From NCBI RefSeq assembly GCF_027214025.1, contig NZ_JAPWHB010000001.1, forward strand, positions 868,001-932,000: DNA of 64,000 nucleotides, written 5' to 3'. This document shows, piece by piece, positions 1 through 64,000 of this stretch. The notes beneath the pieces were generated by a model. The model was not told the origin of the DNA. It made no database searches and saw only the letters and a list, made by a program, of their open reading frames with translations. The first letter of the stretch is position 1; each line of letters begins with the position of its first letter. Position numbers and translations under genes: made by a program. This DNA comes from Parahoeflea alexandrii. Its GTDB lineage: Bacteria > Pseudomonadota > Alphaproteobacteria > Rhizobiales > Rhizobiaceae.

Positions 1-32
1 TCCCGGCCCTCATCTTCACAACCCGTAAAGGC

Positions 33-1810
<1,778 letters not shown>

Positions 1811-1824
1811 GCGCGGCATGTACC

Positions 1825-1838
1825 GTACCGTACGGTAC
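1825..1838. promoter_or_regulatory. 14-bp perfect palindrome, probable TetR operator
   Basis: GTACCGTACGGTAC is fully self-complementary. It sits between a TTGACG -35 (minus strand, 1841-1846) and the tetR start, which is the classical position for TetR autorepression. An extra GTACC half repeats just beside it, at 1820-1824. Confidence 0.7.
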
Positions 1839-1944
1839 TGCGTCAAGTGGAAACATGTGGCCGGGCCCTGGAAAGCAAACTCTACGCCGACCCCCGGCCG
1901 CGGGGTGTCGGCCGGCACCGGCACTCAGCGTGGAAGCGCTCAGT

Positions 1945-2355
1945 TCAGGACCTGGAAATATCGCGCAGGAGCAGAATGAACCCGGCGGCGAGCAAGGTCA
2001 TGGCGGCGATGAAGAGGGTCGCGATCAGGTTCGAAATGTCGGGCACGAGGTAATCGCTGACAAAGATGGACACGACGACAGAGCAGATCAGGATGGCGGC
2101 GGTGGAGTTGCATCTGATGGCCCACCGGAGCCGCGATACACGGGCGGCAAGCAAGCGCGATACTGCCTTGTCCGGCCCAGCCACCGTTCCCTCACCTTCC
2201 GGACGCGCGCCAAGCGCGCGGATCTGATCCTGGGTCTGGGACAGGCGATTGAACAGGAGGGCCAACAGCGCGGCAATCGCGGTCAGCATGAAGACCGGCG
2301 CGACGGAGAGCTGGATTTCCTGGGCGATCGACAGCGAATCCGGCAAGGCTTGCAT
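1945..2355 (-). CDS. DUF2721 family membrane protein
   Basis: This 136-residue protein has three probable membrane segments (about residues 18-36, 85-102 and 108-128). A cytoplasmic stretch between the first two contains NRLSQTQDQIRAL, which resembles the DUF2721 pattern of an N-terminal helix followed by NRxxRxxDRxR. Its function is unknown. It is a single gene between tetR and marC, all on the minus strand. Confidence 0.75.
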   Translation of the reverse strand: MQALPDSLSIAQEIQLSVAPVFMLTAIAALLALLFNRLSQTQDQIRALGARPEGEGTVAGPDKAVSRLLAARVSRLRWAIRCNSTAAILICSVVVSIFVSDYLVPDISNLIATLFIAAMTLLAAGFILLLRDISRS

Positions 2356-2402
2356 TCGGCGTATCCTTTGAAAACAGGTCAGTTCACATCATTTCAGGGT
2401 GT

Positions 2403-3020
2403 TCAGGCGGGAATCATGTCGAAGATTGCGTTGATCACCGCATCGACGGCCACGGCGGCAAGTATCATTCCCATGACCCGGCTGACAATCGCAGCACCGC
2501 CCTTGCCGATGACCTTCAGGATCGGGCCGGCGAGCAGCATGAGAACCAGAGCGCAGGCGAGCACAGCCATAAGGATGGCGGCCGTGACAACCTGCTCGGA
2601 GATGCTGAAGCGGTTGTTGTCGGTCAACAAAACAACCGCCAGCATGGCGCCGGGCGAGGCGATCGAGGGCACCGCAAGCGGGAAAATGGCCGGCGACGGG
2701 GCATCCTGGGCGACGGCCTCGGCCGTTTCGCGCTCGGGCTTGGACTCGCCAAAGATCATGGTCAGCGCAAACAGGAACAGGATGAGCCCGCCGGCAATCT
2801 GAAACGCCGGCAGACTGATTCCGAGCGCATCGATCAGGAACTGTCCGGCGACCAGGAAGAACAGAAGCACGCACGCGGCTATCAGCGCAGCTTGCAGCGC
2901 GACCCGGCGGTGCACTGCCGGGTCCAGCGCCGCCGTTACGGCAACGAAAACCGGTATCGTGCCGATCGGATCGATCACCACCCAGAGTGTTACAAACTGC
3001 TCGAATATACTGGCCATCAT
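2403..3020 (-). CDS. MarC family integral membrane protein
   Basis: This 205-residue protein has six hydrophobic helices and the MarC-family N-terminus with WVVIDPIGTIPVFVAVT, plus the central GGLILFLFALTMIFG segment. MarC proteins were once linked to multiple antibiotic resistance in E. coli, but that role has been withdrawn and the substrate is unknown. Two adjacent ATG codons (3020 and 3017) begin the conserved region. The longer upstream reading frame lacks family similarity and was not used. Confidence 0.88.
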   Translation of the reverse strand: MMASIFEQFVTLWVVIDPIGTIPVFVAVTAALDPAVHRRVALQAALIAACVLLFFLVAGQFLIDALGISLPAFQIAGGLILFLFALTMIFGESKPERETAEAVAQDAPSPAIFPLAVPSIASPGAMLAVVLLTDNNRFSISEQVVTAAILMAVLACALVLMLLAGPILKVIGKGGAAIVSRVMGMILAAVAVDAVINAIFDMIPA

Positions 3021-3224
3021 TCTGCCGTCCGCGGTTGAGGGATTGCGACACTCGTTCGACGCATCTTGCACCGGCAAAGCCTAACAGTGTCCTTGCAGCC
3101 TTGCACAGCCGGTTCGGCCTGCTTCCAGGCTCCCGGTGATGCAAGCCTCCAGCGGCCCCGCAAGCCTGCGGGCGGTCGCCGATGCAATGCCGCTCCCGGG
3201 CGAAGAATCGTTGCGCCGCCGGGT

Positions 3225-3719
3225 TCAGTTCGGCAGATGGCAGCGCACCAGGTTCTGGTCCGCGCCGTCGATGCTCAGCTGCATGGCGCTGCGGCTGAGC
3301 ATTTCCATGGAGATGGCGCGCTTGATCGTCTTGCGCCCCACCTTGCAGCTTGCTTCACCCTGCATATACCCCTGCCCCGGCGCGCCGGGTTCGAAGCTGC
3401 AGGTTTCGCCCGGATGGCGAAGCGTGCCAGGCGTGATCACTGCGAAACCGTCGAAGGCGGTCTGGTCCATCATCGCGCAGCCATCGCCGGACCGGGCCCA
3501 GATTCCGACATAGGCGAGCCGGCTTTCATTGCGGTCGTGGGTTCCGGCCTCGATCGTGTCCTCGCGCAACAGGCTCCGCGGCGGCGTCAGCGATTCGAAA
3601 TTCGGCGGCGCGACCGGCCGCGGCTGCGGCGGGCTGGATTGCGCGGCACAACCGGCCAGCGCCGCGGCGAGCAGGGCCGCGGATGCTGCCGCGATGATCG
3701 TGGAGGTGAGCCGACTCAT
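3225..3719 (-). CDS. Putative lipoprotein, unknown function
   Basis: This is a 164-residue protein with an N-terminal signal peptide ending in a lipobox (LAGC, Cys at about residue 23). A Pro-rich linker follows, then a small Cys-containing domain with four further cysteines. It is predicted to be a membrane-anchored periplasmic protein. No family was recognised. It stands alone between marC and the HxlR regulator gene. Confidence 0.7.
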   Translation of the reverse strand: MSRLTSTIIAAASAALLAAALAGCAAQSSPPQPRPVAPPNFESLTPPRSLLREDTIEAGTHDRNESRLAYVGIWARSGDGCAMMDQTAFDGFAVITPGTLRHPGETCSFEPGAPGQGYMQGEASCKVGRKTIKRAISMEMLSRSAMQLSIDGADQNLVRCHLPN

Positions 3720-3876
3720 TCTGTTTCCCGCGAAATTATCGGTGTTTTCTGACCGAGCGGCGTCACATTTTCAAGCACCATCGCGCCAAGCCGGACTGGA
3801 TGCCGGCCGGGAGAGGCAAAAGCGCCTGATCAACGGTTCCTGATCATGCGCGACCGGGCCGCCGCCTGGGCGCGCC

Positions 3877-4278
3877 TCAGGCCTCCGCGCCGGCGTCGAA
3901 GCGCTTGCGGGCGGATTCGACGGCAGCGAAATTGTCCCCGGCCCAGACCACCAGGTCGTTGAGCGGGGTGAGCATTGAGGTTCCCAGAGCCGTCAGGCCG
4001 TATTCGACGCTTGGCGGCTTGGTGGCGTAGACCTTGCGGTAGACATGACCGTCACGTTCGAGATCTCTGAGCGTCTGGGTCAGCATGCGCTGCGAGATGT
4101 CGGGCACCAGGCGGCGCAACTCGCCGAAGCGGTAGGGCCGTTCGCTGAGCGCCAGCAGCAGCAAGGTGCTCCACTTGCCGAAGATCCCCTGCATGACCTG
4201 GCGCACGGGGCAGTTTTCGAAGGAACTATGCTGCTGCAGTGCCCGGAGCCGGTCGGCGAACGAGATATACGCATCCAT
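3877..4278 (-). CDS. HxlR (DUF24) family regulator, QorR/YtfH-like
   Basis: This 133-residue winged-helix regulator begins at an ATG preceded by GAGGGAA. The HxlR core runs from CPVRQVMQGIFGKWSTLLLL through LRRLVPDISQRMLTQTLRDLE. Cys23 is at the position of the N-terminal redox-sensing cysteine used by thiol- and quinone-responsive HxlR proteins. It is divergent from a QorB-like oxidoreductase, the same arrangement as E. coli ytfH-ytfG. It probably represses that gene until oxidised or alkylated; this is inferred from family and context. Confidence 0.9.
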   Translation of the reverse strand: MDAYISFADRLRALQQHSSFENCPVRQVMQGIFGKWSTLLLLALSERPYRFGELRRLVPDISQRMLTQTLRDLERDGHVYRKVYATKPPSVEYGLTALGTSMLTPLNDLVVWAGDNFAAVESARKRFDAGAEA

Positions 4279-4350
4279 GGGTGGTTCCCTCGAGGTAACT
4301 ATAGGCGGCAAAACTGCCTTCTTTCGCATTCCTTTTACATACCATATGTG

Positions 4351-4377
4351 CAGTAACTCTCAATATGAGAGCTACTG
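4351..4377. promoter_or_regulatory. 27-bp inverted repeat, probable HxlR operator
   Basis: The arms CAGTAACTCTCA and TGAGAGCTACTG are separated by ATA and match at 11 of 12 positions. The site lies in the divergent promoter region, 73 bp from the regulator start and 50 bp from the oxidoreductase start. Confidence 0.75.
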
Positions 4378-4426
4378 TATTTTCGAGACAGCGCAGCCTG
4401 CGATGTCTCCCATGAAAGGAAAAGAC

Positions 4427-5314
4427 ATGACTGGCAAACTGCTTATAACGGGCGCTTCGGGAAAACTTGGCTCCGCAGTAGTGCATCACCTGCTCGACAG
4501 CTTCAAAGTGCCCGCTTCCAGCCTCATCGCCGGTTCGCGTGACACCGGCAAGCTCTCGGAACTTGCCAGCCGCGGGGTCGAAACCCGCCGGGTCGATTTC
4601 GACGATCAGGCTTCGCTGACCGAGGCGCTTGCCGGTGCGGATCGCGTTCTGATCGTATCCACCGATGCGATTGATGCGTCCGGCACCCGCTTGCGCCAGC
4701 ACCTGGCAGCCGTCGAGGCGGCGAAAAAGGCAGGCGTTGGCCGCATCTTCTACACATCAATGCCAAGCCCGGATGACAGCCTGATCACCTTTGCCCCCGA
4801 CCATCTGGGTACGGAGGAGGCAATTAAGGCCTCGGGGCTTTCCTACACCATTTTCCGCAATGGCTGGTACATGGAGAACCTGTTCATGGTCCTGCCCACC
4901 GCCCTTGCCAGTGGCCAATGGTACAGTTCCTCTGGCGATGGCAAGCTGGCCCATATCGCGCGCGATGATATTGCCCGCGCCATTGCTGCGGGGCTCGCCG
5001 CCCCTGCGGCCGAGAATGCCACCTACACACTGACCGGCGAGACCGCGCACACCACCGAGGAAATTGCGGCGCTTACCAGCGAGATTACCGGCAAGCCTCT
5101 GACGGTGGTGCATGTCACCGATGAACAACTGGCCCAGGGCATGGCCGGCGCCGGCGTTCCGGCCCCCTACATCCCGACCTTCGTCTCCTTCGACGCCAAC
5201 ACGCGCGAAGGCAAGATTTCCATGATCACCAGCGACGCCGCCAGCCTTTCCGGCAAGGAACTGATGTCACTGGAGAGCTTCCTGGAAGCCAGCAAGGCAG
5301 CGCTTGCGGGCTGA
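4427..5314 (+). CDS. SDR family NAD(P)-binding oxidoreductase, QorB/NmrA-like
   Basis: This 295-residue NmrA-type atypical SDR carries the dinucleotide motif GASGKLGS at residues 8-15. Its length and pattern resemble quinone oxidoreductase 2 (E. coli QorB, 286 residues), which reduces quinones with NADPH. The start at 4427 follows an AAAGGAAAAG ribosome site; the longer open frame overlaps the promoter and operator. It is divergent from the HxlR regulator and probably induced by electrophiles or quinones. The exact substrate is not shown by the sequence. Confidence 0.88.
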   Translation: MTGKLLITGASGKLGSAVVHHLLDSFKVPASSLIAGSRDTGKLSELASRGVETRRVDFDDQASLTEALAGADRVLIVSTDAIDASGTRLRQHLAAVEAAKKAGVGRIFYTSMPSPDDSLITFAPDHLGTEEAIKASGLSYTIFRNGWYMENLFMVLPTALASGQWYSSSGDGKLAHIARDDIARAIAAGLAAPAAENATYTLTGETAHTTEEIAALTSEITGKPLTVVHVTDEQLAQGMAGAGVPAPYIPTFVSFDANTREGKISMITSDAASLSGKELMSLESFLEASKAALAG

Positions 5315-5358
5315 GGCCCGCCTCAGCTTCACCAAATGTCATGGTTCCGATCTCCTGC

Positions 5359-5394
5359 CATGACACTGGCGATGACACTGGCCATGACACCGGC
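5359..5394. repeat. Three tandem 12-bp repeats
   Basis: The three units are CATGACACTGGC, GATGACACTGGC and CATGACACCGGC, back to back in the gap between the converging qorB-like and pdxJ genes. Confidence 0.8.
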
Positions 5395-5430
5395 CTCCCT
5401 TCATCTCCCGGTGATGCAGGGGGGCCGGGC

Positions 5431-6174
5431 TCAGCCGCAGGCGCGGACGAAGCGGCGGACGGTTTCGGCCATGCCGTATTCGAGCGCGTCAGCGGTCAGG
5501 CCGTGGCCGATCGAGACTTCGAGCAGATTGGGCAGCGCGCGGGCAAGGGCCGGCAGGTTGTCGACCGTCAGGTCGTGACCGGCATTGACGCCGAGACCGA
5601 GTTCGGCGGCGATCCTGCCCGAAGCTTCGAGTTTTGCGAGTTCTTCGGCAGCACGGGCGGGGTCGTCATAGGTGCCGCCATACGGCCCGGTGTAAAATTC
5701 CACCCGGTCGGCGCCGGTGGCGCTCGCGGCTTCGAGTGCGGCGCGGCTGGCATCGGGATCGCAGAACAGCGAGACGCGGGCGCCGCCCTTCTTCAGCCGC
5801 TGCACCACCGAGCGCAGGAAATTGCCCTTGCCTTCGAAATCCCAGCCGTGATCGGAAGTCGCCTGCGCCGGATCGTCCGGCACGAGGGTTACCTGCTCGG
5901 GCGCATTGGCGGCGACGAGTTCCATGAATTCGTCTGTCGGATAGCCTTCGATATTGAACTCGGCTTGAGGGAATTCATCGTCGATCAGCGCCCGGATCCC
6001 GGGAAGATCGGAGAAGCGGATATGGCGCTGGTCGGGCCGCGGGTGCACCGTCAGCCCGTGGGCGCCGTTCGCGAGCGCGATCCGCCCCAGGCCGGTGACG
6101 CTCGGCCATGGCAGATCGCGGCGGTTGCGGAGCATGGCCACGGCGTTGAGATTGACGGAAAGCTGAGCGGGCAT
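5431..6174 (-). CDS. pdxJ: Pyridoxine 5'-phosphate synthase
   Basis: This 247-residue TIM-barrel enzyme condenses 1-deoxyxylulose 5-phosphate with aminoacetone 3-phosphate to form pyridoxine phosphate (vitamin B6). Family signatures are [29 protein letters not shown] and the C-terminal phosphate-binding [11 protein letters not shown] followed by EVSIGHGL. The N-terminal motif reads [12 protein letters not shown], where the E. coli enzyme has a DH pair. I recall this as the rhizobial variant. It is a single-gene unit, convergent with the qorB-like gene. Confidence 0.95.
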
Positions 6175-6378
6175 GGCGGCCTCACGGACAAGGACAACTG
6201 GAAAACCTCAGGCGTTCAGGCCTCAGGTTGCTGCTGCCGTTATCTAAAGCATTGGCGGGCGATGTGAAATGAATTTCGGGAAAGTCCGCATTCCCGGCCT
6301 GAATGAATGGAAGGTGCGTCCTGCGAAAGGCCTCTCGCCCTGGCATGGAACAACGGATCCCAGCTCAGCAAGACGGGC

Positions 6379-6651
6379 TCAGGATCTGCCTTTGCGCAGC
6401 CGGCCGGAATAGTCCTGCAGCTGCTCATTGTAGGATTCGATCATCCGGCGCTGGCGTTTTCTTCCAATCCGTAGCGCGATCCAGAAGAAGCCGACCGTGA
6501 ACAGAGCAATCAGGCCGAAGAGCGGCCAGCCGAGGTCTTTCAGTTCCGCGGAGCCGAAGACCTGGACGAGCAGGCGCTCGTAATCAAAGGCATGGGCAGG
6601 ACCAGCCAAAGTGACACCGGCCAGGACTGCAATCACGGTCAGATAGCGCAT
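6379..6651 (-). CDS. Small membrane protein, unknown function
   Basis: The 90-residue product has a cleavable signal-like N-terminus ending in GPAHA, a periplasmic stretch, one strong membrane helix (about residues 40-60) and a basic tail (GRKRQRRM). The start at 6651 was chosen because AAGGAAG precedes it by eight bases. No family was recognised. It is divergent from the GAF-GGDEF gene. Confidence 0.65.
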   Translation of the reverse strand: MRYLTVIAVLAGVTLAGPAHAFDYERLLVQVFGSAELKDLGWPLFGLIALFTVGFFWIALRIGRKRQRRMIESYNEQLQDYSGRLRKGRS

Positions 6652-6911
6652 CGAAGTCTTCCTTGTGCGAAACACCGGGATTTGTTCTAGCGCGCGGGCG
6701 TTAAGAAATCGCTCACCGGGCAGACGCCGGCGCAAGGCGGGAGACACACTGCGGCCGGCGGATCAATGTCAGAAGGTGTAGCGCTTTATTAGGATATATT
6801 ACGCAATATACATTTAGCCCTCGCTAATTCCACAGCAACACTTCAACAGGGTTTGCAGGGGCCATTTCGATCCGGCCGGACCATGAGCGCCTCGCAACCA
6901 ACCAGACGGAC

Positions 6912-8303
6912 ATGACATTGCCGACATACCCCCTTCCCGAGCACGAGACCGAGCGAATGGCCAAGCTGCGGGAGTTCGCTGTGCTCGACAGCATACCGCA
7001 GGATGTCTACGACCGGGTGACCCGGCTTGCGGCGCGACTTCTTGACGCCCCGATTGCAGTGGCCTCGCTGATCGACGAGGACCGGCAATGGTTCAAGGCA
7101 TGCAGCGGCGTCGCTGCATCCAACATGCCCAGGGAGTGGTCGTTCTGCGCCCATGCCATCTGCCAGCACGAGGTGTTCGTCATCGAGGATGCCAGTCGGG
7201 ATGAGCGGTTCAGCAACAATCCGTTCGTCACCGGGGAGCCGGGCCTGAGATTTTATGCGGGCGCGCCGCTCACCGCCAGCGGCGGGCTCAACATGGGCAC
7301 GCTCAGCGTGCTCGACACAAGGCCACGGACGATCACCGACGATCAGAAGCGGATGCTTGCCGACCTTGCGGCCATGATCATGGATTCGCTCGAGACCCGT
7401 CTTATCATCGACCAGGAAGAGAGAACGAAGATCCGGTTCATCGACGCGATGGAATCCCTGCCCACGGGATTTGTGATGTATGACCGCCGCGACCGCCTGG
7501 TCGCCTGCAACCAGCGCTACCGGGCCATGCTTCCACGCGTCGCCGAATTCATCGTCGAGGGGGTGGATTTCGAGAGCATCCTGCGACGCGGGGTCGACAG
7601 CGGCCAGTTCCCCGAAGCGGCGGGGGATGAGGAAAACTGGATTGCCAGGCTGATGCGGGACCACCAGGCGCCAGGGGCGCGTCATGAACATGCGCTGCCC
7701 GGCAACCGATGGATCGCCTTCCAGGAGCGCCGCACCAGCGATGGCGGCATCGTCGGCTTCAGCTACGATATCACGGAGATAAAAAAGCAGGAGCGGCAGC
7801 TGGCCCAACTTGCCTGGACCGACAGCCTGACCGGCTGCATGAACCGGCATCGCTTCATGGAACTGGCGAGCATCGAGCTCGAGCGAACCAGGCGGAGCGG
7901 CGGAAGCGCCTGCCTGATGCTTCTGGATGCGGATCACTTCAAGCAGATCAATGATCGCAACGGACATGCCGCCGGCGACGAGGTTCTCAAGGGACTTGTG
8001 CAGCGGTGGCACAAGGTGCTGCGCTCGCACGATCTCATCGGCCGCGTCGGCGGCGAGGAATTCTGCGTCTTGCTGCCGGATGCGGGCATCGAGGCGGCTT
8101 CGGCACTGGCCGAACGGCTGCGGGCCTCGGTCGCGGACTTGCCGTTCCATTTCGAGGGCCAGTTGCTGCGCGTGACCGTGAGCCTCGGGGTGGCTGCGCT
8201 TGCCCCGGGCGACGACCTGAATTCGCTGATGCGGCGTGCCGACGTGGCGCTTTACGAAGCCAAGGAAGCGGGCCGCGACCGGTTCATCGTCAAGGCAGCC
8301 TGA
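6912..8303 (+). CDS. GAF-PAS-GGDEF diguanylate cyclase
   Basis: This 463-residue cytosolic protein has an N-terminal GAF domain (about 25-165), a PAS-like domain starting near FIDAMESLPTGFVMYDRRD (about 178-295) and a C-terminal GGDEF domain. The active site is GGEEF and the metal/substrate loop is DADHFKQIND. An intact product-inhibition site (RSHD) lies five residues before it. It should synthesise cyclic di-GMP in response to a small-molecule or redox input at GAF/PAS. It precedes alkB on the same strand by 170 bp, but co-transcription is not evident. Confidence 0.93.
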   Translation: MTLPTYPLPEHETERMAKLREFAVLDSIPQDVYDRVTRLAARLLDAPIAVASLIDEDRQWFKACSGVAASNMPREWSFCAHAICQHEVFVIEDASRDERFSNNPFVTGEPGLRFYAGAPLTASGGLNMGTLSVLDTRPRTITDDQKRMLADLAAMIMDSLETRLIIDQEERTKIRFIDAMESLPTGFVMYDRRDRLVACNQRYRAMLPRVAEFIVEGVDFESILRRGVDSGQFPEAAGDEENWIARLMRDHQAPGARHEHALPGNRWIAFQERRTSDGGIVGFSYDITEIKKQERQLAQLAWTDSLTGCMNRHRFMELASIELERTRRSGGSACLMLLDADHFKQINDRNGHAAGDEVLKGLVQRWHKVLRSHDLIGRVGGEEFCVLLPDAGIEAASALAERLRASVADLPFHFEGQLLRVTVSLGVAALAPGDDLNSLMRRADVALYEAKEAGRDRFIVKAA

Positions 8304-8472
8304 GAGGCGCTCGCACACTGGCGCCCCCCGTCCGGGAGGACCGGTTGCCTGAGGTTCCGGTGCTTCGGAAATCCTTTTCGAGCGGTTGCCGAAGGGCAGC
8401 CTCGGATCGCTCGAAAGGCAAGCTTGCCCGCTCCCGTTGAGAGGCATACGCTGCTCGCCGTGGAGGCGAGCG

Positions 8473-9666
8473 ATGATTTTCGTAGGCACGACGAAGAGCG
8501 GGGGCCGCATCGAGTACCGCGACCGGAAACGCGGGCTCTGGATCCTGTCGGTGCTGTCGCCTTCCCTGCCGGGCCTGGCAGCCCTGGCGCTGCTTACGAG
8601 CGGTGACGCCTGGTGGGCCGCCGTTCCGATCGTCTTCTATTATGGCGTCTTCGTCATCGGAGACCATCTGGTCGACGTCGATCCGAACAACCCGCCGGAA
8701 GAGGTTGTCGAAGCAATGGCCTCCGACCCGTATTACCGGATGCTGCTGTTCCTCGCCGTGCCGGTGTTCTGGTTTTCATTCCTGACTTGCGCGATTGCCG
8801 CCGGACAGCCCGGCACCCCCTGGTGGGCCTGGATTGGTCTGGTCGCGGCTGCGGGGGTGAGTTCGGGCACAGCCATCACCGTCGGGCACGAGCTCGGCCA
8901 CAAGCCGAACCGGCTCGATCAATGGGGCGCAAAATTCGCGAACGCGGTCTCGGGTTACGGGCATTTCTGCATCGAGCACAATCGCGGCCACCATGTGCAT
9001 GTCGCCACCCCCGAGGATCCCGCCTCGGCCCGGCTTGGCGAAAGCCTGTGGCGCTTCGCATGCCGCGAGATCCCGGGCACGGCGTTGCGCGGCTGGCGGA
9101 TGGAACGGGCCCGGCTGGCGCGCAGGGGCTTGGGGTTCTGGCACTGGCGCAACGACATCCTGCAGGGCTACGCGATCACGCTTGCGGCGGACCTCGCGCT
9201 GATCGCCCTGTTCGGCTGGCCGATGCTGGCGTTTGTGCTGGTTCACAACCTGATCGGCTGGTTTCACCTGACCACCGCCAACTATGTCGAGCATTACGGG
9301 CTCAAGCGGGATCAGAAGCCCGACGGGCGCTACGAACCGTGCGAGCCGCGGCATTCGTGGAACACCAACCACATCATCTCGAACCTGATGCTGTTCCATT
9401 TGCAGCGGCATTCGGACCATCACGCCAACCCGCTCAGGCCCTACCAGGCGCTGCGCTCCTTCGACGAGTTGCCGACCCTGCCGTCGGGCTATCCCGGCAG
9501 CTTCCTGCTTGCGGTCATTCCATCGCTCTGGTTCCGGGTGATGGATCCGAAAGTGATGGCCTGGGCCGGCGGCGATCTCGCCAGGACCAATCTCGATCCC
9601 GCGCGGGCCGCCGAGTACCGGGCGCGGTGGCCCGCCTGGCGGACGGCTCAGGCCACCCTTGCGTAA
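8473..9666 (+). CDS. alkB: Alkane 1-monooxygenase (AlkB-type di-iron membrane hydroxylase)
   Basis: This 397-residue integral membrane enzyme hydroxylates the terminal carbon of alkanes, taking electrons from rubredoxin. The histidine boxes are present: [15 protein letters not shown], the NYVEHYG segment and LQRHSDHHA. Hydrophobic pairs of helices flank them. The start at 8473 gives the usual short N-terminus; the open frame upstream lacks family similarity. No rubredoxin gene is in the window. Its 3' end overlaps the convergent chemoreceptor gene by 19 bp. The real substrate may be another hydrocarbon or alkyl chain. Confidence 0.93.
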
Positions 9667-11141
9667 CCAGGCTGGCTGAGCGCCTGCGTGCTCTGGCCCG
9701 AGACGGTGAACCGGGACGCCAGTTCGGCGAGCGTCTGGTTGATGCCGAGCAGGTTCTGGGTGGCGGCATTGGTCTCTTCGACCATCGCCGCGTTCTGCTG
9801 GGTGATCTGGTCCATGGCGCTGACGGAGCTGTTGATCTCGGATATCCCGGTGGACTGCTCCTGCGCGGCCTGGGAGATCGTGGCAAAGTGCTCGCTGATG
9901 ACCTGCACCTGGCCGCCGATGCTGCCGAGCGCCTCTCCGGTCTTGTTGACCAGTTCGACACCGGTCAGCACATCGGAGAATGAGGCCTCGATCAGTTCCT
10001 TGATCTCCTTGGCAGCCGATGCGGAGCGCTGCGCCAGTTCGCGCACTTCCTGGGCGACGACGGCAAACCCCCTGCCCGCCTCTCCCGCGCGGGCGGCCTC
10101 GACCCCGGCATTGAGAGCCAGCAGGTTGGTCTGGAAGGAGATCTCGTCGATCACCGAGATGATCTGGGTGATCTTCTTGGACGATTCCTCGATCTTGCCC
10201 ATGGCGGCGATCGCATCGGTCACTGTCTTGCCCGATTGCGCGGCCTGCTCGGAGGTCTGGCTGACCACCTGGCGGGCTTCTTTGGTGCGTTCGGAGGATT
10301 GCCTTGAAATCGTGCTGATCTGCTCGATTGCCGCCGCGGTCTGCTCAAGTGCCGCGGCCTGCTGCTCGGTGCGCCGCGCCATATCGTCGGTTGCACCGGA
10401 AAGCTCGCGGGTATCGGACGCAGACTGTTTGATCGAGGCCGCGATGTCGAGAAACGCCTCGTCAAGCTTGGACACCGCGGTGTTGAACTTGCTCTTGAGA
10501 TCATCGAAATCGGAGCAAAGGTCTTCCGTGATGGAGGACCGCAAGTCACCCTGCGCCAAGGTGGTGAGCGCACGGTCCAGCGCCGCCAGGGCCATGTCCT
10601 GTTCGGCCTTAAGGCGCGCGCGTTCGCGTTCAGCCTTGGCGCGTTCCTGGCTCAGTTCATCGAGGTAGACCGAGATCGCATAGTCCATGTCGATGAGCGC
10701 GGCCTTGACCACGGCGGACACGTCCTTTGCTGCCTTGTCGGCTTTCTTCCTCGTTCCGAATCCTTTCAGTTCCTTGGCGATGATACGGGTCACCAGTTCT
10801 TCAAGGATCAGCGAGTAGCCGCCGATGTACCATTTGGGTTCAAGACCCAGTTTGGCATGGACCTTGCCGATGCGGGTCACGCCTTCGATATAGGCATTGT
10901 CGAACTTTCCGGAGGCAATGATGCCCCAGTGATCCACCTGCTTCTGCTTGGCATGTTCGATATGGGAGGCATCGCGGAAATGCCGCGCGGTTTCCGGATT
11001 GGATTTGGCCTGACCGTAAAACCGGTCGAGCGCCGGCCCGACTGCTTCCGCTATCAAGGGCTTGAGGGCGCTCAGCGTCGTCATCTGCGCTGAATCCATG
11101 CCGACAAAGGTCAGTTTTTCCGATATTTCTTTTTCGCTCAT
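9648..11141 (-). CDS. Globin-coupled soluble methyl-accepting chemotaxis protein (HemAT/IcpA-like), copy 1
   Basis: This is a 497-residue protein with no membrane segment. Residues 1-175 form a protoglobin sensor with the probable proximal heme ligand His95 ([20 protein letters not shown]). A HAMP-like stretch lies near 195-235, and the C-terminal signalling coiled coil has the hairpin tip [19 protein letters not shown]. It should sense oxygen or another gas and signal to CheA. There is no C-terminal receptor-modification pentapeptide. It is one of two tandem paralogues here and converges on alkB with a 19-bp overlap. Confidence 0.93.
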
Positions 11142-11409
11142 TGCAGCTATTCCGATCCGAGGCCTAGAGGAGGAGCGGAAAATCCGCCGTTGTCAGGCTT
11201 GCAACAAGATCATCATGGTCTTGCCGTGATGTTTGTTCGTTTATTACTAAAAACTAATTAATCACTGCGGCAAGATCTCACAATTGGCGAATATAAAACT
11301 ACAATGTAATCATATGTACGTTACAGTACATTTCGTGAGGACAAAAGAAAGACCAGGCCCTGTTGAAGCAAGAGTCAAGGTTCAGCGAACCTCAACAGCG
11401 CCAGGTGGG

Positions 11410-12918
11410 TCACGCCGCTCTGGCAGTTCCCCGGTGCTCCAACACTTGTCTGCTCTGCCCCGATAATGAGAAGCGCGAAACAAGCTGGCCAAGGGTCTGG
11501 TTGATGCCGAGCAGGTTCTGTGTGGCCGCGTTGGTCTGCTCGACCATCGCCGCATTCTGCTGGGTGATCTGGTCCATGGAGCCAACGGCTGCGTTGATCT
11601 CGGATATTCCGGTGGCCTGTTCCCGTGCGGCCATCGCGATTACGCCAAAATGTTCGCTGATGACGCGGACCTGGCCACCGATGCTGCTCAACGTCTCTCC
11701 GGTCTTGTTGACCAGCGACACGCCCCTGAGAACATCATCGAAGGAGGCGTCGATGAGATCCTTGATTTCCCTGGCGGCTGAAGCCGAGCGCTGGGCCAGT
11801 TCACGTACCTCCTGTGCCACCACCGCAAAGCCCCTGCCCGCCTCGCCGGCTCGGGCCGCCTCGACCCCGGCATTGAGCGCCAAGAGGTTGGTCTGGAACG
11901 AGATCTCGTCAATCACGCTGATGATCTGGGTGATCTTCTTCGACGATTCCTCGATCTTGCCCATGGCCGAAATCGCGTCGGAGACCGTCTGGCCGGACAG
12001 CACCGCCTGTTCCGATGCCGCATCGACAACCTGGCGCGCCTCGGACACACGCTGTTCAGACTGTTTCGAGATGACCGAAATCTGCTCGACCGCCGCCGCG
12101 GTCTCCTCGAGCGCCGCGGCCTGCTGTTCCGTCCGCTTCGCCATGTCTTCGGTGGCGCCCGAAAGTTCACGGGTGTCGGCCGTCGATTGGCGGATGGAAT
12201 CGATTATCTCGCCGAATGTCTGGCTGAGCTTGGCGACGGATGCGTTGTAGTTGGCCTTGAGCTGATCGAAATCCGCAGACAGCGGCTCGGAAATGGTGGA
12301 GCCGAGATCGCCTTCGGCCAGACCGCGAAGCGCCTGTTCGAGCGCCTCAAGCGCCTTGTCCTGGTCGGCCTTGAGCTGCGCGCGCTCCTGTTCTGCCTTT
12401 TGACGCTCCTCGTTCAGCGCATCGAGATAGACCGAGATCGAGTAATCCATGTCGATCAGCGCAGCCTTGACGACGGCGGCCACGCCCTCTCCGGTGTCCC
12501 GGGCCTTGCGGCGCGCTCCGAAACCGCCGAGTTCGCCGGCGACCACCGTTTTGATCATCTCCTCGAGGATCAGCGAATAGCCGCCGATATACCACTGCGG
12601 CTCCAGCCCCAGCCTGGCGTGAACCCGGCCGATCCGGGTCACACTCTCGATATAGGCGTGGTCAAACTTTCCGGTCATGATCGTCCGCCAGTGCTCGACC
12701 TGCTTCTGCTTGGCGTGATTGATATGGGATGCATCACGGAAATGCCGTCCGGTTTCCGGATTGGCCGCGGCCTGGGCATAAAACCGGTTCAACGCCTGGT
12801 CGATCGAACCTTCGATTTGCGGGGCGCGAGCTGCAAGTGCCGCCAACTGCGCTTTACCCATTCCGACGAAATCGAGCTTGGCCGCGATATCGCTGCGCTT
12901 GGAAGCGTCATGATGCAT
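11410..12918 (-). CDS. Globin-coupled soluble methyl-accepting chemotaxis protein (HemAT/IcpA-like), copy 2
   Basis: This 502-residue paralogue of the neighbouring receptor has the same architecture. The probable proximal ligand is His100 (RIGRVHARLGLEPQWYIGGY), and the signalling tip is identical over the region around [20 protein letters not shown]. The sensor halves differ clearly while the tips are almost unchanged, which fits an old duplication with selection on contacts to CheA and CheW. It lies 268 bp upstream of copy 1 in the same direction, with AT-rich DNA between them that probably carries a separate promoter. Confidence 0.93.
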   Translation of the reverse strand: MHHDASKRSDIAAKLDFVGMGKAQLAALAARAPQIEGSIDQALNRFYAQAAANPETGRHFRDASHINHAKQKQVEHWRTIMTGKFDHAYIESVTRIGRVHARLGLEPQWYIGGYSLILEEMIKTVVAGELGGFGARRKARDTGEGVAAVVKAALIDMDYSISVYLDALNEERQKAEQERAQLKADQDKALEALEQALRGLAEGDLGSTISEPLSADFDQLKANYNASVAKLSQTFGEIIDSIRQSTADTRELSGATEDMAKRTEQQAAALEETAAAVEQISVISKQSEQRVSEARQVVDAASEQAVLSGQTVSDAISAMGKIEESSKKITQIISVIDEISFQTNLLALNAGVEAARAGEAGRGFAVVAQEVRELAQRSASAAREIKDLIDASFDDVLRGVSLVNKTGETLSSIGGQVRVISEHFGVIAMAAREQATGISEINAAVGSMDQITQQNAAMVEQTNAATQNLLGINQTLGQLVSRFSLSGQSRQVLEHRGTARAA

Positions 12919-13239
12919 GATTGTAGTCCCCGGTAATCAATGATGAGCCGGGGCGGTCATCCGCCGGTTTCAAAGCTCGCAATCAGACCCTCATGATCTG
13001 CAGCACATGCCTAGTTTCAATCAGCTAACACCGACTAAACAGCCTTATGCAACATCTTGATATAAGAGAGCATTTTCTAATTTACCACTCTCTCATGCCT
13101 GAGGTTTCACGGGCTTTCACCGATGCCGTCTTGCCTCGGGGGGAGCAACATGTGCGCCAAGCCTGTGACAGCCTGTCACGGAGTTCCGCGTGACAGGATC
13201 GGACTTATGGACAAGGCAGCCGCCAGCTCCGGTCCGGGT
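12919..13239. other. Intergenic region with AT-rich promoter and palindromic half-sites
   Basis: This 320-bp gap between two minus-strand genes has no convincing coding frame. The part from about 13010 to 13100 is AT-rich and probably holds the promoter of chemoreceptor copy 2 or its antisense. At 13165-13197 there are three alternating half-sites, GTGACAG, CTGTCAC and GTGACAG. Confidence 0.6.
13165..13197. promoter_or_regulatory. Triple GTGACAG/CTGTCAC half-sites, alternative hairpins
   Basis: GTGACAG-C-CTGTCAC (13165-13179) is a perfect palindrome. CCTGTCACG (13172-13180) also pairs perfectly with CGTGACAGG (13189-13197). The two hairpins share one arm and cannot coexist. The site lies just 3' of the lysE gene, so it may be a terminator without a U-tract, or a protein-binding site. 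Confidence 0.5.
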
Positions 13240-13872
13240 TCAGGGTGTCAGCGGATTGCGGCTGTCGGTGAGGATCCTGCCGCCTATGGCGACGAAGCAG
13301 ACGCCGGCCGCACGTTCGATCCAGTGCTGGGCATTCTCGAAGCGGGCGATGACCGGGCGCGAGGACATGAACAGGGTGACCACCGCGTACCAGATGGCGG
13401 CACTGGCCATCACCAGCGCAATCATCGCTGCCATCACCCACACCGGCATGGCGTCGGTTACCGCCGTGGCGAAGACACTTGCAAACAGCACAATGGCTTT
13501 GGGATTGGTGAGCGTCACCAGGAAACCGAAGACCAGCGGGTTGCCCGCCTCAGCGCCTGTCTCCTGCTCGATCGCGATGGATTGCGGCCTCGCCATGATC
13601 AGCCGGACCCCGAGATAGCCGAGATAAAGGCCGCCACAGATGCGTACGGCCCAGGCGAGCCATTGATACTGGACAAGGATGGCCGAGAGGCCAAGCAGAC
13701 TGAGCCCGGCATATAGCCCCAGCCCCATGGTCACACCCAGCGTGGTCATCAGCCCCGCCCGCGTTCCGCGCGCCATCGAGGAGCGGACGACGGCGATGAA
13801 ATCGGGGCCCGGCAGCATCAGGGCCGGGATGAAGATCGCAAACACGCTGACAAATGCAATGGTCCAGTCCAT
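13240..13872 (-). CDS. LysE/RhtB family amino-acid exporter
   Basis: This 210-residue protein has the LysE fold: an N-terminal helix followed by PGPDFIAVVRSSMARG, GGLYLGYLGVRLI, and TLTNPKAIVLFASVF before the last helices. These proteins export amino acids or homoserine lactone-type metabolites by proton antiport. The substrate cannot be read from sequence. It lies 30 bp downstream of the Tag-like gene on the same strand and is probably co-transcribed. It is only distantly similar to the LysE pair at 25.8-27.2 kb. Confidence 0.9.
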   Translation of the reverse strand: MDWTIAFVSVFAIFIPALMLPGPDFIAVVRSSMARGTRAGLMTTLGVTMGLGLYAGLSLLGLSAILVQYQWLAWAVRICGGLYLGYLGVRLIMARPQSIAIEQETGAEAGNPLVFGFLVTLTNPKAIVLFASVFATAVTDAMPVWVMAAMIALVMASAAIWYAVVTLFMSSRPVIARFENAQHWIERAAGVCFVAIGGRILTDSRNPLTP

Positions 13873-13902
13873 CGATGCTTTCCCTTTCCCTCGCCGGTAC
13901 GC

Positions 13903-14568
13903 TCAGAGGCTCATGGCCAGCACCCGGCTGATCTCGGTCAGCGAGCGGCCGGATTGCTGCATCCAGGTGTTGAAGGCCGCCTGAACGTCCGCAAGGGCCT
14001 TCTTCGATGTCGGCGGCTTGTCGACCACGCCCTCGGCGATCAGCCGGTCAACCACGCTTTGCGACAGGATGAAGCTGTCCTTGCCCTGAAAACGCAAGCA
14101 ATATTGGCCGCTGGTGCCGCCAAGCCGACTGCCGAGGGTCTTGAACAGCTCAAGCAGGCCGATGAAATCGGTCGAAGGCCAGTCGGCGATGGCCTTGGAG
14201 GCCGAGCCATGCTCGGCGGCAAGCGACCGCAGAAAAACGGCGTTTTGCTGCACCGAGCGGATCTTGGCGCCGTTGCGGATGATGCGCGTGTCTGAGACCA
14301 GCCGCTCGAAATCCTCGTCGGTGAGCATGGCGCAGCGGCCGGTGTCGAAGCCGTCAAACGCGGCCTCGAAACCGGGCCACATGCTTTCGACCACCTTCCA
14401 GTTGAAGCCCGCCTGAAACACGGCCCGGGTCATGGCGGCGAGCCAGCGGTCGTCAGGGATGGCGGCCACCTCCGCCGCCGGGAGGGGAGTGGACAGCATG
14501 GCCTCAAGCGCCTCGGCGCCACCCTTGCGGGCGGCTGCAATCTCGTAAATCTCATCAAATGAACGCAT
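13903..14568 (-). CDS. DNA-3-methyladenine glycosylase I (Tag)-like protein
   Basis: This 221-residue protein matches the Tag helical core, most clearly at FQAGFNWKVVESMWPGFEAAFDGFD followed by DTRIIRNGAKIRSVQQNA. Tag removes 3-methyladenine from DNA. By eye, the glutamate that Tag uses in the segment just before QAGLSW is an alanine here, and the N-terminal zinc ligands of E. coli Tag are absent. Activity or substrate may therefore differ. It is followed by the LysE gene and preceded at 48 bp by a membrane-protein gene, all on the minus strand. Confidence 0.78.
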   Translation of the reverse strand: MRSFDEIYEIAAARKGGAEALEAMLSTPLPAAEVAAIPDDRWLAAMTRAVFQAGFNWKVVESMWPGFEAAFDGFDTGRCAMLTDEDFERLVSDTRIIRNGAKIRSVQQNAVFLRSLAAEHGSASKAIADWPSTDFIGLLELFKTLGSRLGGTSGQYCLRFQGKDSFILSQSVVDRLIAEGVVDKPPTSKKALADVQAAFNTWMQQSGRSLTEISRVLAMSL

Positions 14569-14616
14569 GGCGCCCTCCGGTGAAAACCGCCCGAACGAAA
14601 GACCATTCCGGCAAAC

Positions 14617-15417
14617 TCAACTCTGCCTCCCCGCCGGCGCCGCATGAACGGATGCCGAGGGCTCGAGCCCCATCACTCTCCACAATGGCCATGACCGGAC
14701 ATGCATGTAGCGGCGCACGGGGGTCTTGACCACGATCAGCAGGAAGCCGATCGACAACAGGCACCAGACCGCGGGAACCTCGTTGGGGTTGTCGGTCAGC
14801 AATCTGGCCAGCAACGGCCCCATCGCAAGATGGTAGAGCACAATGCGCCACGATCCGAACACAAGCGGCACCACGAACATGGCGATCATGTAACTCAGGA
14901 ACCCGTGACCGAGCGGCCCCCTTAGGAGCAGGCTTGAGTTGACCCAGGACGAATTGATCTCGCCAAGCGCGTTCAACGGAATTTCCCAGGCAATGTGCCA
15001 GTTCCCCGAGACAGAGCAAAGCGCCGGGCCGCAGAGCGAACGCCCCGGCCGGCAAGTCCCTGCCCATTCGAAAGGATAGACCTGCAGGATCATGAAGGCA
15101 GCAGAAGCCCCGGCGACAGCGATGGCCCACGGCATGGCCGCGCGCCGTACGTTTTCGGGCACAAAATAGAGCGCCAGCATGCAGCCGAAGAATGGCTGAA
15201 AGCAGATATGCAGGTAACCCAGCATTGTGGCGATCTGGTTGGACGGCAGCGCGCACTGGTCGATCACCGAATAGGTGAAGGCCTGCAGCAGTTCCATGCC
15301 GGAGAAATAGGCCAACGGTGTCCACAATAGCGGACTTTCGCGCTTGTAGGCCGCATAGGCGGTCGCGGCAAATCCCACCGCCGCCAGTCCGAAGGAGGCC
15401 TCGCCACTCCAACACAT
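14617..15417 (-). CDS. Seven-helix membrane protein, DUF5765-like
   Basis: The protein is 266 residues, beginning MCWSGEASFGLA after a GGGGGAAG ribosome site at 15417. Seven or so hydrophobic helices are spaced through it. Residues C2, W3, S4, G5 and a cluster of cysteines near 120-140 are notable. It resembles the DUF5765 family of rhizobial membrane proteins as I recall it; function unknown. It may be co-transcribed with the downstream Tag-like and LysE genes. Confidence 0.65.
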   Translation of the reverse strand: MCWSGEASFGLAAVGFAATAYAAYKRESPLLWTPLAYFSGMELLQAFTYSVIDQCALPSNQIATMLGYLHICFQPFFGCMLALYFVPENVRRAAMPWAIAVAGASAAFMILQVYPFEWAGTCRPGRSLCGPALCSVSGNWHIAWEIPLNALGEINSSWVNSSLLLRGPLGHGFLSYMIAMFVVPLVFGSWRIVLYHLAMGPLLARLLTDNPNEVPAVWCLLSIGFLLIVVKTPVRRYMHVRSWPLWRVMGLEPSASVHAAPAGRQS

Positions 15418-15543
15418 GCGCACTTCCCCCAATCTGGCCACCCCATCGGCACGTATTTATAATCCTCGTGCGGACCGGAATTCAAGGCAGCCGGAGACCT
15501 GCCCGTGTCCGCAAGAACACGCCGGCGCCGCCCATGGCTCGCC

Positions 15544-16218
15544 TCATCCGGGTCTGGTGGCCAACCAGATCATGTGCCGCGCGCCGCGCTTTTTCGTGCT
15601 GGCGCGGGTCGGCACTTCGGCGACCTGAAAGCCGGCCTGTTTCAGCCGCCGGGTGAAGGACGGATCGGGCGCGGAGGACCAGACCGAAAAGATGCCGCCC
15701 GGCGTCAGCGCACGATGGGCGAAGGCCAGCCCCTGGGCGGAGTAGAGCGCGTCGTTGCCCTGGCGGGTCAGGCCGTCGGGGCCGTTGTCGACATCGAGCA
15801 GGATCGCGTCCCAGGCGCGCTCACTGCTGCGGATCACCTCGCCGACATCGCCCTGATGAAGGCTGACGCGCGGGTCCTCAAGGCATCCGCCAAACACCTC
15901 GGCCATCGGGCCCATCGCCCAGGCGATCACCTCGGGCACCAGTTCGGCCACGGTGATGGCCGCATCCGGGCCGAGGCTTTTGAGCGCCGCGCGCAAGGTG
16001 AACCCCATGCCGAGCCCACCGATCAGCAGACGCGGCGCCTGCCTGTCCTGGAGCTTCTCCGTGGCAAGGCTGGCCAGCGCCTCTTCCGAACCGCTCAGCC
16101 GGCTGTTCATCAACTCGTTTGCGCCAAGCATGATGGAGAACTCGCTGCCGCGTTGCATCAGCTTGAGTTCGACACCGTCTTCAAGGCGGACGGCGTCAAG
16201 CCGGTTCCAGGGAATCAT
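15544..16218 (-). CDS. Spermidine synthase-like SAM-dependent enzyme
   Basis: This 224-residue Rossmann methyltransferase-fold protein has the nucleotide motif LIGGLGMGFTLRAAL, the acidic SAM ligand in VAELVPEVIAW, and the post-core motif DAILLDVDNGPDGL, which resembles the spermidine synthase DxxD region. It lacks the N-terminal beta domain of true polyamine aminopropyltransferases. A role in polyamine synthesis is therefore only one option. It is a single gene followed by a 126-bp gap. Confidence 0.78.
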   Translation of the reverse strand: MIPWNRLDAVRLEDGVELKLMQRGSEFSIMLGANELMNSRLSGSEEALASLATEKLQDRQAPRLLIGGLGMGFTLRAALKSLGPDAAITVAELVPEVIAWAMGPMAEVFGGCLEDPRVSLHQGDVGEVIRSSERAWDAILLDVDNGPDGLTRQGNDALYSAQGLAFAHRALTPGGIFSVWSSAPDPSFTRRLKQAGFQVAEVPTRASTKKRGARHMIWLATRPG

Positions 16219-16516
16219 CGCGGTTTACCGTTGCTTCGGACAAAGTTGACGCTGCCTATAGCACGCCTGAGCAAAATGCGTAGCCGGTGGCGGCAAGCAT
16301 GGTGTCATCCCCGCCGCTGAACGCTCACCACGAGGCCTGTGCACTACGGGACGGGCACGGGCCGCAGTGGTCGTCCGTGAGACAGCGGATCCCGCGCGCG
16401 GCGCCTGCCGGAAAATTCGAAATCCGGCGCGGTTTTCGACAAATAATGCTGCGCCGCACCCGCATTTGCGACCGGCGAAGACCTTTTCCGATCCGAACGG
16501 CGCCGGAATTCCGGAT

Positions 16517-16533
16517 TTCGCGTTAAAATGGCG
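16517..16533 (+). repeat. 17-bp direct repeat TTCGCGTTAAAATGGCG, copy 1
   Basis: It is identical to the copy at 16602-16618, with starts 85 bp apart (about eight helical turns). It lies upstream of the porin gene. Confidence 0.8.
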
Positions 16534-16601
16534 ATCGACGCGCCCGAACGAGCAGTGTGGCAGAAATATGACAAGCCCGCGAATTTGGATGTTCCGCAGC
16601 C

Positions 16602-16618
16602 TTCGCGTTAAAATGGCG
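16602..16618 (+). repeat. 17-bp direct repeat TTCGCGTTAAAATGGCG, copy 2
   Basis: Second copy, 64 bp upstream of the porin start codon. Flanking bases differ from copy 1, so only the 17-bp core is conserved. Confidence 0.8.
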
Positions 16619-16682
16619 CTTGTGAACTCCGGTTTTTTGGCAATTGGATACTGCGTTGCACAATCGTTTTCCGGAGCTTCCC

Positions 16683-17363
16683 ATGAAACCCTTTTCACTG
16701 CTTCTCGCCACCGGCCTGCTCGCTGCAGCCGGCGCGACTTCTTCATTTGCCGATGACGCCACGTTCGATGTCGCCTTCGGCGTCGGCGTTGCCAACAACT
16801 ATATTTCCCGCGGCTCGACCCAATCGGCCGACAAGCCGATCATCGACGGCTACATGGAGGCCACATACGGCATCTTCTACGCCGGCGTCTGGGCTTCGCG
16901 CGTCGACATCGCGCCCGACGATGTCGAGATCGATTTATATGGCGGCATTCGTCCGGAATTCGGCCAGCTGTCGCTGGACCTGGGCTATGCCCGCTACATC
17001 TACGACACATCCGGCAATGTCAGCGGCGAACTCTACGCCAAGGGTTCGTTCGCACTGACCGACAGCTTCTCGGTCGGCGCCGACGTCTTCTGGGATCCGA
17101 CCAACAAGACCAACTGGGTGGCGGCAAAGACCGAATTCTCCGGCCTGCCCTACGAGATCTCCTTCTCGGGCTCGGTCGGCTCCGACTTCGGCACACTCAA
17201 TCTCGGGTCGGACAAGATTGCCTGGGACGCCGGCTTCTCGCGCAGCTTCGCCGATGACACCGTCACGCTCGACCTGCGCTACTACGATTCCAACAAGGAT
17301 CCGGCACGCTTCGTCGCCCGTCTTGCCTTCGACACGAGCTTCTCGGCGCTCAAGGGCAAGTGA
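16683..17363 (+). CDS. TorF-type putative porin (TIGR02001 family)
   Basis: This 226-residue outer-membrane beta-barrel protein has a signal peptide ending near SSFADD. The family-typical start of the mature protein reads NYISRGSTQSADKP, and alternating hydrophobic strands continue to the C-terminus. The family is named from tonB-linked outer membrane loci; the transported molecule is unknown. The start at 16683 gives a normal signal peptide and follows GGAGC. A perfect 12-bp stem-loop lies 9 bp after the stop. Confidence 0.82.
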   Translation: MKPFSLLLATGLLAAAGATSSFADDATFDVAFGVGVANNYISRGSTQSADKPIIDGYMEATYGIFYAGVWASRVDIAPDDVEIDLYGGIRPEFGQLSLDLGYARYIYDTSGNVSGELYAKGSFALTDSFSVGADVFWDPTNKTNWVAAKTEFSGLPYEISFSGSVGSDFGTLNLGSDKIAWDAGFSRSFADDTVTLDLRYYDSNKDPARFVARLAFDTSFSALKGK

Positions 17364-17372
17364 TACTCACCA

Positions 17373-17400
17373 GTATCCCGCCGGATGACCGGCGGGATAC
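17373..17400 (+). terminator. Stem-loop after the porin gene
   Basis: GTATCCCGCCGG and CCGGCGGGATAC form a perfect 12-bp stem around an ATGA loop. No T-run follows, so it may protect the 3' end or act with Rho rather than terminate alone. Confidence 0.6.
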
Positions 17401-17472
17401 CGTGGAAGAGGATTTCAGCTTCAGGCACGCCGATGCAGGCGAAGCTATGAACACTTTACCCGTCGAACCGGG

Positions 17473-18702
17473 TTATTCCACGCATCGGACTTCAACCCGC
17501 CGGTTCATGGACCGGCCGGCTTCATCGTCATTGCTGGCGATCGGCTCCTCCTCGCCATGACCCGATGCCGAGATCCTCGAAGGATCGAGGCCCCGCGCAA
17601 CCAGTGCGGCGACAACGGCTTCGGCCCGCCGGCGCGACAGGTCGCGATTGTAGTCAGCAGCCCCCTCGCTCGAGGAGTGGCCGATGATCTGGATCGTTGC
17701 TCCGCTCTCCCGGTGCAGACCGTCATGCATTGCATTGAGGATCGGGGCGGACTGCTGGCGGATATGGTCAGAATCAAAATCAAAGCCGATACCGTGTACA
17801 ACCGCTCCGCATCCGAGCGTAGCCGGCTCCGCGGGCAGGCAGACCGGTTCTGATTTCGACGCTTCCCCGTCATAGGGCTTGAACGGCGCTCCGTTGGTCG
17901 AGCGCAATCCGCGCAATGATCCGTCCTCGGCCGCCACGACGATGAATTGCGACAGAACGCCCGCAGCATTCTTGCCCAGCGCCCGCAGCACGTTGCCTTC
18001 AACTGTACCTGTCAGCAGACTTGTCTTGTCATAGCACCCGGTAACCGAGGCGCCGTCCTGGGCCAGTTCGATGGCGACGCCGCGCCCCTTCCAGACACCA
18101 TTAAACCCTTTCGAGAGCTCCCGGACCTGCTGCGTGCCGTTGCCGATAAGTTCGGAGAATTCAAAATAGGTCTTGTCCCGCTCGACATTGATCCCGTCGC
18201 GGAGCCTCAGGCTGATCCAGAGCACTTCAGGCTGATCGGCAGCGAGCGTCAGCTCCGTCTCCAAGCCGCGTTCGGCATGGGTGGCTAACTGCGCCGATGC
18301 GAGGAGTGTATAGGGGCCTTCGACCGATTCCACTGCACCCAGAACCTCGACATGCTTGAAGAAGGTCTGCGACGGGCTCGGGGTTTCGGTTACATTGGGA
18401 ATGGCAAACCGGTCGAACCGCGTGGGAGCGGGCAAGGCATAGACAATCTCGACGACATCGGACGGCGTACCGGGTTTCGGGGTCAGAATGTGGCTGCCGG
18501 CGTTGCCATCAATCACGCCAATCGCATCGGAAATTTTCATCCCCAACAAGGCATCTCCGGTATTGATCGAGACCGGGAGGACACCGTGCGCAAAAGTGAC
18601 GAGATCATTCCGGGTCGAATCCTGCGCATGCACGGACTGAATGGAAAAAACTGCAAGCAACACAGCGGCCAAAGTCCGAGAGAATGCAAGTTCTATTGGC
18701 AT
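17473..18702 (-). CDS. OmpA-family C-terminal domain outer-membrane protein
   Basis: This 409-residue secreted protein has a signal peptide ending VHAQD. Residues 30-290 form a domain of unknown type. The C-terminal OmpA-like peptidoglycan-binding domain (about 295-409) carries IGHSSSEGAADYNRDLSRRRAEAVVAAL split over the usual helix, then GHGEEEPIASND. It probably tethers the outer envelope to peptidoglycan. It converges on the porin gene. The N-terminal part contains a discoidin-like pattern (RFDRFAIPNVTETPSPSQ), which is only a weak resemblance. Confidence 0.82.
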   Translation of the reverse strand: MPIELAFSRTLAAVLLAVFSIQSVHAQDSTRNDLVTFAHGVLPVSINTGDALLGMKISDAIGVIDGNAGSHILTPKPGTPSDVVEIVYALPAPTRFDRFAIPNVTETPSPSQTFFKHVEVLGAVESVEGPYTLLASAQLATHAERGLETELTLAADQPEVLWISLRLRDGINVERDKTYFEFSELIGNGTQQVRELSKGFNGVWKGRGVAIELAQDGASVTGCYDKTSLLTGTVEGNVLRALGKNAAGVLSQFIVVAAEDGSLRGLRSTNGAPFKPYDGEASKSEPVCLPAEPATLGCGAVVHGIGFDFDSDHIRQQSAPILNAMHDGLHRESGATIQIIGHSSSEGAADYNRDLSRRRAEAVVAALVARGLDPSRISASGHGEEEPIASNDDEAGRSMNRRVEVRCVE

Positions 18703-18864
18703 CTATTGGTCCAAGCTTGTCTTGTTGTGGAGCTGTTGGACTTCAAACTAACCCAGGCAAGACGGGCCGCGCAAGCAAGTCCCGTCTAGCGGGCCTGAAA
18801 TGAGCGGAACGATACCGTTGGCAGACTTCAAGGCGGCCTGTGAACCCGACCGGCTTTCTGACGG

Positions 18865-19992
18865 CTACCTGACAATCACCAGCCGCTCGGCGGCCCGGGT
18901 GATTGCGGTGTAGAGCCAACGTTCGCGGCTGTCGCGGAAAGCGAAGCTTTCGTCGAAGAGGACGACCGAGTTCCACTGCGAGCCCTGGGCCTTGTGGACG
19001 GTGAGCGCGTAACCGTAGTCGAAATCGTCGTAGCGCTTTTTCGTCTGCCAGGGCACCTCGAGATCGGGATCGTCAAAGGCGCTTTTCAAAAGCTTGATCT
19101 TGGCCGAGCCGCGGTCCATGTCGTCGTCCTCGGGCCGGACCAGCAGGTTGATGCCGGGCTTGACGGTTTCCTTGGACGAGGTCATCACCTGCCAGAGCGA
19201 GCCGTTGAGCAGGCCCTTGGCGGGGTCGTTCCTGAGGCAGACCAGCTTGTCGCCGGCCTGCGGATAGGTCTGGTCAAAGCCCTTCAATTCGCGCAGGCGC
19301 TGGTTGTAGCGGCGGCGGGTGCGGTTGATACCGACCAGCACCTGGTCGGCCTCGAGCACCATGTCGCGGTCAACCTCATTCTTGCCGATGACCTGGGCGG
19401 TGCCGTAGTCGCCATGCATGATCTCGCGGCCCTCGCGCACCTGCATGGCCAGATCGATGATCGGGTTGTCGCGGGCCTGGCGGTGGATCTCGGTCAAGAG
19501 GATGTCGGGCTCATGCTCGGTGAAGAAGCCGCCGCCGGAGATCGGCGGCAACTGGCCGGGGTCGCCGAGCACCAGGATCGGCGTGCCAAAGCTCATCAGG
19601 TCCTTGCCCAGCGCCTCGTCGACCATCGAGCATTCGTCGATAATGATCAGGGCTGCCTGCGCCAAAGGGCTCTGCCGGTTGAGCGAGAACAGCGGCGAGA
19701 CCGTGGTCTTGCCGGTCTCCTCGTCGGAGACCTCCTCCTCGCCCTTCGGCCGGTAGATCAGCGAATGGATGGTGCGGGCGTTCTTGGCGCCGCGGGCGCG
19801 CAGCACCTGCGCCGCCTTGCCGGTGAAGGCGGCAAACAGCACCTCGCCGTCGACATGTTCGGCAAAATATTTGGCCAGCGTGGTCTTGCCGGTGCCGGCA
19901 TAGCCGAACAGCCGGAAGATCGGGGTGCGGCCATCCTTGAGCCAGCGCGAGACGGCTTTGAGCGCCTCATCCTGTTGGGGTGAAAACTTCAT
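18865..19992 (-). CDS. RecD/Dda-like ATP-dependent DNA helicase
   Basis: This 375-residue superfamily 1B helicase has Walker A FGYAGTGKTTLAK, Walker B ALIIIDECSMVD, motif III GDPGQLPPISGG, and C-terminal motifs V/VI in ALTVHKAQGSQWNSVVLFDE and LYTAITRAAERLV. It is much shorter than RecD subunits and lacks their N-terminal domain. It is thus a stand-alone RecD2/Dda-like helicase acting 5' to 3'. No recB or recC is nearby. The role is probably repair or replication-fork processing. Confidence 0.9.
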   Translation of the reverse strand: MKFSPQQDEALKAVSRWLKDGRTPIFRLFGYAGTGKTTLAKYFAEHVDGEVLFAAFTGKAAQVLRARGAKNARTIHSLIYRPKGEEEVSDEETGKTTVSPLFSLNRQSPLAQAALIIIDECSMVDEALGKDLMSFGTPILVLGDPGQLPPISGGGFFTEHEPDILLTEIHRQARDNPIIDLAMQVREGREIMHGDYGTAQVIGKNEVDRDMVLEADQVLVGINRTRRRYNQRLRELKGFDQTYPQAGDKLVCLRNDPAKGLLNGSLWQVMTSSKETVKPGINLLVRPEDDDMDRGSAKIKLLKSAFDDPDLEVPWQTKKRYDDFDYGYALTVHKAQGSQWNSVVLFDESFAFRDSRERWLYTAITRAAERLVIVR

Positions 19993-20065
19993 GCTTTCTC
20001 ATGGCAGATTCGGGAAGGCTAAGCGACCCGGCAAATGCCGGTGTGAGGCAGACGGAGACCGGCGG

Positions 20066-20455
20066 TCAGAGGATCGATTCCAGATCGTGCTTGCCGAGCG
20101 TCTGCAGGAAGGCGAGCTTGGCCTGGCCGAGCGCGCCCTTGAGGCCGCAGCGCGGCAGGAACGAGCACTGTTCGTCGCCGAAGCAGCCGGCGATGTTGAA
20201 ATCGGGCTCCATGTGCAGTGCCACCGCCCTGAGATTGATGTCGCGCGCGGGCTTGGCCAGCCGCAGGCCGCCGTTGCGGCCGCGCACGGTTGAGACAAAG
20301 CCGCCGGCGGTGAGGTTCTGCGCGACCTTCATCAGATGATGTTTCGACACGGAAAACTCGCGGGCCAGATCGTCGACCGATTGCACCTGGTCGGGGGCAC
20401 GCGCCAACGCCATCAGCACGCGAAACGCGTAATCGGTGTGCAGGGTCAGGCGCAT
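20066..20455 (-). CDS. nsrR: Rrf2 family regulator, NsrR-type nitric-oxide sensor
   Basis: This 129-residue Rrf2 protein has the winged helix in residues 1-60 (MRLTLHTDYAFRVL, SKHHLMKVAQNLTAGGFVSTVRGRNGGLRL). Three cysteines, arranged Cys-x5-Cys-x5-Cys near residues 92-104, would ligate an Fe-S cluster. This closely follows NsrR, which loses repression when NO damages the cluster. The start at 20455 is the conserved one. The divergent partner genes encode a small membrane protein and a truncated hemoglobin, which supports the NO assignment. Confidence 0.88.
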   Translation of the reverse strand: MRLTLHTDYAFRVLMALARAPDQVQSVDDLAREFSVSKHHLMKVAQNLTAGGFVSTVRGRNGGLRLAKPARDINLRAVALHMEPDFNIAGCFGDEQCSFLPRCGLKGALGQAKLAFLQTLGKHDLESIL

Positions 20456-20470
20456 GGACAACCTCGATAG

Positions 20471-20527
20471 TGGTATTTCGTATATTGCATTTTGGCTTGC
20501 AAGCGAATAGTGGTAAATCAAATACCA
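20471..20527. promoter_or_regulatory. Candidate NsrR operators in the divergent promoter
   Basis: TGGTAAATCAAATACCA (20511-20527) is an imperfect palindrome with perfect TGGTA/TACCA arms, 14 bp before the small membrane protein gene. A second half-site, TGGTATTT (20471-20478), is near the nsrR start. Both resemble the AT-rich dyads bound by NsrR. Confidence 0.55.
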
Positions 20528-20541
20528 GAAAAGAGGTCGTC

Positions 20542-20700
20542 ATGAAAACATTGCTCTGGCTGTTTCTGCTCCCGGGAGATCTGGTCCGCCAGAAGCTCGG
20601 GATCACCGTTGAACAGGATGGTGGCCTGATCCGCTCTTTCGTCAACATGTGTGTCTGGGGAGCGGTCACCTTGCTGATCGCACTGAAATATTATGGCTGA
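20542..20700 (+). CDS. Small membrane protein in the NO-response group
   Basis: This 52-residue protein starts with MKTLLWLFLLPGDLVRQKLG and has one clear membrane helix at the C-terminus (CVWGAVTLLIALKYYG). It is preceded by an AGAGG ribosome site. It overlaps the truncated hemoglobin gene by 8 bp, so the two are translationally coupled. Function unknown. By position it should act in NO or oxygen metabolism at the inner membrane. Confidence 0.75.
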   Translation: MKTLLWLFLLPGDLVRQKLGITVEQDGGLIRSFVNMCVWGAVTLLIALKYYG

Positions 20701-21142
20701 CAAGCCCGCGCCGATCGTCATCACGGCCCGTGCCGGCCAGCCGCGGACGCCGGCGGTGGAGATCTCGCCGCGCGAGATCGGCCTGCTGGTCGACCGGTTT
20801 TACGGCGATATCCGCGCCCATCCGCGACTCGGACCGCTGTTCGAGGAGCGGCTGGCGGGCAAATGGGACGTGCATCTCGACCGGATGAACCGCTTCTGGC
20901 GCTCGGTGCTGTTGCACTCGGGCGAATATTCCGGGCAACCGGTGGTCAAGCACAACGCATTGCCGGACCTTGAGGAAGACGATTTCCGGCTGTGGCTGGA
21001 CTTGTTCGAACAGACGACCGCGACCTTGTTTGCACCGCCCACCGCCGCGCCGATCGTCGTGATCGCCCGCCGCATCGCCCGCAGCCTGTGGCTGGCGCGG
21101 TTCGGCACGCCCTTCAGCCAGACGCCCACCTGGCTCGCCTGA
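20693..21142 (+). CDS. Group III truncated hemoglobin
   Basis: This 149-residue globin has the trHb3 pattern: DRFYGDIRAHPRLGPLF with the B10 tyrosine, MNRFWRSVLLHSGEYSGQP, and the proximal histidine in VVKHNALP followed by FRLWLDLFEQT. Related proteins in Campylobacter bind oxygen and NO and are NO-induced. Divergent nsrR suggests a role in NO detoxification or signalling. An N-terminal extension of about 20 residues (APIVITARAGQPRTPAVE) precedes the globin fold. It overlaps the upstream gene by 8 bp. Confidence 0.9.
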   Translation: MADKPAPIVITARAGQPRTPAVEISPREIGLLVDRFYGDIRAHPRLGPLFEERLAGKWDVHLDRMNRFWRSVLLHSGEYSGQPVVKHNALPDLEEDDFRLWLDLFEQTTATLFAPPTAAPIVVIARRIARSLWLARFGTPFSQTPTWLA

Positions 21143-21184
21143 ACCCCAGGATCCCGCGAAGGCTCCGGCCAGGCACTCTGACGG

Positions 21185-22075
21185 TCAACCGACGGCCAGA
21201 TCCGCGGCGGAGGAGGCCCCGCCCTTGCCCTCCGGATTGACCACCACCACCGGCAGACTGGCCTTGGCGGCGACGTCATCCGCCGTGAGCGTGACCTCGA
21301 TGCGGCCGGGCCCCTTGTATGCGCTCGCCCGATCCCCGGCGCCAACGGTTACCCTGGCCTTGGAGTCGAAGTTCTTGCCAATCACGACCAGCGCCAGATC
21401 AGCGTCCTTCACAGCCTTCTTTCCCGGCTCAAGCTTGTCGATCACGGGTGATCTAGCCGCGGGCTGCGGCTTGTCGCTGGTGCTGAACACCGACTGGAAC
21501 ACTTCCTCGAGCTTGTCGGAGGCCTCCTTGGCAAACATGCCGGCGAGTGCGGCCAACGCGGCAAACCCGAACGGATTGGCCGTCTGCATGACCTGGTCGC
21601 TGTTGCCGACGGAGGCTGTGAACAGCCCGCCGCGGATCACCAGGTAGAGAAACAGCGCCAGCCCCATGCCGATCGGCAGCCGCATCACGTACCACCAGTT
21701 CCAGTCCGGATCGTAGCGCTTCAAACCGCGAAAGGTGGCATAGGCGCGGGCGGCGAAGACCGAGCTGCCAAGCGCACCCGAGACCAGCACGATGGCGAGC
21801 AACCGGGCCTCGATTCCGAAGCTGTCGGAGAAGGTCCAGATGCTGCAGAGCCTGGTTGCCGCATCCGCCGCCGGCGCGCCGGAGGCCGCTGCCGCTGCAA
21901 GCGTTTTCGGATCGACCGGACAGGCCGAAGGCCAGATCAGGACCAGAAGCAGGGTCAGGCCCAAAGTCGAAACGAGCAGGTATATCCCGAGAAGCAAACC
22001 GTTCCCCCGAGACGTGGCCGCAGCCCCTGAAACACCGCCATTTGCCTGATTGTCGCCGTCGTCAGCCTGCTGCAT
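21185..22075 (-). CDS. Membrane protein with C-terminal IPT/TIG-like domain
   Basis: This 296-residue protein begins MQQADDGDNQ after a GGAGG site. It has membrane helices near 27-47, 88-108 and 130-150, a further hydrophobic stretch near 165-185, and a C-terminal 90-residue domain with the rhythm of an immunoglobulin-like IPT/TIG fold (PVIDKLEPGKKAV, LVVIGKNFDSKARVTVG, LPVVVVNPEGKG). The orientation and partner are unknown. It converges on the truncated hemoglobin gene and has no clear operon partner. Confidence 0.65.
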   Translation of the reverse strand: MQQADDGDNQANGGVSGAAATSRGNGLLLGIYLLVSTLGLTLLLVLIWPSACPVDPKTLAAAAASGAPAADAATRLCSIWTFSDSFGIEARLLAIVLVSGALGSSVFAARAYATFRGLKRYDPDWNWWYVMRLPIGMGLALFLYLVIRGGLFTASVGNSDQVMQTANPFGFAALAALAGMFAKEASDKLEEVFQSVFSTSDKPQPAARSPVIDKLEPGKKAVKDADLALVVIGKNFDSKARVTVGAGDRASAYKGPGRIEVTLTADDVAAKASLPVVVVNPEGKGGASSAADLAVG

Positions 22076-22250
22076 CTTCCCCTCCACAAATTGAAGCAAG
22101 TATATGCCAACACAAAACGCCGTAACATCATAATACAAATCGGGCGCAACCGCCATGTATGCTTGGGGCGGGATTGTGCAGACCCTCAATCAGTCAGAAT
22201 TGTCCGCGTGCCGCGGTCAGCGTCCACCGTATATCAGCGTTCGCCCACTT

Positions 22251-22634
22251 TCAGCGCGTACCGTGCAGGGGATCGTTTTCAAGCCGGATCGGCTGGCCGT
22301 GCGGGGTGGCGTGAGCGGCGCGCTGCCAGGAGGCGGAGAGGGCTTCGACCAGTTCCGGACCGGCGACGCCCTTTTCCCGCAAAAGCGCCTCGAGCGCCGC
22401 CAGCCAATGTGCGTAGTAATCGCTGCCATCGGCTGCAGCGCCGGGGCTTGCGACTTCTCTCGACAGGGCCGCGGCCCATTCGGTCCAGGTGAACAGCCCG
22501 CGCTCGTTGAGCGCCACCGCCAGCGCAAAGGCCTGCGCCTGCCAGGGCTCGGCAAAGACGGGTGCATCGGGGCCGGCGCCGGGGGGCAGTTGAAACGGCA
22601 GTCCGGAAGCCGTGGCGGGATCAGGCGCGCTCAA
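22251..22634 (-). CDS. Nitrile hydratase accessory/activator protein
   Basis: This 127-residue protein resembles the small activators (P14K/NhlE type) that deliver cobalt to the nitrile hydratase alpha subunit. It carries FAEPWQAQAFALAVALNERGLFTW and DYYAHWLAALEALLREKG, which also resemble the beta subunit N-terminal region, as expected for this family. I chose a TTG start at 22634, giving [10 protein letters not shown] and a 14-bp overlap with nthB, because no ATG or GTG lies at a suitable position. It is the last gene of the nthA-nthB-activator operon. Confidence 0.85.
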   Translation of the reverse strand: MSAPDPATASGLPFQLPPGAGPDAPVFAEPWQAQAFALAVALNERGLFTWTEWAAALSREVASPGAAADGSDYYAHWLAALEALLREKGVAGPELVEALSASWQRAAHATPHGQPIRLENDPLHGTR

Positions 22635-23280
22635 GATAGCTCTCCCAGGCGTCAATCGACACGGTGAGCGCCGGATCGCCCCCCTGCCCCCAGAGTTCAC
22701 GTCCGTCGAAACAGACGGTGTAGACATGCTGCGGCGCCTCGCCCTTGCCATGGGCATTGGTGTCGGGAAAGACGAAGCCCTCGCGCACCGCCTCGATGAC
22801 GCCCGACTTGCCGCGGGCATAGCGCGGCAGCCGGGTATGGCCTGACGGATGTTCATTGATGGTGCGAACCCGGTCCCCGACCGCAAATTTCGGCGCCGCC
22901 TCGACCTCGCGGTTGCAGGGGCCGCCGCGGGCGAGCACTCCGGCGACATCGCCTGGATGCAGCACGCGCTGGGGTGTGACGCCGGGCCAGATCTTGTGGC
23001 CGGCCGCAAGCTCGTCGGCGGAGACGAAGCCGTGACGCTCGAGCAGGATTTCGAGCGCCCGGATCCAGATTTCGTAGTAGCTCGCCGAATAATAGGTCGC
23101 CGGATGCAGGCTCTCGCGGGCATGGCGGCTTTCATCGATGGTCCAGGCGCCGAGCGTTCCGGATGCCAGCGTGACGCCGAGCGCGCGGCGCTCCCAATCG
23201 GCGTGGAAGACCGGCTCGTCGATTTCCGGCGCGACCGGGCCGAAGCCCATCTGCCCGCCGAGATCGTGCGGGCCGTTCAT
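22621..23280 (-). CDS. nthB: Nitrile hydratase subunit beta
   Basis: This 219-residue beta subunit opens with the invariant [16 protein letters not shown]. The middle region [19 protein letters not shown] leads to a C-terminal SH3-like barrel ([29 protein letters not shown]). It pairs with the alpha subunit to hydrate nitriles to amides. The ATG overlaps the nthA stop (ATGA), so the subunits are translationally coupled. No amidase gene is adjacent to complete nitrile use. Confidence 0.95.
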
Positions 23281-23969
23281 GTCGCGGCTCCTGAAACGTC
23301 CTGCGGTGGCCAGAGTGCATCGGGCGACAGCGAGCCGGGACGGAGTGGCAGGCCGGTGCCGATCATCGAGTCGCGGGTGACCAATCTCGCCAGCTCGTCT
23401 TCGCTCAGGCCGTCGGTTTCCACCGGGCGCATCGGCACCACCATGTAGCGCAGCTCGGCGGTGGAATCCCAGACCCTGATGCGCGTGTCCTCGGGCAGTT
23501 TTAGGCCGAACTCGGCCAGCACTCCGCGCGGATTGATCACCGCCTGGCTGCGGTAGGGCGGCGCCTTGTACCAGACAGGCGGGACGCCGAGCACCGTCCA
23601 GGGATAACAGGAGCACAGCGTGCAGACGATGAGATTGTGGGTGTCAGGCGTGTTGAACACCGCCTGCATGTGCTCGCCCTGGCGGCCGGTGTAGCCGAGC
23701 GAGGCGATAGCCGCTGTGGCGTCCCGGGCGAGCCACTCGGCGAACTCCGGATCGGTCCAGGCCTTTGCCACCACCCGGGCGCCGTTGCGCGGGCCGACCT
23801 TGTGCTCGTAGGTCTCGACAATGGCGTCGATGGCGGCCGGGTCGATCAGACCCTTCTCGGTGAGGATCGTCTCGAGCGCCTTGACGCGGGCTGCGAACGG
23901 ATCGAGCTCGTTGTCGTGGTGGTGATCGTGCGGATGGTCGTGATCGTGCGTGTGATGGTCGTGGGTCAT
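23277..23969 (-). CDS. nthA: Cobalt-type nitrile hydratase subunit alpha
   Basis: This 230-residue catalytic subunit carries the metal-binding motif [10 protein letters not shown]; the threonine in CTLCSC is the cobalt-type signature (iron enzymes have CSLCSC). The first 20 residues are a His/Asp run that could gather cobalt; this looks like an added tail. The next gene is nthB, in a stop-start overlap. It is divergent from the SDR-DoxX gene, and both share a GCTAGGTT motif close to the start codon. It converts nitriles to amides in the cytosol. Confidence 0.95.
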
Positions 23970-23975
23970 GGCATG

Positions 23976-24059
23976 AACCTAGCTTGCGGCAAGGGGCTCG
24001 GCAATATCGCCGTGCCTGATGCCACGGATCTGTATCCCCGAGGGCCGATCCGCTAGGTT
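23976..24059. promoter_or_regulatory. GCTAGGTT inverted repeat in the nthA divergent promoter
   Basis: AACCTAGC (23976-23983) and GCTAGGTT (24052-24059) form perfect 8-bp arms 68 bp apart. Each ends a few bases before one of the two divergent start codons, so both mRNAs may carry the same leader motif just before AUG. Confidence 0.45.
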
Positions 24060-24064
24060 TGGCC

Positions 24065-25351
24065 ATGGACATTCTGATTCTGGGCGGCACCGGCTTCATC
24101 GGCGCGGCGATCTTGCAGAGGCTGATCGCCGATGGCCATTGCGTCACGGGGCTCGGACGCGACACAAGCCAGGCCACGCACCGCTTTCCGGGCGCTCGTT
24201 TCGTGCACGCAGATCTTGCCAGGATGTCCGCGTCCACGGACTGGACGGAGCTCGTGGCGGACCACGCGCTCATCGTCAATTGCGCAGGCGCCCTGCAGGA
24301 CGGTCCGCGCGACGATCTTGCCGCCGTGCAGCAGCGGGCGATGCTGGCGCTCTACCAAGCAGCCCGGGCTGCCGGCGGGCGGCGGATCGTGCAGATTTCC
24401 GCACACACCGGGGGGGGCGGCGGCACCGATCTGCCGTTTCTGGCCACCAAGCGGCGCGCCGACGAGGCGCTGAAAGCCTCCGGGCTTGAGCATGTGATCC
24501 TGCGCCCGGCGCTGGTGGTCGGTCGCAACGCCTATGGCGGCACGGCGCTCATCAGGGCGCTCGCAGGCTTTCCCGGCTTCATTCCCGCCATCCATTCGGG
24601 CAGCCGGGTCGAGACCGTGGCGCTCGACGATGTGGCGGAAGCGGTGGTCCGCGCCGTAGACGGCCGCCTGCCCTCGGGCAGCGACATCGCGCTTGCCGCC
24701 CCCGACGCGGCAACGCTCGGTGAGGTGCTGGCGCTGCACCGGGCCTGGCTCGGGCTTGGCCCCGCCCGCATCGTTTCCGTGCCTGCGTTTTTGGCCCGGC
24801 CGGTAACGGCGCTGGCCGATATAGCCGGCCGGCTCGGCTGGCGCTCGCCGCTGCGGTCGACAGCGATGCAGGTAATGGAAGGCGGGGTCGAGGCCGGGAG
24901 CGCCGCGCCCGTCCCGTTCCCCCTGCGCTCGCTCGCGCAGACGCTTGGCGACAACCCGTCGGGCGCCCAGGACCTGTGGTTTGCGCGGCTCTATTTGCTC
25001 AAGACGCCGGTGCTGCTCACCTTGTCGGCCTTCTGGCTGCTGTCGGGCCTGATCCCGCTGCTTTCGACTGAAACAGCCGCAACGCATTTCCTGCCGCTCC
25101 TCTCCCCGCCCGCCGCTTACGCCGCCACACTCGCCACCTGCGCGCTCGATGTCGGGCTGGGTCTGGCCGTGCTCTGGCGGCGCTGGGCGCGACCGGCGCT
25201 GTGGGCCATGCTCGCGGTCAGCCTGGCCTATCTGGCGAGCGCCAGCCTCGTAGAGCCCGGCCTGTGGCTCGATCCGCTCGGACCGCTGGTCAAGGTCTTG
25301 CCGTCAATGCTGCTCACACTGGTGGCACTCGCCACACTGGAGAACCGCTGA
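24065..25351 (+). CDS. SDR family NAD(P)-binding protein fused to DoxX-like membrane domain
   Basis: This 428-residue fusion begins with an extended SDR/NmrA domain (ILGGTGFIGAAIL at residues 5-17), which runs to about residue 290. A C-terminal membrane part with four helices (about 305-425) resembles DoxX. Such fusions are found in proteobacteria; the DoxX part may link a quinone pool to the SDR domain. It is followed, with a 1-bp stop/start overlap (TGATG), by a DUF2269 membrane protein, so the two form an operon. Substrate unknown. Confidence 0.85.
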   Translation: MDILILGGTGFIGAAILQRLIADGHCVTGLGRDTSQATHRFPGARFVHADLARMSASTDWTELVADHALIVNCAGALQDGPRDDLAAVQQRAMLALYQAARAAGGRRIVQISAHTGGGGGTDLPFLATKRRADEALKASGLEHVILRPALVVGRNAYGGTALIRALAGFPGFIPAIHSGSRVETVALDDVAEAVVRAVDGRLPSGSDIALAAPDAATLGEVLALHRAWLGLGPARIVSVPAFLARPVTALADIAGRLGWRSPLRSTAMQVMEGGVEAGSAAPVPFPLRSLAQTLGDNPSGAQDLWFARLYLLKTPVLLTLSAFWLLSGLIPLLSTETAATHFLPLLSPPAAYAATLATCALDVGLGLAVLWRRWARPALWAMLAVSLAYLASASLVEPGLWLDPLGPLVKVLPSMLLTLVALATLENR

Positions 25352-25827
25352 TGACTGTCTATGAACTGGTGCTCGTAGTGCACGTTCTCGGCGCCATCGT
25401 GCTGCTCGGCACCGGCGCGGGTATCGCCTTCTTCATGGTAATGGCGGTAAGGACCCGCGAGCCTGCCCTGATTGCCCATGTGGCGGGCACCGTTGTCATC
25501 GCCGACTCGCTGTTCACGGCGACGGCGGCGATTCTGCAGCCGGTCACCGGGCTGATTCTGGTCCGAATTTCGGGCTGGGAGCTCTCGGAGGCGTGGATCG
25601 CACTGTCGATCGCCCTCTACGTGTTCACCGGGCTGTTCTGGCTGCCGGTGGTTTGGATCCAGATCCGGCTCAGGGATATAGCCCGCGGCGCGGAAGAGGC
25701 CGGAAGCGCGCTGCCCCACCGGTTCGACCGGCTCTACCGGATCTGGTTCGCCGCAGGCTTTCCGGCCTTCTTCGCAGTTCTCGGCATCGTCTGGCTGATG
25801 CTCACCAAGCCGGGGATCGGATTCTGA
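25351..25827 (+). CDS. DUF2269 family membrane protein
   Basis: This 158-residue protein has four membrane helices (about 5-28, 45-70, 80-105 and 130-150). Conserved features include the opening YELVLVVHVLGAIVLLGTG and HVAGTVVIADSLFT. Genes of this family repeatedly follow SDR-DoxX fusions, as here with a 1-bp overlap. This suggests a shared membrane redox complex, though no activity is known. Confidence 0.85.
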   Translation: MTVYELVLVVHVLGAIVLLGTGAGIAFFMVMAVRTREPALIAHVAGTVVIADSLFTATAAILQPVTGLILVRISGWELSEAWIALSIALYVFTGLFWLPVVWIQIRLRDIARGAEEAGSALPHRFDRLYRIWFAAGFPAFFAVLGIVWLMLTKPGIGF

Positions 25828-25843
25828 GACCGGTGTCCGTGCG

Positions 25844-26437
25844 CTACCGCAGCATCGGCCAGAGGCTCAGGACCAGAAGCACGGCCATGGTAATGTTGAA
25901 CCATTTGAGCCGGACCGGATCGGACAACCAGGATCTCAGCGCCGAGCCGAAGCCGGCCCAGATCGAGACGCTGGGGAAATTGGTGAGCGTGAAGGCAAGT
26001 CCGACGAGCAGCACGGTGACGTTGTGGTTGGCCGGATTGGTGTAGACCGCCATGGCGGTCACCGCCATCACCCAGGCTTTCGGATTGACCCACTGGAACG
26101 CCGCCGCCTGCATGAGCGTCATAGGAGAGGCGCCCACCCTGCCGTCGGGCAGCGCCCGCGAACTGCCGATCTTCCAGGCGATGTAGACGAGATAGGCGCC
26201 GCCGGCGAATTTGAGCCCGGTGTAGAGGCCCGGCGAGGTTTCCAGCAGCGCGCCGAGGCCGAAGCCGACACCGAGCAGCAGCGAAAAGAAGCCGACGCCG
26301 ATGCCGACCATGTGCGGCACGGTGCGGCGGATGCCGAAATTCACGCCCGAGGCGAACAGCATCATGTTGTTCGGCCCCGGCGTCACGGAGGTGACGAAGG
26401 CGAAAACAATGAGTGACAGAAAGGTTTCCAGAGCCAT
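25844..26437 (-). CDS. LysE family translocator, tandem copy 1
   Basis: This 197-residue exporter has TPGPNNMMLFASGVNFG, GAYLVYIAWKIG and AFQWVNPKAWVMAVTAMAVY, the LysE/cysteine-O-acetylserine exporter pattern. It is a close paralogue of the gene at 26605-27198, with the same length and near-identical termini (MALETFL and LWPMLR). Its own promoter copy lies 33 bp upstream. The substrate is unknown. Confidence 0.9.
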   Translation of the reverse strand: MALETFLSLIVFAFVTSVTPGPNNMMLFASGVNFGIRRTVPHMVGIGVGFFSLLLGVGFGLGALLETSPGLYTGLKFAGGAYLVYIAWKIGSSRALPDGRVGASPMTLMQAAAFQWVNPKAWVMAVTAMAVYTNPANHNVTVLLVGLAFTLTNFPSVSIWAGFGSALRSWLSDPVRLKWFNITMAVLLVLSLWPMLR

Positions 26438-26470
26438 GGCTGTTCCTGCCGGCGGAATGCCGGCTCCTGC

Positions 26471-26498
26471 TTGATAAATGAGCTTGCGGGCGAGACAA
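26471..26498 (-). promoter_or_regulatory. Promoter of LysE copy 1
   Basis: The -35 TTGTCT and -10 TATCAA are 16 bp apart. The hexamers, spacer length and 33-bp distance to ATG are the same as for LysE copy 2, while the spacer sequence differs. Confidence 0.65.
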
Positions 26499-26604
26499 GC
26501 AAATTGTCGTCATGCCCACATTCGCAGATGTGATGGAAGCCGCACAATGGGGCGAAGGGCGGGACGACGCCGAACGAGAGATTCCGTGTGATCCCCGGCG
26601 GTCC

Positions 26605-27198
26605 CTACCTGAGCATCGGCCAGAGGCTCGCCACCAACAGAAGCGCCATGGTGATGTTGAACCATTTCAGCCGCACCGGATCAGCCAGCCAGGACCTGAG
26701 CGCCGAGCCAAAACCGGCCCAGGCGGTGACGCAGGGTATGGTGGCGATGGCAAAGGCAAGGAAGATCAGCATCACCGTCCGGGCGTAATGGTCGGGATCG
26801 GTGTAGATTCCCATGGCGGTGACCAGCATCACCCATGCCTTCGGATTGACCCACTGGAACGCCGCCGCCTCGAAAAAGGTCATCGGGCGCGCACCAGCCT
26901 TGGCCTCGGGCAGCGTGTCGGATCTGGCGATCCGCCAGGCAATGTAGACGAGGTAGCTGCCGCCCAGGACCTTGAGCACCAGGTAGAGGGCTGGGAAGGC
27001 GGCCAGCAGCGCACCAAGCCCGAAGCCAATCCCCAGAACGAGAAGCAGGAAGCCGGTCCCGATGCCGAACATATGCGGCACGGTGTTGCGGAAGCCGAAA
27101 TTCACGCCCGAGCTGAAAAGCATCATGGTGTTTGGTCCCGGCGTGCCTGCGGCGACAAACGCGAAGGCGATCAGCGTCAGGAAGGTTTCGAGTGCCAT
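26605..27198 (-). CDS. LysE family translocator, tandem copy 2
   Basis: This 197-residue protein is co-linear with copy 1 with no gaps evident by eye. It carries TPGPNTMMLFSSGVNFG, GGSYLVYIAWRIA and AFQWVNPKAWVMLVTAMGIY. The central loops differ most. The tandem arrangement with conserved promoters indicates duplication of a whole transcription unit. It is divergent from the aldo/keto reductase gene. Confidence 0.9.
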   Translation of the reverse strand: MALETFLTLIAFAFVAAGTPGPNTMMLFSSGVNFGFRNTVPHMFGIGTGFLLLVLGIGFGLGALLAAFPALYLVLKVLGGSYLVYIAWRIARSDTLPEAKAGARPMTFFEAAAFQWVNPKAWVMLVTAMGIYTDPDHYARTVMLIFLAFAIATIPCVTAWAGFGSALRSWLADPVRLKWFNITMALLLVASLWPMLR

Positions 27199-27231
27199 GT
27201 TCTTTCCCTCCGGATACGGGCCAGCCTATGC

Positions 27232-27259
27232 TTGATAGCCGAGCGGGGAAACGAGACAA
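27232..27259 (-). promoter_or_regulatory. Promoter of LysE copy 2
   Basis: TTGTCT and TATCAA are separated by 16 bp and placed 33 bp before the start codon, exactly as for copy 1. Confidence 0.65.
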
Positions 27260-27319
27260 TCAAAAAAAGCTGATCCGACCGTTTGATAATATTGATAGAA
27301 CAGGCCGAAGGAGACCGTC

Positions 27320-28165
27320 ATGACCCAGCCGATGCCTCAGGTTCATTTTGCGGACGGGACTCCGGTCCCTGCCCTCGGGCTCGGGACATGGCATATGGGC
27401 GAAAGCCGCAAGGAGGCCGCCGCGGAGATCCGCGCGCTGCAGGCCGGCATCGACTGCGGCATGACGCTGATCGACACGGCGGAGATGTATGCGAATGGCG
27501 GCGCGGAAAGCGTCACCGGCGAAGCGATCAAAGGGCGTCGCGACGAGGTGTTCATCGTCTCCAAGGTGCTGCCGTCCAACGCCAGTCACAAGGGCACGAT
27601 CACGGCCTGCGAAGCGAGCCTCAAGCGGCTTGGAACCGACCGGATCGATCTCTACCTGCTGCACTGGCCCGGCCGGCATCCGCTCAGGGAAACCGTGGCG
27701 GCCTTCGAGGAGCTGCGCGCTTCCGGCAAGATCGTCCGATGGGGCGTCTCCAATTTCGACACGCTCGCCATGAGGCAATTGTCCGCCGTTCCCGGCGGCG
27801 AGAACTGCGCCGCCAATCAGGTGCTTTACAACCTGTCGACGCGGGGCACCGAGTTCGATCTGCAGCCGTGGATGGCGGAGCAGTCGATGCCGCTGATGGC
27901 CTATTCGCCGCTCGACGAAGGCCGGCTGATGCGGCACCCGGGACTGGGCAAAATGGCCAAGACCATCGGCGTCACGCCGGCGCAGCTGGCGCTGGCCTTC
28001 CTGCTCGGACGCGAGAACGTGATTTCCATCCCGAAGTCATCGAGCCCCGAACGGGTCATGGAAAACCGCGCCAGCGCCGATATCGAACTCACCCGGGATC
28101 AGACAGCCGAACTCGACCGCCTGTTCCCGCCGCCGCGCTCACGCGAGCCGCTGGCGATAATTTGA
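27320..28165 (+). CDS. Aldo/keto reductase
   Basis: This 281-residue TIM-barrel oxidoreductase has the complete AKR tetrad: Asp52, Tyr57, Lys82 and His115 (in IDTAEMY, SKVLP and LLHWPG). The NADPH-binding end motif is [13 protein letters not shown]. It should reduce aldehydes or ketones such as methylglyoxal. It is divergent from LysE copy 2 and monocistronic. Confidence 0.93.
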
Positions 28166-28280
28166 GGCCAGCGCCCCGAGCATCGTGGTCGATGCGGCAT
28201 CCCTGCCCGCCAAACGCCAGAAGCCGCCGGAGACACATGATCTCCAGCGGCCGTAACCGGGGTCTGCAAGTACGGCGGCA

Positions 28281-28544
28281 CTACCAGTTGAGGCATTTCT
28301 CCAGCAACGCCGCATCCGGATGGGTGGCGTTGGGACCGAACTCGGCATAGCAGCCAGCGGTCCAGGCATGGGCGGTATTGTCACGCACGCCATTGTTCGC
28401 AATCGGGCTGGGGGCGATCTTCATCTGCGTGCCTGTCGATGGAGCCGGCTTGGATGGGGCACGGGTCTGGGCGCTGGCGGTACCGGCGGCGGCAAGCATG
28501 ATACCCAGTGATATGGCGGTGGCAGTCAGGATGATCTTTTTCAT
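28281..28544 (-). CDS. Small secreted protein, unknown function
   Basis: This 87-residue protein has a signal peptide (MKKIILTATAISLG...ASAQ), a Pro/Thr-rich linker and a C-terminal region with two cysteines that could form a disulfide. It is predicted to be periplasmic. The start follows GAGAGGAACACGCC. No family was recognised. Confidence 0.65.
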   Translation of the reverse strand: MKKIILTATAISLGIMLAAAGTASAQTRAPSKPAPSTGTQMKIAPSPIANNGVRDNTAHAWTAGCYAEFGPNATHPDAALLEKCLNW

Positions 28545-28765
28545 GGCGTGTTCCTCTCTCTTGATTGTCGCGTTGTTGCGATGATCCGGTTCTAGAGAGG
28601 TTCGGCTGAACAGTTCCGGAATGCCATGTTCATCTGGCGTTAACCATGTTTTCGGGGTTTGAGATCCTGACCAGGCAAGGCCGGGGGCAGCCGCAGATTA
28701 TCGCTTTGATGCACGATCGGTGCCGGCGACACCGCTTGGCGATGCCGCCACAAGCCGGCGTGATG

Positions 28766-29338
28766 TCACATGCCCTGCGGACCGCGGTTCATGGCGGCGA
28801 TGCCGGTGCGGCAGATCTCGACGAGGCCGAGCGGGCGCATGATCGAGATGAACTGTTCGATCTTGGAGACGCGGCCGGTGATCTCGAAGATGAAATGCTC
28901 GGTGTTGGCGTCGATCACCTGGGCGCGGAAGGCGTCGGCGAGCCGGAGCGCTTCGACCCGGTTGTCGCCGGTGCCCGTCACCTTGACCAGCGCCAGCTCG
29001 CGCTCGAGCGGCTTGTCATGGCCAAGCTCGGCGGAGCGCACGGTCAGGTCCACCACCCGGTGCACCGGCACGATGCGCTCGAGCTGCGACTTGATCTGCT
29101 CGAGCACGTTGGGCCTGGCGGTGGTGACGATGGTGATGCGCGACAGATGCGCCTCGTGCTCGGTTTCCGAGACCGTCAGGCTCTCGATGTTGTAGCCGCG
29201 GCCCGAGAACAGGCCGATGACCCGGGCAAGCACGCCCGGTTCGTTGTCGACCAGTACCGATAGCGTGTGGGTTTCCGGACGGGCGGTTTCGGCGGTCATG
29301 AAGTAGGCCGAACCGGTGGGTTGATGCTGAGCGTTCAT
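28766..29338 (-). CDS. ilvH: Acetolactate synthase small regulatory subunit
   Basis: This 190-residue regulatory subunit has an N-terminal ACT domain (HTLSVLVDNEPGVLARVIGLFSGRGYNIESL, split across residues 23-55) and the standard C-terminal ALS_ss domain. It gives valine feedback control to IlvI. It lies 27 bp downstream of ilvI in the attenuated operon. The first ATG adds about 20 residues before the ACT domain compared with short versions; an internal ATG at residue 14 is an alternative. Confidence 0.96.
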   Translation of the reverse strand: MNAQHQPTGSAYFMTAETARPETHTLSVLVDNEPGVLARVIGLFSGRGYNIESLTVSETEHEAHLSRITIVTTARPNVLEQIKSQLERIVPVHRVVDLTVRSAELGHDKPLERELALVKVTGTGDNRVEALRLADAFRAQVIDANTEHFIFEITGRVSKIEQFISIMRPLGLVEICRTGIAAMNRGPQGM

Positions 29339-29365
29339 GTATTCGGTTCCTGTAACGGGCGCGGC

Positions 29366-31141
29366 TCAGACGAGCGCGCGGCCCTTTGCATCGATGGCGT
29401 TGGCGACGGCTTCGTCGGAGGCTTCGTCGGGCAGCAGCATGTCGTTGTGCGCCTTGCCCGAGGGGATCATCGGGAAGCAGTTGGCGAGTGCCGCCACGCG
29501 GCAGTCGAAGATCACCGGCCCCTTGGTGTCGATCATCTTCATGATCGCATCGTCGAGATCGGCGGGCTTGTCGCAGCGGATGCCGGTGGCGCCATAGGCC
29601 TCGGCCAGCTTGACGAAATCGGGCATCGATTCCGTGTAGGAATGCGACAGCCGGTTGCCGTGCAGCAGCTGCTGCCACTGCCGAACCATTCCCATATACT
29701 GGTTGTTCAGGATGAAAATCTTGACCGGCAGCTCATACTGGACCGCACAGGACATTTCCTGGATGCACATCTGGATCGAGGCATCGCCCGCAATGTCGAT
29801 GACAAGGCTGTCGCGGTGCGCGACCTGAACGCCGATTGCCGCGGGGAAGCCGTAGCCCATGGTGCCGAGCCCGCCCGAGGTCATCCAGCGGTTGGGTTCC
29901 TCGAAGCCGTAGAACTGGGCCGCCCACATCTGGTGCTGGCCGACTTCGGTGGTGATGAACGTGTCGCGATCCTTGGTCAGCTCATAGAGCCGCTGGATGG
30001 CGTATTGCGGCATGATCACGTCCGGATTGGACGAATAGGCCAGCGAATTGCGGGTCTTCCAATTGGCAATCCGGGTCCACCAGTCGGCGAGCTGCGATCG
30101 GTCCGTCTTCTTCGAGGCACGCCACAGCCGCACCATGTCCTCGAGCACATGGCCGACATCGCCCAGGATGCCGATATCGGTGCGGACGATCTTGTTGATC
30201 GAGGACGGATCGATGTCGATGTGGATCTTCTTCGAGTTCGGCGAAAACGCATCGAGGCGGCCGGTGATACGGTCGTCGAAGCGGGCGCCGATGCAGACCA
30301 TGACATCGCAATCATGCATCGCCATGTTGGCCTCATAGGTGCCGTGCATGCCGAGCATGCCCATCCAGTTCTTGCCCGAGGCCGGGTAAGCGCCCAGACC
30401 CATCAGGGTCGAAGTGATCGGGAAACCGGTCAATTCGACCAGTTCGCGCAGCAACTGGCTCGCTTCGCGGCCGGAATTGATGACGCCGCCGCCCGAATAG
30501 ATGATCGGACGCTTGGCGGTCGCCATCAGCTCGATGGCCGCGCGGATCTTGTCGAGATCGCCCGAGACCTTGGGCTGGTAGCTCTTCTGCTCGATCACCG
30601 GCGACGGCGGGGTGTAGATGCCGGTGGCGAACTGGACATCCTTGGGGATGTCGACGACGACAGGACCGGGACGGCCGGTGGTGGCGATGCGGAAGGCCTC
30701 ATGGATGATGCGCGAAAGCTGGTTGACGTCCTTGACCAACCAGTTGTGCTTGGTGCAGGGCCGGGTGATGCCGACAGTGTCGCATTCCTGGAAGGCGTCG
30801 GAACCGATCAGCGAGGTCGGAACCTGGCCGCTGAGGCAGACGATGGGGATCGAATCCATCAGCGCGTCCTGGAGTGCCGTGACCACGTTGGTGGCGCCCG
30901 GCCCGGAGGTGACGAGAACGACACCCGGCTTGCCGGTGGAACGGGCATAGCCCTCGGCCATGTGGCCGGCGCCCTGCTCGTGGCGCACCAGAATGTGCTC
31001 AACATCCTCCTGCTGATGCAGTTCGTCATAGATCGGCAGAACCGCTCCGCCGGGATACCCGAAAATATGCTCGACGCCGTTGTCTTTCAGCGCCTGCAGA
31101 ACCATTTCTGCGCCTGTCATTTCCATTTGCTTGCCGGCCAT
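29366..31141 (-). CDS. ilvI: Acetolactate synthase large catalytic subunit
   Basis: This 591-residue ThDP enzyme forms acetolactate from pyruvate, the first common step of valine, leucine and isoleucine synthesis. Visible features are FGYPGGAVLPIYDEL, the catalytic glutamate in VRHEQGAGHMAEGYAR, and the ThDP motif GDASIQMCIQEMSCAVQYELPVKIFILNN (written across about 455-485). The start at 31141 has an AAGGGG site. It is preceded by a leader peptide, competing hairpins and a terminator, so expression should follow the charging of branched-chain tRNAs. Confidence 0.97.
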   Translation of the reverse strand: MAGKQMEMTGAEMVLQALKDNGVEHIFGYPGGAVLPIYDELHQQEDVEHILVRHEQGAGHMAEGYARSTGKPGVVLVTSGPGATNVVTALQDALMDSIPIVCLSGQVPTSLIGSDAFQECDTVGITRPCTKHNWLVKDVNQLSRIIHEAFRIATTGRPGPVVVDIPKDVQFATGIYTPPSPVIEQKSYQPKVSGDLDKIRAAIELMATAKRPIIYSGGGVINSGREASQLLRELVELTGFPITSTLMGLGAYPASGKNWMGMLGMHGTYEANMAMHDCDVMVCIGARFDDRITGRLDAFSPNSKKIHIDIDPSSINKIVRTDIGILGDVGHVLEDMVRLWRASKKTDRSQLADWWTRIANWKTRNSLAYSSNPDVIMPQYAIQRLYELTKDRDTFITTEVGQHQMWAAQFYGFEEPNRWMTSGGLGTMGYGFPAAIGVQVAHRDSLVIDIAGDASIQMCIQEMSCAVQYELPVKIFILNNQYMGMVRQWQQLLHGNRLSHSYTESMPDFVKLAEAYGATGIRCDKPADLDDAIMKMIDTKGPVIFDCRVAALANCFPMIPSGKAHNDMLLPDEASDEAVANAIDAKGRALV

Positions 31142-31171
31142 ATCGCCTGACCCCTTGTTCAGTCTGTTTGT

Positions 31172-31187
31172 CGGGCTCAATAGCCCG
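31172..31187 (-). other. Short hairpin between attenuator terminator and ilvI
   Basis: CGGGCT and AGCCCG form a 6-bp stem around a 4-base loop, 31 bp before ilvI. It may shield or position the ribosome site in read-through mRNA. Confidence 0.4.
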
Positions 31188-31198
31188 GTTTAAGCCAT

Positions 31199-31222
31199 AA
31201 AAAAAGGCCCCCGGAGGAGCCT
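31199..31222 (-). terminator. ilv attenuator terminator
   Basis: On the minus strand AGGCTCC pairs with GGGGCCT (one G-U) around TCCG, followed directly by seven T. It lies between the leader peptide stop and ilvI, so it ends transcription before the operon unless the upstream fold changes. Confidence 0.88.
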
Positions 31223-31228
31223 GTGTTT

Positions 31229-31277
31229 CGCGCATGGGAGCTTTCGCCGGGTGGCTACGCCACCCTGCCCATGCGCG
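31229..31277 (-). promoter_or_regulatory. ilv leader competing hairpin
   Basis: CGCGCATGGG (transcript side 31277-31268) pairs perfectly with CCCATGCGCG (31238-31229). It encloses an inner GGGTGGC-GTA-GCCACCC stem. It overlaps the end of the leader reading frame, so ribosome position decides whether it forms. Confidence 0.75.
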
Positions 31278-31311
31278 GTCCTACCACGAGAATGTTCGCG
31301 ATCTTGTTCAT
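31255..31311 (-). CDS. ilvL: ilv operon leader peptide (attenuator)
   Basis: This 18-residue frame reads MNKIANILVVGPRMGRVA. Its control codons are Ile, Ile, Leu, Val, Val, with another Val near the end, exactly the amino acids made by the downstream pathway. A GAGG site lies six bases before ATG. The stop is inside the stem-loop region that precedes the terminator, as in E. coli-type attenuators. Ribosome stalling at I-L-V codons when these tRNAs are uncharged would block the first hairpin and favour read-through into ilvI-ilvH. The reading frame, structures and terminator are all seen; the mechanism is inferred. Confidence 0.9.
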   Translation of the reverse strand: MNKIANILVVGPRMGRVA

Positions 31312-31347
31312 GCTTTACCTCGTACCGCCTCGCAAACCCCGCGTCAA

Positions 31348-31376
31348 TTGATAATTTGTCAGAAAACCGGTGCCAA
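31348..31376 (-). promoter_or_regulatory. Probable ilv leader promoter
   Basis: TTGGCA (31371-31376) and TATCAA (31348-31353) are 17 bp apart, placing the transcript start about 30 bp before the leader ATG. An alternative TTGACG at 31342-31347 has a poorer -10. Confidence 0.5.
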
Positions 31377-31437
31377 AACCCTCCGTTCCCGGGAGGCCGC
31401 AACTCCCCATTAACCGGGCGATGCGATAGTGGCGGCA

Positions 31438-33453
31438 ATGAACAGTGAACAGAGCACAGACAACAAAATCACATCACCGGCTTCGGACGAGGAGGACGGG
31501 CGCGCGCGCCGTGGCACCTACCCGGCCGGAAACCGGCTGATGGGCCGTGTGGTTGGCTGCTCCGGCTCCAAGGCGACGGTCAGCGCGATTGCCGGCAAGG
31601 ACGGCAATGGTCTGGCCGAGCTATGGTCGGTGGGACGGCTGATCTCGATCAGCGTCGGCGACAACCGGGTGGTGGCGCTTGTCTGCTCGATGGAGACCGC
31701 AACCACCGCATGGTCTGAATCCGACGAAAACATCATGCACATCGATGTCGAGCTGGTTGGCGAGATCCGTACCGGCGTGAGCGGAAAGCCCGAATTCAGC
31801 GCCGGCATCACCCAGTATCCCTATCTCGGCGCGGTGGCCCACCGCATGCGCTCCTCGGATCTCGCGATCATCTACGACCCGGGCGTCAGCGACACGGCGG
31901 TGATCGGCAAGCTGACCCAGGACACCTCGCTGGGCGCGCTCATTCACATTCCGTCGCTTTTGTCGCGGCACTTCGCCGTTGTCGGCACCACCGGCGTGGG
32001 TAAGACCACGGCGGTGACGCTGCTGCTCAACAAGGCGCTGATCGCCGACCCCTCGCTCAGGGTGCTCATTCTCGATCCGCACAACGAGTTCGCGGCAGCC
32101 TTTCCCAACAAGTCGGTGGTCATCGACACCGATACACTGGACTTGCCGTTCTGGCTGTTCAAGCTCGAGGAATTCACCGAAGTGCTGTTCCGGGGGCGGC
32201 CGGCGATCGCCGAAGAGATCGACGTGCTGCGCGACCTGATCCCGGAAGCCAAGCGGATGTTCAAGGGTACCACCGACACAACGCTGATCCGCCGCGGGCC
32301 GGAAAAATCGTCGCTGACGGCGGATACGCCGGTTCCCTACCGCGTGGCCGACCTGCTGGCATTGATCGACGAGCGCATCGGCAAGCTGGAAGGCCGGGCG
32401 GAAAAGCCGCACCTGCGGTCGCTCAAGGTGAGGATCCAGGCCGCGATCAACGATCCGCGTTATGAATTCATGTTCTCATCGAACACGATCCACGACACCA
32501 TCCTGACCACCATCAGCCACATCTTCCGGATTCCCGGAGAAGGCAAGCCGGTGACCACGTTCCAGCTGGCGGGCATCCCGTCCGAGGTGGTCAACTCCGT
32601 GGCTTCCATCCTGTGCCGCATGGCTTTCGAAATCGCGCTGTGGAGCGCGGGCGGCGTGCGGATTCTGGTGGTCTGCGAGGAAGCTCACCGCTACGTGCCG
32701 GCCGATCCGAAGCTCGGTTTCTTCCCGACGCGCCAGGCGATTTCGCGTATCGCCAAGGAGGGCCGCAAATACGGCGTCAGCCTCGGCGTGATCACCCAGC
32801 GCCCGGGCGAACTCGACCCGACCATCCTGTCGCAGTGCTCGACCGTGTTCGCCATGCGGCTGTCCAACGACCGCGACCAGGACATCATCCGGTCTGCCAT
32901 TCCCGATTCGTCGGCCTCGACAATGAGCTTCCTGTCATCGATCGGCAACGGCGAAGCCATTGCCTTTGGCGAAGCGGTGGCAGTGCCGATGCGCATGGTG
33001 TTCGAACGGGTCTCGGAGGCGGTACTGCCGCGCGCCAATTCGGGTCTGCAGCCGGTTCACCGGGGCGATCCGAACACTGTCGACCTGGGCAAGATCGTCA
33101 TGCGGATGCGCCATATCGATGAAACCGCCAAGACCTTTGCGCCTGCAGCAGAGCCGGCCCGGCCGCAGCCGGGCTCGTTCAGGCCGCAAATGCCATCGAT
33201 CGATCCGACCGAGGAATTCGGCGCCGCAGCGCCAATGCGCCGCGCCACCGATGGCTTTCCCGGTGCAACGACACCGGATCAGGCCTATGCCGGTCATGCC
33301 GCCGACCGGGGCACGGACTACCGTCCGGCCGCTCCGGCAGCACACAGCGCCGACAGGAACCCGGAATACCGTCCGGCTGCACCGCGTCCCGAACTCAATT
33401 CACTCCGTTCCAGCCTGTTGAAAAAGCCGCTCTCCTCACTGCTCAAGGACTGA
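31438..33453 (+). CDS. HerA-like DUF87 ATPase
   Basis: This 671-residue protein has an N-terminal HAS-barrel-like region (about 30-150), then the RecA-like ATPase of the FtsK-HerA superfamily with Walker A VGTTGVGKTTAV near residue 185. Walker B is ILVVCEEAHRYVP near 400, and the arginine-finger region is QRPGELDPTIL. The C-terminal 110 residues are Pro/Ala-rich and contain [DE]YRPAAP twice, so the tail is probably disordered. HerA pumps DNA in hexamers with NurA or with Sir2/defence nucleases. None of these partners is adjacent. It is divergent from the ilv leader. Confidence 0.88.
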   Translation: MNSEQSTDNKITSPASDEEDGRARRGTYPAGNRLMGRVVGCSGSKATVSAIAGKDGNGLAELWSVGRLISISVGDNRVVALVCSMETATTAWSESDENIMHIDVELVGEIRTGVSGKPEFSAGITQYPYLGAVAHRMRSSDLAIIYDPGVSDTAVIGKLTQDTSLGALIHIPSLLSRHFAVVGTTGVGKTTAVTLLLNKALIADPSLRVLILDPHNEFAAAFPNKSVVIDTDTLDLPFWLFKLEEFTEVLFRGRPAIAEEIDVLRDLIPEAKRMFKGTTDTTLIRRGPEKSSLTADTPVPYRVADLLALIDERIGKLEGRAEKPHLRSLKVRIQAAINDPRYEFMFSSNTIHDTILTTISHIFRIPGEGKPVTTFQLAGIPSEVVNSVASILCRMAFEIALWSAGGVRILVVCEEAHRYVPADPKLGFFPTRQAISRIAKEGRKYGVSLGVITQRPGELDPTILSQCSTVFAMRLSNDRDQDIIRSAIPDSSASTMSFLSSIGNGEAIAFGEAVAVPMRMVFERVSEAVLPRANSGLQPVHRGDPNTVDLGKIVMRMRHIDETAKTFAPAAEPARPQPGSFRPQMPSIDPTEEFGAAAPMRRATDGFPGATTPDQAYAGHAADRGTDYRPAAPAAHSADRNPEYRPAAPRPELNSLRSSLLKKPLSSLLKD

Positions 33454-33589
33454 CGCCACGCGTCTCCCCTGCCCGGGCAGATTTAGGCGCACACAAGGTC
33501 GAGCAGCCGGGCTTTCCATGGTCCGAACCCGATTGCCTCCCGGCAATCGCCTCAGGCCCTGTCGCGATGCGTTTTGAGATGTCAGCCTG

Positions 33590-34363
33590 TCAGGCGGCGC
33601 AAACGCGATTGCGGCCCTTGCGCTTGGCTTCGTAGAGCTGCTTGTCGGCGCGGCGGTAGAGTTCCTCGCCGCTCTCGGCACCATCCCAGATCGCCAGACC
33701 GGCACTGACCGTGACCTTCAGCGTCACGTTGCCGTTGACGATCCTGAGCTCGGAAACAGCCTGACGGATGCGGTCGGACAGGCTGTAGAGCTGGCTTTCG
33801 GTGATGTTGGGCGACAGGATCGCGAATTCCTCGCCTCCAAGGCGGGCGAGAACATCGTGATAACGGGTGAAAACCTTCAGGCACTCGGCGACCTGGCGCA
33901 GGACCTCGTCGCCGACATCGTGGCCATGGGTGTCGTTGACCTTCTTGAAATGATCGAGATCGAGGATGACCATGCCGATCGGCTTCTTGATCTGTCCGAA
34001 CGCAACCAGATATTCGGCCAGTGCCTCGTCGAAATAGCGGCGGTTGTACATGCCGGTCAGACCGTCGGTGACGGCCGCGTGCTCCAGCGTCAGGGAGCGA
34101 ACCGACAGGGATTCGGTCATGCGCTGGAACTTGCCGCGCTCGCGCAGGCTGCGCGACATGATCGGCAGCACCAGCAGGCAGCCGCATGCCACCGACAGGG
34201 CTGCCAGGACAGCGCTCATGAAAGCAAAGCTCGCGGCAGTTTCCACGCCGCCGACCACGACCCCGCCCGTCGCGGCGGAGTAGGCCGCCCACGAGAAGAG
34301 CCCGCCGATGGCGACGAGCACTGTCAGCAGAAGAAAGAACAGTTCAGCCTTGTGAAAACGCAT
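33590..34363 (-). CDS. Membrane-anchored GGDEF diguanylate cyclase
   Basis: This 257-residue protein has two N-terminal membrane helices (about 6-30 and 45-68), a short coiled linker and a GGDEF domain. The active site is GGEEF, with LDLDHFKKVND and an intact inhibitory site RYHD five residues before it. It should make cyclic di-GMP at the membrane, with no large sensor domain. The start at 34363 begins directly before the first helix. Confidence 0.93.
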   Translation of the reverse strand: MRFHKAELFFLLLTVLVAIGGLFSWAAYSAATGGVVVGGVETAASFAFMSAVLAALSVACGCLLVLPIMSRSLRERGKFQRMTESLSVRSLTLEHAAVTDGLTGMYNRRYFDEALAEYLVAFGQIKKPIGMVILDLDHFKKVNDTHGHDVGDEVLRQVAECLKVFTRYHDVLARLGGEEFAILSPNITESQLYSLSDRIRQAVSELRIVNGNVTLKVTVSAGLAIWDGAESGEELYRRADKQLYEAKRKGRNRVCAA

Positions 34364-34467
34364 TGTCCCAACAGATACCAGCAATCGTGGTGCAAAGATT
34401 AGCGTGAACCCCTTATGTTTCGTTTAACGAAGAGCCGGGCGGAGCAAGGGGGAGAACTATTTTTGCC

Positions 34468-35367
34468 TTACGGCACCATTCTTTCCCATTCGTCGCCGAG
34501 CTGATTGCGGAACCAGGTCATCTGGCGCTTGGCGTATTGCCTTGTGGCGGTGCTTGCCAGTTCGACGGCCCGCTCAAGCGAATGAAGGCCGGCGAGATAA
34601 TCGGCGAGCTGGCTCACGCCAATGGCCTTCATCGCCGGATGCTGGGGCGGTATGCCGAGCCCTATCAAGTGCCTGACCTCATCGAGCGCGCCCTCGTCGA
34701 CCATCCGGCCAAAGCGCTGATTGATCCGCGCATGCAACAGCGGCCTTTCAGGTTCGAGCACGATGCAGCGGGCGCTGAGCGGATCGACGATTTTCGCGCC
34801 GCCGCGTCCCTGGAACTCGATGATCGACCTGCCGGTGGTGCGGACCACCTCAAGCGCGCGCAGGATGCGTTGCCGGTCGGCCGGACGAAGCCGCTCCCCC
34901 ATGGCGGGATCGAGCCTGGCAAGCTCGACATGCAGCGCCTCGACCCCTTCCGTTTCCAGCCGGGCGCGCAGTTCGTTGCGGATGGGGTCGGGAATGGCCG
35001 GCATGTCGGACAGGCCGCCGGTGAGCGCGCGGAAATAGAGCCCGGTGCCGCCGACGATCACCGGAAGAGCGCCGCGCGCCCGGATGGCGGCAATCGCCTC
35101 GGTGGCCTGATCCAGCCAGATGCCGGTGGAATAGGCGGTATCGGGCGGCACGTGGCCGTAGAGATGGTGCGGCACCTCGGCGAGATCGGCGGCATCGGGG
35201 CGCGCGGTCAGCCGGTCGAGCACCCCGTAGACCTGCATCGAATCCGCGTTGACGATCTCGCCGCCGAGTTCGCGCGCCATCTCGACCGCCAGCGCGGACT
35301 TGCCGCTGGCGGTCGGCCCGGCTATCAGAAGCGCCGAGAGATCCTGTCGCTGGAGTTTGTGTTCCAT
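34468..35367 (-). CDS. miaA: tRNA dimethylallyltransferase
   Basis: This 299-residue enzyme adds a dimethylallyl group to A37 of tRNAs reading UNN codons. It has the P-loop LIAGPTASGKSALA at residues 14-27, VNADSMQVY, VGGTGLYFRAL and RQYAKRQMTWFRNQ. The only ATG near the P-loop is at 35367; it overlaps the serB start codon on the other strand by two bases inside CCATGG. Its promoter must therefore lie inside serB, if this start is right. Confidence 0.94.
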   Translation of the reverse strand: MEHKLQRQDLSALLIAGPTASGKSALAVEMARELGGEIVNADSMQVYGVLDRLTARPDAADLAEVPHHLYGHVPPDTAYSTGIWLDQATEAIAAIRARGALPVIVGGTGLYFRALTGGLSDMPAIPDPIRNELRARLETEGVEALHVELARLDPAMGERLRPADRQRILRALEVVRTTGRSIIEFQGRGGAKIVDPLSARCIVLEPERPLLHARINQRFGRMVDEGALDEVRHLIGLGIPPQHPAMKAIGVSQLADYLAGLHSLERAVELASTATRQYAKRQMTWFRNQLGDEWERMVP

Positions 35368-36256
35368 GGCCCTCGTTGCCACGCTTGTCGCCAATCCGTC
35401 AAATCCTGTTCTTGCGCCGGCGCTCGGCGAAGCCGCGTTCAACGCCGTTGACGGCGCCGGTCTCTACTGGCTTGCCGATGGTATTGCCTGCGACATAGCG
35501 CTCAAGGATGGCGTGGCGGCGGAACGCGCGCTCGGCCAGATCAGGGCCGTGATCGGCGACCTGCCGGTCGACGCCGCAGTGCAGATCGCCGAGACCCGGC
35601 GCAAGAAGATCCTGATCGCCGACATGGATTCGACCATGATCGGCCAGGAGTGCATCGACGAGCTGGCCGCCGAAGTCGGGCTCAAGGACAAGGTCTCGGA
35701 CATCACCGCGCGGGCGATGAACGGCGAGATCGCGTTCGAGCCGGCGCTGAGGGAGCGGGTGGCCCTGCTCAAGGGCCTGCCCGTCGAGGTGATCGCCCAG
35801 GTGATCGACAGCCGCATCACGCTGACGCCGGGCGGCCGCGAACTGGTCGCAACCATGCGCGCCAACGGCCATTACACGGCGCTCGTTTCGGGCGGTTTCA
35901 CCTCGTTCACCTCCGTCGTCGCGGCCATGATCGGCTTTGACGAAAACCGCGCCAATATTCTCGAAAGCGAGAACGGCGTGCTCTCGGGCGCGGTGCGCGA
36001 ACCGATTCTCGGCAAGCAGGCCAAGGTCGACGCGCTGGAGGAGATTGCCGCCCGGCTCGATCTCGACCCGTCCGATGCCATCGCGGTCGGCGACGGAGCC
36101 AATGATCTCGGCATGCTCTCGCGCGCCGGCTCCGGCGTGGCGCTGCACGCCAAGCCATCGGTGGCGGCGCAGGCCGATATCCGCATCGATCACGGCGACC
36201 TGACGGCGCTGCTCTACCTGCAGGGCTACCGGCGAACCGATTTCGTCACCTCATGA
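35366..36256 (+). CDS. serB: Phosphoserine phosphatase
   Basis: This 296-residue HAD phosphatase completes serine synthesis. The N-terminal 80 residues are the ACT-like region of proteobacterial SerB. The catalytic motif is ADMDSTMIGQECIDELA, with SGGFTSFT and GDGANDLGML downstream. MALVATLVANPSNPVL is the usual rhizobial N-terminus, which supports the start at 35366. The stop overlaps the next start (ATGA), linking it to a GNAT acetyltransferase. Confidence 0.95.
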   Translation: MALVATLVANPSNPVLAPALGEAAFNAVDGAGLYWLADGIACDIALKDGVAAERALGQIRAVIGDLPVDAAVQIAETRRKKILIADMDSTMIGQECIDELAAEVGLKDKVSDITARAMNGEIAFEPALRERVALLKGLPVEVIAQVIDSRITLTPGGRELVATMRANGHYTALVSGGFTSFTSVVAAMIGFDENRANILESENGVLSGAVREPILGKQAKVDALEEIAARLDLDPSDAIAVGDGANDLGMLSRAGSGVALHAKPSVAAQADIRIDHGDLTALLYLQGYRRTDFVTS

Positions 36257-36807
36257 TGCCGCTCAGGACAGAGCGCCTGATCCTGCGCAACTGGGAAGAG
36301 CGCGACCGGGAGCTGTTTCACCGGATCAATTCCGACGAGCGGGTGATGGAGTTCTTCGTCATGCGGCGAAATCGCGCGGAATCGGATGCGATGATGGACT
36401 GGATCGCCGCCGGGATAGACCGCAACGGCTTCGGATTTGCCGCGGTCGAACTTGCCGAAAGCGGAGACGTCGCGGGATTTTGCGGGCTGCACCTCACCAA
36501 CGGCATCCCCGGCGTGGCCGACGGCAGCATTGAAATCGGCTGGAGGTTTGCACCGCAATTCTGGGGCAAGGGCATCGCCACCGAAGCCGCGCGGGCCTGG
36601 CGCGATTTCGGTTTCGACGATCTTGGCCTCGAGCGGATCATCAGCTTCGCCGTTGCCGGCAATCATCGCTCGACCGCAGTGATGCGGCGGATCGGCATGA
36701 CGGCCCGGCCGGAGCTCTATTTCGACCATCCGAATGTGCCGGACACCCATCCGGAGCTCATCCGGCATGTGCTTTACGAGATGCTGCCGGGCGATCCGCG
36801 CCGCTAA
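36253..36807 (+). CDS. GNAT family N-acetyltransferase (RimJ/RimL-like)
   Basis: This 184-residue acetyltransferase begins LRTERLILRNWEERDRELFHRIN, as in the RimJ/RimL branch. The acetyl-CoA loop is in IGWRFAPQFWGKGIATEAARAW, with NHRSTAVMRRIGM near the end. It acetylates a protein N-terminus, amino acid or small amine; the target is unknown. It is translationally coupled to serB, suggesting co-expression rather than shared chemistry. Confidence 0.9.
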   Translation: MMPLRTERLILRNWEERDRELFHRINSDERVMEFFVMRRNRAESDAMMDWIAAGIDRNGFGFAAVELAESGDVAGFCGLHLTNGIPGVADGSIEIGWRFAPQFWGKGIATEAARAWRDFGFDDLGLERIISFAVAGNHRSTAVMRRIGMTARPELYFDHPNVPDTHPELIRHVLYEMLPGDPRR

Positions 36808-36899
36808 TGCCCCTACCCCCGGCCCGGCGGTTCATCGGCCAAGAACCGGTGCCGGTCCGGAGAGTGTTCTGGATGCCGCTGCGGCGCGCGACATCCGTC

Positions 36900-38681
36900 T
36901 CAGCCGGCCTTGGAGACCGCCGTCAGCCGGGCGACGTTCTTCAAATGAGCGACGGCGGATGTTCCGCCGGTGGTCTTGGTCATCAGATCCAGCGATTGAT
37001 CATCGTCGTCAGTGACCGGCGTCAGGGCCTGATCCATGTACTCCATGGCGCCGTCCCGACGCGAAAGCTTGCGCGCAACGAGCGCAAGGTGAACGATCTT
37101 GCCGATGATCTGCGCGTTCTTGTTGAGCGTCTGCCAGGCGAAGCGCGGCCAGAAGACGATCGGGTTTTCACGTGGCAGCCCGGGGCGGCGTTCTGAGGGA
37201 TGCATCAGTCTGAACAGGCCTGTCTGCAGCGGGTGAATGTTTTCCAGCGGCACGGCGGTGGCGAAAGTGACCAGCAGCTTGACCACGCTGTGCAGCGGGA
37301 CGCCGGTCGCAATCGCACGCCTGAGCAATGTCCGCATATGTTCGGGCGTGTAGTACAGCGACCACGCCTCGCGGTAGACGTCTTCCCACTCCTGCTTGCT
37401 CATGTTCGGATGCTGCATGCAGACGTGCTCGACATCGTAGATGTTCAGGTCCGGGTCCATCTCCCCGCCGGCCTTCCACAGCACCTGGTGATCTTCCGAT
37501 CCCGGCAGCGGCGTCAGGCAGAAGAACTCGACGATGTCGAGCGGCAGCTCGTTCTGGATGATGGCGATGTCGCGACGGATCGTTTCCGGAGTGTCGGCGG
37601 GAAAGCCCAGGATGTACCCGGCAATGGTGATGATGCCCTGCGCCTTCCAGGCCAGCAGCATGCGCCGGTATTCGGTGATCTTGTTCTGGCGCTTCTTGGC
37701 GGCGGCAAGATTGTCCGGATTGACGTTCTCGAGCCCGATGAAGACACGGGTGACGCCGGCGCGCTTCGCCTTCTCGACGAAATTCTCGATCTTGTGGCAC
37801 AGCGTGTCGACCTGGATCATCAGGCCAAGCGGAATGCCGTCCTTCTCGCGCAACTCGATCAGGCGGTCAAAGATGGCCTCCCAGTCCCGGTTGCGGGCAA
37901 AATTGTCATCGGTGATGAAGAACTTGTGGATGCCCTGCGCCCAGTTCATCCGCACCAGCTTTTCCACGTCATCGGCCGAGCGGAAGCGTGACTTGCGTCC
38001 CTGGACATTGATGATCGTGCAGAAGGAGCACTGGTAGGGACAGCCTCGCCCGGCATCGAAGCTGGTGCTCAATCCCAGCGTATGCTCGACATATTGCTTG
38101 GGCAGGAACGGCACGGGGGTGCCGCCGATATTGGGCAGGTCGTTCAAGAAATTGTACACCGGCTCGAGCTTACCCGCCGCCGCGTCGCGCAGCACCATGT
38201 CGAGGCGGCCTTCGGCCTCGCCGGCGAACATGGAAACTCCCATGTCCCGGCACTGGTCCAGATCCACGGCCTTGCCGTCGAGCATGGCGAGGCACCCTGA
38301 AACGTGAAACCCGCCCATCATGACAGGCAATCCGGCCAGACGAAACGGACGGGCAATATCGAGGGCGCGCGGATACTGGTTCGACTGAACGCCAACGAGG
38401 GCTATGAGCCCGAAATTGCCGTTCTGTTCAAACCGTCTCAGCAGCTTTGGAATGTCGATGCGGGTGTTGGACTCGTCGATCGCTGTAATGTCGATGGCGA
38501 CACCGGGACCAAGCACCTCGCGTGCCGCACAATCGCCGGCAATGCCGTAGACCGCGGCCAGCGAGTTCGACGGGATCATCGATCTCCACCAGCGAATGAC
38601 ATAGCCATCATCGTCGTAGTGGGAGGGCTTGATCAGGACGAGTTGAAACCGCCTGCTCTCAACGCCGCTTGGATCGGTCAT
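36900..38681 (-). CDS. B12-binding-domain radical SAM protein
   Basis: The 593-residue product starts MTDPSGVESRRFQLVLIKPSHYDDDG. Its N-terminal part has a cobalamin-binding-type Rossmann fold (about 10-200), and the radical SAM cluster is CPYQCSFC near residue 245. The barrel continues through FITDDNFARNRDWEAIFDRL and a long C-terminal extension follows. This pattern is shared by methyltransferases and cyclases acting on lipids or natural products. No partner gene shows the substrate. It is preceded by about 270 bp without genes. Confidence 0.88.
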   Translation of the reverse strand: MTDPSGVESRRFQLVLIKPSHYDDDGYVIRWWRSMIPSNSLAAVYGIAGDCAAREVLGPGVAIDITAIDESNTRIDIPKLLRRFEQNGNFGLIALVGVQSNQYPRALDIARPFRLAGLPVMMGGFHVSGCLAMLDGKAVDLDQCRDMGVSMFAGEAEGRLDMVLRDAAAGKLEPVYNFLNDLPNIGGTPVPFLPKQYVEHTLGLSTSFDAGRGCPYQCSFCTIINVQGRKSRFRSADDVEKLVRMNWAQGIHKFFITDDNFARNRDWEAIFDRLIELREKDGIPLGLMIQVDTLCHKIENFVEKAKRAGVTRVFIGLENVNPDNLAAAKKRQNKITEYRRMLLAWKAQGIITIAGYILGFPADTPETIRRDIAIIQNELPLDIVEFFCLTPLPGSEDHQVLWKAGGEMDPDLNIYDVEHVCMQHPNMSKQEWEDVYREAWSLYYTPEHMRTLLRRAIATGVPLHSVVKLLVTFATAVPLENIHPLQTGLFRLMHPSERRPGLPRENPIVFWPRFAWQTLNKNAQIIGKIVHLALVARKLSRRDGAMEYMDQALTPVTDDDDQSLDLMTKTTGGTSAVAHLKNVARLTAVSKAG

Positions 38682-38950
38682 GACACAGCTTTCACTCCAG
38701 AGGCATTCCAGAAGTACCTGTTCTGGGTAGCACGAAACAAAACCGCGTGTCACGTCCGGCGCCGGGAAGCATCGGCAACCGACCGGATGGAAGAACACGC
38801 GGAATAGTCTTCTGTTTCGGCCATTTACGATCACCCTTTTACACAGGACCGGGTGATTTCAACGCGAAACGAGAGCCGGATCCGCAGTTTCCGCGTCAGC
38901 AAGCTCTTGCACTTGTCGGGAAATGGATGGGCGTTCATGCAGGCAGACAT
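38682..38950. other. Intergenic region before the radical SAM gene
   Basis: No supported gene. It contains a separated inverted repeat ATCACCC (38830-38836) and GGGTGAT (38851-38857), possibly regulatory for the radical SAM gene. Nothing else stands out. Confidence 0.5.
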
Positions 38951-38978
38951 AAAAAAGGCGGCTCAGGAGCCGCCTTTT
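38951..38978 (-). terminator. Rho-independent terminator after degP
   Basis: AAAAGGCGGCT and AGCCGCCTTTT pair around CCTG and are followed by T on the minus strand. The reverse strand also has a short T-run. It ends the thyA-to-degP gene run. Confidence 0.92.
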
Positions 38979-38997
38979 CAGTCTATCGCGCGGTTTG

Positions 38998-40479
38998 TCA
39001 GTCCATACGGACGGTGACGAACCTGAGTTCGCCGGTCCGCCCGGCCAGCATCAACAGCGCGTTGCGGCGGCCGTCCTGCCTCAGCGCTGCGATGCGTTCT
39101 TCCACATCCTGCGGCGTCATGACCGCTTCCTGGGCGATCTCGACGATGACATCGCCGGGCATGATGCGCTTTTCGGCAGCGGCGGAGTCGGGGTCGACAT
39201 CAGTTATCACCACGCCTTCGACATCATCGGTGATGGCGAATTCCTGGCGGCCCTCGTCGGTCAGTTCCGCCAGCGTCATGCCAAGCACCGTGACGGTCTC
39301 GATCGTATCGGGCAGGTTCGTCGTGCCATCGTTGCCATCCGTATCAGTGCCGGCCTGCTGCTCGCTGTCCTCGAGCCGTCCTAGGGTCACCTTGACGGTC
39401 TGCTCCTCGCCCTTGCGGATGACGACGACGTCGACCGCCTTGCCGACCGGGCTTTCGGCGACAACGCGCGGCAGGTCGCGCATGTTGTCGACGTCCTTGC
39501 CGTCGAAGCGGACGATCACGTCGCCGGGTTCGATCGACCCGTCATCGACAGGGCCGCCGCGAATGACGCCCGCCACCAACGCCCCTTTGGTCTCGGTCAT
39601 GCCGAGGCTCTCGGCAATCTCGTCGGTGACCGGCTGGATCCGCACACCGAGCCAGCCGCGGCGGGTTTCGCCGAACTCGCGAAGCTGGTCGATGACATTG
39701 ACGGCAAGCTCGGTCGGCACGGCAAAGCCGATGCCGATCGATCCGCCCGACGGCGAAATGATCGCCGTGTTGATGCCGATGACCTCGCCGTTCATGTTGA
39801 ACAGCGGGCCGCCGGAATTGCCGCGGTTGATGGCCGCGTCGGTCTGGATGAAATTGTCGTAGGGGCCGGAATTGATGTCGCGGCCGCGCGCCGAGATGAT
39901 GCCGACGGTGACCGTGCCGCCAAGGCCGAACGGATTGCCGATCGCCATCACCCAGTCGCCGATCCGCATCTTGTCGGACTGGCCCCAGGGGACCTCGGTG
40001 AGCGGCTTGACCGGCTCGACCTTGAGCACGGCGAGATCGGTCTTGGTATCGGCGCCGACCAGTTCCGCCTTCAGCTTGGAGCCGTCGGCGAAATTGACTT
40101 CGATATCGTCGGCGCCGTCAATAACGTGATTGTTGGTGACGATGATGCCTTCGGCGGCATCGATGACGAAACCAGACCCGAGCGACGAAACCTTGCGGTT
40201 GCGCGGACCCTCACCCTGACGGTCCTTGAAGAACTCGTCGAAAAAATCCTGGAAAGGCGAGCCGTCCGGCGCCTGCATGCGCGGCTGCGTCCGGCCGTCG
40301 CCGCCAACGTTTTGCGAGGTGGAGATATTGACCACCGCATCGAGCAGCCCCTCGGCAAGGTCGGCCACCGATGCAGGACCGTTGTTTGACTGCGCATGGG
40401 CCGGCAGCATGGCGGGCGAGGCCAGCAGCATGGCCGCAGCGAACGCCATCCGGACCGAGCGTAAGCGAATAGTTCTCAT
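38998..40479 (-). CDS. degP: Do-family periplasmic serine protease
   Basis: This 493-residue HtrA/Deg protease has a signal peptide ending PAHAQS. The catalytic triad is in VTNNHVID (His), TDLAVLKVEP (Asp) and NRGNSGGPLFN (Ser). Two PDZ domains follow (about 265-360 and 390-485). It degrades or refolds damaged envelope proteins. The start at 40479 has an AGGGAG site; an ATG 24 bp upstream lacks one. It is downstream of hflK-hflC and DUF2065, the usual rhizobial order. Confidence 0.95.
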   Translation of the reverse strand: MRTIRLRSVRMAFAAAMLLASPAMLPAHAQSNNGPASVADLAEGLLDAVVNISTSQNVGGDGRTQPRMQAPDGSPFQDFFDEFFKDRQGEGPRNRKVSSLGSGFVIDAAEGIIVTNNHVIDGADDIEVNFADGSKLKAELVGADTKTDLAVLKVEPVKPLTEVPWGQSDKMRIGDWVMAIGNPFGLGGTVTVGIISARGRDINSGPYDNFIQTDAAINRGNSGGPLFNMNGEVIGINTAIISPSGGSIGIGFAVPTELAVNVIDQLREFGETRRGWLGVRIQPVTDEIAESLGMTETKGALVAGVIRGGPVDDGSIEPGDVIVRFDGKDVDNMRDLPRVVAESPVGKAVDVVVIRKGEEQTVKVTLGRLEDSEQQAGTDTDGNDGTTNLPDTIETVTVLGMTLAELTDEGRQEFAITDDVEGVVITDVDPDSAAAEKRIMPGDVIVEIAQEAVMTPQDVEERIAALRQDGRRNALLMLAGRTGELRFVTVRMD

Positions 40480-40584
40480 CAAGACCGTCTCCCTGAACGA
40501 CATTCATTGTTCGGCATTGTGCACCAAATATGGCGCGTGTCCGGCACATCCAGACCCGACCCGCCAACGGCGCCGGCGAGCCGC

Positions 40585-40773
40585 TTATAGATGCCGCGCC
40601 AGATAGACCAGGCCAACGCCGATCGCCAGTGCGGCAACGCCGAAAACTCTCAGATACTCATCGCCCAGCTTGGGCAGTTCTTCCGCCATGCGGCGGATAA
40701 AGGAAGGGGCCAGCGCATAGGCCAGCCCCTCCACTACAAGCACAAGTCCGACCGCCAGAAAGAACATGCTCAC
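40585..40773 (-). CDS. DUF2065 small membrane protein
   Basis: This 62-residue protein has two membrane helices joined by a short basic loop (PSFIRRMAEELPKLGDEYLR). DUF2065 genes commonly follow hflC, as here at a distance of 17 bp. The product is presumed to be an inner-membrane accessory to HflKC/FtsH; no function is shown. Confidence 0.9.
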   Translation of the reverse strand: MSMFFLAVGLVLVVEGLAYALAPSFIRRMAEELPKLGDEYLRVFGVAALAIGVGLVYLARHL

Positions 40774-40790
40774 CGGCGGTCACCCGTTCA

Positions 40791-41714
40791 TCAGTTGGCC
40801 GGTGCGGCCGGAGCCGTCGCCGGAGCGGCGGCAGCGGCACCCGCGGCATTGTTGAAATAGCGGAAGAACTCCGAGGTGGGCGACAGCACCATGGTGGTGC
40901 CGGAATTCGCCAGCGCCTGGCTGTAGGCGTTCATCGACCGGTAGAACTCGAAGAATTCCGAGTCGCGCGAGAACGCCTCGGCGAAGATCCGGTTGCGCTC
41001 GCCGTCGCCTTCGCCTCGGATGATTTCCGCGTCGCGGGCGGCTTCGGAGACGATCTCGACGACCTGACGGTCGGCGATGGCGCGAATGCGCTGGGCCGCC
41101 TCGTTACCGCGGGCCCGGATCAGTTCGGCTTCGGCCAGACGTTCGGCCTTCATCCGTTCGAAGGTCTGCTGCGAGACTTCCTGCGTCAGGTCGGTGCGGC
41201 GGATGCGGACATCGTCGACGCGCAGACCGAGCGATTCGGCTTCGGGACGAAGCTGGTCGCGGACTTCGCGCATCATCGAGGTGCGCTCGTCCGACAGCGC
41301 CGATTCAAAGCCGCGCAGACCGTAAACGGTACGCAGGGCGGAGTTCAGACGGGTGCGGAGCCGGGATTCGGCAGCCACACGGTCGCCGGAGACGGTTTCA
41401 CGGAAGCGACGCGCATCGGTGATCTTGTAGAGAACGAAGGCGTCGACCTCGTAGAACTTGCCGCCCGAGACCTGGACACGGATGTCGTCGAGATCAAGCC
41501 GCAGGGCGCGGTCCTCGACATATTGCACCGTGTCGGCGTCGATGAAGGCAAACGGCAGCTTGAAGTAGAGGCCGGGCTCAGTCTTGACGCTCTGGATCTC
41601 ACCGAAGCGGACGACGATTGCCTGTTCGCGCTCGTTGACGACAAAGATCGACGACCAGACGACGAAGGCGATAACGGCCAGCAGGCCGCCGATAAGGGGA
41701 AGACGGTTAGCCAT
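40791..41714 (-). CDS. hflC: HflC, FtsH-modulating SPFH protein
   Basis: This 307-residue protein has one N-terminal membrane helix and an SPFH/band 7 domain (VNEREQAIVVRFGEIQSVKTEPGLYFKLPF across residues 25-55). A long coiled coil follows (FERMKAERLAEAELIRARGNEAAQ). With HflK it forms a cage around FtsH and limits its action on membrane substrates. It overlaps hflK by one base. The Ala/Pro-rich tail (AAGAAAAAPATAPAAPAN) is a lineage feature. Confidence 0.95.
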   Translation of the reverse strand: MANRLPLIGGLLAVIAFVVWSSIFVVNEREQAIVVRFGEIQSVKTEPGLYFKLPFAFIDADTVQYVEDRALRLDLDDIRVQVSGGKFYEVDAFVLYKITDARRFRETVSGDRVAAESRLRTRLNSALRTVYGLRGFESALSDERTSMMREVRDQLRPEAESLGLRVDDVRIRRTDLTQEVSQQTFERMKAERLAEAELIRARGNEAAQRIRAIADRQVVEIVSEAARDAEIIRGEGDGERNRIFAEAFSRDSEFFEFYRSMNAYSQALANSGTTMVLSPTSEFFRYFNNAAGAAAAAPATAPAAPAN

Positions 41715-42832
41715 TAGTTGTTGCCTCCTGCATTCTTGCGGACTTCCGGCAGGGGCAGATAGGGCACGACGCCTGCGCCGCCTCCATTCTGTTCGATGAT
41801 GACCTTGTCGGATCCGCCGAGAACCTTCTCGAGGGTTTCGAGGTAGAGGCGCGAGCGGGTGACGTCCGGCGCCTTGGCATATTCCTCGTAGACCGACAGG
41901 AAGCGGCCGGCTTCACCGGTCGCTTCATTGACGACGCGATCCTTGTAGGCGGACGCCTCTTCGCGAAGCTGGGCGCCCTCACCTCGGGCCTGACCGAGTT
42001 TCTGGTTGGCGTACTGGTTGGCTTCTTCGACGAAGCGGTCTTCGTCCTGCTCGGCGCGCTGCACCTCGTCAAACGCGTCAGCCACTTCGCGCGGCGGTGC
42101 CGCATCCTCGATGGCAACCTGGTTGACGACAATGCCGGACGGGAAGCTGTCCATCACCGTCTGGATGATGGTCTGCACCTCGGAAGCGATCACTTCACGA
42201 TTGTCGCGGAAAATGTCCTGGGCGGGCCTGCGGCCGACCACTTCGCGCATGGCGCTTTCAGCGACCTGGCGCAGCGTGTCTTCCGGACGGGCGAGGTTGA
42301 ACAGGAATGCTGCCGGATCCTGGACCGAATAGAGCAGCTTGAACTCGACATCGACGATGTTCTGGTCGCCCGACAGCATCAGGCCGTCGCTGGAGCCGGT
42401 GCGGGACGAGCCACCGGTGCTCATTTCGCGCTCGACGATGGTTGCCATCTCGACGGTTTCGAACGGCCAGAAGACCATGTGCAGGCCCGGCTGGGAAATC
42501 TCGTCCTTGGGCTTGCCGAAGCGCAGCTCGACGCCGCGCTCGTCCGGCTGGACCGTGTAGACGGACTGCATCAGCCAGAGACCGACGAGGCCCAGGGCAA
42601 CGAGGCCGACGATCAGCTTCGAACTTCCCGAACCCGGGCCACCGCCGCCGCCGGGAAGCACCTGGCGCAGCTTGTCCTGGCCACGCCGGATCAGTTCTTC
42701 AAGATCGGGCGGATTGCCACCGCCGCGCGGCGGCTGCGGGCCCTTGCCCCACGGACCCTGATTGTTGCCACCGCCATTGCCGCCGCCGCCCCATGGGCCG
42801 CCGCCTCCTCCGTTTTGATTGCTCCAGGGCAT
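41714..42832 (-). CDS. hflK: HflK, FtsH-modulating SPFH protein
   Basis: This 372-residue partner of HflC begins MPWSNQNGGGGGPWGGG. The Gly/Asn/Pro-rich cytosolic tail is followed by a membrane helix (about 75-95) and the band 7 domain (VQPDERGVELRFGKP). The start at 42832 was chosen by this conserved opening; the longer frame runs through promoter-like DNA. It lies 142 bp after folA and may have its own promoter. Confidence 0.95.
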   Translation of the reverse strand: MPWSNQNGGGGGPWGGGGNGGGNNQGPWGKGPQPPRGGGNPPDLEELIRRGQDKLRQVLPGGGGGPGSGSSKLIVGLVALGLVGLWLMQSVYTVQPDERGVELRFGKPKDEISQPGLHMVFWPFETVEMATIVEREMSTGGSSRTGSSDGLMLSGDQNIVDVEFKLLYSVQDPAAFLFNLARPEDTLRQVAESAMREVVGRRPAQDIFRDNREVIASEVQTIIQTVMDSFPSGIVVNQVAIEDAAPPREVADAFDEVQRAEQDEDRFVEEANQYANQKLGQARGEGAQLREEASAYKDRVVNEATGEAGRFLSVYEEYAKAPDVTRSRLYLETLEKVLGGSDKVIIEQNGGGAGVVPYLPLPEVRKNAGGNN

Positions 42833-42974
42833 CAATACCTCTTTCCAAACCGTGTTATGGCGCACACCGGCAAACTCCGGTGCGCGCGCGTTGTCCTCGT
42901 TATAGGTATCGCACCCGCCGCTTTCAACGCGGCATTGTGCGATCAGACGCCGATTAGGACCTAATCCTGTCGAA

Positions 42975-43490
42975 TTATCGATTTCGCCGCCGCCAGACGG
43001 CAAAACGGACCGTATGGGTGTCCTTTTCCGTCTTTACCGGATCGGACAGGCTGACCTTTTGCCACAGGCTCGAGTCGATTGCCGGGAAGACCGTGTCGCC
43101 CTCGATGTCGGCGTCGACCTCGGTAAGCACGAGCTCATCGGCAAGACCGATGGCGAGGGCGTAGATCTGGCCACCGCCGATGACGGAGATCTGGTTGGCC
43201 CCGGTCTCGGTGACGTGGCTCTTTGCACGTTCGAGCGCGGCGTCCAGGCTTTCAGCCGTTTCCGTGCCGTCAGCGGAAAATCCGGAGCGCGAGACGATGA
43301 TGTTGGCGCGGCCCGGCAGCGGCCGGCCGATGGAGCGATAGGTCTTCGAGCCCATGATCACCGGCGTGCCGAGTGTTGCCGCCTTGAAGTGCCTGAGATC
43401 AGACGGCAGCCGCCAGGGCATGTCGCCATTAAGGCCGATCACGCCGTTGCGGGCATGGGCTGCGACCAGGACGATTTTCGGATTAGTCAT
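42975..43490 (-). CDS. folA: Dihydrofolate reductase
   Basis: This 171-residue enzyme regenerates tetrahydrofolate with NADPH. It shows GVIGLNGDMPWRLPSDLRHFK, containing the substrate aspartate-region, VIMGSKTYRSIGRPLPGRANIIVSR (across 45-70) and ISVIGGGQIYALA. The start overlaps the MazG-like gene by 8 bp. The run thyA-mazG-folA places thymidylate synthase, which makes dihydrofolate, with the enzyme that recycles it. Confidence 0.95.
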   Translation of the reverse strand: MTNPKIVLVAAHARNGVIGLNGDMPWRLPSDLRHFKAATLGTPVIMGSKTYRSIGRPLPGRANIIVSRSGFSADGTETAESLDAALERAKSHVTETGANQISVIGGGQIYALAIGLADELVLTEVDADIEGDTVFPAIDSSLWQKVSLSDPVKTEKDTHTVRFAVWRRRNR

Positions 43491-43824
43491 CGGCATTTCC
43501 CGGCTTCTTGTCTTCGGGCAGATACTTGAACCATTTCCGCGCAGTGGCTTTTTCCACGTCGATGTCAAAACGGTCTGCGATCAGCAGAACCTGGGCCAGG
43601 CAGTCGGCGAGTTCATCCTCAAGCTGTTGCCGGATCACGGCCTCGGTGTCGCCCTTCCGACGTCCGCGGCCGGTCAACCGCAGCCACGCCTGAAGCAGTT
43701 CACCGGTCTCTTCCTGCATCTTGAGGAAGTACCAGTCGTCGTCGCGGCGAACATCGCAGTTTTTCGCGTAGATCCGTGAAACGGCTTCCACCTTCTGCTG
43801 GATCTGGCGCAATTCCACGGTCAC
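43483..43824 (-). CDS. MazG-like nucleotide pyrophosphohydrolase
   Basis: This 113-residue all-alpha protein has the MazG/dUTPase-like metal motif: [16 protein letters not shown] and later [20 protein letters not shown] (EExxE and ExxD). It likely hydrolyses a nucleoside triphosphate to the monophosphate. It lies between thyA and folA with overlaps on both sides (ATGA with thyA, 8 bp with folA). The position suggests control of a pyrimidine nucleotide pool or removal of a wrong dNTP, by inference. Confidence 0.9.
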
Positions 43825-44615
43825 ACCGCGATCGGGGCGGAGATCGCCGGGTGCGGATCATAGCCTTCGAGCTTGAAATCCTCGTAGGTGAAGGCGAACA
43901 GGTCGGTGATGTCCGGATTGATCCGCATCACCGGCAAAGCCTTCGGCTCGCGCGAGAGCTGCAGATGGGCCTGGTCGAAATGGTTCTTGTAGAGATGCGC
44001 GTCGCCGAGCGTGTGGACGAAATCGCCCGGCTTGAGGCCGGTCACCTGCGCCACCATCATGGTCAGCAGCGCGTAGGAGGCGATGTTGAAGGGCACGCCC
44101 AGGAAGATGTCGGCGGAGCGCTGGTAGAGCTGGCAGGAAAGCTTGCCGTCGGCGACATAGAACTGGAACAGGCAATGGCACGGCGGCAGCGCCATGTTAT
44201 CGACCTCGGCCGGGTTCCAGGCCGAAACGATGTGGCGGCGCGAGGACGGATTGGTCGTAATCTGGCGCACGACACCCGCGATCTGGTCGATCGTGGTGCC
44301 GTCGGGCCCGGGCCATGAGCGCCACTGCGCGCCGTAGACCGGGCCAAGGTCGCCGTTCTCGTCGGCCCACTCGTCCCAGATCGAAACGCCGTTGGCCTTG
44401 AGATAGGCAATGTTGGTGTCGCCCTTCAGGAACCACAGGAGTTCGTGGATGATCGAGCGCAAATGCAGCTTCTTGGTGGTCAGCACCGGAAAGCCCGCCG
44501 ACAGATCGAAGCGCATCTGGTGACCGAAAATGCTGCGCGTGCCGGTGCCGGTGCGGTCGTCGCGGTCGGAGCCCTGGTCGAGAACCAGGCGGAGAAGGTC
44601 GTGATATTGCTGCAT
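43821..44615 (-). CDS. thyA: Thymidylate synthase
   Basis: This 264-residue enzyme methylates dUMP to dTMP using methylene-tetrahydrofolate. The active-site cysteine lies in [14 protein letters not shown]. Other signatures are [34 protein letters not shown] and [14 protein letters not shown]. It heads the thyA-mazG-folA run and probably the downstream hflKC-degP genes. Confidence 0.97.
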
Positions 44616-44683
44616 GGCCGCCGCTTGATGATTCGAGGAAGTGCGATCCTAGCCGAGTTGGGCGCGGGCTTAAACGGCGCGAG

Positions 44684-44703
44684 CCGGTTATCCCCGTAAC
44701 CGG
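44684..44703 (-). terminator. Hairpin between the BNR-repeat gene and thyA
   Basis: CCGGTTA and TAACCGG form a 7-bp stem with a 6-base loop. There is no clear T-run. It may separate the beta-propeller gene from thyA. Confidence 0.35.
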
Positions 44704-44799
44704 ACGGCACAGCTTGTCAGATTGAATCCGGCAACTCGCACAAGGGCCTGTTTTACCATTCCCATTATCCTGAGCTAATACGGATTGCGGTATTCACCG

Positions 44800-45960
44800 T
44801 CACGCCCGATCCAGCACTTCGACAGCCAGCACCGTCGGCAGGTGCCGGGCGATCTCGTCCCAGCTGTCGCCCTCGTCGAGGCTGGCGAAGACGGAGCCCG
44901 AGTTGGTGCCGAAATAGATGCCGGCCGGGTCGCGTGCATCTCCCGCCATGGCCTGGCGGAGCACGGTGAAATAGCAACTCTGCTGCGGCAGCCCTTCCCG
45001 CAGATCCTGCCAGCTGGCGCCGCCGTCGCGCGAGCGCCAGACCGCGGCGGCGGCATCGGGCGGATAACGGCCCTGGCTGTCACCGTTGAGCGGCAGGGTC
45101 CAGATCGTGTCGGGGTCGCGCGGATGCACCCGGATCGGAAAGCCGAATGTCGAAGGCAGCCCTTCGGTGATGTCGTCCCAGTTGCGGCCGCCATCGGGCG
45201 AGCGCCAGACGCCGTGGTGGTTCTGCTGATAGAGCACGTCACTGTCGCCCGGAGCGCGCATCATGTTGTGCACGCAGTGGCCGATCTCGCCGTCCTGTGG
45301 ACCTGCAGGGTGGTCGTGATGGGCGCAGGCGCCGATGTTGGAAAGACGGTTGCGGCGCTCCCAGGTCACGCCGCCGTCCTCGGTGGCAAACACGCCGGCG
45401 GCGGAGATGCCGATCCAGAGCTTCTTCGGATCAGACGGATCGGCGACGATGGTGTGCAGCACCAGGCCCGCGCCGCCGGGATTCCAGCTTCCGGCGGAGG
45501 GATGGTTGCTGAGCCCCTCGACTCTTTCCCAGGATATCCCGCCATCGGTGCTGGCGAGCAGGCTGGCGGGCTTGGTGCCGGCGTAAAGCGTGCCGTGGGC
45601 ATAACCCAGCGACCAGATCTGCGAGAACGTTCCGGCGAACGGCAGGGGCCCGCCGCTCCAGTTGATCATGGCCGCGAAGTCCGGATCGTTCTCGGCCCAG
45701 TCGTCCATCGTGCCGCGGGTCAACCGCGTGAGATCCCAGCTTTCACCGCCATCAGGAGAGCGCCAGACGCCGGCGCCGTGCCAGTCGCCGCCGCCCGCGG
45801 CCCAGAGCGTCCCCGTCGCCGGATCGCCGATGATGTGGTTGATCGGCCAGCCGTCGCAGAACGGTCCGCTGACAGTCCAGCCGTCGCGGTCCTTGCCGCC
45901 GGTAACAAGGAAGGCGCCCTTTGTGGTGCCTACGAGGATTGTCACGCTGCGAGAAGACAT
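44800..45960 (-). CDS. BNR/sialidase-like beta-propeller protein
   Basis: This 386-residue protein has repeated Asp-box-like motifs SPDGGESW, STDGGISW, TEDGGVTW, SPDGGRNW, SRDGGASW and SLDEGDSW, spaced by about 50 residues as in sialidase/VPS10-type propellers. No signal peptide is visible, so it appears cytosolic. The family is annotated as exo-alpha-sialidase or WD40/YVTN-type, but no sialidase catalytic set was seen and enzymatic function is doubtful. Confidence 0.85.
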   Translation of the reverse strand: MSSRSVTILVGTTKGAFLVTGGKDRDGWTVSGPFCDGWPINHIIGDPATGTLWAAGGGDWHGAGVWRSPDGGESWDLTRLTRGTMDDWAENDPDFAAMINWSGGPLPFAGTFSQIWSLGYAHGTLYAGTKPASLLASTDGGISWERVEGLSNHPSAGSWNPGGAGLVLHTIVADPSDPKKLWIGISAAGVFATEDGGVTWERRNRLSNIGACAHHDHPAGPQDGEIGHCVHNMMRAPGDSDVLYQQNHHGVWRSPDGGRNWDDITEGLPSTFGFPIRVHPRDPDTIWTLPLNGDSQGRYPPDAAAAVWRSRDGGASWQDLREGLPQQSCYFTVLRQAMAGDARDPAGIYFGTNSGSVFASLDEGDSWDEIARHLPTVLAVEVLDRA

Positions 45961-46048
45961 CCTGGACGCGCTCCGTCAAACCGGATGCAGGATATCATTG
46001 ACGGTCTGCATTGCCTAGATCGCGGCCGGCCTGCCGCTTGATCGCAGC

Positions 46049-46079
46049 AAAAACCCCGCCCTGAAAATCAGAGCGGGGC
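46049..46079 (-). terminator. Terminator after the DUF2853 gene
   Basis: On the minus strand CCCCGC pairs with GCGGGG around an inner TCTGA/TCAGG stem and an AT-rich loop, followed by TTTTT. It ends 21 bp after the gene. Confidence 0.85.
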
Positions 46080-46099
46080 GCGTTCGGGCTCAGGCGGGA

Positions 46100-46408
46100 T
46101 CAGAGATCGCCGAGCTTGCCGAGCTGCTTGGCAACCAGATAGTAGAAGGTGACGCGGGCCTTGGAGTTATCGGCCTTCATCATCTCGCAGACCTTGGCCA
46201 CCGCATCGTCGGCGGCAGCGCCGGTGACGCCGAGCTTCTTGCCGCACCATTTTTCGGACACCCGCGCCAGTTCCGACGGATCCGAGCAAGCAACCATCGA
46301 AGAATCGCGGCTTCTCAGTGCAATGCCGAGGTGCTTGACAATCTTGCCGATGATTTCATCGGATGCACCGGCGTCGTATTTCTTCACATCGGCTGCGTAG
46401 TCGGTCAT
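46100..46408 (-). CDS. DUF2853 family protein
   Basis: This 102-residue helical cytosolic protein begins MTDYAADVKKYD and matches DUF2853 in length and in the motif VSEKWCGKKLGVTG. Function unknown. It has a clear terminator and is a single-gene unit, divergent from ssrA. Confidence 0.85.
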   Translation of the reverse strand: MTDYAADVKKYDAGASDEIIGKIVKHLGIALRSRDSSMVACSDPSELARVSEKWCGKKLGVTGAAADDAVAKVCEMMKADNSKARVTFYYLVAKQLGKLGDL

Positions 46409-46551
46409 GGATATTCCCCTTGAACTGGAAGCCGCCCCTCCCGGAACCGCCTTCCGTTAGCAATTCAACGTCTGCATGTTTGGCGCGGAAGCAGAAGCTG
46501 TCAATAGTCCCTCGCGGTGATTAACCCCTTTTCATCGGGGGATGCGCACCC

Positions 46552-46557
46552 TATATT
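46552..46557 (+). promoter_or_regulatory. Probable -10 box of ssrA
   Basis: TATATT lies just before the inferred 5' end of the acceptor piece of tmRNA. No good -35 was identified. Confidence 0.4.
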
Positions 46558-46559
46558 GG

Positions 46560-46643
46560 GAGTGCTGCGCAAGCAGCTATGACAATAAACGAGCGTTGCA
46601 ATAAACCATTCGGACCCGGGGGCGGTACCCGGCGCCTCCACCA
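46560..46643 (+). ncRNA. ssrA: tmRNA acceptor piece (approximate 5' end)
   Basis: It ends CTCCACCA. The T-arm is CCGGG-GGCGGTA-CCCGG, with a 7-base loop lacking TTCG, a known peculiarity of alphaproteobacterial tmRNA. It becomes the alanine-charged piece after processing. Confidence 0.85.
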
Positions 46644-46687
46644 TGATCCGGCGACATGCCGAAGCGGCCAAGCGGCCGGATGATGAT
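46644..46687 (+). other. Intervening segment removed from pre-tmRNA
   Basis: Forty-four bases lie between CCA and the GGGGGCG 5' end of the coding piece. CGGC/GCCG-type pairing is possible within it. Confidence 0.7.
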
Positions 46688-46771
46688 GGGGGCGAAACAG
46701 GATCGACGAGGGTGTAAAGAGCGACTTTTTGTTCGGCATTGTACCACCGTTATCGGGCTAAACTTGTAGTT

Positions 46772-46810
46772 GCAAACGACAACTATGCGGAAGCTCGTCT
46801 CGCTGCCTAA
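46772..46810 (+). other. ssrA: tmRNA tag reading frame ANDNYAEARLAA
   Basis: GCA resume codon to TAA encodes 12 residues ending RLAA. The LAA end is the ClpX recognition signal; the AANDNY-type start is the SspB-binding part. Confidence 0.95.
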
Positions 46811-47136
46811 TGGCGGTGTGACACTTCAAATCAAGTCCTAGGGGGTCGCACTTCTAGGCGGGGTTCGGAGGTACCTGGCAACAGAAACCTCCATTTTCCC
46901 CGATGCATGGACCGAGCGAAACACCCAATGCGCCCGTCCCGCCAATCGGGACCACCGGCAAGCGGTATGCGCCGTGGCTGGACCGTTCCTGAAAGCAATC
47001 CGGCTTTATCCTGCAACACAGCTTTCAAGCGCATGGGCTTTCCGGTAAGAAAGACAGGTGAATCGGCGTGATCAGACCGCCGTCACGATCAGGAATCGGC
47101 TCTGAGCACCGGGCCCAGACAGGAAAGAACGCGCTG

Positions 47137-47700
47137 ATGCCGCAAGACCACATTCGATACGACATTCTTGCCCAGGACGCGCTGCGTGGCGTGATCCGCA
47201 AGGTGCTGTCCGAGGTAGCGGTGACGGGATACCTTCCGGGCGAACATCATTTCTTCATCACCTTCCTGACCGAAGCTCCGGGCGTGCGGATCTCGACCGC
47301 GCTCAAGGAGCGCTACCCGGAACAGATGACCATCGTGGTGCAGCACCAGTTCTGGGACCTGAAGGTGACGGAATCGCAGTTCGAGATCGGCCTGTCCTTC
47401 TCCGACAAGCCCGAAAAGCTGGTGGTACCGTTTGCCGCCATCCGCGGGTTTTACGATCCGTCGGTCAATTTTGAACTGGAATTCGACACCGTGCTCGACG
47501 TGGCGGCCAATGATGGCGGCGACGAGGACGACGATGACCGGGCCGAACTGGCCGGCACGATCGAACGGCTGGTCGAACCGGCCGCCAAGGACGACAAGGC
47601 CGCCGCAGCCGACGCCAGCGATGACGAAGCCGCCACGGACGCCGAAAAGAAGCCCGGCGCGGATGTCGTCTCGCTCGATTCCTTCCGCAAGAAGAACTGA
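47137..47700 (+). CDS. sspB: SspB, ClpXP adaptor for tmRNA-tagged proteins (alpha type)
   Basis: This 187-residue adaptor has the SspB domain at residues 1-125 (RYDILAQDALRGVIRKVL, FFITFLTEAPGVRIS, MTIVVQHQFWDL, IPFAAI-like VVPFAAIRGFYDPS). An acidic, Ala-rich linker follows, then the C-terminal ClpX-binding tail VVSLDSFRKKN. It delivers ssrA-tagged peptides to ClpXP. The start at 47137 has an AGGAAAG site. It is immediately downstream of ssrA, an unusually direct functional pairing. Confidence 0.95.
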   Translation: MPQDHIRYDILAQDALRGVIRKVLSEVAVTGYLPGEHHFFITFLTEAPGVRISTALKERYPEQMTIVVQHQFWDLKVTESQFEIGLSFSDKPEKLVVPFAAIRGFYDPSVNFELEFDTVLDVAANDGGDEDDDDRAELAGTIERLVEPAAKDDKAAAADASDDEAATDAEKKPGADVVSLDSFRKKN

Positions 47701-47713
47701 CCGGACGCGCGCG

Positions 47714-47908
47714 ATGAGCGGCGATGTCGTCAATCTGCGCATGGCCCGCAAGCGGCGCGACCGCGCGGCGAAAGAGGCCGACGCCGAGCGCAACCGCTTC
47801 GAGCATGGACGGTCCAAAGCCGAGCGCGAGCTGGCGCGGGCCCGCAACGAAAAGGCCGCGCGCGAGCACGACGCCTCCCGGCGCGAGCCCGACAACGGCA
47901 GTTCCTGA
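47714..47908 (+). CDS. DUF4169 family small basic protein
   Basis: This 64-residue highly charged helical protein, MSGDVVNLRMARKRRDRAAK, matches DUF4169. It follows sspB by 13 bp and precedes the RHH gene by 3 bp, so the three form an operon. Function unknown; its charge suggests nucleic acid or ribosome contact. Confidence 0.85.
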   Translation: MSGDVVNLRMARKRRDRAAKEADAERNRFEHGRSKAERELARARNEKAAREHDASRREPDNGSS

Positions 47909-47911
47909 CGC

Positions 47912-48154
47912 ATGACCGGCGGCGAGATCCGCAAACACTCGGTCAGCATTCGCGGACACCGCACCAGCATCACCCTCGAAGACGCCTTCATGGATGCGCT
48001 CAGGCGGATGGCCGACGAGCGCGGCATGGCGGTCGCCGCCCTGATCGCCGAAATCGACGCGGCACAGGCGACGCCCGGCTCGACGCCAGCCAACCTGTCC
48101 TCGGCCATCCGCGTTGCGGTGCTCGAGTGGGCGCTTGATGGCGCTGGCGAGTGA
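47912..48154 (+). CDS. Ribbon-helix-helix domain protein
   Basis: This 80-residue protein has HSVSIRGHRTSITLEDAFMDALRRMADERGM (across 9-40), which fits the RHH_4 family: beta strand, then two helices. Such proteins bind DNA as dimers or act as antitoxins. In rhizobia this one typically follows sspB and DUF4169. No toxin is adjacent unless the AT-rich gene next to it plays that part. Confidence 0.85.
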   Translation: MTGGEIRKHSVSIRGHRTSITLEDAFMDALRRMADERGMAVAALIAEIDAAQATPGSTPANLSSAIRVAVLEWALDGAGE

Positions 48155-48190
48155 TGAAAGGCTAAATTCGAGAAATCAGATTGAGAGTTC

Positions 48191-48784
48191 TTAAAATCGA
48201 GTTTGCGGCCCGGACGCATACAAAATACTGAACGCCTCTTCTAAATGCGAATCTTTTAAAAAAACCGCCCCATACCAATCATTCCAAGAGCCGACTCCAG
48301 AACCTCCCAAGAATACATCTGGCCACTTGATCTTTAAACTCTTCCCCTGAGTTTCACTGTTATGTTTCAAAGTGTTTACCAATAGACGCAATCTTTCCAT
48401 TCCATTTACGTCCACAGATACGTTGTTTTTTAGAGCGACTTCAATCAATTCTTCATGGTTACCTTTACCACCACCCTGAAGTTTTCCAATCGCCTTTTCC
48501 CAGTGATGATATAGAACGATGACACATGCCTTTCGCATATGCATTATCCCCTCTTTGGCGGATATTAGTTCCAAACCCAAGCGCTGATCCTCTGACCAGA
48601 GTCGATTGCCGTCTTCATCAAGCTCACCGACAAACACACCAGACTTCTCATAAGCGATAATTTTATCTTCTATGCTCGAAATACTATCACCCAAAGCCTT
48701 TGAAGACGCCAGAAAACTGTCACGAATTACTTTCAAGCCTGATTGAAATTGATATCCCTGCAAACTGAAATTTAGCGGTACCAT
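48191..48784 (-). CDS. Unrecognised protein in AT-rich insert
   Basis: This 197-residue, mostly helical protein starts MVPLNFSLQGYQFQSGLKV, with no signal or membrane segment. Its base composition is far more AT-rich than either neighbour, with ATA, TTA and AGA codons, which marks recent transfer. The segment LLVNTLKHNSETQGKS resembles the tail of some HEPN-like four-helix proteins, but the canonical R-x4-6-H RNase motif was not found. It sits between the RHH gene and asmA and converges on the RHH gene. No function is assigned. Confidence 0.7.
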   Translation of the reverse strand: MVPLNFSLQGYQFQSGLKVIRDSFLASSKALGDSISSIEDKIIAYEKSGVFVGELDEDGNRLWSEDQRLGLELISAKEGIMHMRKACVIVLYHHWEKAIGKLQGGGKGNHEELIEVALKNNVSVDVNGMERLRLLVNTLKHNSETQGKSLKIKWPDVFLGGSGVGSWNDWYGAVFLKDSHLEEAFSILYASGPQTRF

Positions 48785-48806
48785 TTCAACCCCAAATGAA
48801 ATTGTT

Positions 48807-51800
48807 CTAATTTGTCCCGTCGATAAGGCTGCGGATCGGGTCCTCGACGCCGGGCAGGTCTTCGAACCGCAGTTCGGGAATGGTGATCTGTTGGGTGTCG
48901 CCCTCGATGGCGGATGGCGGGTTGGCCAGTGGATCGGCGAGCGGACGGCGCTCGATCGCATCGGGCGCATTCAATTCGCGGCTCTGCCGCGCTGCTTCCT
49001 CGGCTGCCTGCCGGGCAGCTTCCTCGGCTGCACGCTGGGCGGCGGCCTTCTCTTCGGCCGCGCGCCGGATCTCTTCTTCGGCCTGGCGCGCCGCCTCTTC
49101 CTCAGCCCGGCGTGTTGCCTCTTCCTCAGCCTGTCTTGCGGCCTCCTCCGCGGCAATCCGCGCGGCTTCCTCGGCGGCCAGACGGGCAGCCTCGGCGGCC
49201 TCGCGTTGCGCGGCGCGTTCGTTCAGAAGCGCAATCTCGCGCCTGAGCCGCTGTTTCTCCACGACGCCGGCCTGCAGCAGCTCGACCTTGCGGCGTTCGC
49301 GCTCGAAGGCCCGCATCGAGAGATAATTGGTCAGCTGACCTGCATCGATCGACACCGCCGGATCGACCAGCAGGCCGCCGAGCCCGAAGACCACCGACGG
49401 GTCGCCGCCGGCGATGGCCTCGACACCGGGCTCGAAAGCCAGCCGCCAGTCTGACTGAAGCCGCAGGCCAATCAGATCGACACGCGCGTCACCGGACAAT
49501 TCGGCGTACTCGTCGCTGATCCCGGTGCCGGCAAAACGCATCACCCCGCCGGTCAGGGTGAACGGCAGGCGCAGGGCCTCGGCCTGCATCGAGCCGCCGG
49601 CCATCAACCCGTCGACCAGGCTCGCCACCGCATCCGTCTCGATCTTGAAGTCCTCGCGGTCCGCAGCACCCAGGATGCGGGCGAAGGCCGTGGAGTCCAG
49701 TCCGGAGATGGTCAGATCCGCCGCCGTCAGTTCGCCGCCGCCGGCCAGCGAGGCCACGAGTTCCCGCCTGGACTTGCCGGTGCCCTCGAGACTGACGCTG
49801 GCGCCGGCGGTCCCGGAGAAGGCCGACGAGCCACGCACCGCCCGGTCCAGCGCCGCCAGATCGGCGCCCTGCCCGCTCACCCGTCCTGACAGGAACACCG
49901 ATCCATCGGCGTTGCTGAGCGACACCCGGCCGCCCAGACGGCCGCCGAACCAGTCGGCTTCGGCGTTCTCCAGCGCCATCAGCCCGGTGCCGGTCGACAG
50001 ATCGGCCTTGAAATTCCGTGCCGTTCCGCCGCGCCCGAGATTGATCTCAGCGGCTTCAAGCGCAATCTCAAGGACCGGCTGTCCCGGAGCGGGCGGCAGG
50101 AAGGGCTGATCGCTCCAGGTCGCCCCGTCGTCGGAAAACAGCTGCGGACCGAGTGCCAGTTCGCCGAGCCATTCAAGATTGGCATAGTCGATCCGCAGGC
50201 TGCCCTTGCCGGAAAGGTCGGTTGCCGAGCGGTCGAACTCGAGCCGTCCGGAAAAGCCATTGTCCTCGGCCTTGCCCTCAATCTCCGAGAGCAGGCTCAC
50301 CTGATCGTTGACCGCCAGGCTTGCCGTCATCGAGAGCGGCAGGCCCGCGCCGGCCTGGGGCAGCGAATGGCCGAACATGATGACGAACGGCTCGATGTCG
50401 GCAGCATCGACGACGAGGTTGAACAGGCCGGTGGCAGGCTCGGCTGCCGGGATCCGGCCATTGCCTTTGAGGGTGAACGATGAGGGGCCGGAGGCAAGGC
50501 GGAGATCGATCGCCAGTTCGCCGTTGTCGGCGCCACCGGAGGCATTGAGTTCAAGTTCCGCAGGCCCCTCGCCTTCCAGCGGCAGCACGGCAAATCCCAG
50601 TTGCTCGAGAATGCGGTAGGCCTCGGGGTTTTCCGCCTTGACGGCGATGGTGCGCGGCCCGTCGCCGCCGGGTGTCATCCCGGTGCCCGATGCGCTGATC
50701 CTGTAGATGCTGCCGCCGGCCATGCCGCTGACCGTGAGGGCGGGGCCGGAATCCGGGTCCAGCTTCAGGTCCACATTGCCCGCCAGATCGTCGAAAGCCG
50801 CGCTGTTGGCGCCCAGACGGCGGATGATCTGGTGGCCGCCGCTCATCTGTTCGGCAAGGGCAAACAACCGATCGGCGGTCGCCGCACCGAACGTGCCGCT
50901 GATCTCTCCGGTGGGGGCCGAGAAGGAGCCGGCGAGCGAACCGCTGAACGCGCCCGAGGCGCCGCCGAAATCGGCAAATTTCAGCCGCTCGATCGTGAGC
51001 TCGCCATTCCGCCAGAACATCGAGGTGTCGAGGCCGGCAAGACGGTAGTCGCCGATGGTGAAGGTGCCGGCGGTGACGCGGCCCGCGAGATTGTATTCGG
51101 CAAGCGGACGAACCGCCTTGCTTTCCGCGCCGGCAAGCAGGGCCAGCGCCCGCACGGCGTCGGCATCGAACGTGTCCCCAGTCAATTCAACCGACAGCGA
51201 GGGCGCGCCTTCAGCCGGCGTCTGGCGCTCCAGCCGGCCCTTGAGAATGGCCGGGCCGACCGCGACTTCCAGCGCCTCGAAGCGCTGCAGTTGCGAGGAC
51301 AGGCTGACATTTGCGGAGAAGCCGGCAGCACCCAGCCTGCGGATCACCGGATCGACATCGCCGACGAGCCAGTTGGCCAGCCCCGAGGGCTGGGTCGAGG
51401 CCACGGTCAACGTGCCGTCGAAGCCGGCGTCGGCGCCCGACACCAGCCTGCCCCTCGCCTCGACCGTGGTGCGGCCGGGAAGATTGGCCGAGAAGGCGTC
51501 GACCAGCCAGGCATCGCCATCGGGCCGGGCCTCCAGCTGGATTTCCCGCAGGGTGGTATCCCCCGCCACGATTGCCGGAAGATTGAGCGAGATGCGTCCC
51601 GGCAATGGCGGCGGCGGCAGCCGGTCGATCATGGCGTTGACGATTGCAAGCCGCTCGCCCAGCGGCACGGCAACGGCTGTGCCGTCGGCGGGGGCTTCCT
51701 CGCCCGACAGCCGGTCCATGTCGATCTGCTGACCGTCGGCAAGCAGCAGGAATTCGGGGTTCGGCCCGGTGTCGATGGTGGCCTGACCGGTGACGATGTA

Positions 51801-52625
51801 GGGATCGGCGGAAAAGCCAATCTCGGCCCGCCATTCCTCGATGGCAAGGCGCTCGTTGGTCGCGGCGAAATCGCCCTTGGCGACAAGCAGCGGCTTTTCG
51901 GACACGACCGCCCCGGCGCCGGGGTCGGACAGCACGGTCAAGGTGAACAGACCGTCGTAGAGCGGCTTGTTGTCCTTGATCCGGGCCTCGCCTTCGGTCT
52001 CCAGAAACACCGGCCATTCATCGGGCACCGTCCTCACGCGCATGCGGATCGAGCCGTCGGCCTGGGCAATGCCGGTGGAAATCGACACGCCGCCGCGATG
52101 GCCGGCGATCTCGCCCTCGGCCTCGATCAGCCACGGCCCGGACAGCGATTTGGCCGAGACCAGCGCATTGATGTCGCGAAGGTTGTGGGTGCGGCCGTTC
52201 TGGTCGTCGATGATGGTGATATCGGCGTCGGCGATGGTGACGCGCTCGAGCACGACGAGATCGCCGGGCGGCGTCGGCCTGCGCTTGAGCGCCCAGTCGA
52301 GCCGTCCGTCCTCGAGCACACGCACCACGGCCTTTGGCGCTTCCACCCGCATGTCGAAGATCAGCACCTCGCCGCTCAGGAAAGGTGCCAGTTCCGCGTC
52401 CATCGAAAACCGGCTGATGGTCATCGACGGTTCTGCCGGGTCACCGACAACGACATCGGAAAACGTTACCGAGGGAAACGGCAGCAGGCGGGCGTCCGCA
52501 TCGCCGCGCACCCTGACCGGCTGGCCGATGATGCGGCTCGCCTCGGCCTCGAATGCCGTCCGGTAGCTGCTCCAGTCGATGAAATAGGGACCGATCAGCG
52601 CCGCGAACAGCGCCAGCACAAGCAA
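48807..52625 (-). CDS. AsmA family inner-membrane protein
   Basis: This protein of about 1272 residues has an N-terminal membrane helix followed by IDWSSYRTAFEAEASRIIGQPVRVRG, as in AsmA/YhjG lipid-transport-like proteins. A long beta-rich body follows. The C-terminal region (about 1125-1213) is a charged Ala/Glu/Arg helix built on AAEEAAR-type repeats. The TTG start at 52625 is provisional. AGGAGG lies at 52662-52667, properly spaced for a CTG at 52655, which would restore the whole hydrophobic helix. The stop TAG lies at the edge of the AT-rich insert, so the native C-terminus may have been changed. Confidence 0.88.
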   Translation of the reverse strand: MLVLALFAALIGPYFIDWSSYRTAFEAEASRIIGQPVRVRGDADARLLPFPSVTFSDVVVGDPAEPSMTISRFSMDAELAPFLSGEVLIFDMRVEAPKAVVRVLEDGRLDWALKRRPTPPGDLVVLERVTIADADITIIDDQNGRTHNLRDINALVSAKSLSGPWLIEAEGEIAGHRGGVSISTGIAQADGSIRMRVRTVPDEWPVFLETEGEARIKDNKPLYDGLFTLTVLSDPGAGAVVSEKPLLVAKGDFAATNERLAIEEWRAEIGFSADPYIVTGQATIDTGPNPEFLLLADGQQIDMDRLSGEEAPADGTAVAVPLGERLAIVNAMIDRLPPPPLPGRISLNLPAIVAGDTTLREIQLEARPDGDAWLVDAFSANLPGRTTVEARGRLVSGADAGFDGTLTVASTQPSGLANWLVGDVDPVIRRLGAAGFSANVSLSSQLQRFEALEVAVGPAILKGRLERQTPAEGAPSLSVELTGDTFDADAVRALALLAGAESKAVRPLAEYNLAGRVTAGTFTIGDYRLAGLDTSMFWRNGELTIERLKFADFGGASGAFSGSLAGSFSAPTGEISGTFGAATADRLFALAEQMSGGHQIIRRLGANSAAFDDLAGNVDLKLDPDSGPALTVSGMAGGSIYRISASGTGMTPGGDGPRTIAVKAENPEAYRILEQLGFAVLPLEGEGPAELELNASGGADNGELAIDLRLASGPSSFTLKGNGRIPAAEPATGLFNLVVDAADIEPFVIMFGHSLPQAGAGLPLSMTASLAVNDQVSLLSEIEGKAEDNGFSGRLEFDRSATDLSGKGSLRIDYANLEWLGELALGPQLFSDDGATWSDQPFLPPAPGQPVLEIALEAAEINLGRGGTARNFKADLSTGTGLMALENAEADWFGGRLGGRVSLSNADGSVFLSGRVSGQGADLAALDRAVRGSSAFSGTAGASVSLEGTGKSRRELVASLAGGGELTAADLTISGLDSTAFARILGAADREDFKIETDAVASLVDGLMAGGSMQAEALRLPFTLTGGVMRFAGTGISDEYAELSGDARVDLIGLRLQSDWRLAFEPGVEAIAGGDPSVVFGLGGLLVDPAVSIDAGQLTNYLSMRAFERERRKVELLQAGVVEKQRLRREIALLNERAAQREAAEAARLAAEEAARIAAEEAARQAEEEATRRAEEEAARQAEEEIRRAAEEKAAAQRAAEEAARQAAEEAARQSRELNAPDAIERRPLADPLANPPSAIEGDTQQITIPELRFEDLPGVEDPIRSLIDGTN

Positions 52626-52699
52626 ACCGCCAATGGCAACGAAAATCCGAATCAGCTTTCAATCCTCCTCTGCGGACAACATAGCCGCTTGTGTCGGTC

Positions 52700-54115
52700 T
52701 CAGCCCTCGAACGAGAAGATCTTGCCCGGGTTCATGATGTTCATGGGGTCGAGCGCCTGCTTGATCTGCCGCATTACGGAAACCCCCTCTCCCATTTCAA
52801 GCGAAAGGTATGACCGCTTGCCCTGACCTATACCATGTTCGCCGGTGCAGGTTCCATCCATCGCCAGGGCGCGCGCGTTGAGCCGTCCGACGAAGTCTTC
52901 GGCGGCCTTGATCTCGGCCGGGATATCGGTGTCGAGCAGGATGAGCACGTGGAAATTGCCGTCGCCGGCGTGGCCGACGATGGGCGCGATCAGATTGTTG
53001 GCGGCGATATCGGCCTGGGTCTCGGCGACGCATTCGGCCAACCGGGAGATCGGCACGCAGACATCGGTGGAGATGCCCTTGGCGCCGGGCCTGAGCTGCA
53101 GCGAGGCCCAATAGGCGTTGTGGCGCGCCTTCCACAGTTCAGTCCGTTGCTCGGGATTGGAGGTCCACAGGAACTCGCCGCCGCCGCATTCCGCGGCGAT
53201 CTCGGCAAACAGCGCCGCCTGTTCGGCGACGCCCGCCTCGGTGCCGTGGAATTCGAGGAACAGCGACGGGCTTTCGGGATTGTTGAGCTTCGAATAGGCG
53301 TTGCAGGCCTTCATCTGAAGCTCGTCGAGCAATTCGATGCGGGCCACCGGAATGCCCATCTGGATGGTCATGATAACCGCGTTGCAGGCCGCCTCGACGC
53401 TCGGGAACGGGCAGACGCCGCCGGAGATCGCCTGCGGGATGCCCTGCAGGCGAAGGGTGACAGAGGTGAGCACGCCGAGCGTGCCTTCGGAGCCCACGAA
53501 CAGGCGGGTGAGGTCATAGCCGGCGGAGGATTTGCGGGCGCGGCGGGCGGTGCGGATCTCCTCGCCCGCAGCCGTGACCGCGGTTACCGCGATGACATTG
53601 TCGCGCATGGTGCCGTAGCGAACCGCGTTGGTGCCCGAAGCGCGCGTCGCGGTCATGCCGCCGATCGAGGCGTTGGCGCCGGGATCGATGGGGAAGAACA
53701 GCCCGGTGTCGCGCAGATAGGTGTTGAGCTGTTCACGGGTGACGCCCGGTTCGACCGTGCAGTCGAGGTCCTCGGCGTTGACCTCGAGCACCCGGTTCAT
53801 GCGCGACATGTCGATGGAAATGCCGCCATTGGGCGCGTTGACCTGGCCCTCGAGCGACGAGCCGGTGCCGAACGGGATCACCGGGACGCGGTGATCGGCG
53901 CAAGCGCGAACGATCAGCTTTACCTCGTCGGCAGAACCGGGAAAGACCACCGCGTCGGGCAGCTGGCCGGGAATGTAGGTGGTGGTGTGCGCGTGCTGGG
54001 CGCGCAGCGCCTCGCTTGTCTGCAACTGCTCGCCAAAGCGCTGACGCAACACGCCAATGACCGCTTCGATGCCTTCTTCATTGCGAAGGCCGGGCTCGAC
54101 ATCGCTCAGACCCAT
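52700..54115 (-). CDS. FAD-linked D-2-hydroxyacid dehydrogenase (GlcD/DLD-like)
   Basis: This 471-residue flavoprotein has the PCMH-type FAD fold: PFGTGSSLEGQ, VEPGVTREQL, DPGANASIGGMTATRASGTNAVRYG (across 140-165), GSEGTLGVLTSVTLRL. The C-terminal FAD-oxidase domain has HAGDGNFHVLI and GEHGIGQGK. It resembles D-lactate or glycolate dehydrogenase feeding electrons to a quinone or cytochrome. No glcE/glcF partners are adjacent, so a single-subunit D-lactate dehydrogenase is more likely. It lies 74 bp upstream of asmA on the same strand. Confidence 0.9.
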   Translation of the reverse strand: MGLSDVEPGLRNEEGIEAVIGVLRQRFGEQLQTSEALRAQHAHTTTYIPGQLPDAVVFPGSADEVKLIVRACADHRVPVIPFGTGSSLEGQVNAPNGGISIDMSRMNRVLEVNAEDLDCTVEPGVTREQLNTYLRDTGLFFPIDPGANASIGGMTATRASGTNAVRYGTMRDNVIAVTAVTAAGEEIRTARRARKSSAGYDLTRLFVGSEGTLGVLTSVTLRLQGIPQAISGGVCPFPSVEAACNAVIMTIQMGIPVARIELLDELQMKACNAYSKLNNPESPSLFLEFHGTEAGVAEQAALFAEIAAECGGGEFLWTSNPEQRTELWKARHNAYWASLQLRPGAKGISTDVCVPISRLAECVAETQADIAANNLIAPIVGHAGDGNFHVLILLDTDIPAEIKAAEDFVGRLNARALAMDGTCTGEHGIGQGKRSYLSLEMGEGVSVMRQIKQALDPMNIMNPGKIFSFEG

Positions 54116-54276
54116 GTGCTTTTCTCCGGTCAATCGTGGTTACGCCAATTCCGCCATATGCTTGCTGCTTCGACGTGATGAGGTAATGTGCAAACTGCGG
54201 CGCTCTTGTCCAGTGTGGGAGACGCGACAGGCCAACATTAGTGGCGGCAGGTCACCGTAATTGTAAGGGAGAAGCC

Positions 54277-54774
54277 ATGTTGTTTGATGCCCCGGTAATC
54301 GCGCCCGCCCGCGGACTGGATCCGGCCTGGCTCGATTACAACGGTCATTTGAACATGGCCTACTACAACGTGCTGCTCGATCAGGGCGCCGATCTCATCT
54401 TCGATCTGTTCGGCTGCGGGCCCGGCTATCTGGCCGCGCGCAACATGAGCTTCTTCACCGCCGAGGCGCATGTCTGCTACATCAGGGAACTCAAGCCTGA
54501 TGCGATGGTTCGCGTCGGCAGCTGGATCCTCGATTTCGACAGCAAGCGGATCCATCTGTTCCAGGAACTCAGGCATGTCGACGGCTGGCTGTCGGCGACC
54601 TCCGAGACAATGCAGCTGCATGTCGACATGAGCGGCCCGCGCACCGCAGCAATGCCCGCCGACATTCTCGCCAACGTCACCGCCATGGCCGAGGCACACA
54701 AGAGCCTGCCCCGGCCCGCGCAAGCCGGGCGGTCCATCGGCATCCCGCGCGGCCAAGTCCGAGGGGCATGCTGA
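54277..54774 (+). CDS. Hot-dog thioesterase (betainyl-CoA thioesterase-like)
   Basis: This 165-residue protein has LDYNGHLNMAYYNVLLDQGADL, the typical start of 4HBT-type thioesterases. The pattern resembles the thioesterases that act with carnitine dehydrogenase. No carnitine genes are present here. The ATG at 54277 follows AAGGGAGA. It is 3 bp upstream of the CLC gene, so they are probably co-transcribed. Confidence 0.85.
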   Translation: MLFDAPVIAPARGLDPAWLDYNGHLNMAYYNVLLDQGADLIFDLFGCGPGYLAARNMSFFTAEAHVCYIRELKPDAMVRVGSWILDFDSKRIHLFQELRHVDGWLSATSETMQLHVDMSGPRTAAMPADILANVTAMAEAHKSLPRPAQAGRSIGIPRGQVRGAC

Positions 54775-54777
54775 TTC

Positions 54778-56415
54778 ATGCTTTTTGACATACTACGTGC
54801 AATGCCGGGGCGCGTCCGGAGCTGGGTGCTCCCGAACATCCGGGCGTTTATCGAGCACCGGCAACCTGCGATCTGGTGCCTGTCGCTGCTGATCGGACTG
54901 TCGGTCGCGCTTGCCTCCATCGCCTTCAGGCAACTGATCGGCGTTGTGCAGCTCTACTGGCTCGGCGACGCCACGGAACAGGTCCTCACTGCGGCCCGGC
55001 AAACACCCTGGTACATGATCGTCGCCGGCCCGACGCTCGGCGGCGTTGTGGTCGGCATACTGGTATCCCGGTTCATCCCTTCGCGCCGGACCAGCGGGGT
55101 GGCCGACGTGATCGAGGCGCGCGCCCTTGCCGGCCGGCGGCTGAGCCTGCGCGAGGGTCTGATGAGCGCCGTGACGACCGCGATTTCGCTGGGCGCCGGT
55201 GGCAGCGCCGGCCGCGAGGGTCCGGTCATCCACCTCGGCGCAACGCTTGCAAGTGCCGTGGGCGACCGGCTGCATTTGCCTGACTATGCCCGCCGGACGC
55301 TGCTTGCGGCCGGCGTCGCCTCGGCAATCTCCGCCAGCTTCAACGCCCCGATTGCAGGCGTGCTGTTCGCCCATGAGGTGATCCTCGGGCACTATGCCTC
55401 CCGCTCCTTCGTGCCAATCGTGATCTCCTCGGCGGCAGGTGCCATCGTGTCGCGGCTCTGGTTCGGCGAGGCAGCCGCCTTTATCGTGCCGTCCTACCAG
55501 ATCACCTCCTACTGGGAGTTTCCCGCCTTCGCTCTGCTTGGCGTGGTTTGCGCGCTGGTGGCCACAGTCTTCCAGTTCACGCTGTTTTCCGCCGACTACC
55601 TGGCGCGGCGCTCGCCGATCCCGGTCTGGGCGCTGCCGATCTGCGGCGGGCTGATCGTAGGGCTGATCGCGGTCCCCTTTCCGCATATTCTCGGCGTCGG
55701 CTACGAGACCACCGACCTGGCGCTGTGGGGACAGCTGTCGCTGGGCCTGATGCTGACATTGATCGTGGTAAAGACGCTGGCCACGGCGATCACGCTCGGG
55801 GCGCGGTTTGGCGGCGGGGTGTTTTCGCCCTCGCTCTATCTGGGCGCCATGACCGGCGGCGCCTTCGGCATCATCGCCGCTTCAGTGTTTCCGGGGCTCG
55901 CATCCAGCCAGGCGCTCTATTCGATCCTCGGCATGGGAGCGGTGGCGGGCGCGGTGCTCGGCGCGCCGATCTCGACCACGGTGATCGTGTTCGAACTGAC
56001 CGGCGGCTATGCATTGTCGATCGCGCTGCTCCTGACCGTCGCCATCGCCCACGGGGCCAATCTGGCGCTGCACGGTCATTCCTACTTCCAGTGGCAGCTG
56101 GAAATGCGCGGGCTTTTCGTCAAGGAAGGCCCGCACCGGACCGAATTGCGCAATGCGCGGGTGATGGATTTCATGACCCTGCCCGAAGACGGCGCCGAGA
56201 CCGAGTATTACGATCCCGAGCAGGATGTTCCGTCGCTCAAGCCCGCCGACACGCTTGAAACCGCACTGCGCGTGTTCGATACCAGCGGGCACACGCGTTT
56301 GCCGGTGGTTGCCGACAGCGAGGAACGGCAGATCATCGGCTGGGCCGAGCAGGTCAAGGCCGTCAGTCACTTCAACCGCCGCCTGATCGCCGCCAGCGAG
56401 GAAGAACACCGTTAG
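54778..56415 (+). CDS. CLC family chloride channel/antiporter with CBS domain
   Basis: This 545-residue protein has about ten membrane helices. The ion-path motifs are GAGGSAGREGPVIHLG (with the external gate glutamate) and GARFGGGVFSPSLYLG. The C-terminal 95 residues form a CBS-type domain (VPSLKPADTLETALRVFDTSGHTRLPVV). The gate glutamate suggests a proton-coupled Cl antiporter. It follows the thioesterase gene closely. Confidence 0.93.
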   Translation: MLFDILRAMPGRVRSWVLPNIRAFIEHRQPAIWCLSLLIGLSVALASIAFRQLIGVVQLYWLGDATEQVLTAARQTPWYMIVAGPTLGGVVVGILVSRFIPSRRTSGVADVIEARALAGRRLSLREGLMSAVTTAISLGAGGSAGREGPVIHLGATLASAVGDRLHLPDYARRTLLAAGVASAISASFNAPIAGVLFAHEVILGHYASRSFVPIVISSAAGAIVSRLWFGEAAAFIVPSYQITSYWEFPAFALLGVVCALVATVFQFTLFSADYLARRSPIPVWALPICGGLIVGLIAVPFPHILGVGYETTDLALWGQLSLGLMLTLIVVKTLATAITLGARFGGGVFSPSLYLGAMTGGAFGIIAASVFPGLASSQALYSILGMGAVAGAVLGAPISTTVIVFELTGGYALSIALLLTVAIAHGANLALHGHSYFQWQLEMRGLFVKEGPHRTELRNARVMDFMTLPEDGAETEYYDPEQDVPSLKPADTLETALRVFDTSGHTRLPVVADSEERQIIGWAEQVKAVSHFNRRLIAASEEEHR

Positions 56416-56539
56416 GCCCGGCGGTCAGTCTGTCCTTGCCAGGTTGTCCGGAATCAGCCGAACAGGTCGAAACACCAGTCCGGTGCACAGCACAACCGCC
56501 CGGCCCAGGACGCCTTCAATCCCAATCAAAGAGACCCCG

Positions 56540-56794
56540 ATGAAACCGATCACCTTCAGCCGCGAGGAAACCAGGGCCCTGGTGGGCGAGATCCAGGAGT
56601 ATTTCCGCGAGGAACTGGACCAGGACATCGGGGCGCTGCCGGCGGAAATGCTGATGCGGTTCTTCGGTGAGAAGATGGGCGCCTATTTCTACAATCGCGG
56701 CGTCTACGATGCGCAGGAACTGATCACCAAGCGGATGGAAAGTCTCTCCTACGACGTCTTCGCGCTGGAGCAGCCGACCAAGCATCTGCGCTGA
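56540..56794 (+). CDS. DUF2164 family protein
   Basis: This 84-residue helical protein begins MKPITFSREETRALVGEIQEYF and has the DUF2164 pattern LPAEMLMRFFGEKMGAYFYNRGVYDA. Function unknown. It is a single gene between clc and the MAPEG gene. Confidence 0.88.
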   Translation: MKPITFSREETRALVGEIQEYFREELDQDIGALPAEMLMRFFGEKMGAYFYNRGVYDAQELITKRMESLSYDVFALEQPTKHLR

Positions 56795-56927
56795 CTCGGC
56801 AACGCATTCCTGCACCGCGGCGGATTGCGGCTCTTTTGACCGTTTACTTCCCGGCCGATATCCGGCATCGCCATATAAACCGAAACTCGCGGACTGTTCA
56901 GGGACAGTCTACCTTAGGGAGATCCAC

Positions 56928-57344
56928 ATGCAGACCCTCATTCCAGCCCTTTCGGCTGTCGGCATCTACACGGCGCTCAACATGGCCATCCTGTTGTGGA
57001 TCGCCACCGAAACCGGCCGCCTGCGCGGCAAGTACAAGGTCTCGATCGGCGATGGCGGGGTCAAGCATCTCATCCGCATCATCCGCGGCCACGCCAATGC
57101 GATCGAGAACATGCCGATGTTCTTCATCATGCTGCTTACCGGCGCGCTGATCGGCATGCCGGTTCTCGCCGCCCATGTGCTCGGAGCTGTCTTTACCATC
57201 GGCCGCGGCTTGCATGCCTGGCACTTCATCCAGGAAGACGCGCCGGGCTGGCAGCGCGGCGGCGGCTTCGGGCTGTCGTTCCTGGCGCAGGTGGTGCTGC
57301 TGATCGGCCTGCTCGGCCACGGGCTTTGGATGCTGGCGGTATAA
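56928..57344 (+). CDS. MAPEG family membrane protein
   Basis: This 138-residue four-helix protein has the MAPEG core RIIRGHANAIENMPMFFIMLL, in which the arginine and glutamate position glutathione in eukaryotic relatives. It is probably a membrane glutathione transferase-like protein. AGGGAGA precedes the start. It converges on the GGDEF gene. Confidence 0.9.
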   Translation: MQTLIPALSAVGIYTALNMAILLWIATETGRLRGKYKVSIGDGGVKHLIRIIRGHANAIENMPMFFIMLLTGALIGMPVLAAHVLGAVFTIGRGLHAWHFIQEDAPGWQRGGGFGLSFLAQVVLLIGLLGHGLWMLAV

Positions 57345-57378
57345 CCAACACCATCCGGAAATGGCGGGCGAGGCAGGC

Positions 57379-58161
57379 TCAGCCCGCCATCTTGTCCTTG
57401 AGGATCAGGGCCGGCATGGTGTCGGTCGCCTCGGCCAGGAAATAGCGGTCACGGCCGCTGCGCTTGGCGTGGTAGAGCGCCGAGTCGGCGAGCTTGATGG
57501 TCTTTTCCAGCGTGTTCTCGTCGCGATGCAGGGCGCAGCCGATGCTGACCGTGAGATTGAGTTCCTTGCCGGCGATCACCCTGCCTTCCTGGCGCATCAG
57601 CGCGCAGAGGTTTTCGGCGGCCGAGACCGCCTCCGCATCCGTGGCGCCAGGCAGGAAGACGCCGAATTCCTCGCCACCCAGCCGGCCGATCAGCGCGTCG
57701 GTGGTCAGCGCCTTGCGCAGCACCTCTGCGATCTTCTTGAGCGCCTCGTCGCCGATATCGTGGCCGTGGGTATCGTTGATCGCCTTGAAATGATCGGCAT
57801 CGATCATCAGGAAGGCACCGCCCGATGTCAGCACGTCGCGGGTCTTGCCGAGCAGGTAGGCGCGGGTGAGCACGCCGGTGAGCGTGTCATAGCGGACGTA
57901 ATGGTCGACCTTGTCGATGGTCAGGGTCTGAAGCCGGAACAGGTTGAGCACGATCAGGGTGATGGGCGGGGTGATCAGAAGCGGGATCAGCGAGGCCGGG
58001 ATGATCGCGATCAGGAAGATGGGCAGATACCGCTGGCCGTAGAGGAAAAAGGGCGCCGTGAAGGTGAGTACCGGGATCAGCACCGCAAAAGCGGTGACCA
58101 CCGCCGTGATCTTGTAGACCCGGCCCATGGTCCGGATTTCGAAGAATGTGCTCATGCTCAT
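57379..58161 (-). CDS. GGDEF diguanylate cyclase without an I-site
   Basis: This 260-residue protein has two N-terminal membrane helices and a GGDEF domain with IDADHFKAIND and GGEEF. The position of the inhibitory RxxD reads TTDA, so feedback inhibition by cyclic di-GMP is probably lost. Two close ATG codons (58161 and 58155) are possible starts. It is separate from the two other cyclases in this window, both of which keep RxxD. Confidence 0.92.
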   Translation of the reverse strand: MSMSTFFEIRTMGRVYKITAVVTAFAVLIPVLTFTAPFFLYGQRYLPIFLIAIIPASLIPLLITPPITLIVLNLFRLQTLTIDKVDHYVRYDTLTGVLTRAYLLGKTRDVLTSGGAFLMIDADHFKAINDTHGHDIGDEALKKIAEVLRKALTTDALIGRLGGEEFGVFLPGATDAEAVSAAENLCALMRQEGRVIAGKELNLTVSIGCALHRDENTLEKTIKLADSALYHAKRSGRDRYFLAEATDTMPALILKDKMAG

Positions 58162-58278
58162 GGGCCTGGACAACCTGCCGCCTCGGTGTTTTCGCCCGGA
58201 ACGGTAGCAGGCAAGCGCTAAGGAAATCTGAACCGGACCGCGCCCTCTCAGACGCGGTCCGGGCCGCAATCTGTCGGA

Positions 58279-59685
58279 TCAGGACAGCGCGCGCTTCAAT
58301 GCCGGGATGCGCGAGAGCACCAGCAGATCGAGAGCCATCACCGTCAGCAGGGTGAGCCCCGCCATCGGGAAGGCCAGCGAGACGGCGAGGGCGACCACCG
58401 TGGCGCCCTGCCAGAGCGGCATGTCGCGCGGCAGGGGCGGCGCGGAGAGGCGCAAGCCGCCTGCCCGGCGTTTCCACCACATCACCACGCCGCTTGCGCA
58501 CAGGAACAGCACCGACAGGCAGACGACCGTGTTGGCGAGCACGCTCCACAGGCCCATGGTACCCATATGCAGGGCAATGCCGACGGCCATGGCCTTGCCG
58601 GCGAGCGAATAGTCGTCGTAACGGACGTCGGCGAGGATGTTGCCGGTGTAGCGGTCGACATGGACGGTGCGGTCCGACATCGGATCGGTACTGTCGGTGC
58701 TCATCGAATCGCGGCTGAACGTGTAGACGCCGGTTTCGCCGGCGGGAACGTTCATCTGGTAACGGCCTTCAAAGCCGATCGCGCGGGCCAGCTTATCCAT
58801 CGTGTCGATGCTGACCTCGGTTCCTTCGGGCAGGCCTGCCGCCCCGGCCTGGCTGCCCGATGCCGGCATCGGGGTCTGCTCCAGCGCCCAGGGGACTTCC
58901 TTCGGGCCATGGTTCATGCTGGCGTGGATGTCGTCGGACAAGGGCACATTGTCCCATTTCTCCGCCGGGAACTGGCTCCAGGCCTGCACCATCTTCTCGC
59001 CCCAGACACCGGCCCAGGAGAGGCCGGAGACGAGGAAGAACACCAGGAACAGCGAGATCCAGAAGCCGAGCACGCCGTGCAGCGAGCGCCACAGCACGCG
59101 ACCGCCACGGGCGAACGAGGGGACGAGGACCGCGCGCCACCCCGCATTCCGCGGCCACCACATGTAGAGCCCGGTGGCAATCAGCACCATGCCGAGCGAG
59201 GCTGCGATCTCGATCATCCGGTCGCCGGTGACGCCGAGCATGAGGCTGCCATGCACATTGTCGAAGAAATCATACCAGCCGCTGCGGCGGGGAAACTCCG
59301 CCAGAACGGTGGCGCGGTACGGATCGACGGCGATCATTGTCGCCTGATCGCCGAGATCGACCCGGAAGATCGCGGCAAGGTCGGCTGCGCGCGGGGCGAC
59401 ATATTGTACGAGCGTGCCGCCGGGAATGGCCGCCAGCGCCGCATCGGCCTGCACCGAGACGGCCTGCGCAACCGCTTGCGGCTGAACGGCAATGCGCTCG
59501 CCGTCACGGCCGTCGAGATAGGCGATCCAGGCCATGGCCATGCCGGTGATGGCAAGCACGGCGAAGAAGGGGATGACATAGAGCCCGGCATAGAAATGCC
59601 AGCGCCATGCCGCGAGATAGAGTTTGCTGGTGCTGGCAGGCACAGCGGCCTGCGCCGGCGCACCGGACGAATCGATCGAGACCAT
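58279..59685 (-). CDS. PepSY-associated TM protein
   Basis: This 468-residue protein has four main membrane segments, beginning SKLYLAAWRWHFYAGLYVIPFF. Histidines sit in helices (WRWHFYAG, NVHGSLMLG, RSLHGVLGFW, ALHMGTMG), as in PepSY_TM iron- or copper-reductase-like proteins. A PepSY domain lies at about 285-370. It probably takes part in metal reduction at the inner membrane. It is downstream of a DUF2946-like gene on the same strand. Confidence 0.9.
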   Translation of the reverse strand: MVSIDSSGAPAQAAVPASTSKLYLAAWRWHFYAGLYVIPFFAVLAITGMAMAWIAYLDGRDGERIAVQPQAVAQAVSVQADAALAAIPGGTLVQYVAPRAADLAAIFRVDLGDQATMIAVDPYRATVLAEFPRRSGWYDFFDNVHGSLMLGVTGDRMIEIAASLGMVLIATGLYMWWPRNAGWRAVLVPSFARGGRVLWRSLHGVLGFWISLFLVFFLVSGLSWAGVWGEKMVQAWSQFPAEKWDNVPLSDDIHASMNHGPKEVPWALEQTPMPASGSQAGAAGLPEGTEVSIDTMDKLARAIGFEGRYQMNVPAGETGVYTFSRDSMSTDSTDPMSDRTVHVDRYTGNILADVRYDDYSLAGKAMAVGIALHMGTMGLWSVLANTVVCLSVLFLCASGVVMWWKRRAGGLRLSAPPLPRDMPLWQGATVVALAVSLAFPMAGLTLLTVMALDLLVLSRIPALKRALS

Positions 59686-59725
59686 CAGTCTCTCCTCTGA
59701 CTAGAATTGCTATGAATTTCTGGTG

Positions 59726-60103
59726 TCAGAGAAGGACAGGCGGCGCCCGCGCATGACGACCGGACTCGATCCTGCCGGAGCGGAGGATGGCTTGTTCGAA
59801 GGCAACGGCGCGCACGCGGGGGAACGCCAGCGGCTCGACCGCCGCGGCCGCGGAGGGCAGTGCGGCGGCATGGATCTGCATCGACCAGTCGCAGGGCGAG
59901 TGCCCGCGATCTCCGGCCGGATCGCCGTCATCGCCCAGCGCGACCGTCTCGAAGCCGGTCGCTGTGCAGATGATGATCTCCATGCCCTGATCCGAAAACC
60001 GCGGCATGGTGTGGACCGAGAAGAACGAGAACATCAGCAACGGAACGAACAGGGCCGCAAAGACCAGTCGTCTCAAATCCAGCGCTCTGAGTGCTTCCAT
60101 CAT
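59726..60103 (-). CDS. DUF2946-like secreted/membrane protein
   Basis: This 125-residue protein has one N-terminal helix (LRRLVFAALFVPLLMFSFF) and the motif IICTATGFETV...CDWSMQIHA, close to DUF2946 proteins of copper and iron loci. Two cysteines and two histidines in the periplasmic part could bind metal. It is 40 bp upstream of the PepSY gene, which supports a metal-handling pair. Confidence 0.7.
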   Translation of the reverse strand: MMEALRALDLRRLVFAALFVPLLMFSFFSVHTMPRFSDQGMEIIICTATGFETVALGDDGDPAGDRGHSPCDWSMQIHAAALPSAAAAVEPLAFPRVRAVAFEQAILRSGRIESGRHARAPPVLL

Positions 60104-60285
60104 GCCAGACTCTCTAGCCAATATCCGGTGCGGGATATAGCGGAAATTTCCAGAGAGCCAGTATATTAGCCAGCCAGCAAAGACATGGCCCTGGCCCGGC
60201 GCCAACGGGTGCGCAGCCCTCTCTCACGCAAACGGTGTCCCCGCCCCGGACCGGCTCAGGTGTGGTGCAGGCGGTGGAGCCGGGA

Positions 60286-60564
60286 TCACTGCTCCTGCCA
60301 GGAAGCCTGGGTGGCGGTCAGCGTCTGCCCTTCCGGTCGGGATGGCAGCGCGATCAGGCTGGTGCCGCCGCCCGGCCCCGCGTGCTGGGCGGACGTGCCC
60401 GCCAGCTTGTGGGACACGTGGCCGAACTGTTGCTTGAGTGCGCTGCCGACGGTTGCAGCGCCGGTGAGAAGCGCCATGGAGAGGATCGACGCTATCAGAG
60501 CGTATTCGATCGCTGTAGCGCCGGACTCGCAGTCGGCGGCGCGGGTGCAGAGTACCTTCATCAT
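60286..60564 (-). CDS. Flp-family type IVb pilin with long tail
   Basis: This 92-residue prepilin has GATAIEYALIASILSMALLTGAATVG, the Flp cleavage and helix region. The residue after the glycine is Ala and Glu is four further on, as in Flp. The C-terminal 40 residues (rich in His, Gly, Pro, Thr) are longer than normal Flp pilins of about 55-65 residues. No tad/cpa assembly genes are in the window, so it is an orphan. Confidence 0.85.
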   Translation of the reverse strand: MMKVLCTRAADCESGATAIEYALIASILSMALLTGAATVGSALKQQFGHVSHKLAGTSAQHAGPGGGTSLIALPSRPEGQTLTATQASWQEQ

Positions 60565-60837
60565 GGAGGTCCCTTTCAAAACATTGTGCACGCGTCCGAT
60601 CTATCATTGATCAGAGCCGGTCGATCATTGACCTGGCACGGCAAAGTTGCACACAACCTGTTTCAAAACCGTTGACGATGTGGGTTAACAATGTGCCGGG
60701 ATGGCACAGCAGTTCCATTATGGGAGATAGGGGCCATCCGGCAGGCGTGGCCGGCGCACACCGACGCCGCCCGGAGGATGCTCCCGGCGGCGTCAACGCG
60801 TTGCATCTGCCCAGCTATTGGCGGCAATCCACCGCCG

Positions 60838-61689
60838 TTACATCCGCCGGATCTTCATCAGCTCCGCGCCGTTGGCAGCCTTGAAGGTCACGGTGCGGCC
60901 TTCGCGGACAATGATCCTGCTGGTCGTGAGCGCCCGGCGAAGGCCATCCTCCGCCGCGGTTTCGCCCCGGCCGGCGCACCGCATCTTGGTTTGCATCACC
61001 TGCCCGTCGGGCTGGACACGGCCATTGCGGACCGTGATGCGGGTGGAATGACTGTTGCAGCCGATCGTGGCGCTGACCCGGCCGCGATCATCAAGCCCCA
61101 GGCGCGCGCGCGCCGCCATCTGCTGGCCGAGTTGAACCAGGAAACCGTTGTCGGCGGCAATGTGGGTGATGCGGTAGTTGCCAACAATGTCGCCCAGATC
61201 GACGCCGCCCGGCTGGCTCGCGTTCTGCCCGGCCGCACGTGCATCGACGAAGCGGAAGGTTTCCCATCCGGAAGCGCGCTCGGATACGGCTGCCAGATGC
61301 GAGCGTTTGCCAACGCCGGCGCGGACGAATTTGCCGTTCTGGACCGACCGCAGCGCGACGTGGCGTCCGTTGACCCCCATCATCTCGAAGGTTTCCCAGC
61401 CCCTGATATGCGGGCTGCCCGCGGCCAGAAAGGTTCCCTGTCCGACCCCCGCGCGGACAAAGCTGCCGGTGGCTAAATCGCGAAACGCGATCCTGTTGCC
61501 TTCCAGCCGGACCGTGTCGAGGCGGCTGGCGCTCTGGACGTCCGCGGCGGCGGCGGCAAGCGTGCCGCCGACGATCGTGACATATTTGCCGGACTGGACC
61601 GACTCGAGATAGATTTCCTCAGCCTTCGCCATTGCCTGGCCGGCGACGAGAAAACCGAGAGCGAAAAAGCTGCGAAGGATGTTTTTCAT
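60838..61689 (-). CDS. Secreted protein with fascin-like and META domains
   Basis: This 283-residue protein has a signal peptide (ending AMAKA). A fascin/ricin-like beta-trefoil part follows, with repeats IYLESVQSGKYVTIVGG, IAFRDLATGSFVRAGVG and VALRSVQNGKFVRAGVG. A C-terminal META/HslJ-like domain has VSATIGCNSHSTRI and KMRCAGRGETAAEDGLRRAL. META domains are found in envelope stress lipoproteins. The combination is uncommon. It has no close operon partner. Confidence 0.82.
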   Translation of the reverse strand: MKNILRSFFALGFLVAGQAMAKAEEIYLESVQSGKYVTIVGGTLAAAAADVQSASRLDTVRLEGNRIAFRDLATGSFVRAGVGQGTFLAAGSPHIRGWETFEMMGVNGRHVALRSVQNGKFVRAGVGKRSHLAAVSERASGWETFRFVDARAAGQNASQPGGVDLGDIVGNYRITHIAADNGFLVQLGQQMAARARLGLDDRGRVSATIGCNSHSTRITVRNGRVQPDGQVMQTKMRCAGRGETAAEDGLRRALTTSRIIVREGRTVTFKAANGAELMKIRRM

Positions 61690-61914
61690 GGCCGGAACCC
61701 CTTGTTGACCATTGAGCGATGCCCTGTTGTGCCGCCACTCGATTGAACCGGCCTTGAACGGCAAATTCATCCGGCATTCATCGGAGCTTGCCGGCTCGCA
61801 TGATGCATGAGGAAATCACAATGGCCAAGAGCGCAAGTGAGCCGGTGGCGCCGGCACCGGCTCTCGATGCGCTGCAGTTGATTTCACGGGCGCGCCCTGC
61901 CCTCAGCGGCTGTC

Positions 61915-62079
61915 TCAGCGACCGGGCGCGGTATCGGCCTTGCCTGCCAGCTCAGCTTGCCAGCGCGACCGGGCCGGGCTGCGGTCACCGCGGACAAACC
62001 AGCGGCTGCCTACCGGCGCGGTCGGTGGTGCGGGCACACGGGCAGCTTCGAACATGGCATTGGCGATCAGGTTGAACAT
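61915..62079 (-). CDS. Small protein divergent from the LysR remnant
   Basis: This 54-residue frame begins MFNLIANAMFEAARVPAP after a GCAGGAGAGAGCC ribosome site. Small genes of this sort often lie opposite lysR genes in rhizobia. The regulator here is truncated. Function unknown. Confidence 0.55.
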   Translation of the reverse strand: MFNLIANAMFEAARVPAPPTAPVGSRWFVRGDRSPARSRWQAELAGKADTAPGR

Positions 62080-62132
62080 GGCTCTCTCCTGCGGCGTCTG
62101 TTGCGATGGGAAAAGCCTACGCCTCGCTCTAC

Positions 62133-62170
62133 ATTCAACAAATCGAAATATTTTGCCCTTTATGTTGAAT
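62133..62170. promoter_or_regulatory. Inverted repeat, probable LysR operator
   Basis: ATTCAACA (62133-62140) and TGTTGAAT (62163-62170) are perfect arms 22 bp apart, with AAATATTT between them. It lies between the small divergent gene and the truncated lysR. Confidence 0.6.
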
Positions 62171-62184
62171 TTTTCTGAATACGA

Positions 62185-62661
62185 ATGTGGACCGTGATGC
62201 TGCCGATGCTCGAGCGGGGCGAGAGCGATATCCTGCTTGCCACCCACAGCTCGGACCAGGTCAAGGGCCGGATCGCGCGCTACGAGCCGCTGCACTGGGT
62301 CGCAGCCCCCGACTATCTCGACGACCCCGAGCAGCGGCTGAAGCCGGCGCTGTTTCCGAATGGCTGCGCGGTGCGGCAGGCGGGGCTCGCAGCACTCGAA
62401 CAGCTCGAACGGCCCTGGCGCATCACCTGCTCGACCCGCAGCGTCGACCTGATCGAGCAAACCGTGCTCAACGGCTCGGCAGTCTCGGTGATGGAAGCCT
62501 CGATCATTTCCGAAACTTTACGCGTCCTCGACGGCCAGCCAGGCTTCCCGCCGCTGCCGGAAATCGCCATGAGCGTGCACTACCACAAGGCAGCCTGCGG
62601 GCCGCATGTGGGGATTTTTGCGGATTATCTGGTGGGGGAGTTGGGGCGGAGAAGGGGGTAG
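62185..62661 (+). pseudogene. LysR family regulator remnant, DNA-binding half missing
   Basis: The frame encodes 158 residues from MWTVMLPMLERGESDILLATHS to the C-terminus, matching the second part of a LysR effector-binding domain (HWVAAPD, GFPPLPEIAMSVHY). LysR proteins are about 300 residues; the N-terminal helix-turn-helix and the first part of the effector domain are absent. The upstream DNA still holds a palindrome like a LysR site, so an internal deletion is likely. Confidence 0.8.
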
Positions 62662-62959
62662 AGATATTTCCGAAATACTTCGAATATCCTCGTCTTTGAT
62701 ACAACCCCGCAATGACCTAGACAACAATGCCGCCTTGTATACAAGAGCGCACCCTAAAAGCCCGATTACACTGAACGCTCCAAAATCAAAACGCACCGTT
62801 ACTCAGCTTGTTTCCAAAATTTGATACCGTCGCCCTAGCACCGAAATAAAGCAAAATATCTCTCTACATAATTTTTTGACAAACCTTCTAAATATATAAT
62901 ATTTTAAAAATACATATAATAACTTCCACTCATGCAAATAAACACATTAATATTTTCCA
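62662..62959. other. AT-rich gap at the start of the right-edge island
   Basis: No supported gene. The base composition falls sharply here, especially 62860-62959, marking the boundary with transferred DNA. No tRNA, direct repeat or insertion sequence end was seen. Confidence 0.55.
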
Positions 62960-64000
62960 TTATCGCCTATAAGCGAATTCAAAAAATGTTTTTATATATA
63001 TAAATAGGTACTTGCACATTCCATAAAACCCCTTTCCATATGTCAAATCTATCTTCAATCCTTTCAATCTGCACAAATCAATAAGTATATCACGTATACA
63101 TGGAATTATATCTCCCCTCATAATAAATTCAGACATGTTCCTCGAATTAAACTGAACGCTAATCATATCTTTGTGTTCAAGCGGCTTATCTTTCCCTGTG
63201 AGGCTTCTCATTTCTTCAAAAGTGGCATCATACTTACAATAACCGGCAAGGGCTACTTGAAACAAGCTCTTTACAAAAAACACTTGATACACAATCAATT
63301 CACCCAACATTGGATCTTCAGGCTTTATTCCAAGCTCCTCATCAGCACCACGCCGAAAACAATTGGATATGGTTACACTTCCACGCCCATAAACAGAATG
63401 CGTTACATCAAACTGCGAAAATGCCTCATCGATAGATGAGTCGAATTTTCCAGCATGATCTAAACTGCTATTCGCGTTCGCCGAGCGACGAACAAGAGTT
63501 ATCTCTCTACCCTCGTCGGTAAACACAAATGCGTTGATCGCAAGACCGGGAATTAGAGGAAAATATTTTCTATTAATGATTCCAAATCCGTCTTCGTCAT
63601 TGTACTTGACTCCATCAGATGAAATAACACCTTCTTCTAGAAGCTCAAGCGCAACCCTACTCATAACGCACTGGGTAAAATAATCTGTTCTGTAAAGCGA
63701 AATATCAATTTTCGGACTTTCTAGATTTCCAATTCTATCGAAATTGATAGAACGCAATCCAAACCCCTTTCCGTTAAAATTTCTTCCCTTCTCTTTGAAA
63801 TAAAATAGTTTCGCCTCGATCTCGCAAGCTCTAGAAATACGCTCGCGTATATCTGAAATCTCTGTTATTCGCTCCAATTCCGAAATTTCCGACTTCCCAA
63901 ACACTTCATCGTTCGATGTATTGAAATCTTCAAGTGAAAAGGAAACAGAATTGTCCTGAAATTCATCGACAACATGACCCGGAAATTTCAAACGAAAGAC
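62960..64000 (-). CDS. Unrecognised protein with Nudix-like motif, open at window edge
   Basis: At least 343 residues are encoded. The frame is open to 64000 and the only in-window start is a TTG at 63991, so the N-terminus may lie outside. A central region (about 150-225) has AFVFTDEGREITLVRRS, GKFDSSIDEAF and RRGADEELGI. The last resembles the REuxEExGu end of a Nudix box, with Gly in place of the first Glu. The C-terminal part ends near LFIYIKTFFEFAYRR. The codon use and composition are foreign to the rest of the window. Function not assigned. Confidence 0.75.
   Translation of the reverse strand, partial: VFRLKFPGHVVDEFQDNSVSFSLEDFNTSNDEVFGKSEISELERITEISDIRERISRACEIEAKLFYFKEKGRNFNGKGFGLRSINFDRIGNLESPKIDISLYRTDYFTQCVMSRVALELLEEGVISSDGVKYNDEDGFGIINRKYFPLIPGLAINAFVFTDEGREITLVRRSANANSSLDHAGKFDSSIDEAFSQFDVTHSVYGRGSVTISNCFRRGADEELGIKPEDPMLGELIVYQVFFVKSLFQVALAGYCKYDATFEEMRSLTGKDKPLEHKDMISVQFNSRNMSEFIMRGDIIPCIRDILIDLCRLKGLKIDLTYGKGFYGMCKYLFIYIKTFFEFAYRR

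Follow-up and report, generated by a model that had tools for sequence, protein, structure and literature searches.

The stretch upstream of ilvI raises the question of how the ilvIH operon is controlled, and by what mechanism, in the window, by which we mean the whole 64,000-nucleotide stretch of DNA that was analysed, from a Hoeflea-like genome (nearest named relative by IlvI: Hoeflea alexandrii, 94%). A sequence-only reading had described a complete branched-chain amino-acid attenuator at this site, consisting of an 18-residue leader before ilvI-ilvH, a large hairpin with an inner 7-bp stem, a GC terminator with seven T, and then ilvI. Each of these parts was found on the minus strand, and the sequence holds the leader ORF with its codon cluster, three conserved helices, the terminator, the gene order and a promoter-like spacing (Table 1). 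The cluster, Ile-Leu-Val-Val in the window, matches the products of the pathway, as had been claimed. Its conservation, a stop codon within a hairpin loop, three covarying helices and the downstream gene uphold the assignment as a branched-chain attenuator before ilvIH; the word 'complete' is the part that did not hold, as folding, covariation and a swap test all failed to reveal a conserved antiterminator. We consider it very likely that the element is a ribosome-mediated transcription attenuator of ilvIH belonging to RF02502, an RNA family conserved in Rhizobiales.

Table 1. Coordinates of the ilvIH leader element and its genes in the window
Feature	Position	Strand	Remarks
-35 element TTGACG, putative	31342..31347	-	position of TTGAC kept in most loci of the window's family
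-10 element TACGAG, putative	31319..31324	-	17 nt after the -35 element
Leader ORF MNKIANILVVGPRMGRVA, 18 codons	31255..31311	-	ATG 31311, TAG 31257-31255
Control codons ATT CTC GTG GTA (Ile7 Leu8 Val9 Val10)	31282..31293	-	
H1 5' arm CGCGCATGGG	31268..31277	-	covariation
H1 3' arm CCCATGCGCG	31229..31238	-	covariation
H2 5' arm GGGTGGC	31259..31265	-	covariation; stop codon begins in the H2 loop
H2 3' arm GCCACCC	31249..31255	-	covariation
Small hairpin GGC-GAAA-GCT	31239..31248	-	in three-way junction, window fold; GGC invariant in 63-row alignment
H3, intrinsic terminator AGGCTCCTCCGGGGGCCT, with seven T	31222-31205; T 31205-31199	-	
Second hairpin CGGGCT-ATTG-AGCCCG	31172..31187	-	6 bp, between U tract and ilvI
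ilvI, acetolactate synthase large subunit	29366..31141	-	NF006581, 1206.5 bits, cut-off 974
ilvH, acetolactate synthase small subunit	28766..29338	-	NF008864, 222.4 bits, cut-off 119

Layout of the element in the window

Read 5' to 3', the putative promoter elements and the leader follow one another as TTGACG, 17 nt, TACGAG, 7 nt and the ATG at 31311. The Val10 codon starts 8 nt ahead of the first H1 pair counted by the model. H1 encloses both H2 and the small hairpin, so that the stems are nested around a three-way junction, and in the window fold a spacer of 6 nt separates H1 from H3. The sequence AAGGGG at 31156-31151 lies ahead of the ilvI ATG at 31141. When both strands of the 64-kb window were scanned for an ORF of 10-35 codons that has four consecutive I/L/V residues and precedes both a hairpin of -10 kcal/mol or below and at least six T, this arrangement was the only one returned, and 50 block-shuffles of both strands yielded no comparable arrangement.

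The sequence of the second hairpin, at 31172-31187, is identical in two of five close relatives (L016 and L084), while two others (L026 and L087) have a different inverted repeat, CCAGCC/GGCTGG, at this site and one (L006) has neither, as judged by eye. The divergent gene at 31429-33453 on the plus strand resembles HerA-type ATPases, at scores below the curated cut-offs of the four families compared. Elsewhere in the window, an alphaproteobacterial tmRNA of the permuted type lies at 46525-46895 on the plus strand.

Distribution and conservation of the RNA family

The element matched the Rfam family RF02502 (Atu_C8) at 31309-31189 with 120.7 bits (E 3.4e-26), above the gathering cut-off of 50 bits. 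The match took in the whole model (positions 1-122 of 122), starting at the G of the leader ATG and running slightly beyond the U tract. RF02502 is listed by Rfam as Gene; sRNA, a Rhizobiales sRNA, and its name Atu_C8 presumably comes from Wilms et al. 2012. The RNA is the same; Rfam labels it an sRNA, whereas we read it as a leader of ilvIH that codes for a peptide and ends at the terminator. This reading would tie an sRNA family of unstated function to ilvIH as a terminated leader across Rhizobiales. Among the matches listed in the open-licence literature, none gave a functional account of Atu_C8 or of the present attenuator, and 'ilv' was absent from the accessible portions of the main text of the rhizobial and agrobacterial papers PMC10117765, PMC10469942, PMC3616915, PMC3738593, PMC4842269 and PMC3927594. 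A weak match to the Rfam family L2-Alphaproteobacteria (16.3 bits, cut-off 37.8) was set aside.

Genomes were sampled from the window's bacterial family, order and class, the samples overlapping in part and each including the window's own genome. RF02502 was matched in 146 of the 151 family genomes (141 over the Rfam cut-off), in 131 of the 249 order genomes (38 over it) and in 6 of the 289 class genomes (2 over it); four of the matching genomes in the class sample lie outside the order, one of them above the cut-off. The five family genomes without a match have sizes of 1.2 to 2.0 Mb, and other genomes of 1.1 to 1.9 Mb do have one.

In all, 203 loci were examined, 63 returned by searches and 140 chosen from the match lists, and ilvI lay downstream of the element in 197 of them. 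Starting from the gene, the element was found upstream of ilvI in 79 of 80 ilvI loci taken from titled records. In the 80th, on a metagenome contig (L272, 1355-1430), the stretch from the H2 5' arm to the end of the terminator is missing, owing to either a deletion or an assembly fault. The six loci without ilvI, namely the weak matches L061, L062 and L063 together with L037, L058 and L065, were left out of the leader-ORF counts and of the ilv folding tests. Four genomes carry two ilvI-like copies, each with an element of its own (L014/L064, L018/L068, L066/L067 and L070/L071).

A leader ORF with an I/L/V run of at least three residues was present in all 197 ilvI-linked loci and one with at least four I/L/V within six residues in 194; both figures lean upward, as leader ORFs were chosen for I/L/V density, and the second leans further because it includes the start residue of 12 GTG/TTG starts. 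The last I/L/V codon lay exactly 8 nt before H1 in 79 of 98 alignment rows; the first codon of the cluster, the length of the leader ORF and the H1-H3 spacer varied among loci. The stop codon fell inside the H2 loop in 71 of the 78 rows with a placeable H2, and H1/H2 ended 4-9 nt ahead of the terminator in 91 of 97 rows. H1/H2 is thereby a hairpin of the 1:2 type overlapping the end of the leader ORF, a mark of ribosome-mediated amino-acid attenuators, and further attenuator marks are present in a leader ORF with codons for the pathway products and an intrinsic terminator before a biosynthetic gene.

Alignment of the leader among relatives, proposed by the sequence-only reading, revealed strong covariation in H1, H2 and the terminator. 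Even in a plain MAFFT alignment of 63 family loci, double changes were seen in 11 of the 21 pairs of these helices. In an alignment of 101 rows fitted to the structure, which includes three weak rows (L061 twice and L062), standard pairs were kept in 98.4% of cells and double changes were seen in 20 of the 21 pairs, with none of 500 shuffles as high on either measure. Dropping L061 and L062 left the 98-row set that was used for mutual information, spacing counts and swap tests. The 12 pairs of highest mutual information all fell within H1, H2 and H3. The swap test compares the pairing of segments within one sequence with that of segments taken from other sequences, its shuffles ignoring ancestry; it gave z values of -20.5 for H1, -19.0 for H2 and -10.2 for H3 (20 shuffles, 98 rows).

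Branched-chain attenuators of ilvIH in alphaproteobacteria were reportedly predicted by Vitreschak et al. in 2004, and are said likewise to consist of a leader before ilvIH, branched-chain codons and a terminator. The reading of the present element as an ilvIH attenuator is well supported and not new in kind: it is by kind an ordinary attenuator, already predicted for the group, though with a gap in the usual mechanism. What it adds to prior knowledge is a leaderless-looking ORF in the window's family and the finding of no conserved antiterminator. The sequence-only reading noted that such attenuation had been predicted for ilv operons of proteobacteria; Table 3 of PMC2573895 lists an ilvIH cis-regulatory element for S. 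meliloti with Vitreschak 2004 as its reference. For Caulobacter, a figure legend in a ribosome-profiling and RNA-seq study (PMC4117421) describes attenuation of ilvIH through an ilv leader CDS; there too a leader CDS and attenuation precede ilvIH, a likeness of description. Such attenuators are among the matters reviewed in PMC6123439.

Start of the leader RNA and search for an antiterminator

In 120 of the 132 loci from the window's family, presumably the Rhizobiaceae, TTGAC stands at -39 to -34 from the leader start, and the same loci hold 23 other occurrences of TTGAC in the 111 positions further upstream. Of the remaining 65 loci, 64 from the order and one from the class, 13 have the motif at this distance. 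A Shine-Dalgarno-like motif was seen in 13 of the 132 window-family loci versus 38 of the 65 others. At offsets 23 and 24 from TTGAC, T occurs in 110 of 136 and A in 97 of 136 loci. The window has GAGG at -10 from the leader start; 10 of the 203 loci, the window among them, combine TTGAC at -39 to -34 with a Shine-Dalgarno-like motif. A strict consensus promoter scan of the window returned no match and did not call the -10 element TACGAG. Counted from a -10 element 17 nt downstream of the -35, +1 would fall on the leader ATG or no more than about 2 nt away from it, and by this spacing the leader ORF in the window's family looks leaderless. With a start at the ATG, the terminated RNA would be about 113 nt long; a short RNA had been foreseen by the sequence-only reading, at about 140 nt instead.

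A parallel is found in S. meliloti, where the trpL RNA (rnTrpL) begins with ATG, as stated in PMC7298713. There the RNA starts at the ATG, whereas here a start at or beside the ATG is suggested by spacing. Both would have the leader ORF at the 5' end of the RNA, and rnTrpL is an attenuator-derived sRNA from a related bacterium; it differs in its Trp codons and in that trp leaders of the family are strongly sequestered in the folding test described below.

In up to 197 loci, neither folding nor covariation nor the swap test showed a conserved antiterminator whose formation would exclude the terminator. In equilibrium folding, the terminator probability was near 1 at each ribosome position tried (median of 197 loci). 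It dropped below 0.5 at some ribosome position in eight loci, of which L038, L043, L044 and L178 lose the terminator only around edges 42-48, and a few individual ilv members may switch or otherwise differ. Equilibrium terminator probability proved unable to separate attenuators from plain terminators, since it stayed at 0.77 or more in each of the six E. coli leaders whichever edge was tried; because the measure fails on E. coli, sequestration of the terminator 5' arm was used instead. For this test the leader is folded with its ribosome-covered part single-stranded, at a stage when the terminator 5' arm has emerged and the 3' arm has not, and the upstream pairing of the 5' arm is recorded. 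The test considers secondary structure only and assumes a leading edge of the ribosome 12 nt past the first A-site base.

The E. coli thr, trp, leu, ilv, ivb and his leaders all had sequestration of about 0.65-1.0 at their control codons (6/6). Past the stop, five of the six fell to about 0.15 or less and his did so only later, falling at edge 54, rising back to 0.8 and finally falling at edge 96, well past the stop. The trp leader of the window's own genome gave 0.79-0.85 at edges 30-36, 0.13-0.52 near the stop and 0 from edge 69. This leader (L290, contig C41) belongs to a trp attenuator whose terminator 5' arm is strongly sequestered at the Trp codons; it lies upstream of trpE and reads MHVAQNNWWWVRF, or has two more codons in front. 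Sixty-one family genomes were sampled for their best TrpE matches, and the thirty trp leaders obtained from these had a mean value of 0.68 at the Trp codons and still one of 0.40 beyond the stop, with at least 0.6 at the Trp codons in 25 and a drop of 0.3 in 13. Given this and the late fall of his, the controls of the test are imperfect. The ilv elements ran in the reverse of the direction expected of an attenuator, the mean over 196 loci being 0.19 with the ribosome at the control codons and rising to 0.44 once it was beyond the stop; three loci reached at least 0.6 at the control codons. The E. coli ilvL, ivbL, leuL and trpL leaders resemble the ilvIH element in their control codons, in hairpins close to where the leader ORF ends and in a terminator with a U tract; they differ from it in the strong upstream pairing of the terminator 5' arm when the ribosome is at the control codons.

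Applied to upstream segments with either terminator arm, the swap test gave pooled z values between -1.9 and +1.9 (20 shuffles, 98 rows). Repeated with 100 shuffles within two separate groups (32 and 66 rows) for 9 of the 14 pairings of an upstream segment with a terminator arm, it gave z values between -2.3 and +2.7. Two pooled signals, between the H1 3' arm and the stretch after the U tract (z -4.4; -1.0 and -2.9 within groups) and between the leader and the H1 3' arm (z -4.2; -1.3 and -2.0 within groups), were read as shared ancestry because their z values fell within groups. Pairings noticed by eye, AAAGCUCCC with GGGGG and AGCC with GGCU, had no co-evolution support.

In the window fold, H1, H2 and H3 all form with a ribosome at Ile7 or Leu8, just as they do without a ribosome. 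A ribosome at Val9 shortens H1, one at Val10 abolishes it, and with the stop codon in the A site both H1 and H2 are lost; H3 forms in all of these cases. Since the downstream RNA is identical with and without a ribosome stalled at Ile7 or Leu8, the RNA alone cannot tell such stalling from release, and only the presence of the ribosome could carry the signal.

Readings of the leader and transporter-linked copies

From these features we infer the following start site, translation, termination and response to starvation of the ilvIH leader. RNA polymerase probably starts at the leader ATG or right beside it, which would make the leader ORF leaderless. With ample charged Ile-, Leu- and Val-tRNA, the ribosome would reach the stop in the H2 loop and leave, and transcription would end at H3, giving the RNA of about 113 nt. 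With charged tRNA in short supply, the ribosome would wait at Ile7-Leu8-Val9-Val10 beside the base of H1, and the polymerase would pass H3 into ilvIH. Read-through would then depend either on a hidden antiterminator or on the ribosome itself disturbing the terminator.

It is possible, though we lean against it, that the element is a classical attenuator whose antiterminator was missed by the tests, be it a pseudoknot, a short helix, an invariant sequence or a helix aided by polymerase pausing. Computed duplexes supply two candidates in the window. In the first, the terminator loop and 3' side would pair with the stretch around GCCACCCGG (31255-31247), at -15.5 to -16.9 kcal/mol; in the second, the terminator 5' side would pair with leader nt 22-36, at -15.5 kcal/mol. 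Neither the first of these, taken with the terminator 3' side, nor the second had co-evolution support, and the swap test detected no co-evolution with either terminator arm, against the strongly negative z values of H1, H2 and H3. Moreover, the GCCACCCGG pairing appears in the window only with a ribosome over the H2 5' arm, and the terminator probability then comes down just to 0.85 (edge 54). Strong sequestration, too, was found in all six E. coli leaders and 25 of the 30 trp leaders but in 3 of the 196 ilv loci. In favour of a switch are the 8 of 197 loci that lose the terminator at some ribosome position in the equilibrium fold, and the fact that GGC 64-66, AGG 90-92 and GCC 104-106 are invariant or nearly so in the 63 loci, so that an exchange among them would be invisible to covariation. 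A conserved antiterminator in the ilv family is thus judged unlikely by tests that a pseudoknot or an exchange among the invariant GGC/GCC segments would escape. The alternative, that a docked ribosome prevents termination itself, without an antiterminator helix, throughout the order-wide family, is speculation, and we hold it to be doubtful. It draws on two distances: the 8-nt spacing would keep a waiting ribosome close up to the base of H1, and, with the spacer between H1 and H3 being short, folding of H1/H2 would carry that ribosome to the side of RNA polymerase while the terminator is being made. A ribosome stalled at Val10 melts H1, and this sits uneasily with docking. The element raises the question of whether every attenuator needs the textbook antiterminator, and if its absence held true in experiments, the leader would be a compact natural system for the direct action of a stalled ribosome on termination.

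Readings that dispense with attenuation as the main function fare worse still. That the terminated RNA is mainly a trans-acting sRNA would agree with the Rfam label of RF02502 and with rnTrpL, which derives from the S. meliloti trp attenuator, starts at the ATG and acts in trans besides attenuation (PMC7298713), but a trans function requires neither the downstream ilvI nor the codon cluster, which are conserved together, and we judge it quite improbable. A constitutive terminator beside a chance small ORF, with no regulation, is scarcely credible: the terminator is indeed predicted to form whatever the ribosome does, but the I/L/V cluster and its 8-nt spacing to H1 are conserved, and a comparable arrangement is absent both elsewhere in the window and in the shuffles.

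The element also occurs before a gene for a Bcr/CflA-family MFS transporter, in place of ilvI, in three loci from genomes of different families (L037 1501-1621, L058 1501-1620 and L065 901-1020). The L037 and L058 transporters score over the TIGR00710 cut-off; that of L065, truncated by the locus end, does not. With the L037 transporter as query, 53 of the 249 order genomes were matched, and 30 transporter loci were fetched. The RNA model found the element (E up to 1) in seven of these, the L037 and L065 copies again among them, with 0.007 and 0.04 as the weakest E values. All seven fall within the 12 transporter loci of at least 48% identity, and the other 18 loci are without the element. The homologue in the window's own genome (L304, 42%) has no five-U run within 330 nt upstream, and the sole ORF candidate there is a 39-codon TTG ORF with Leu-Leu-Leu. 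Among 23 transporter loci inspected for leaders, one with at least three I/L/V in a row, mostly valine, before a U run was clearest in L293, L298, L300, L301, L303 and L305, and less convincing candidates were seen in L294, L295 and L310. These observations suggest that a branched-chain, perhaps valine, attenuator may act on a transporter of the Bcr/CflA family.
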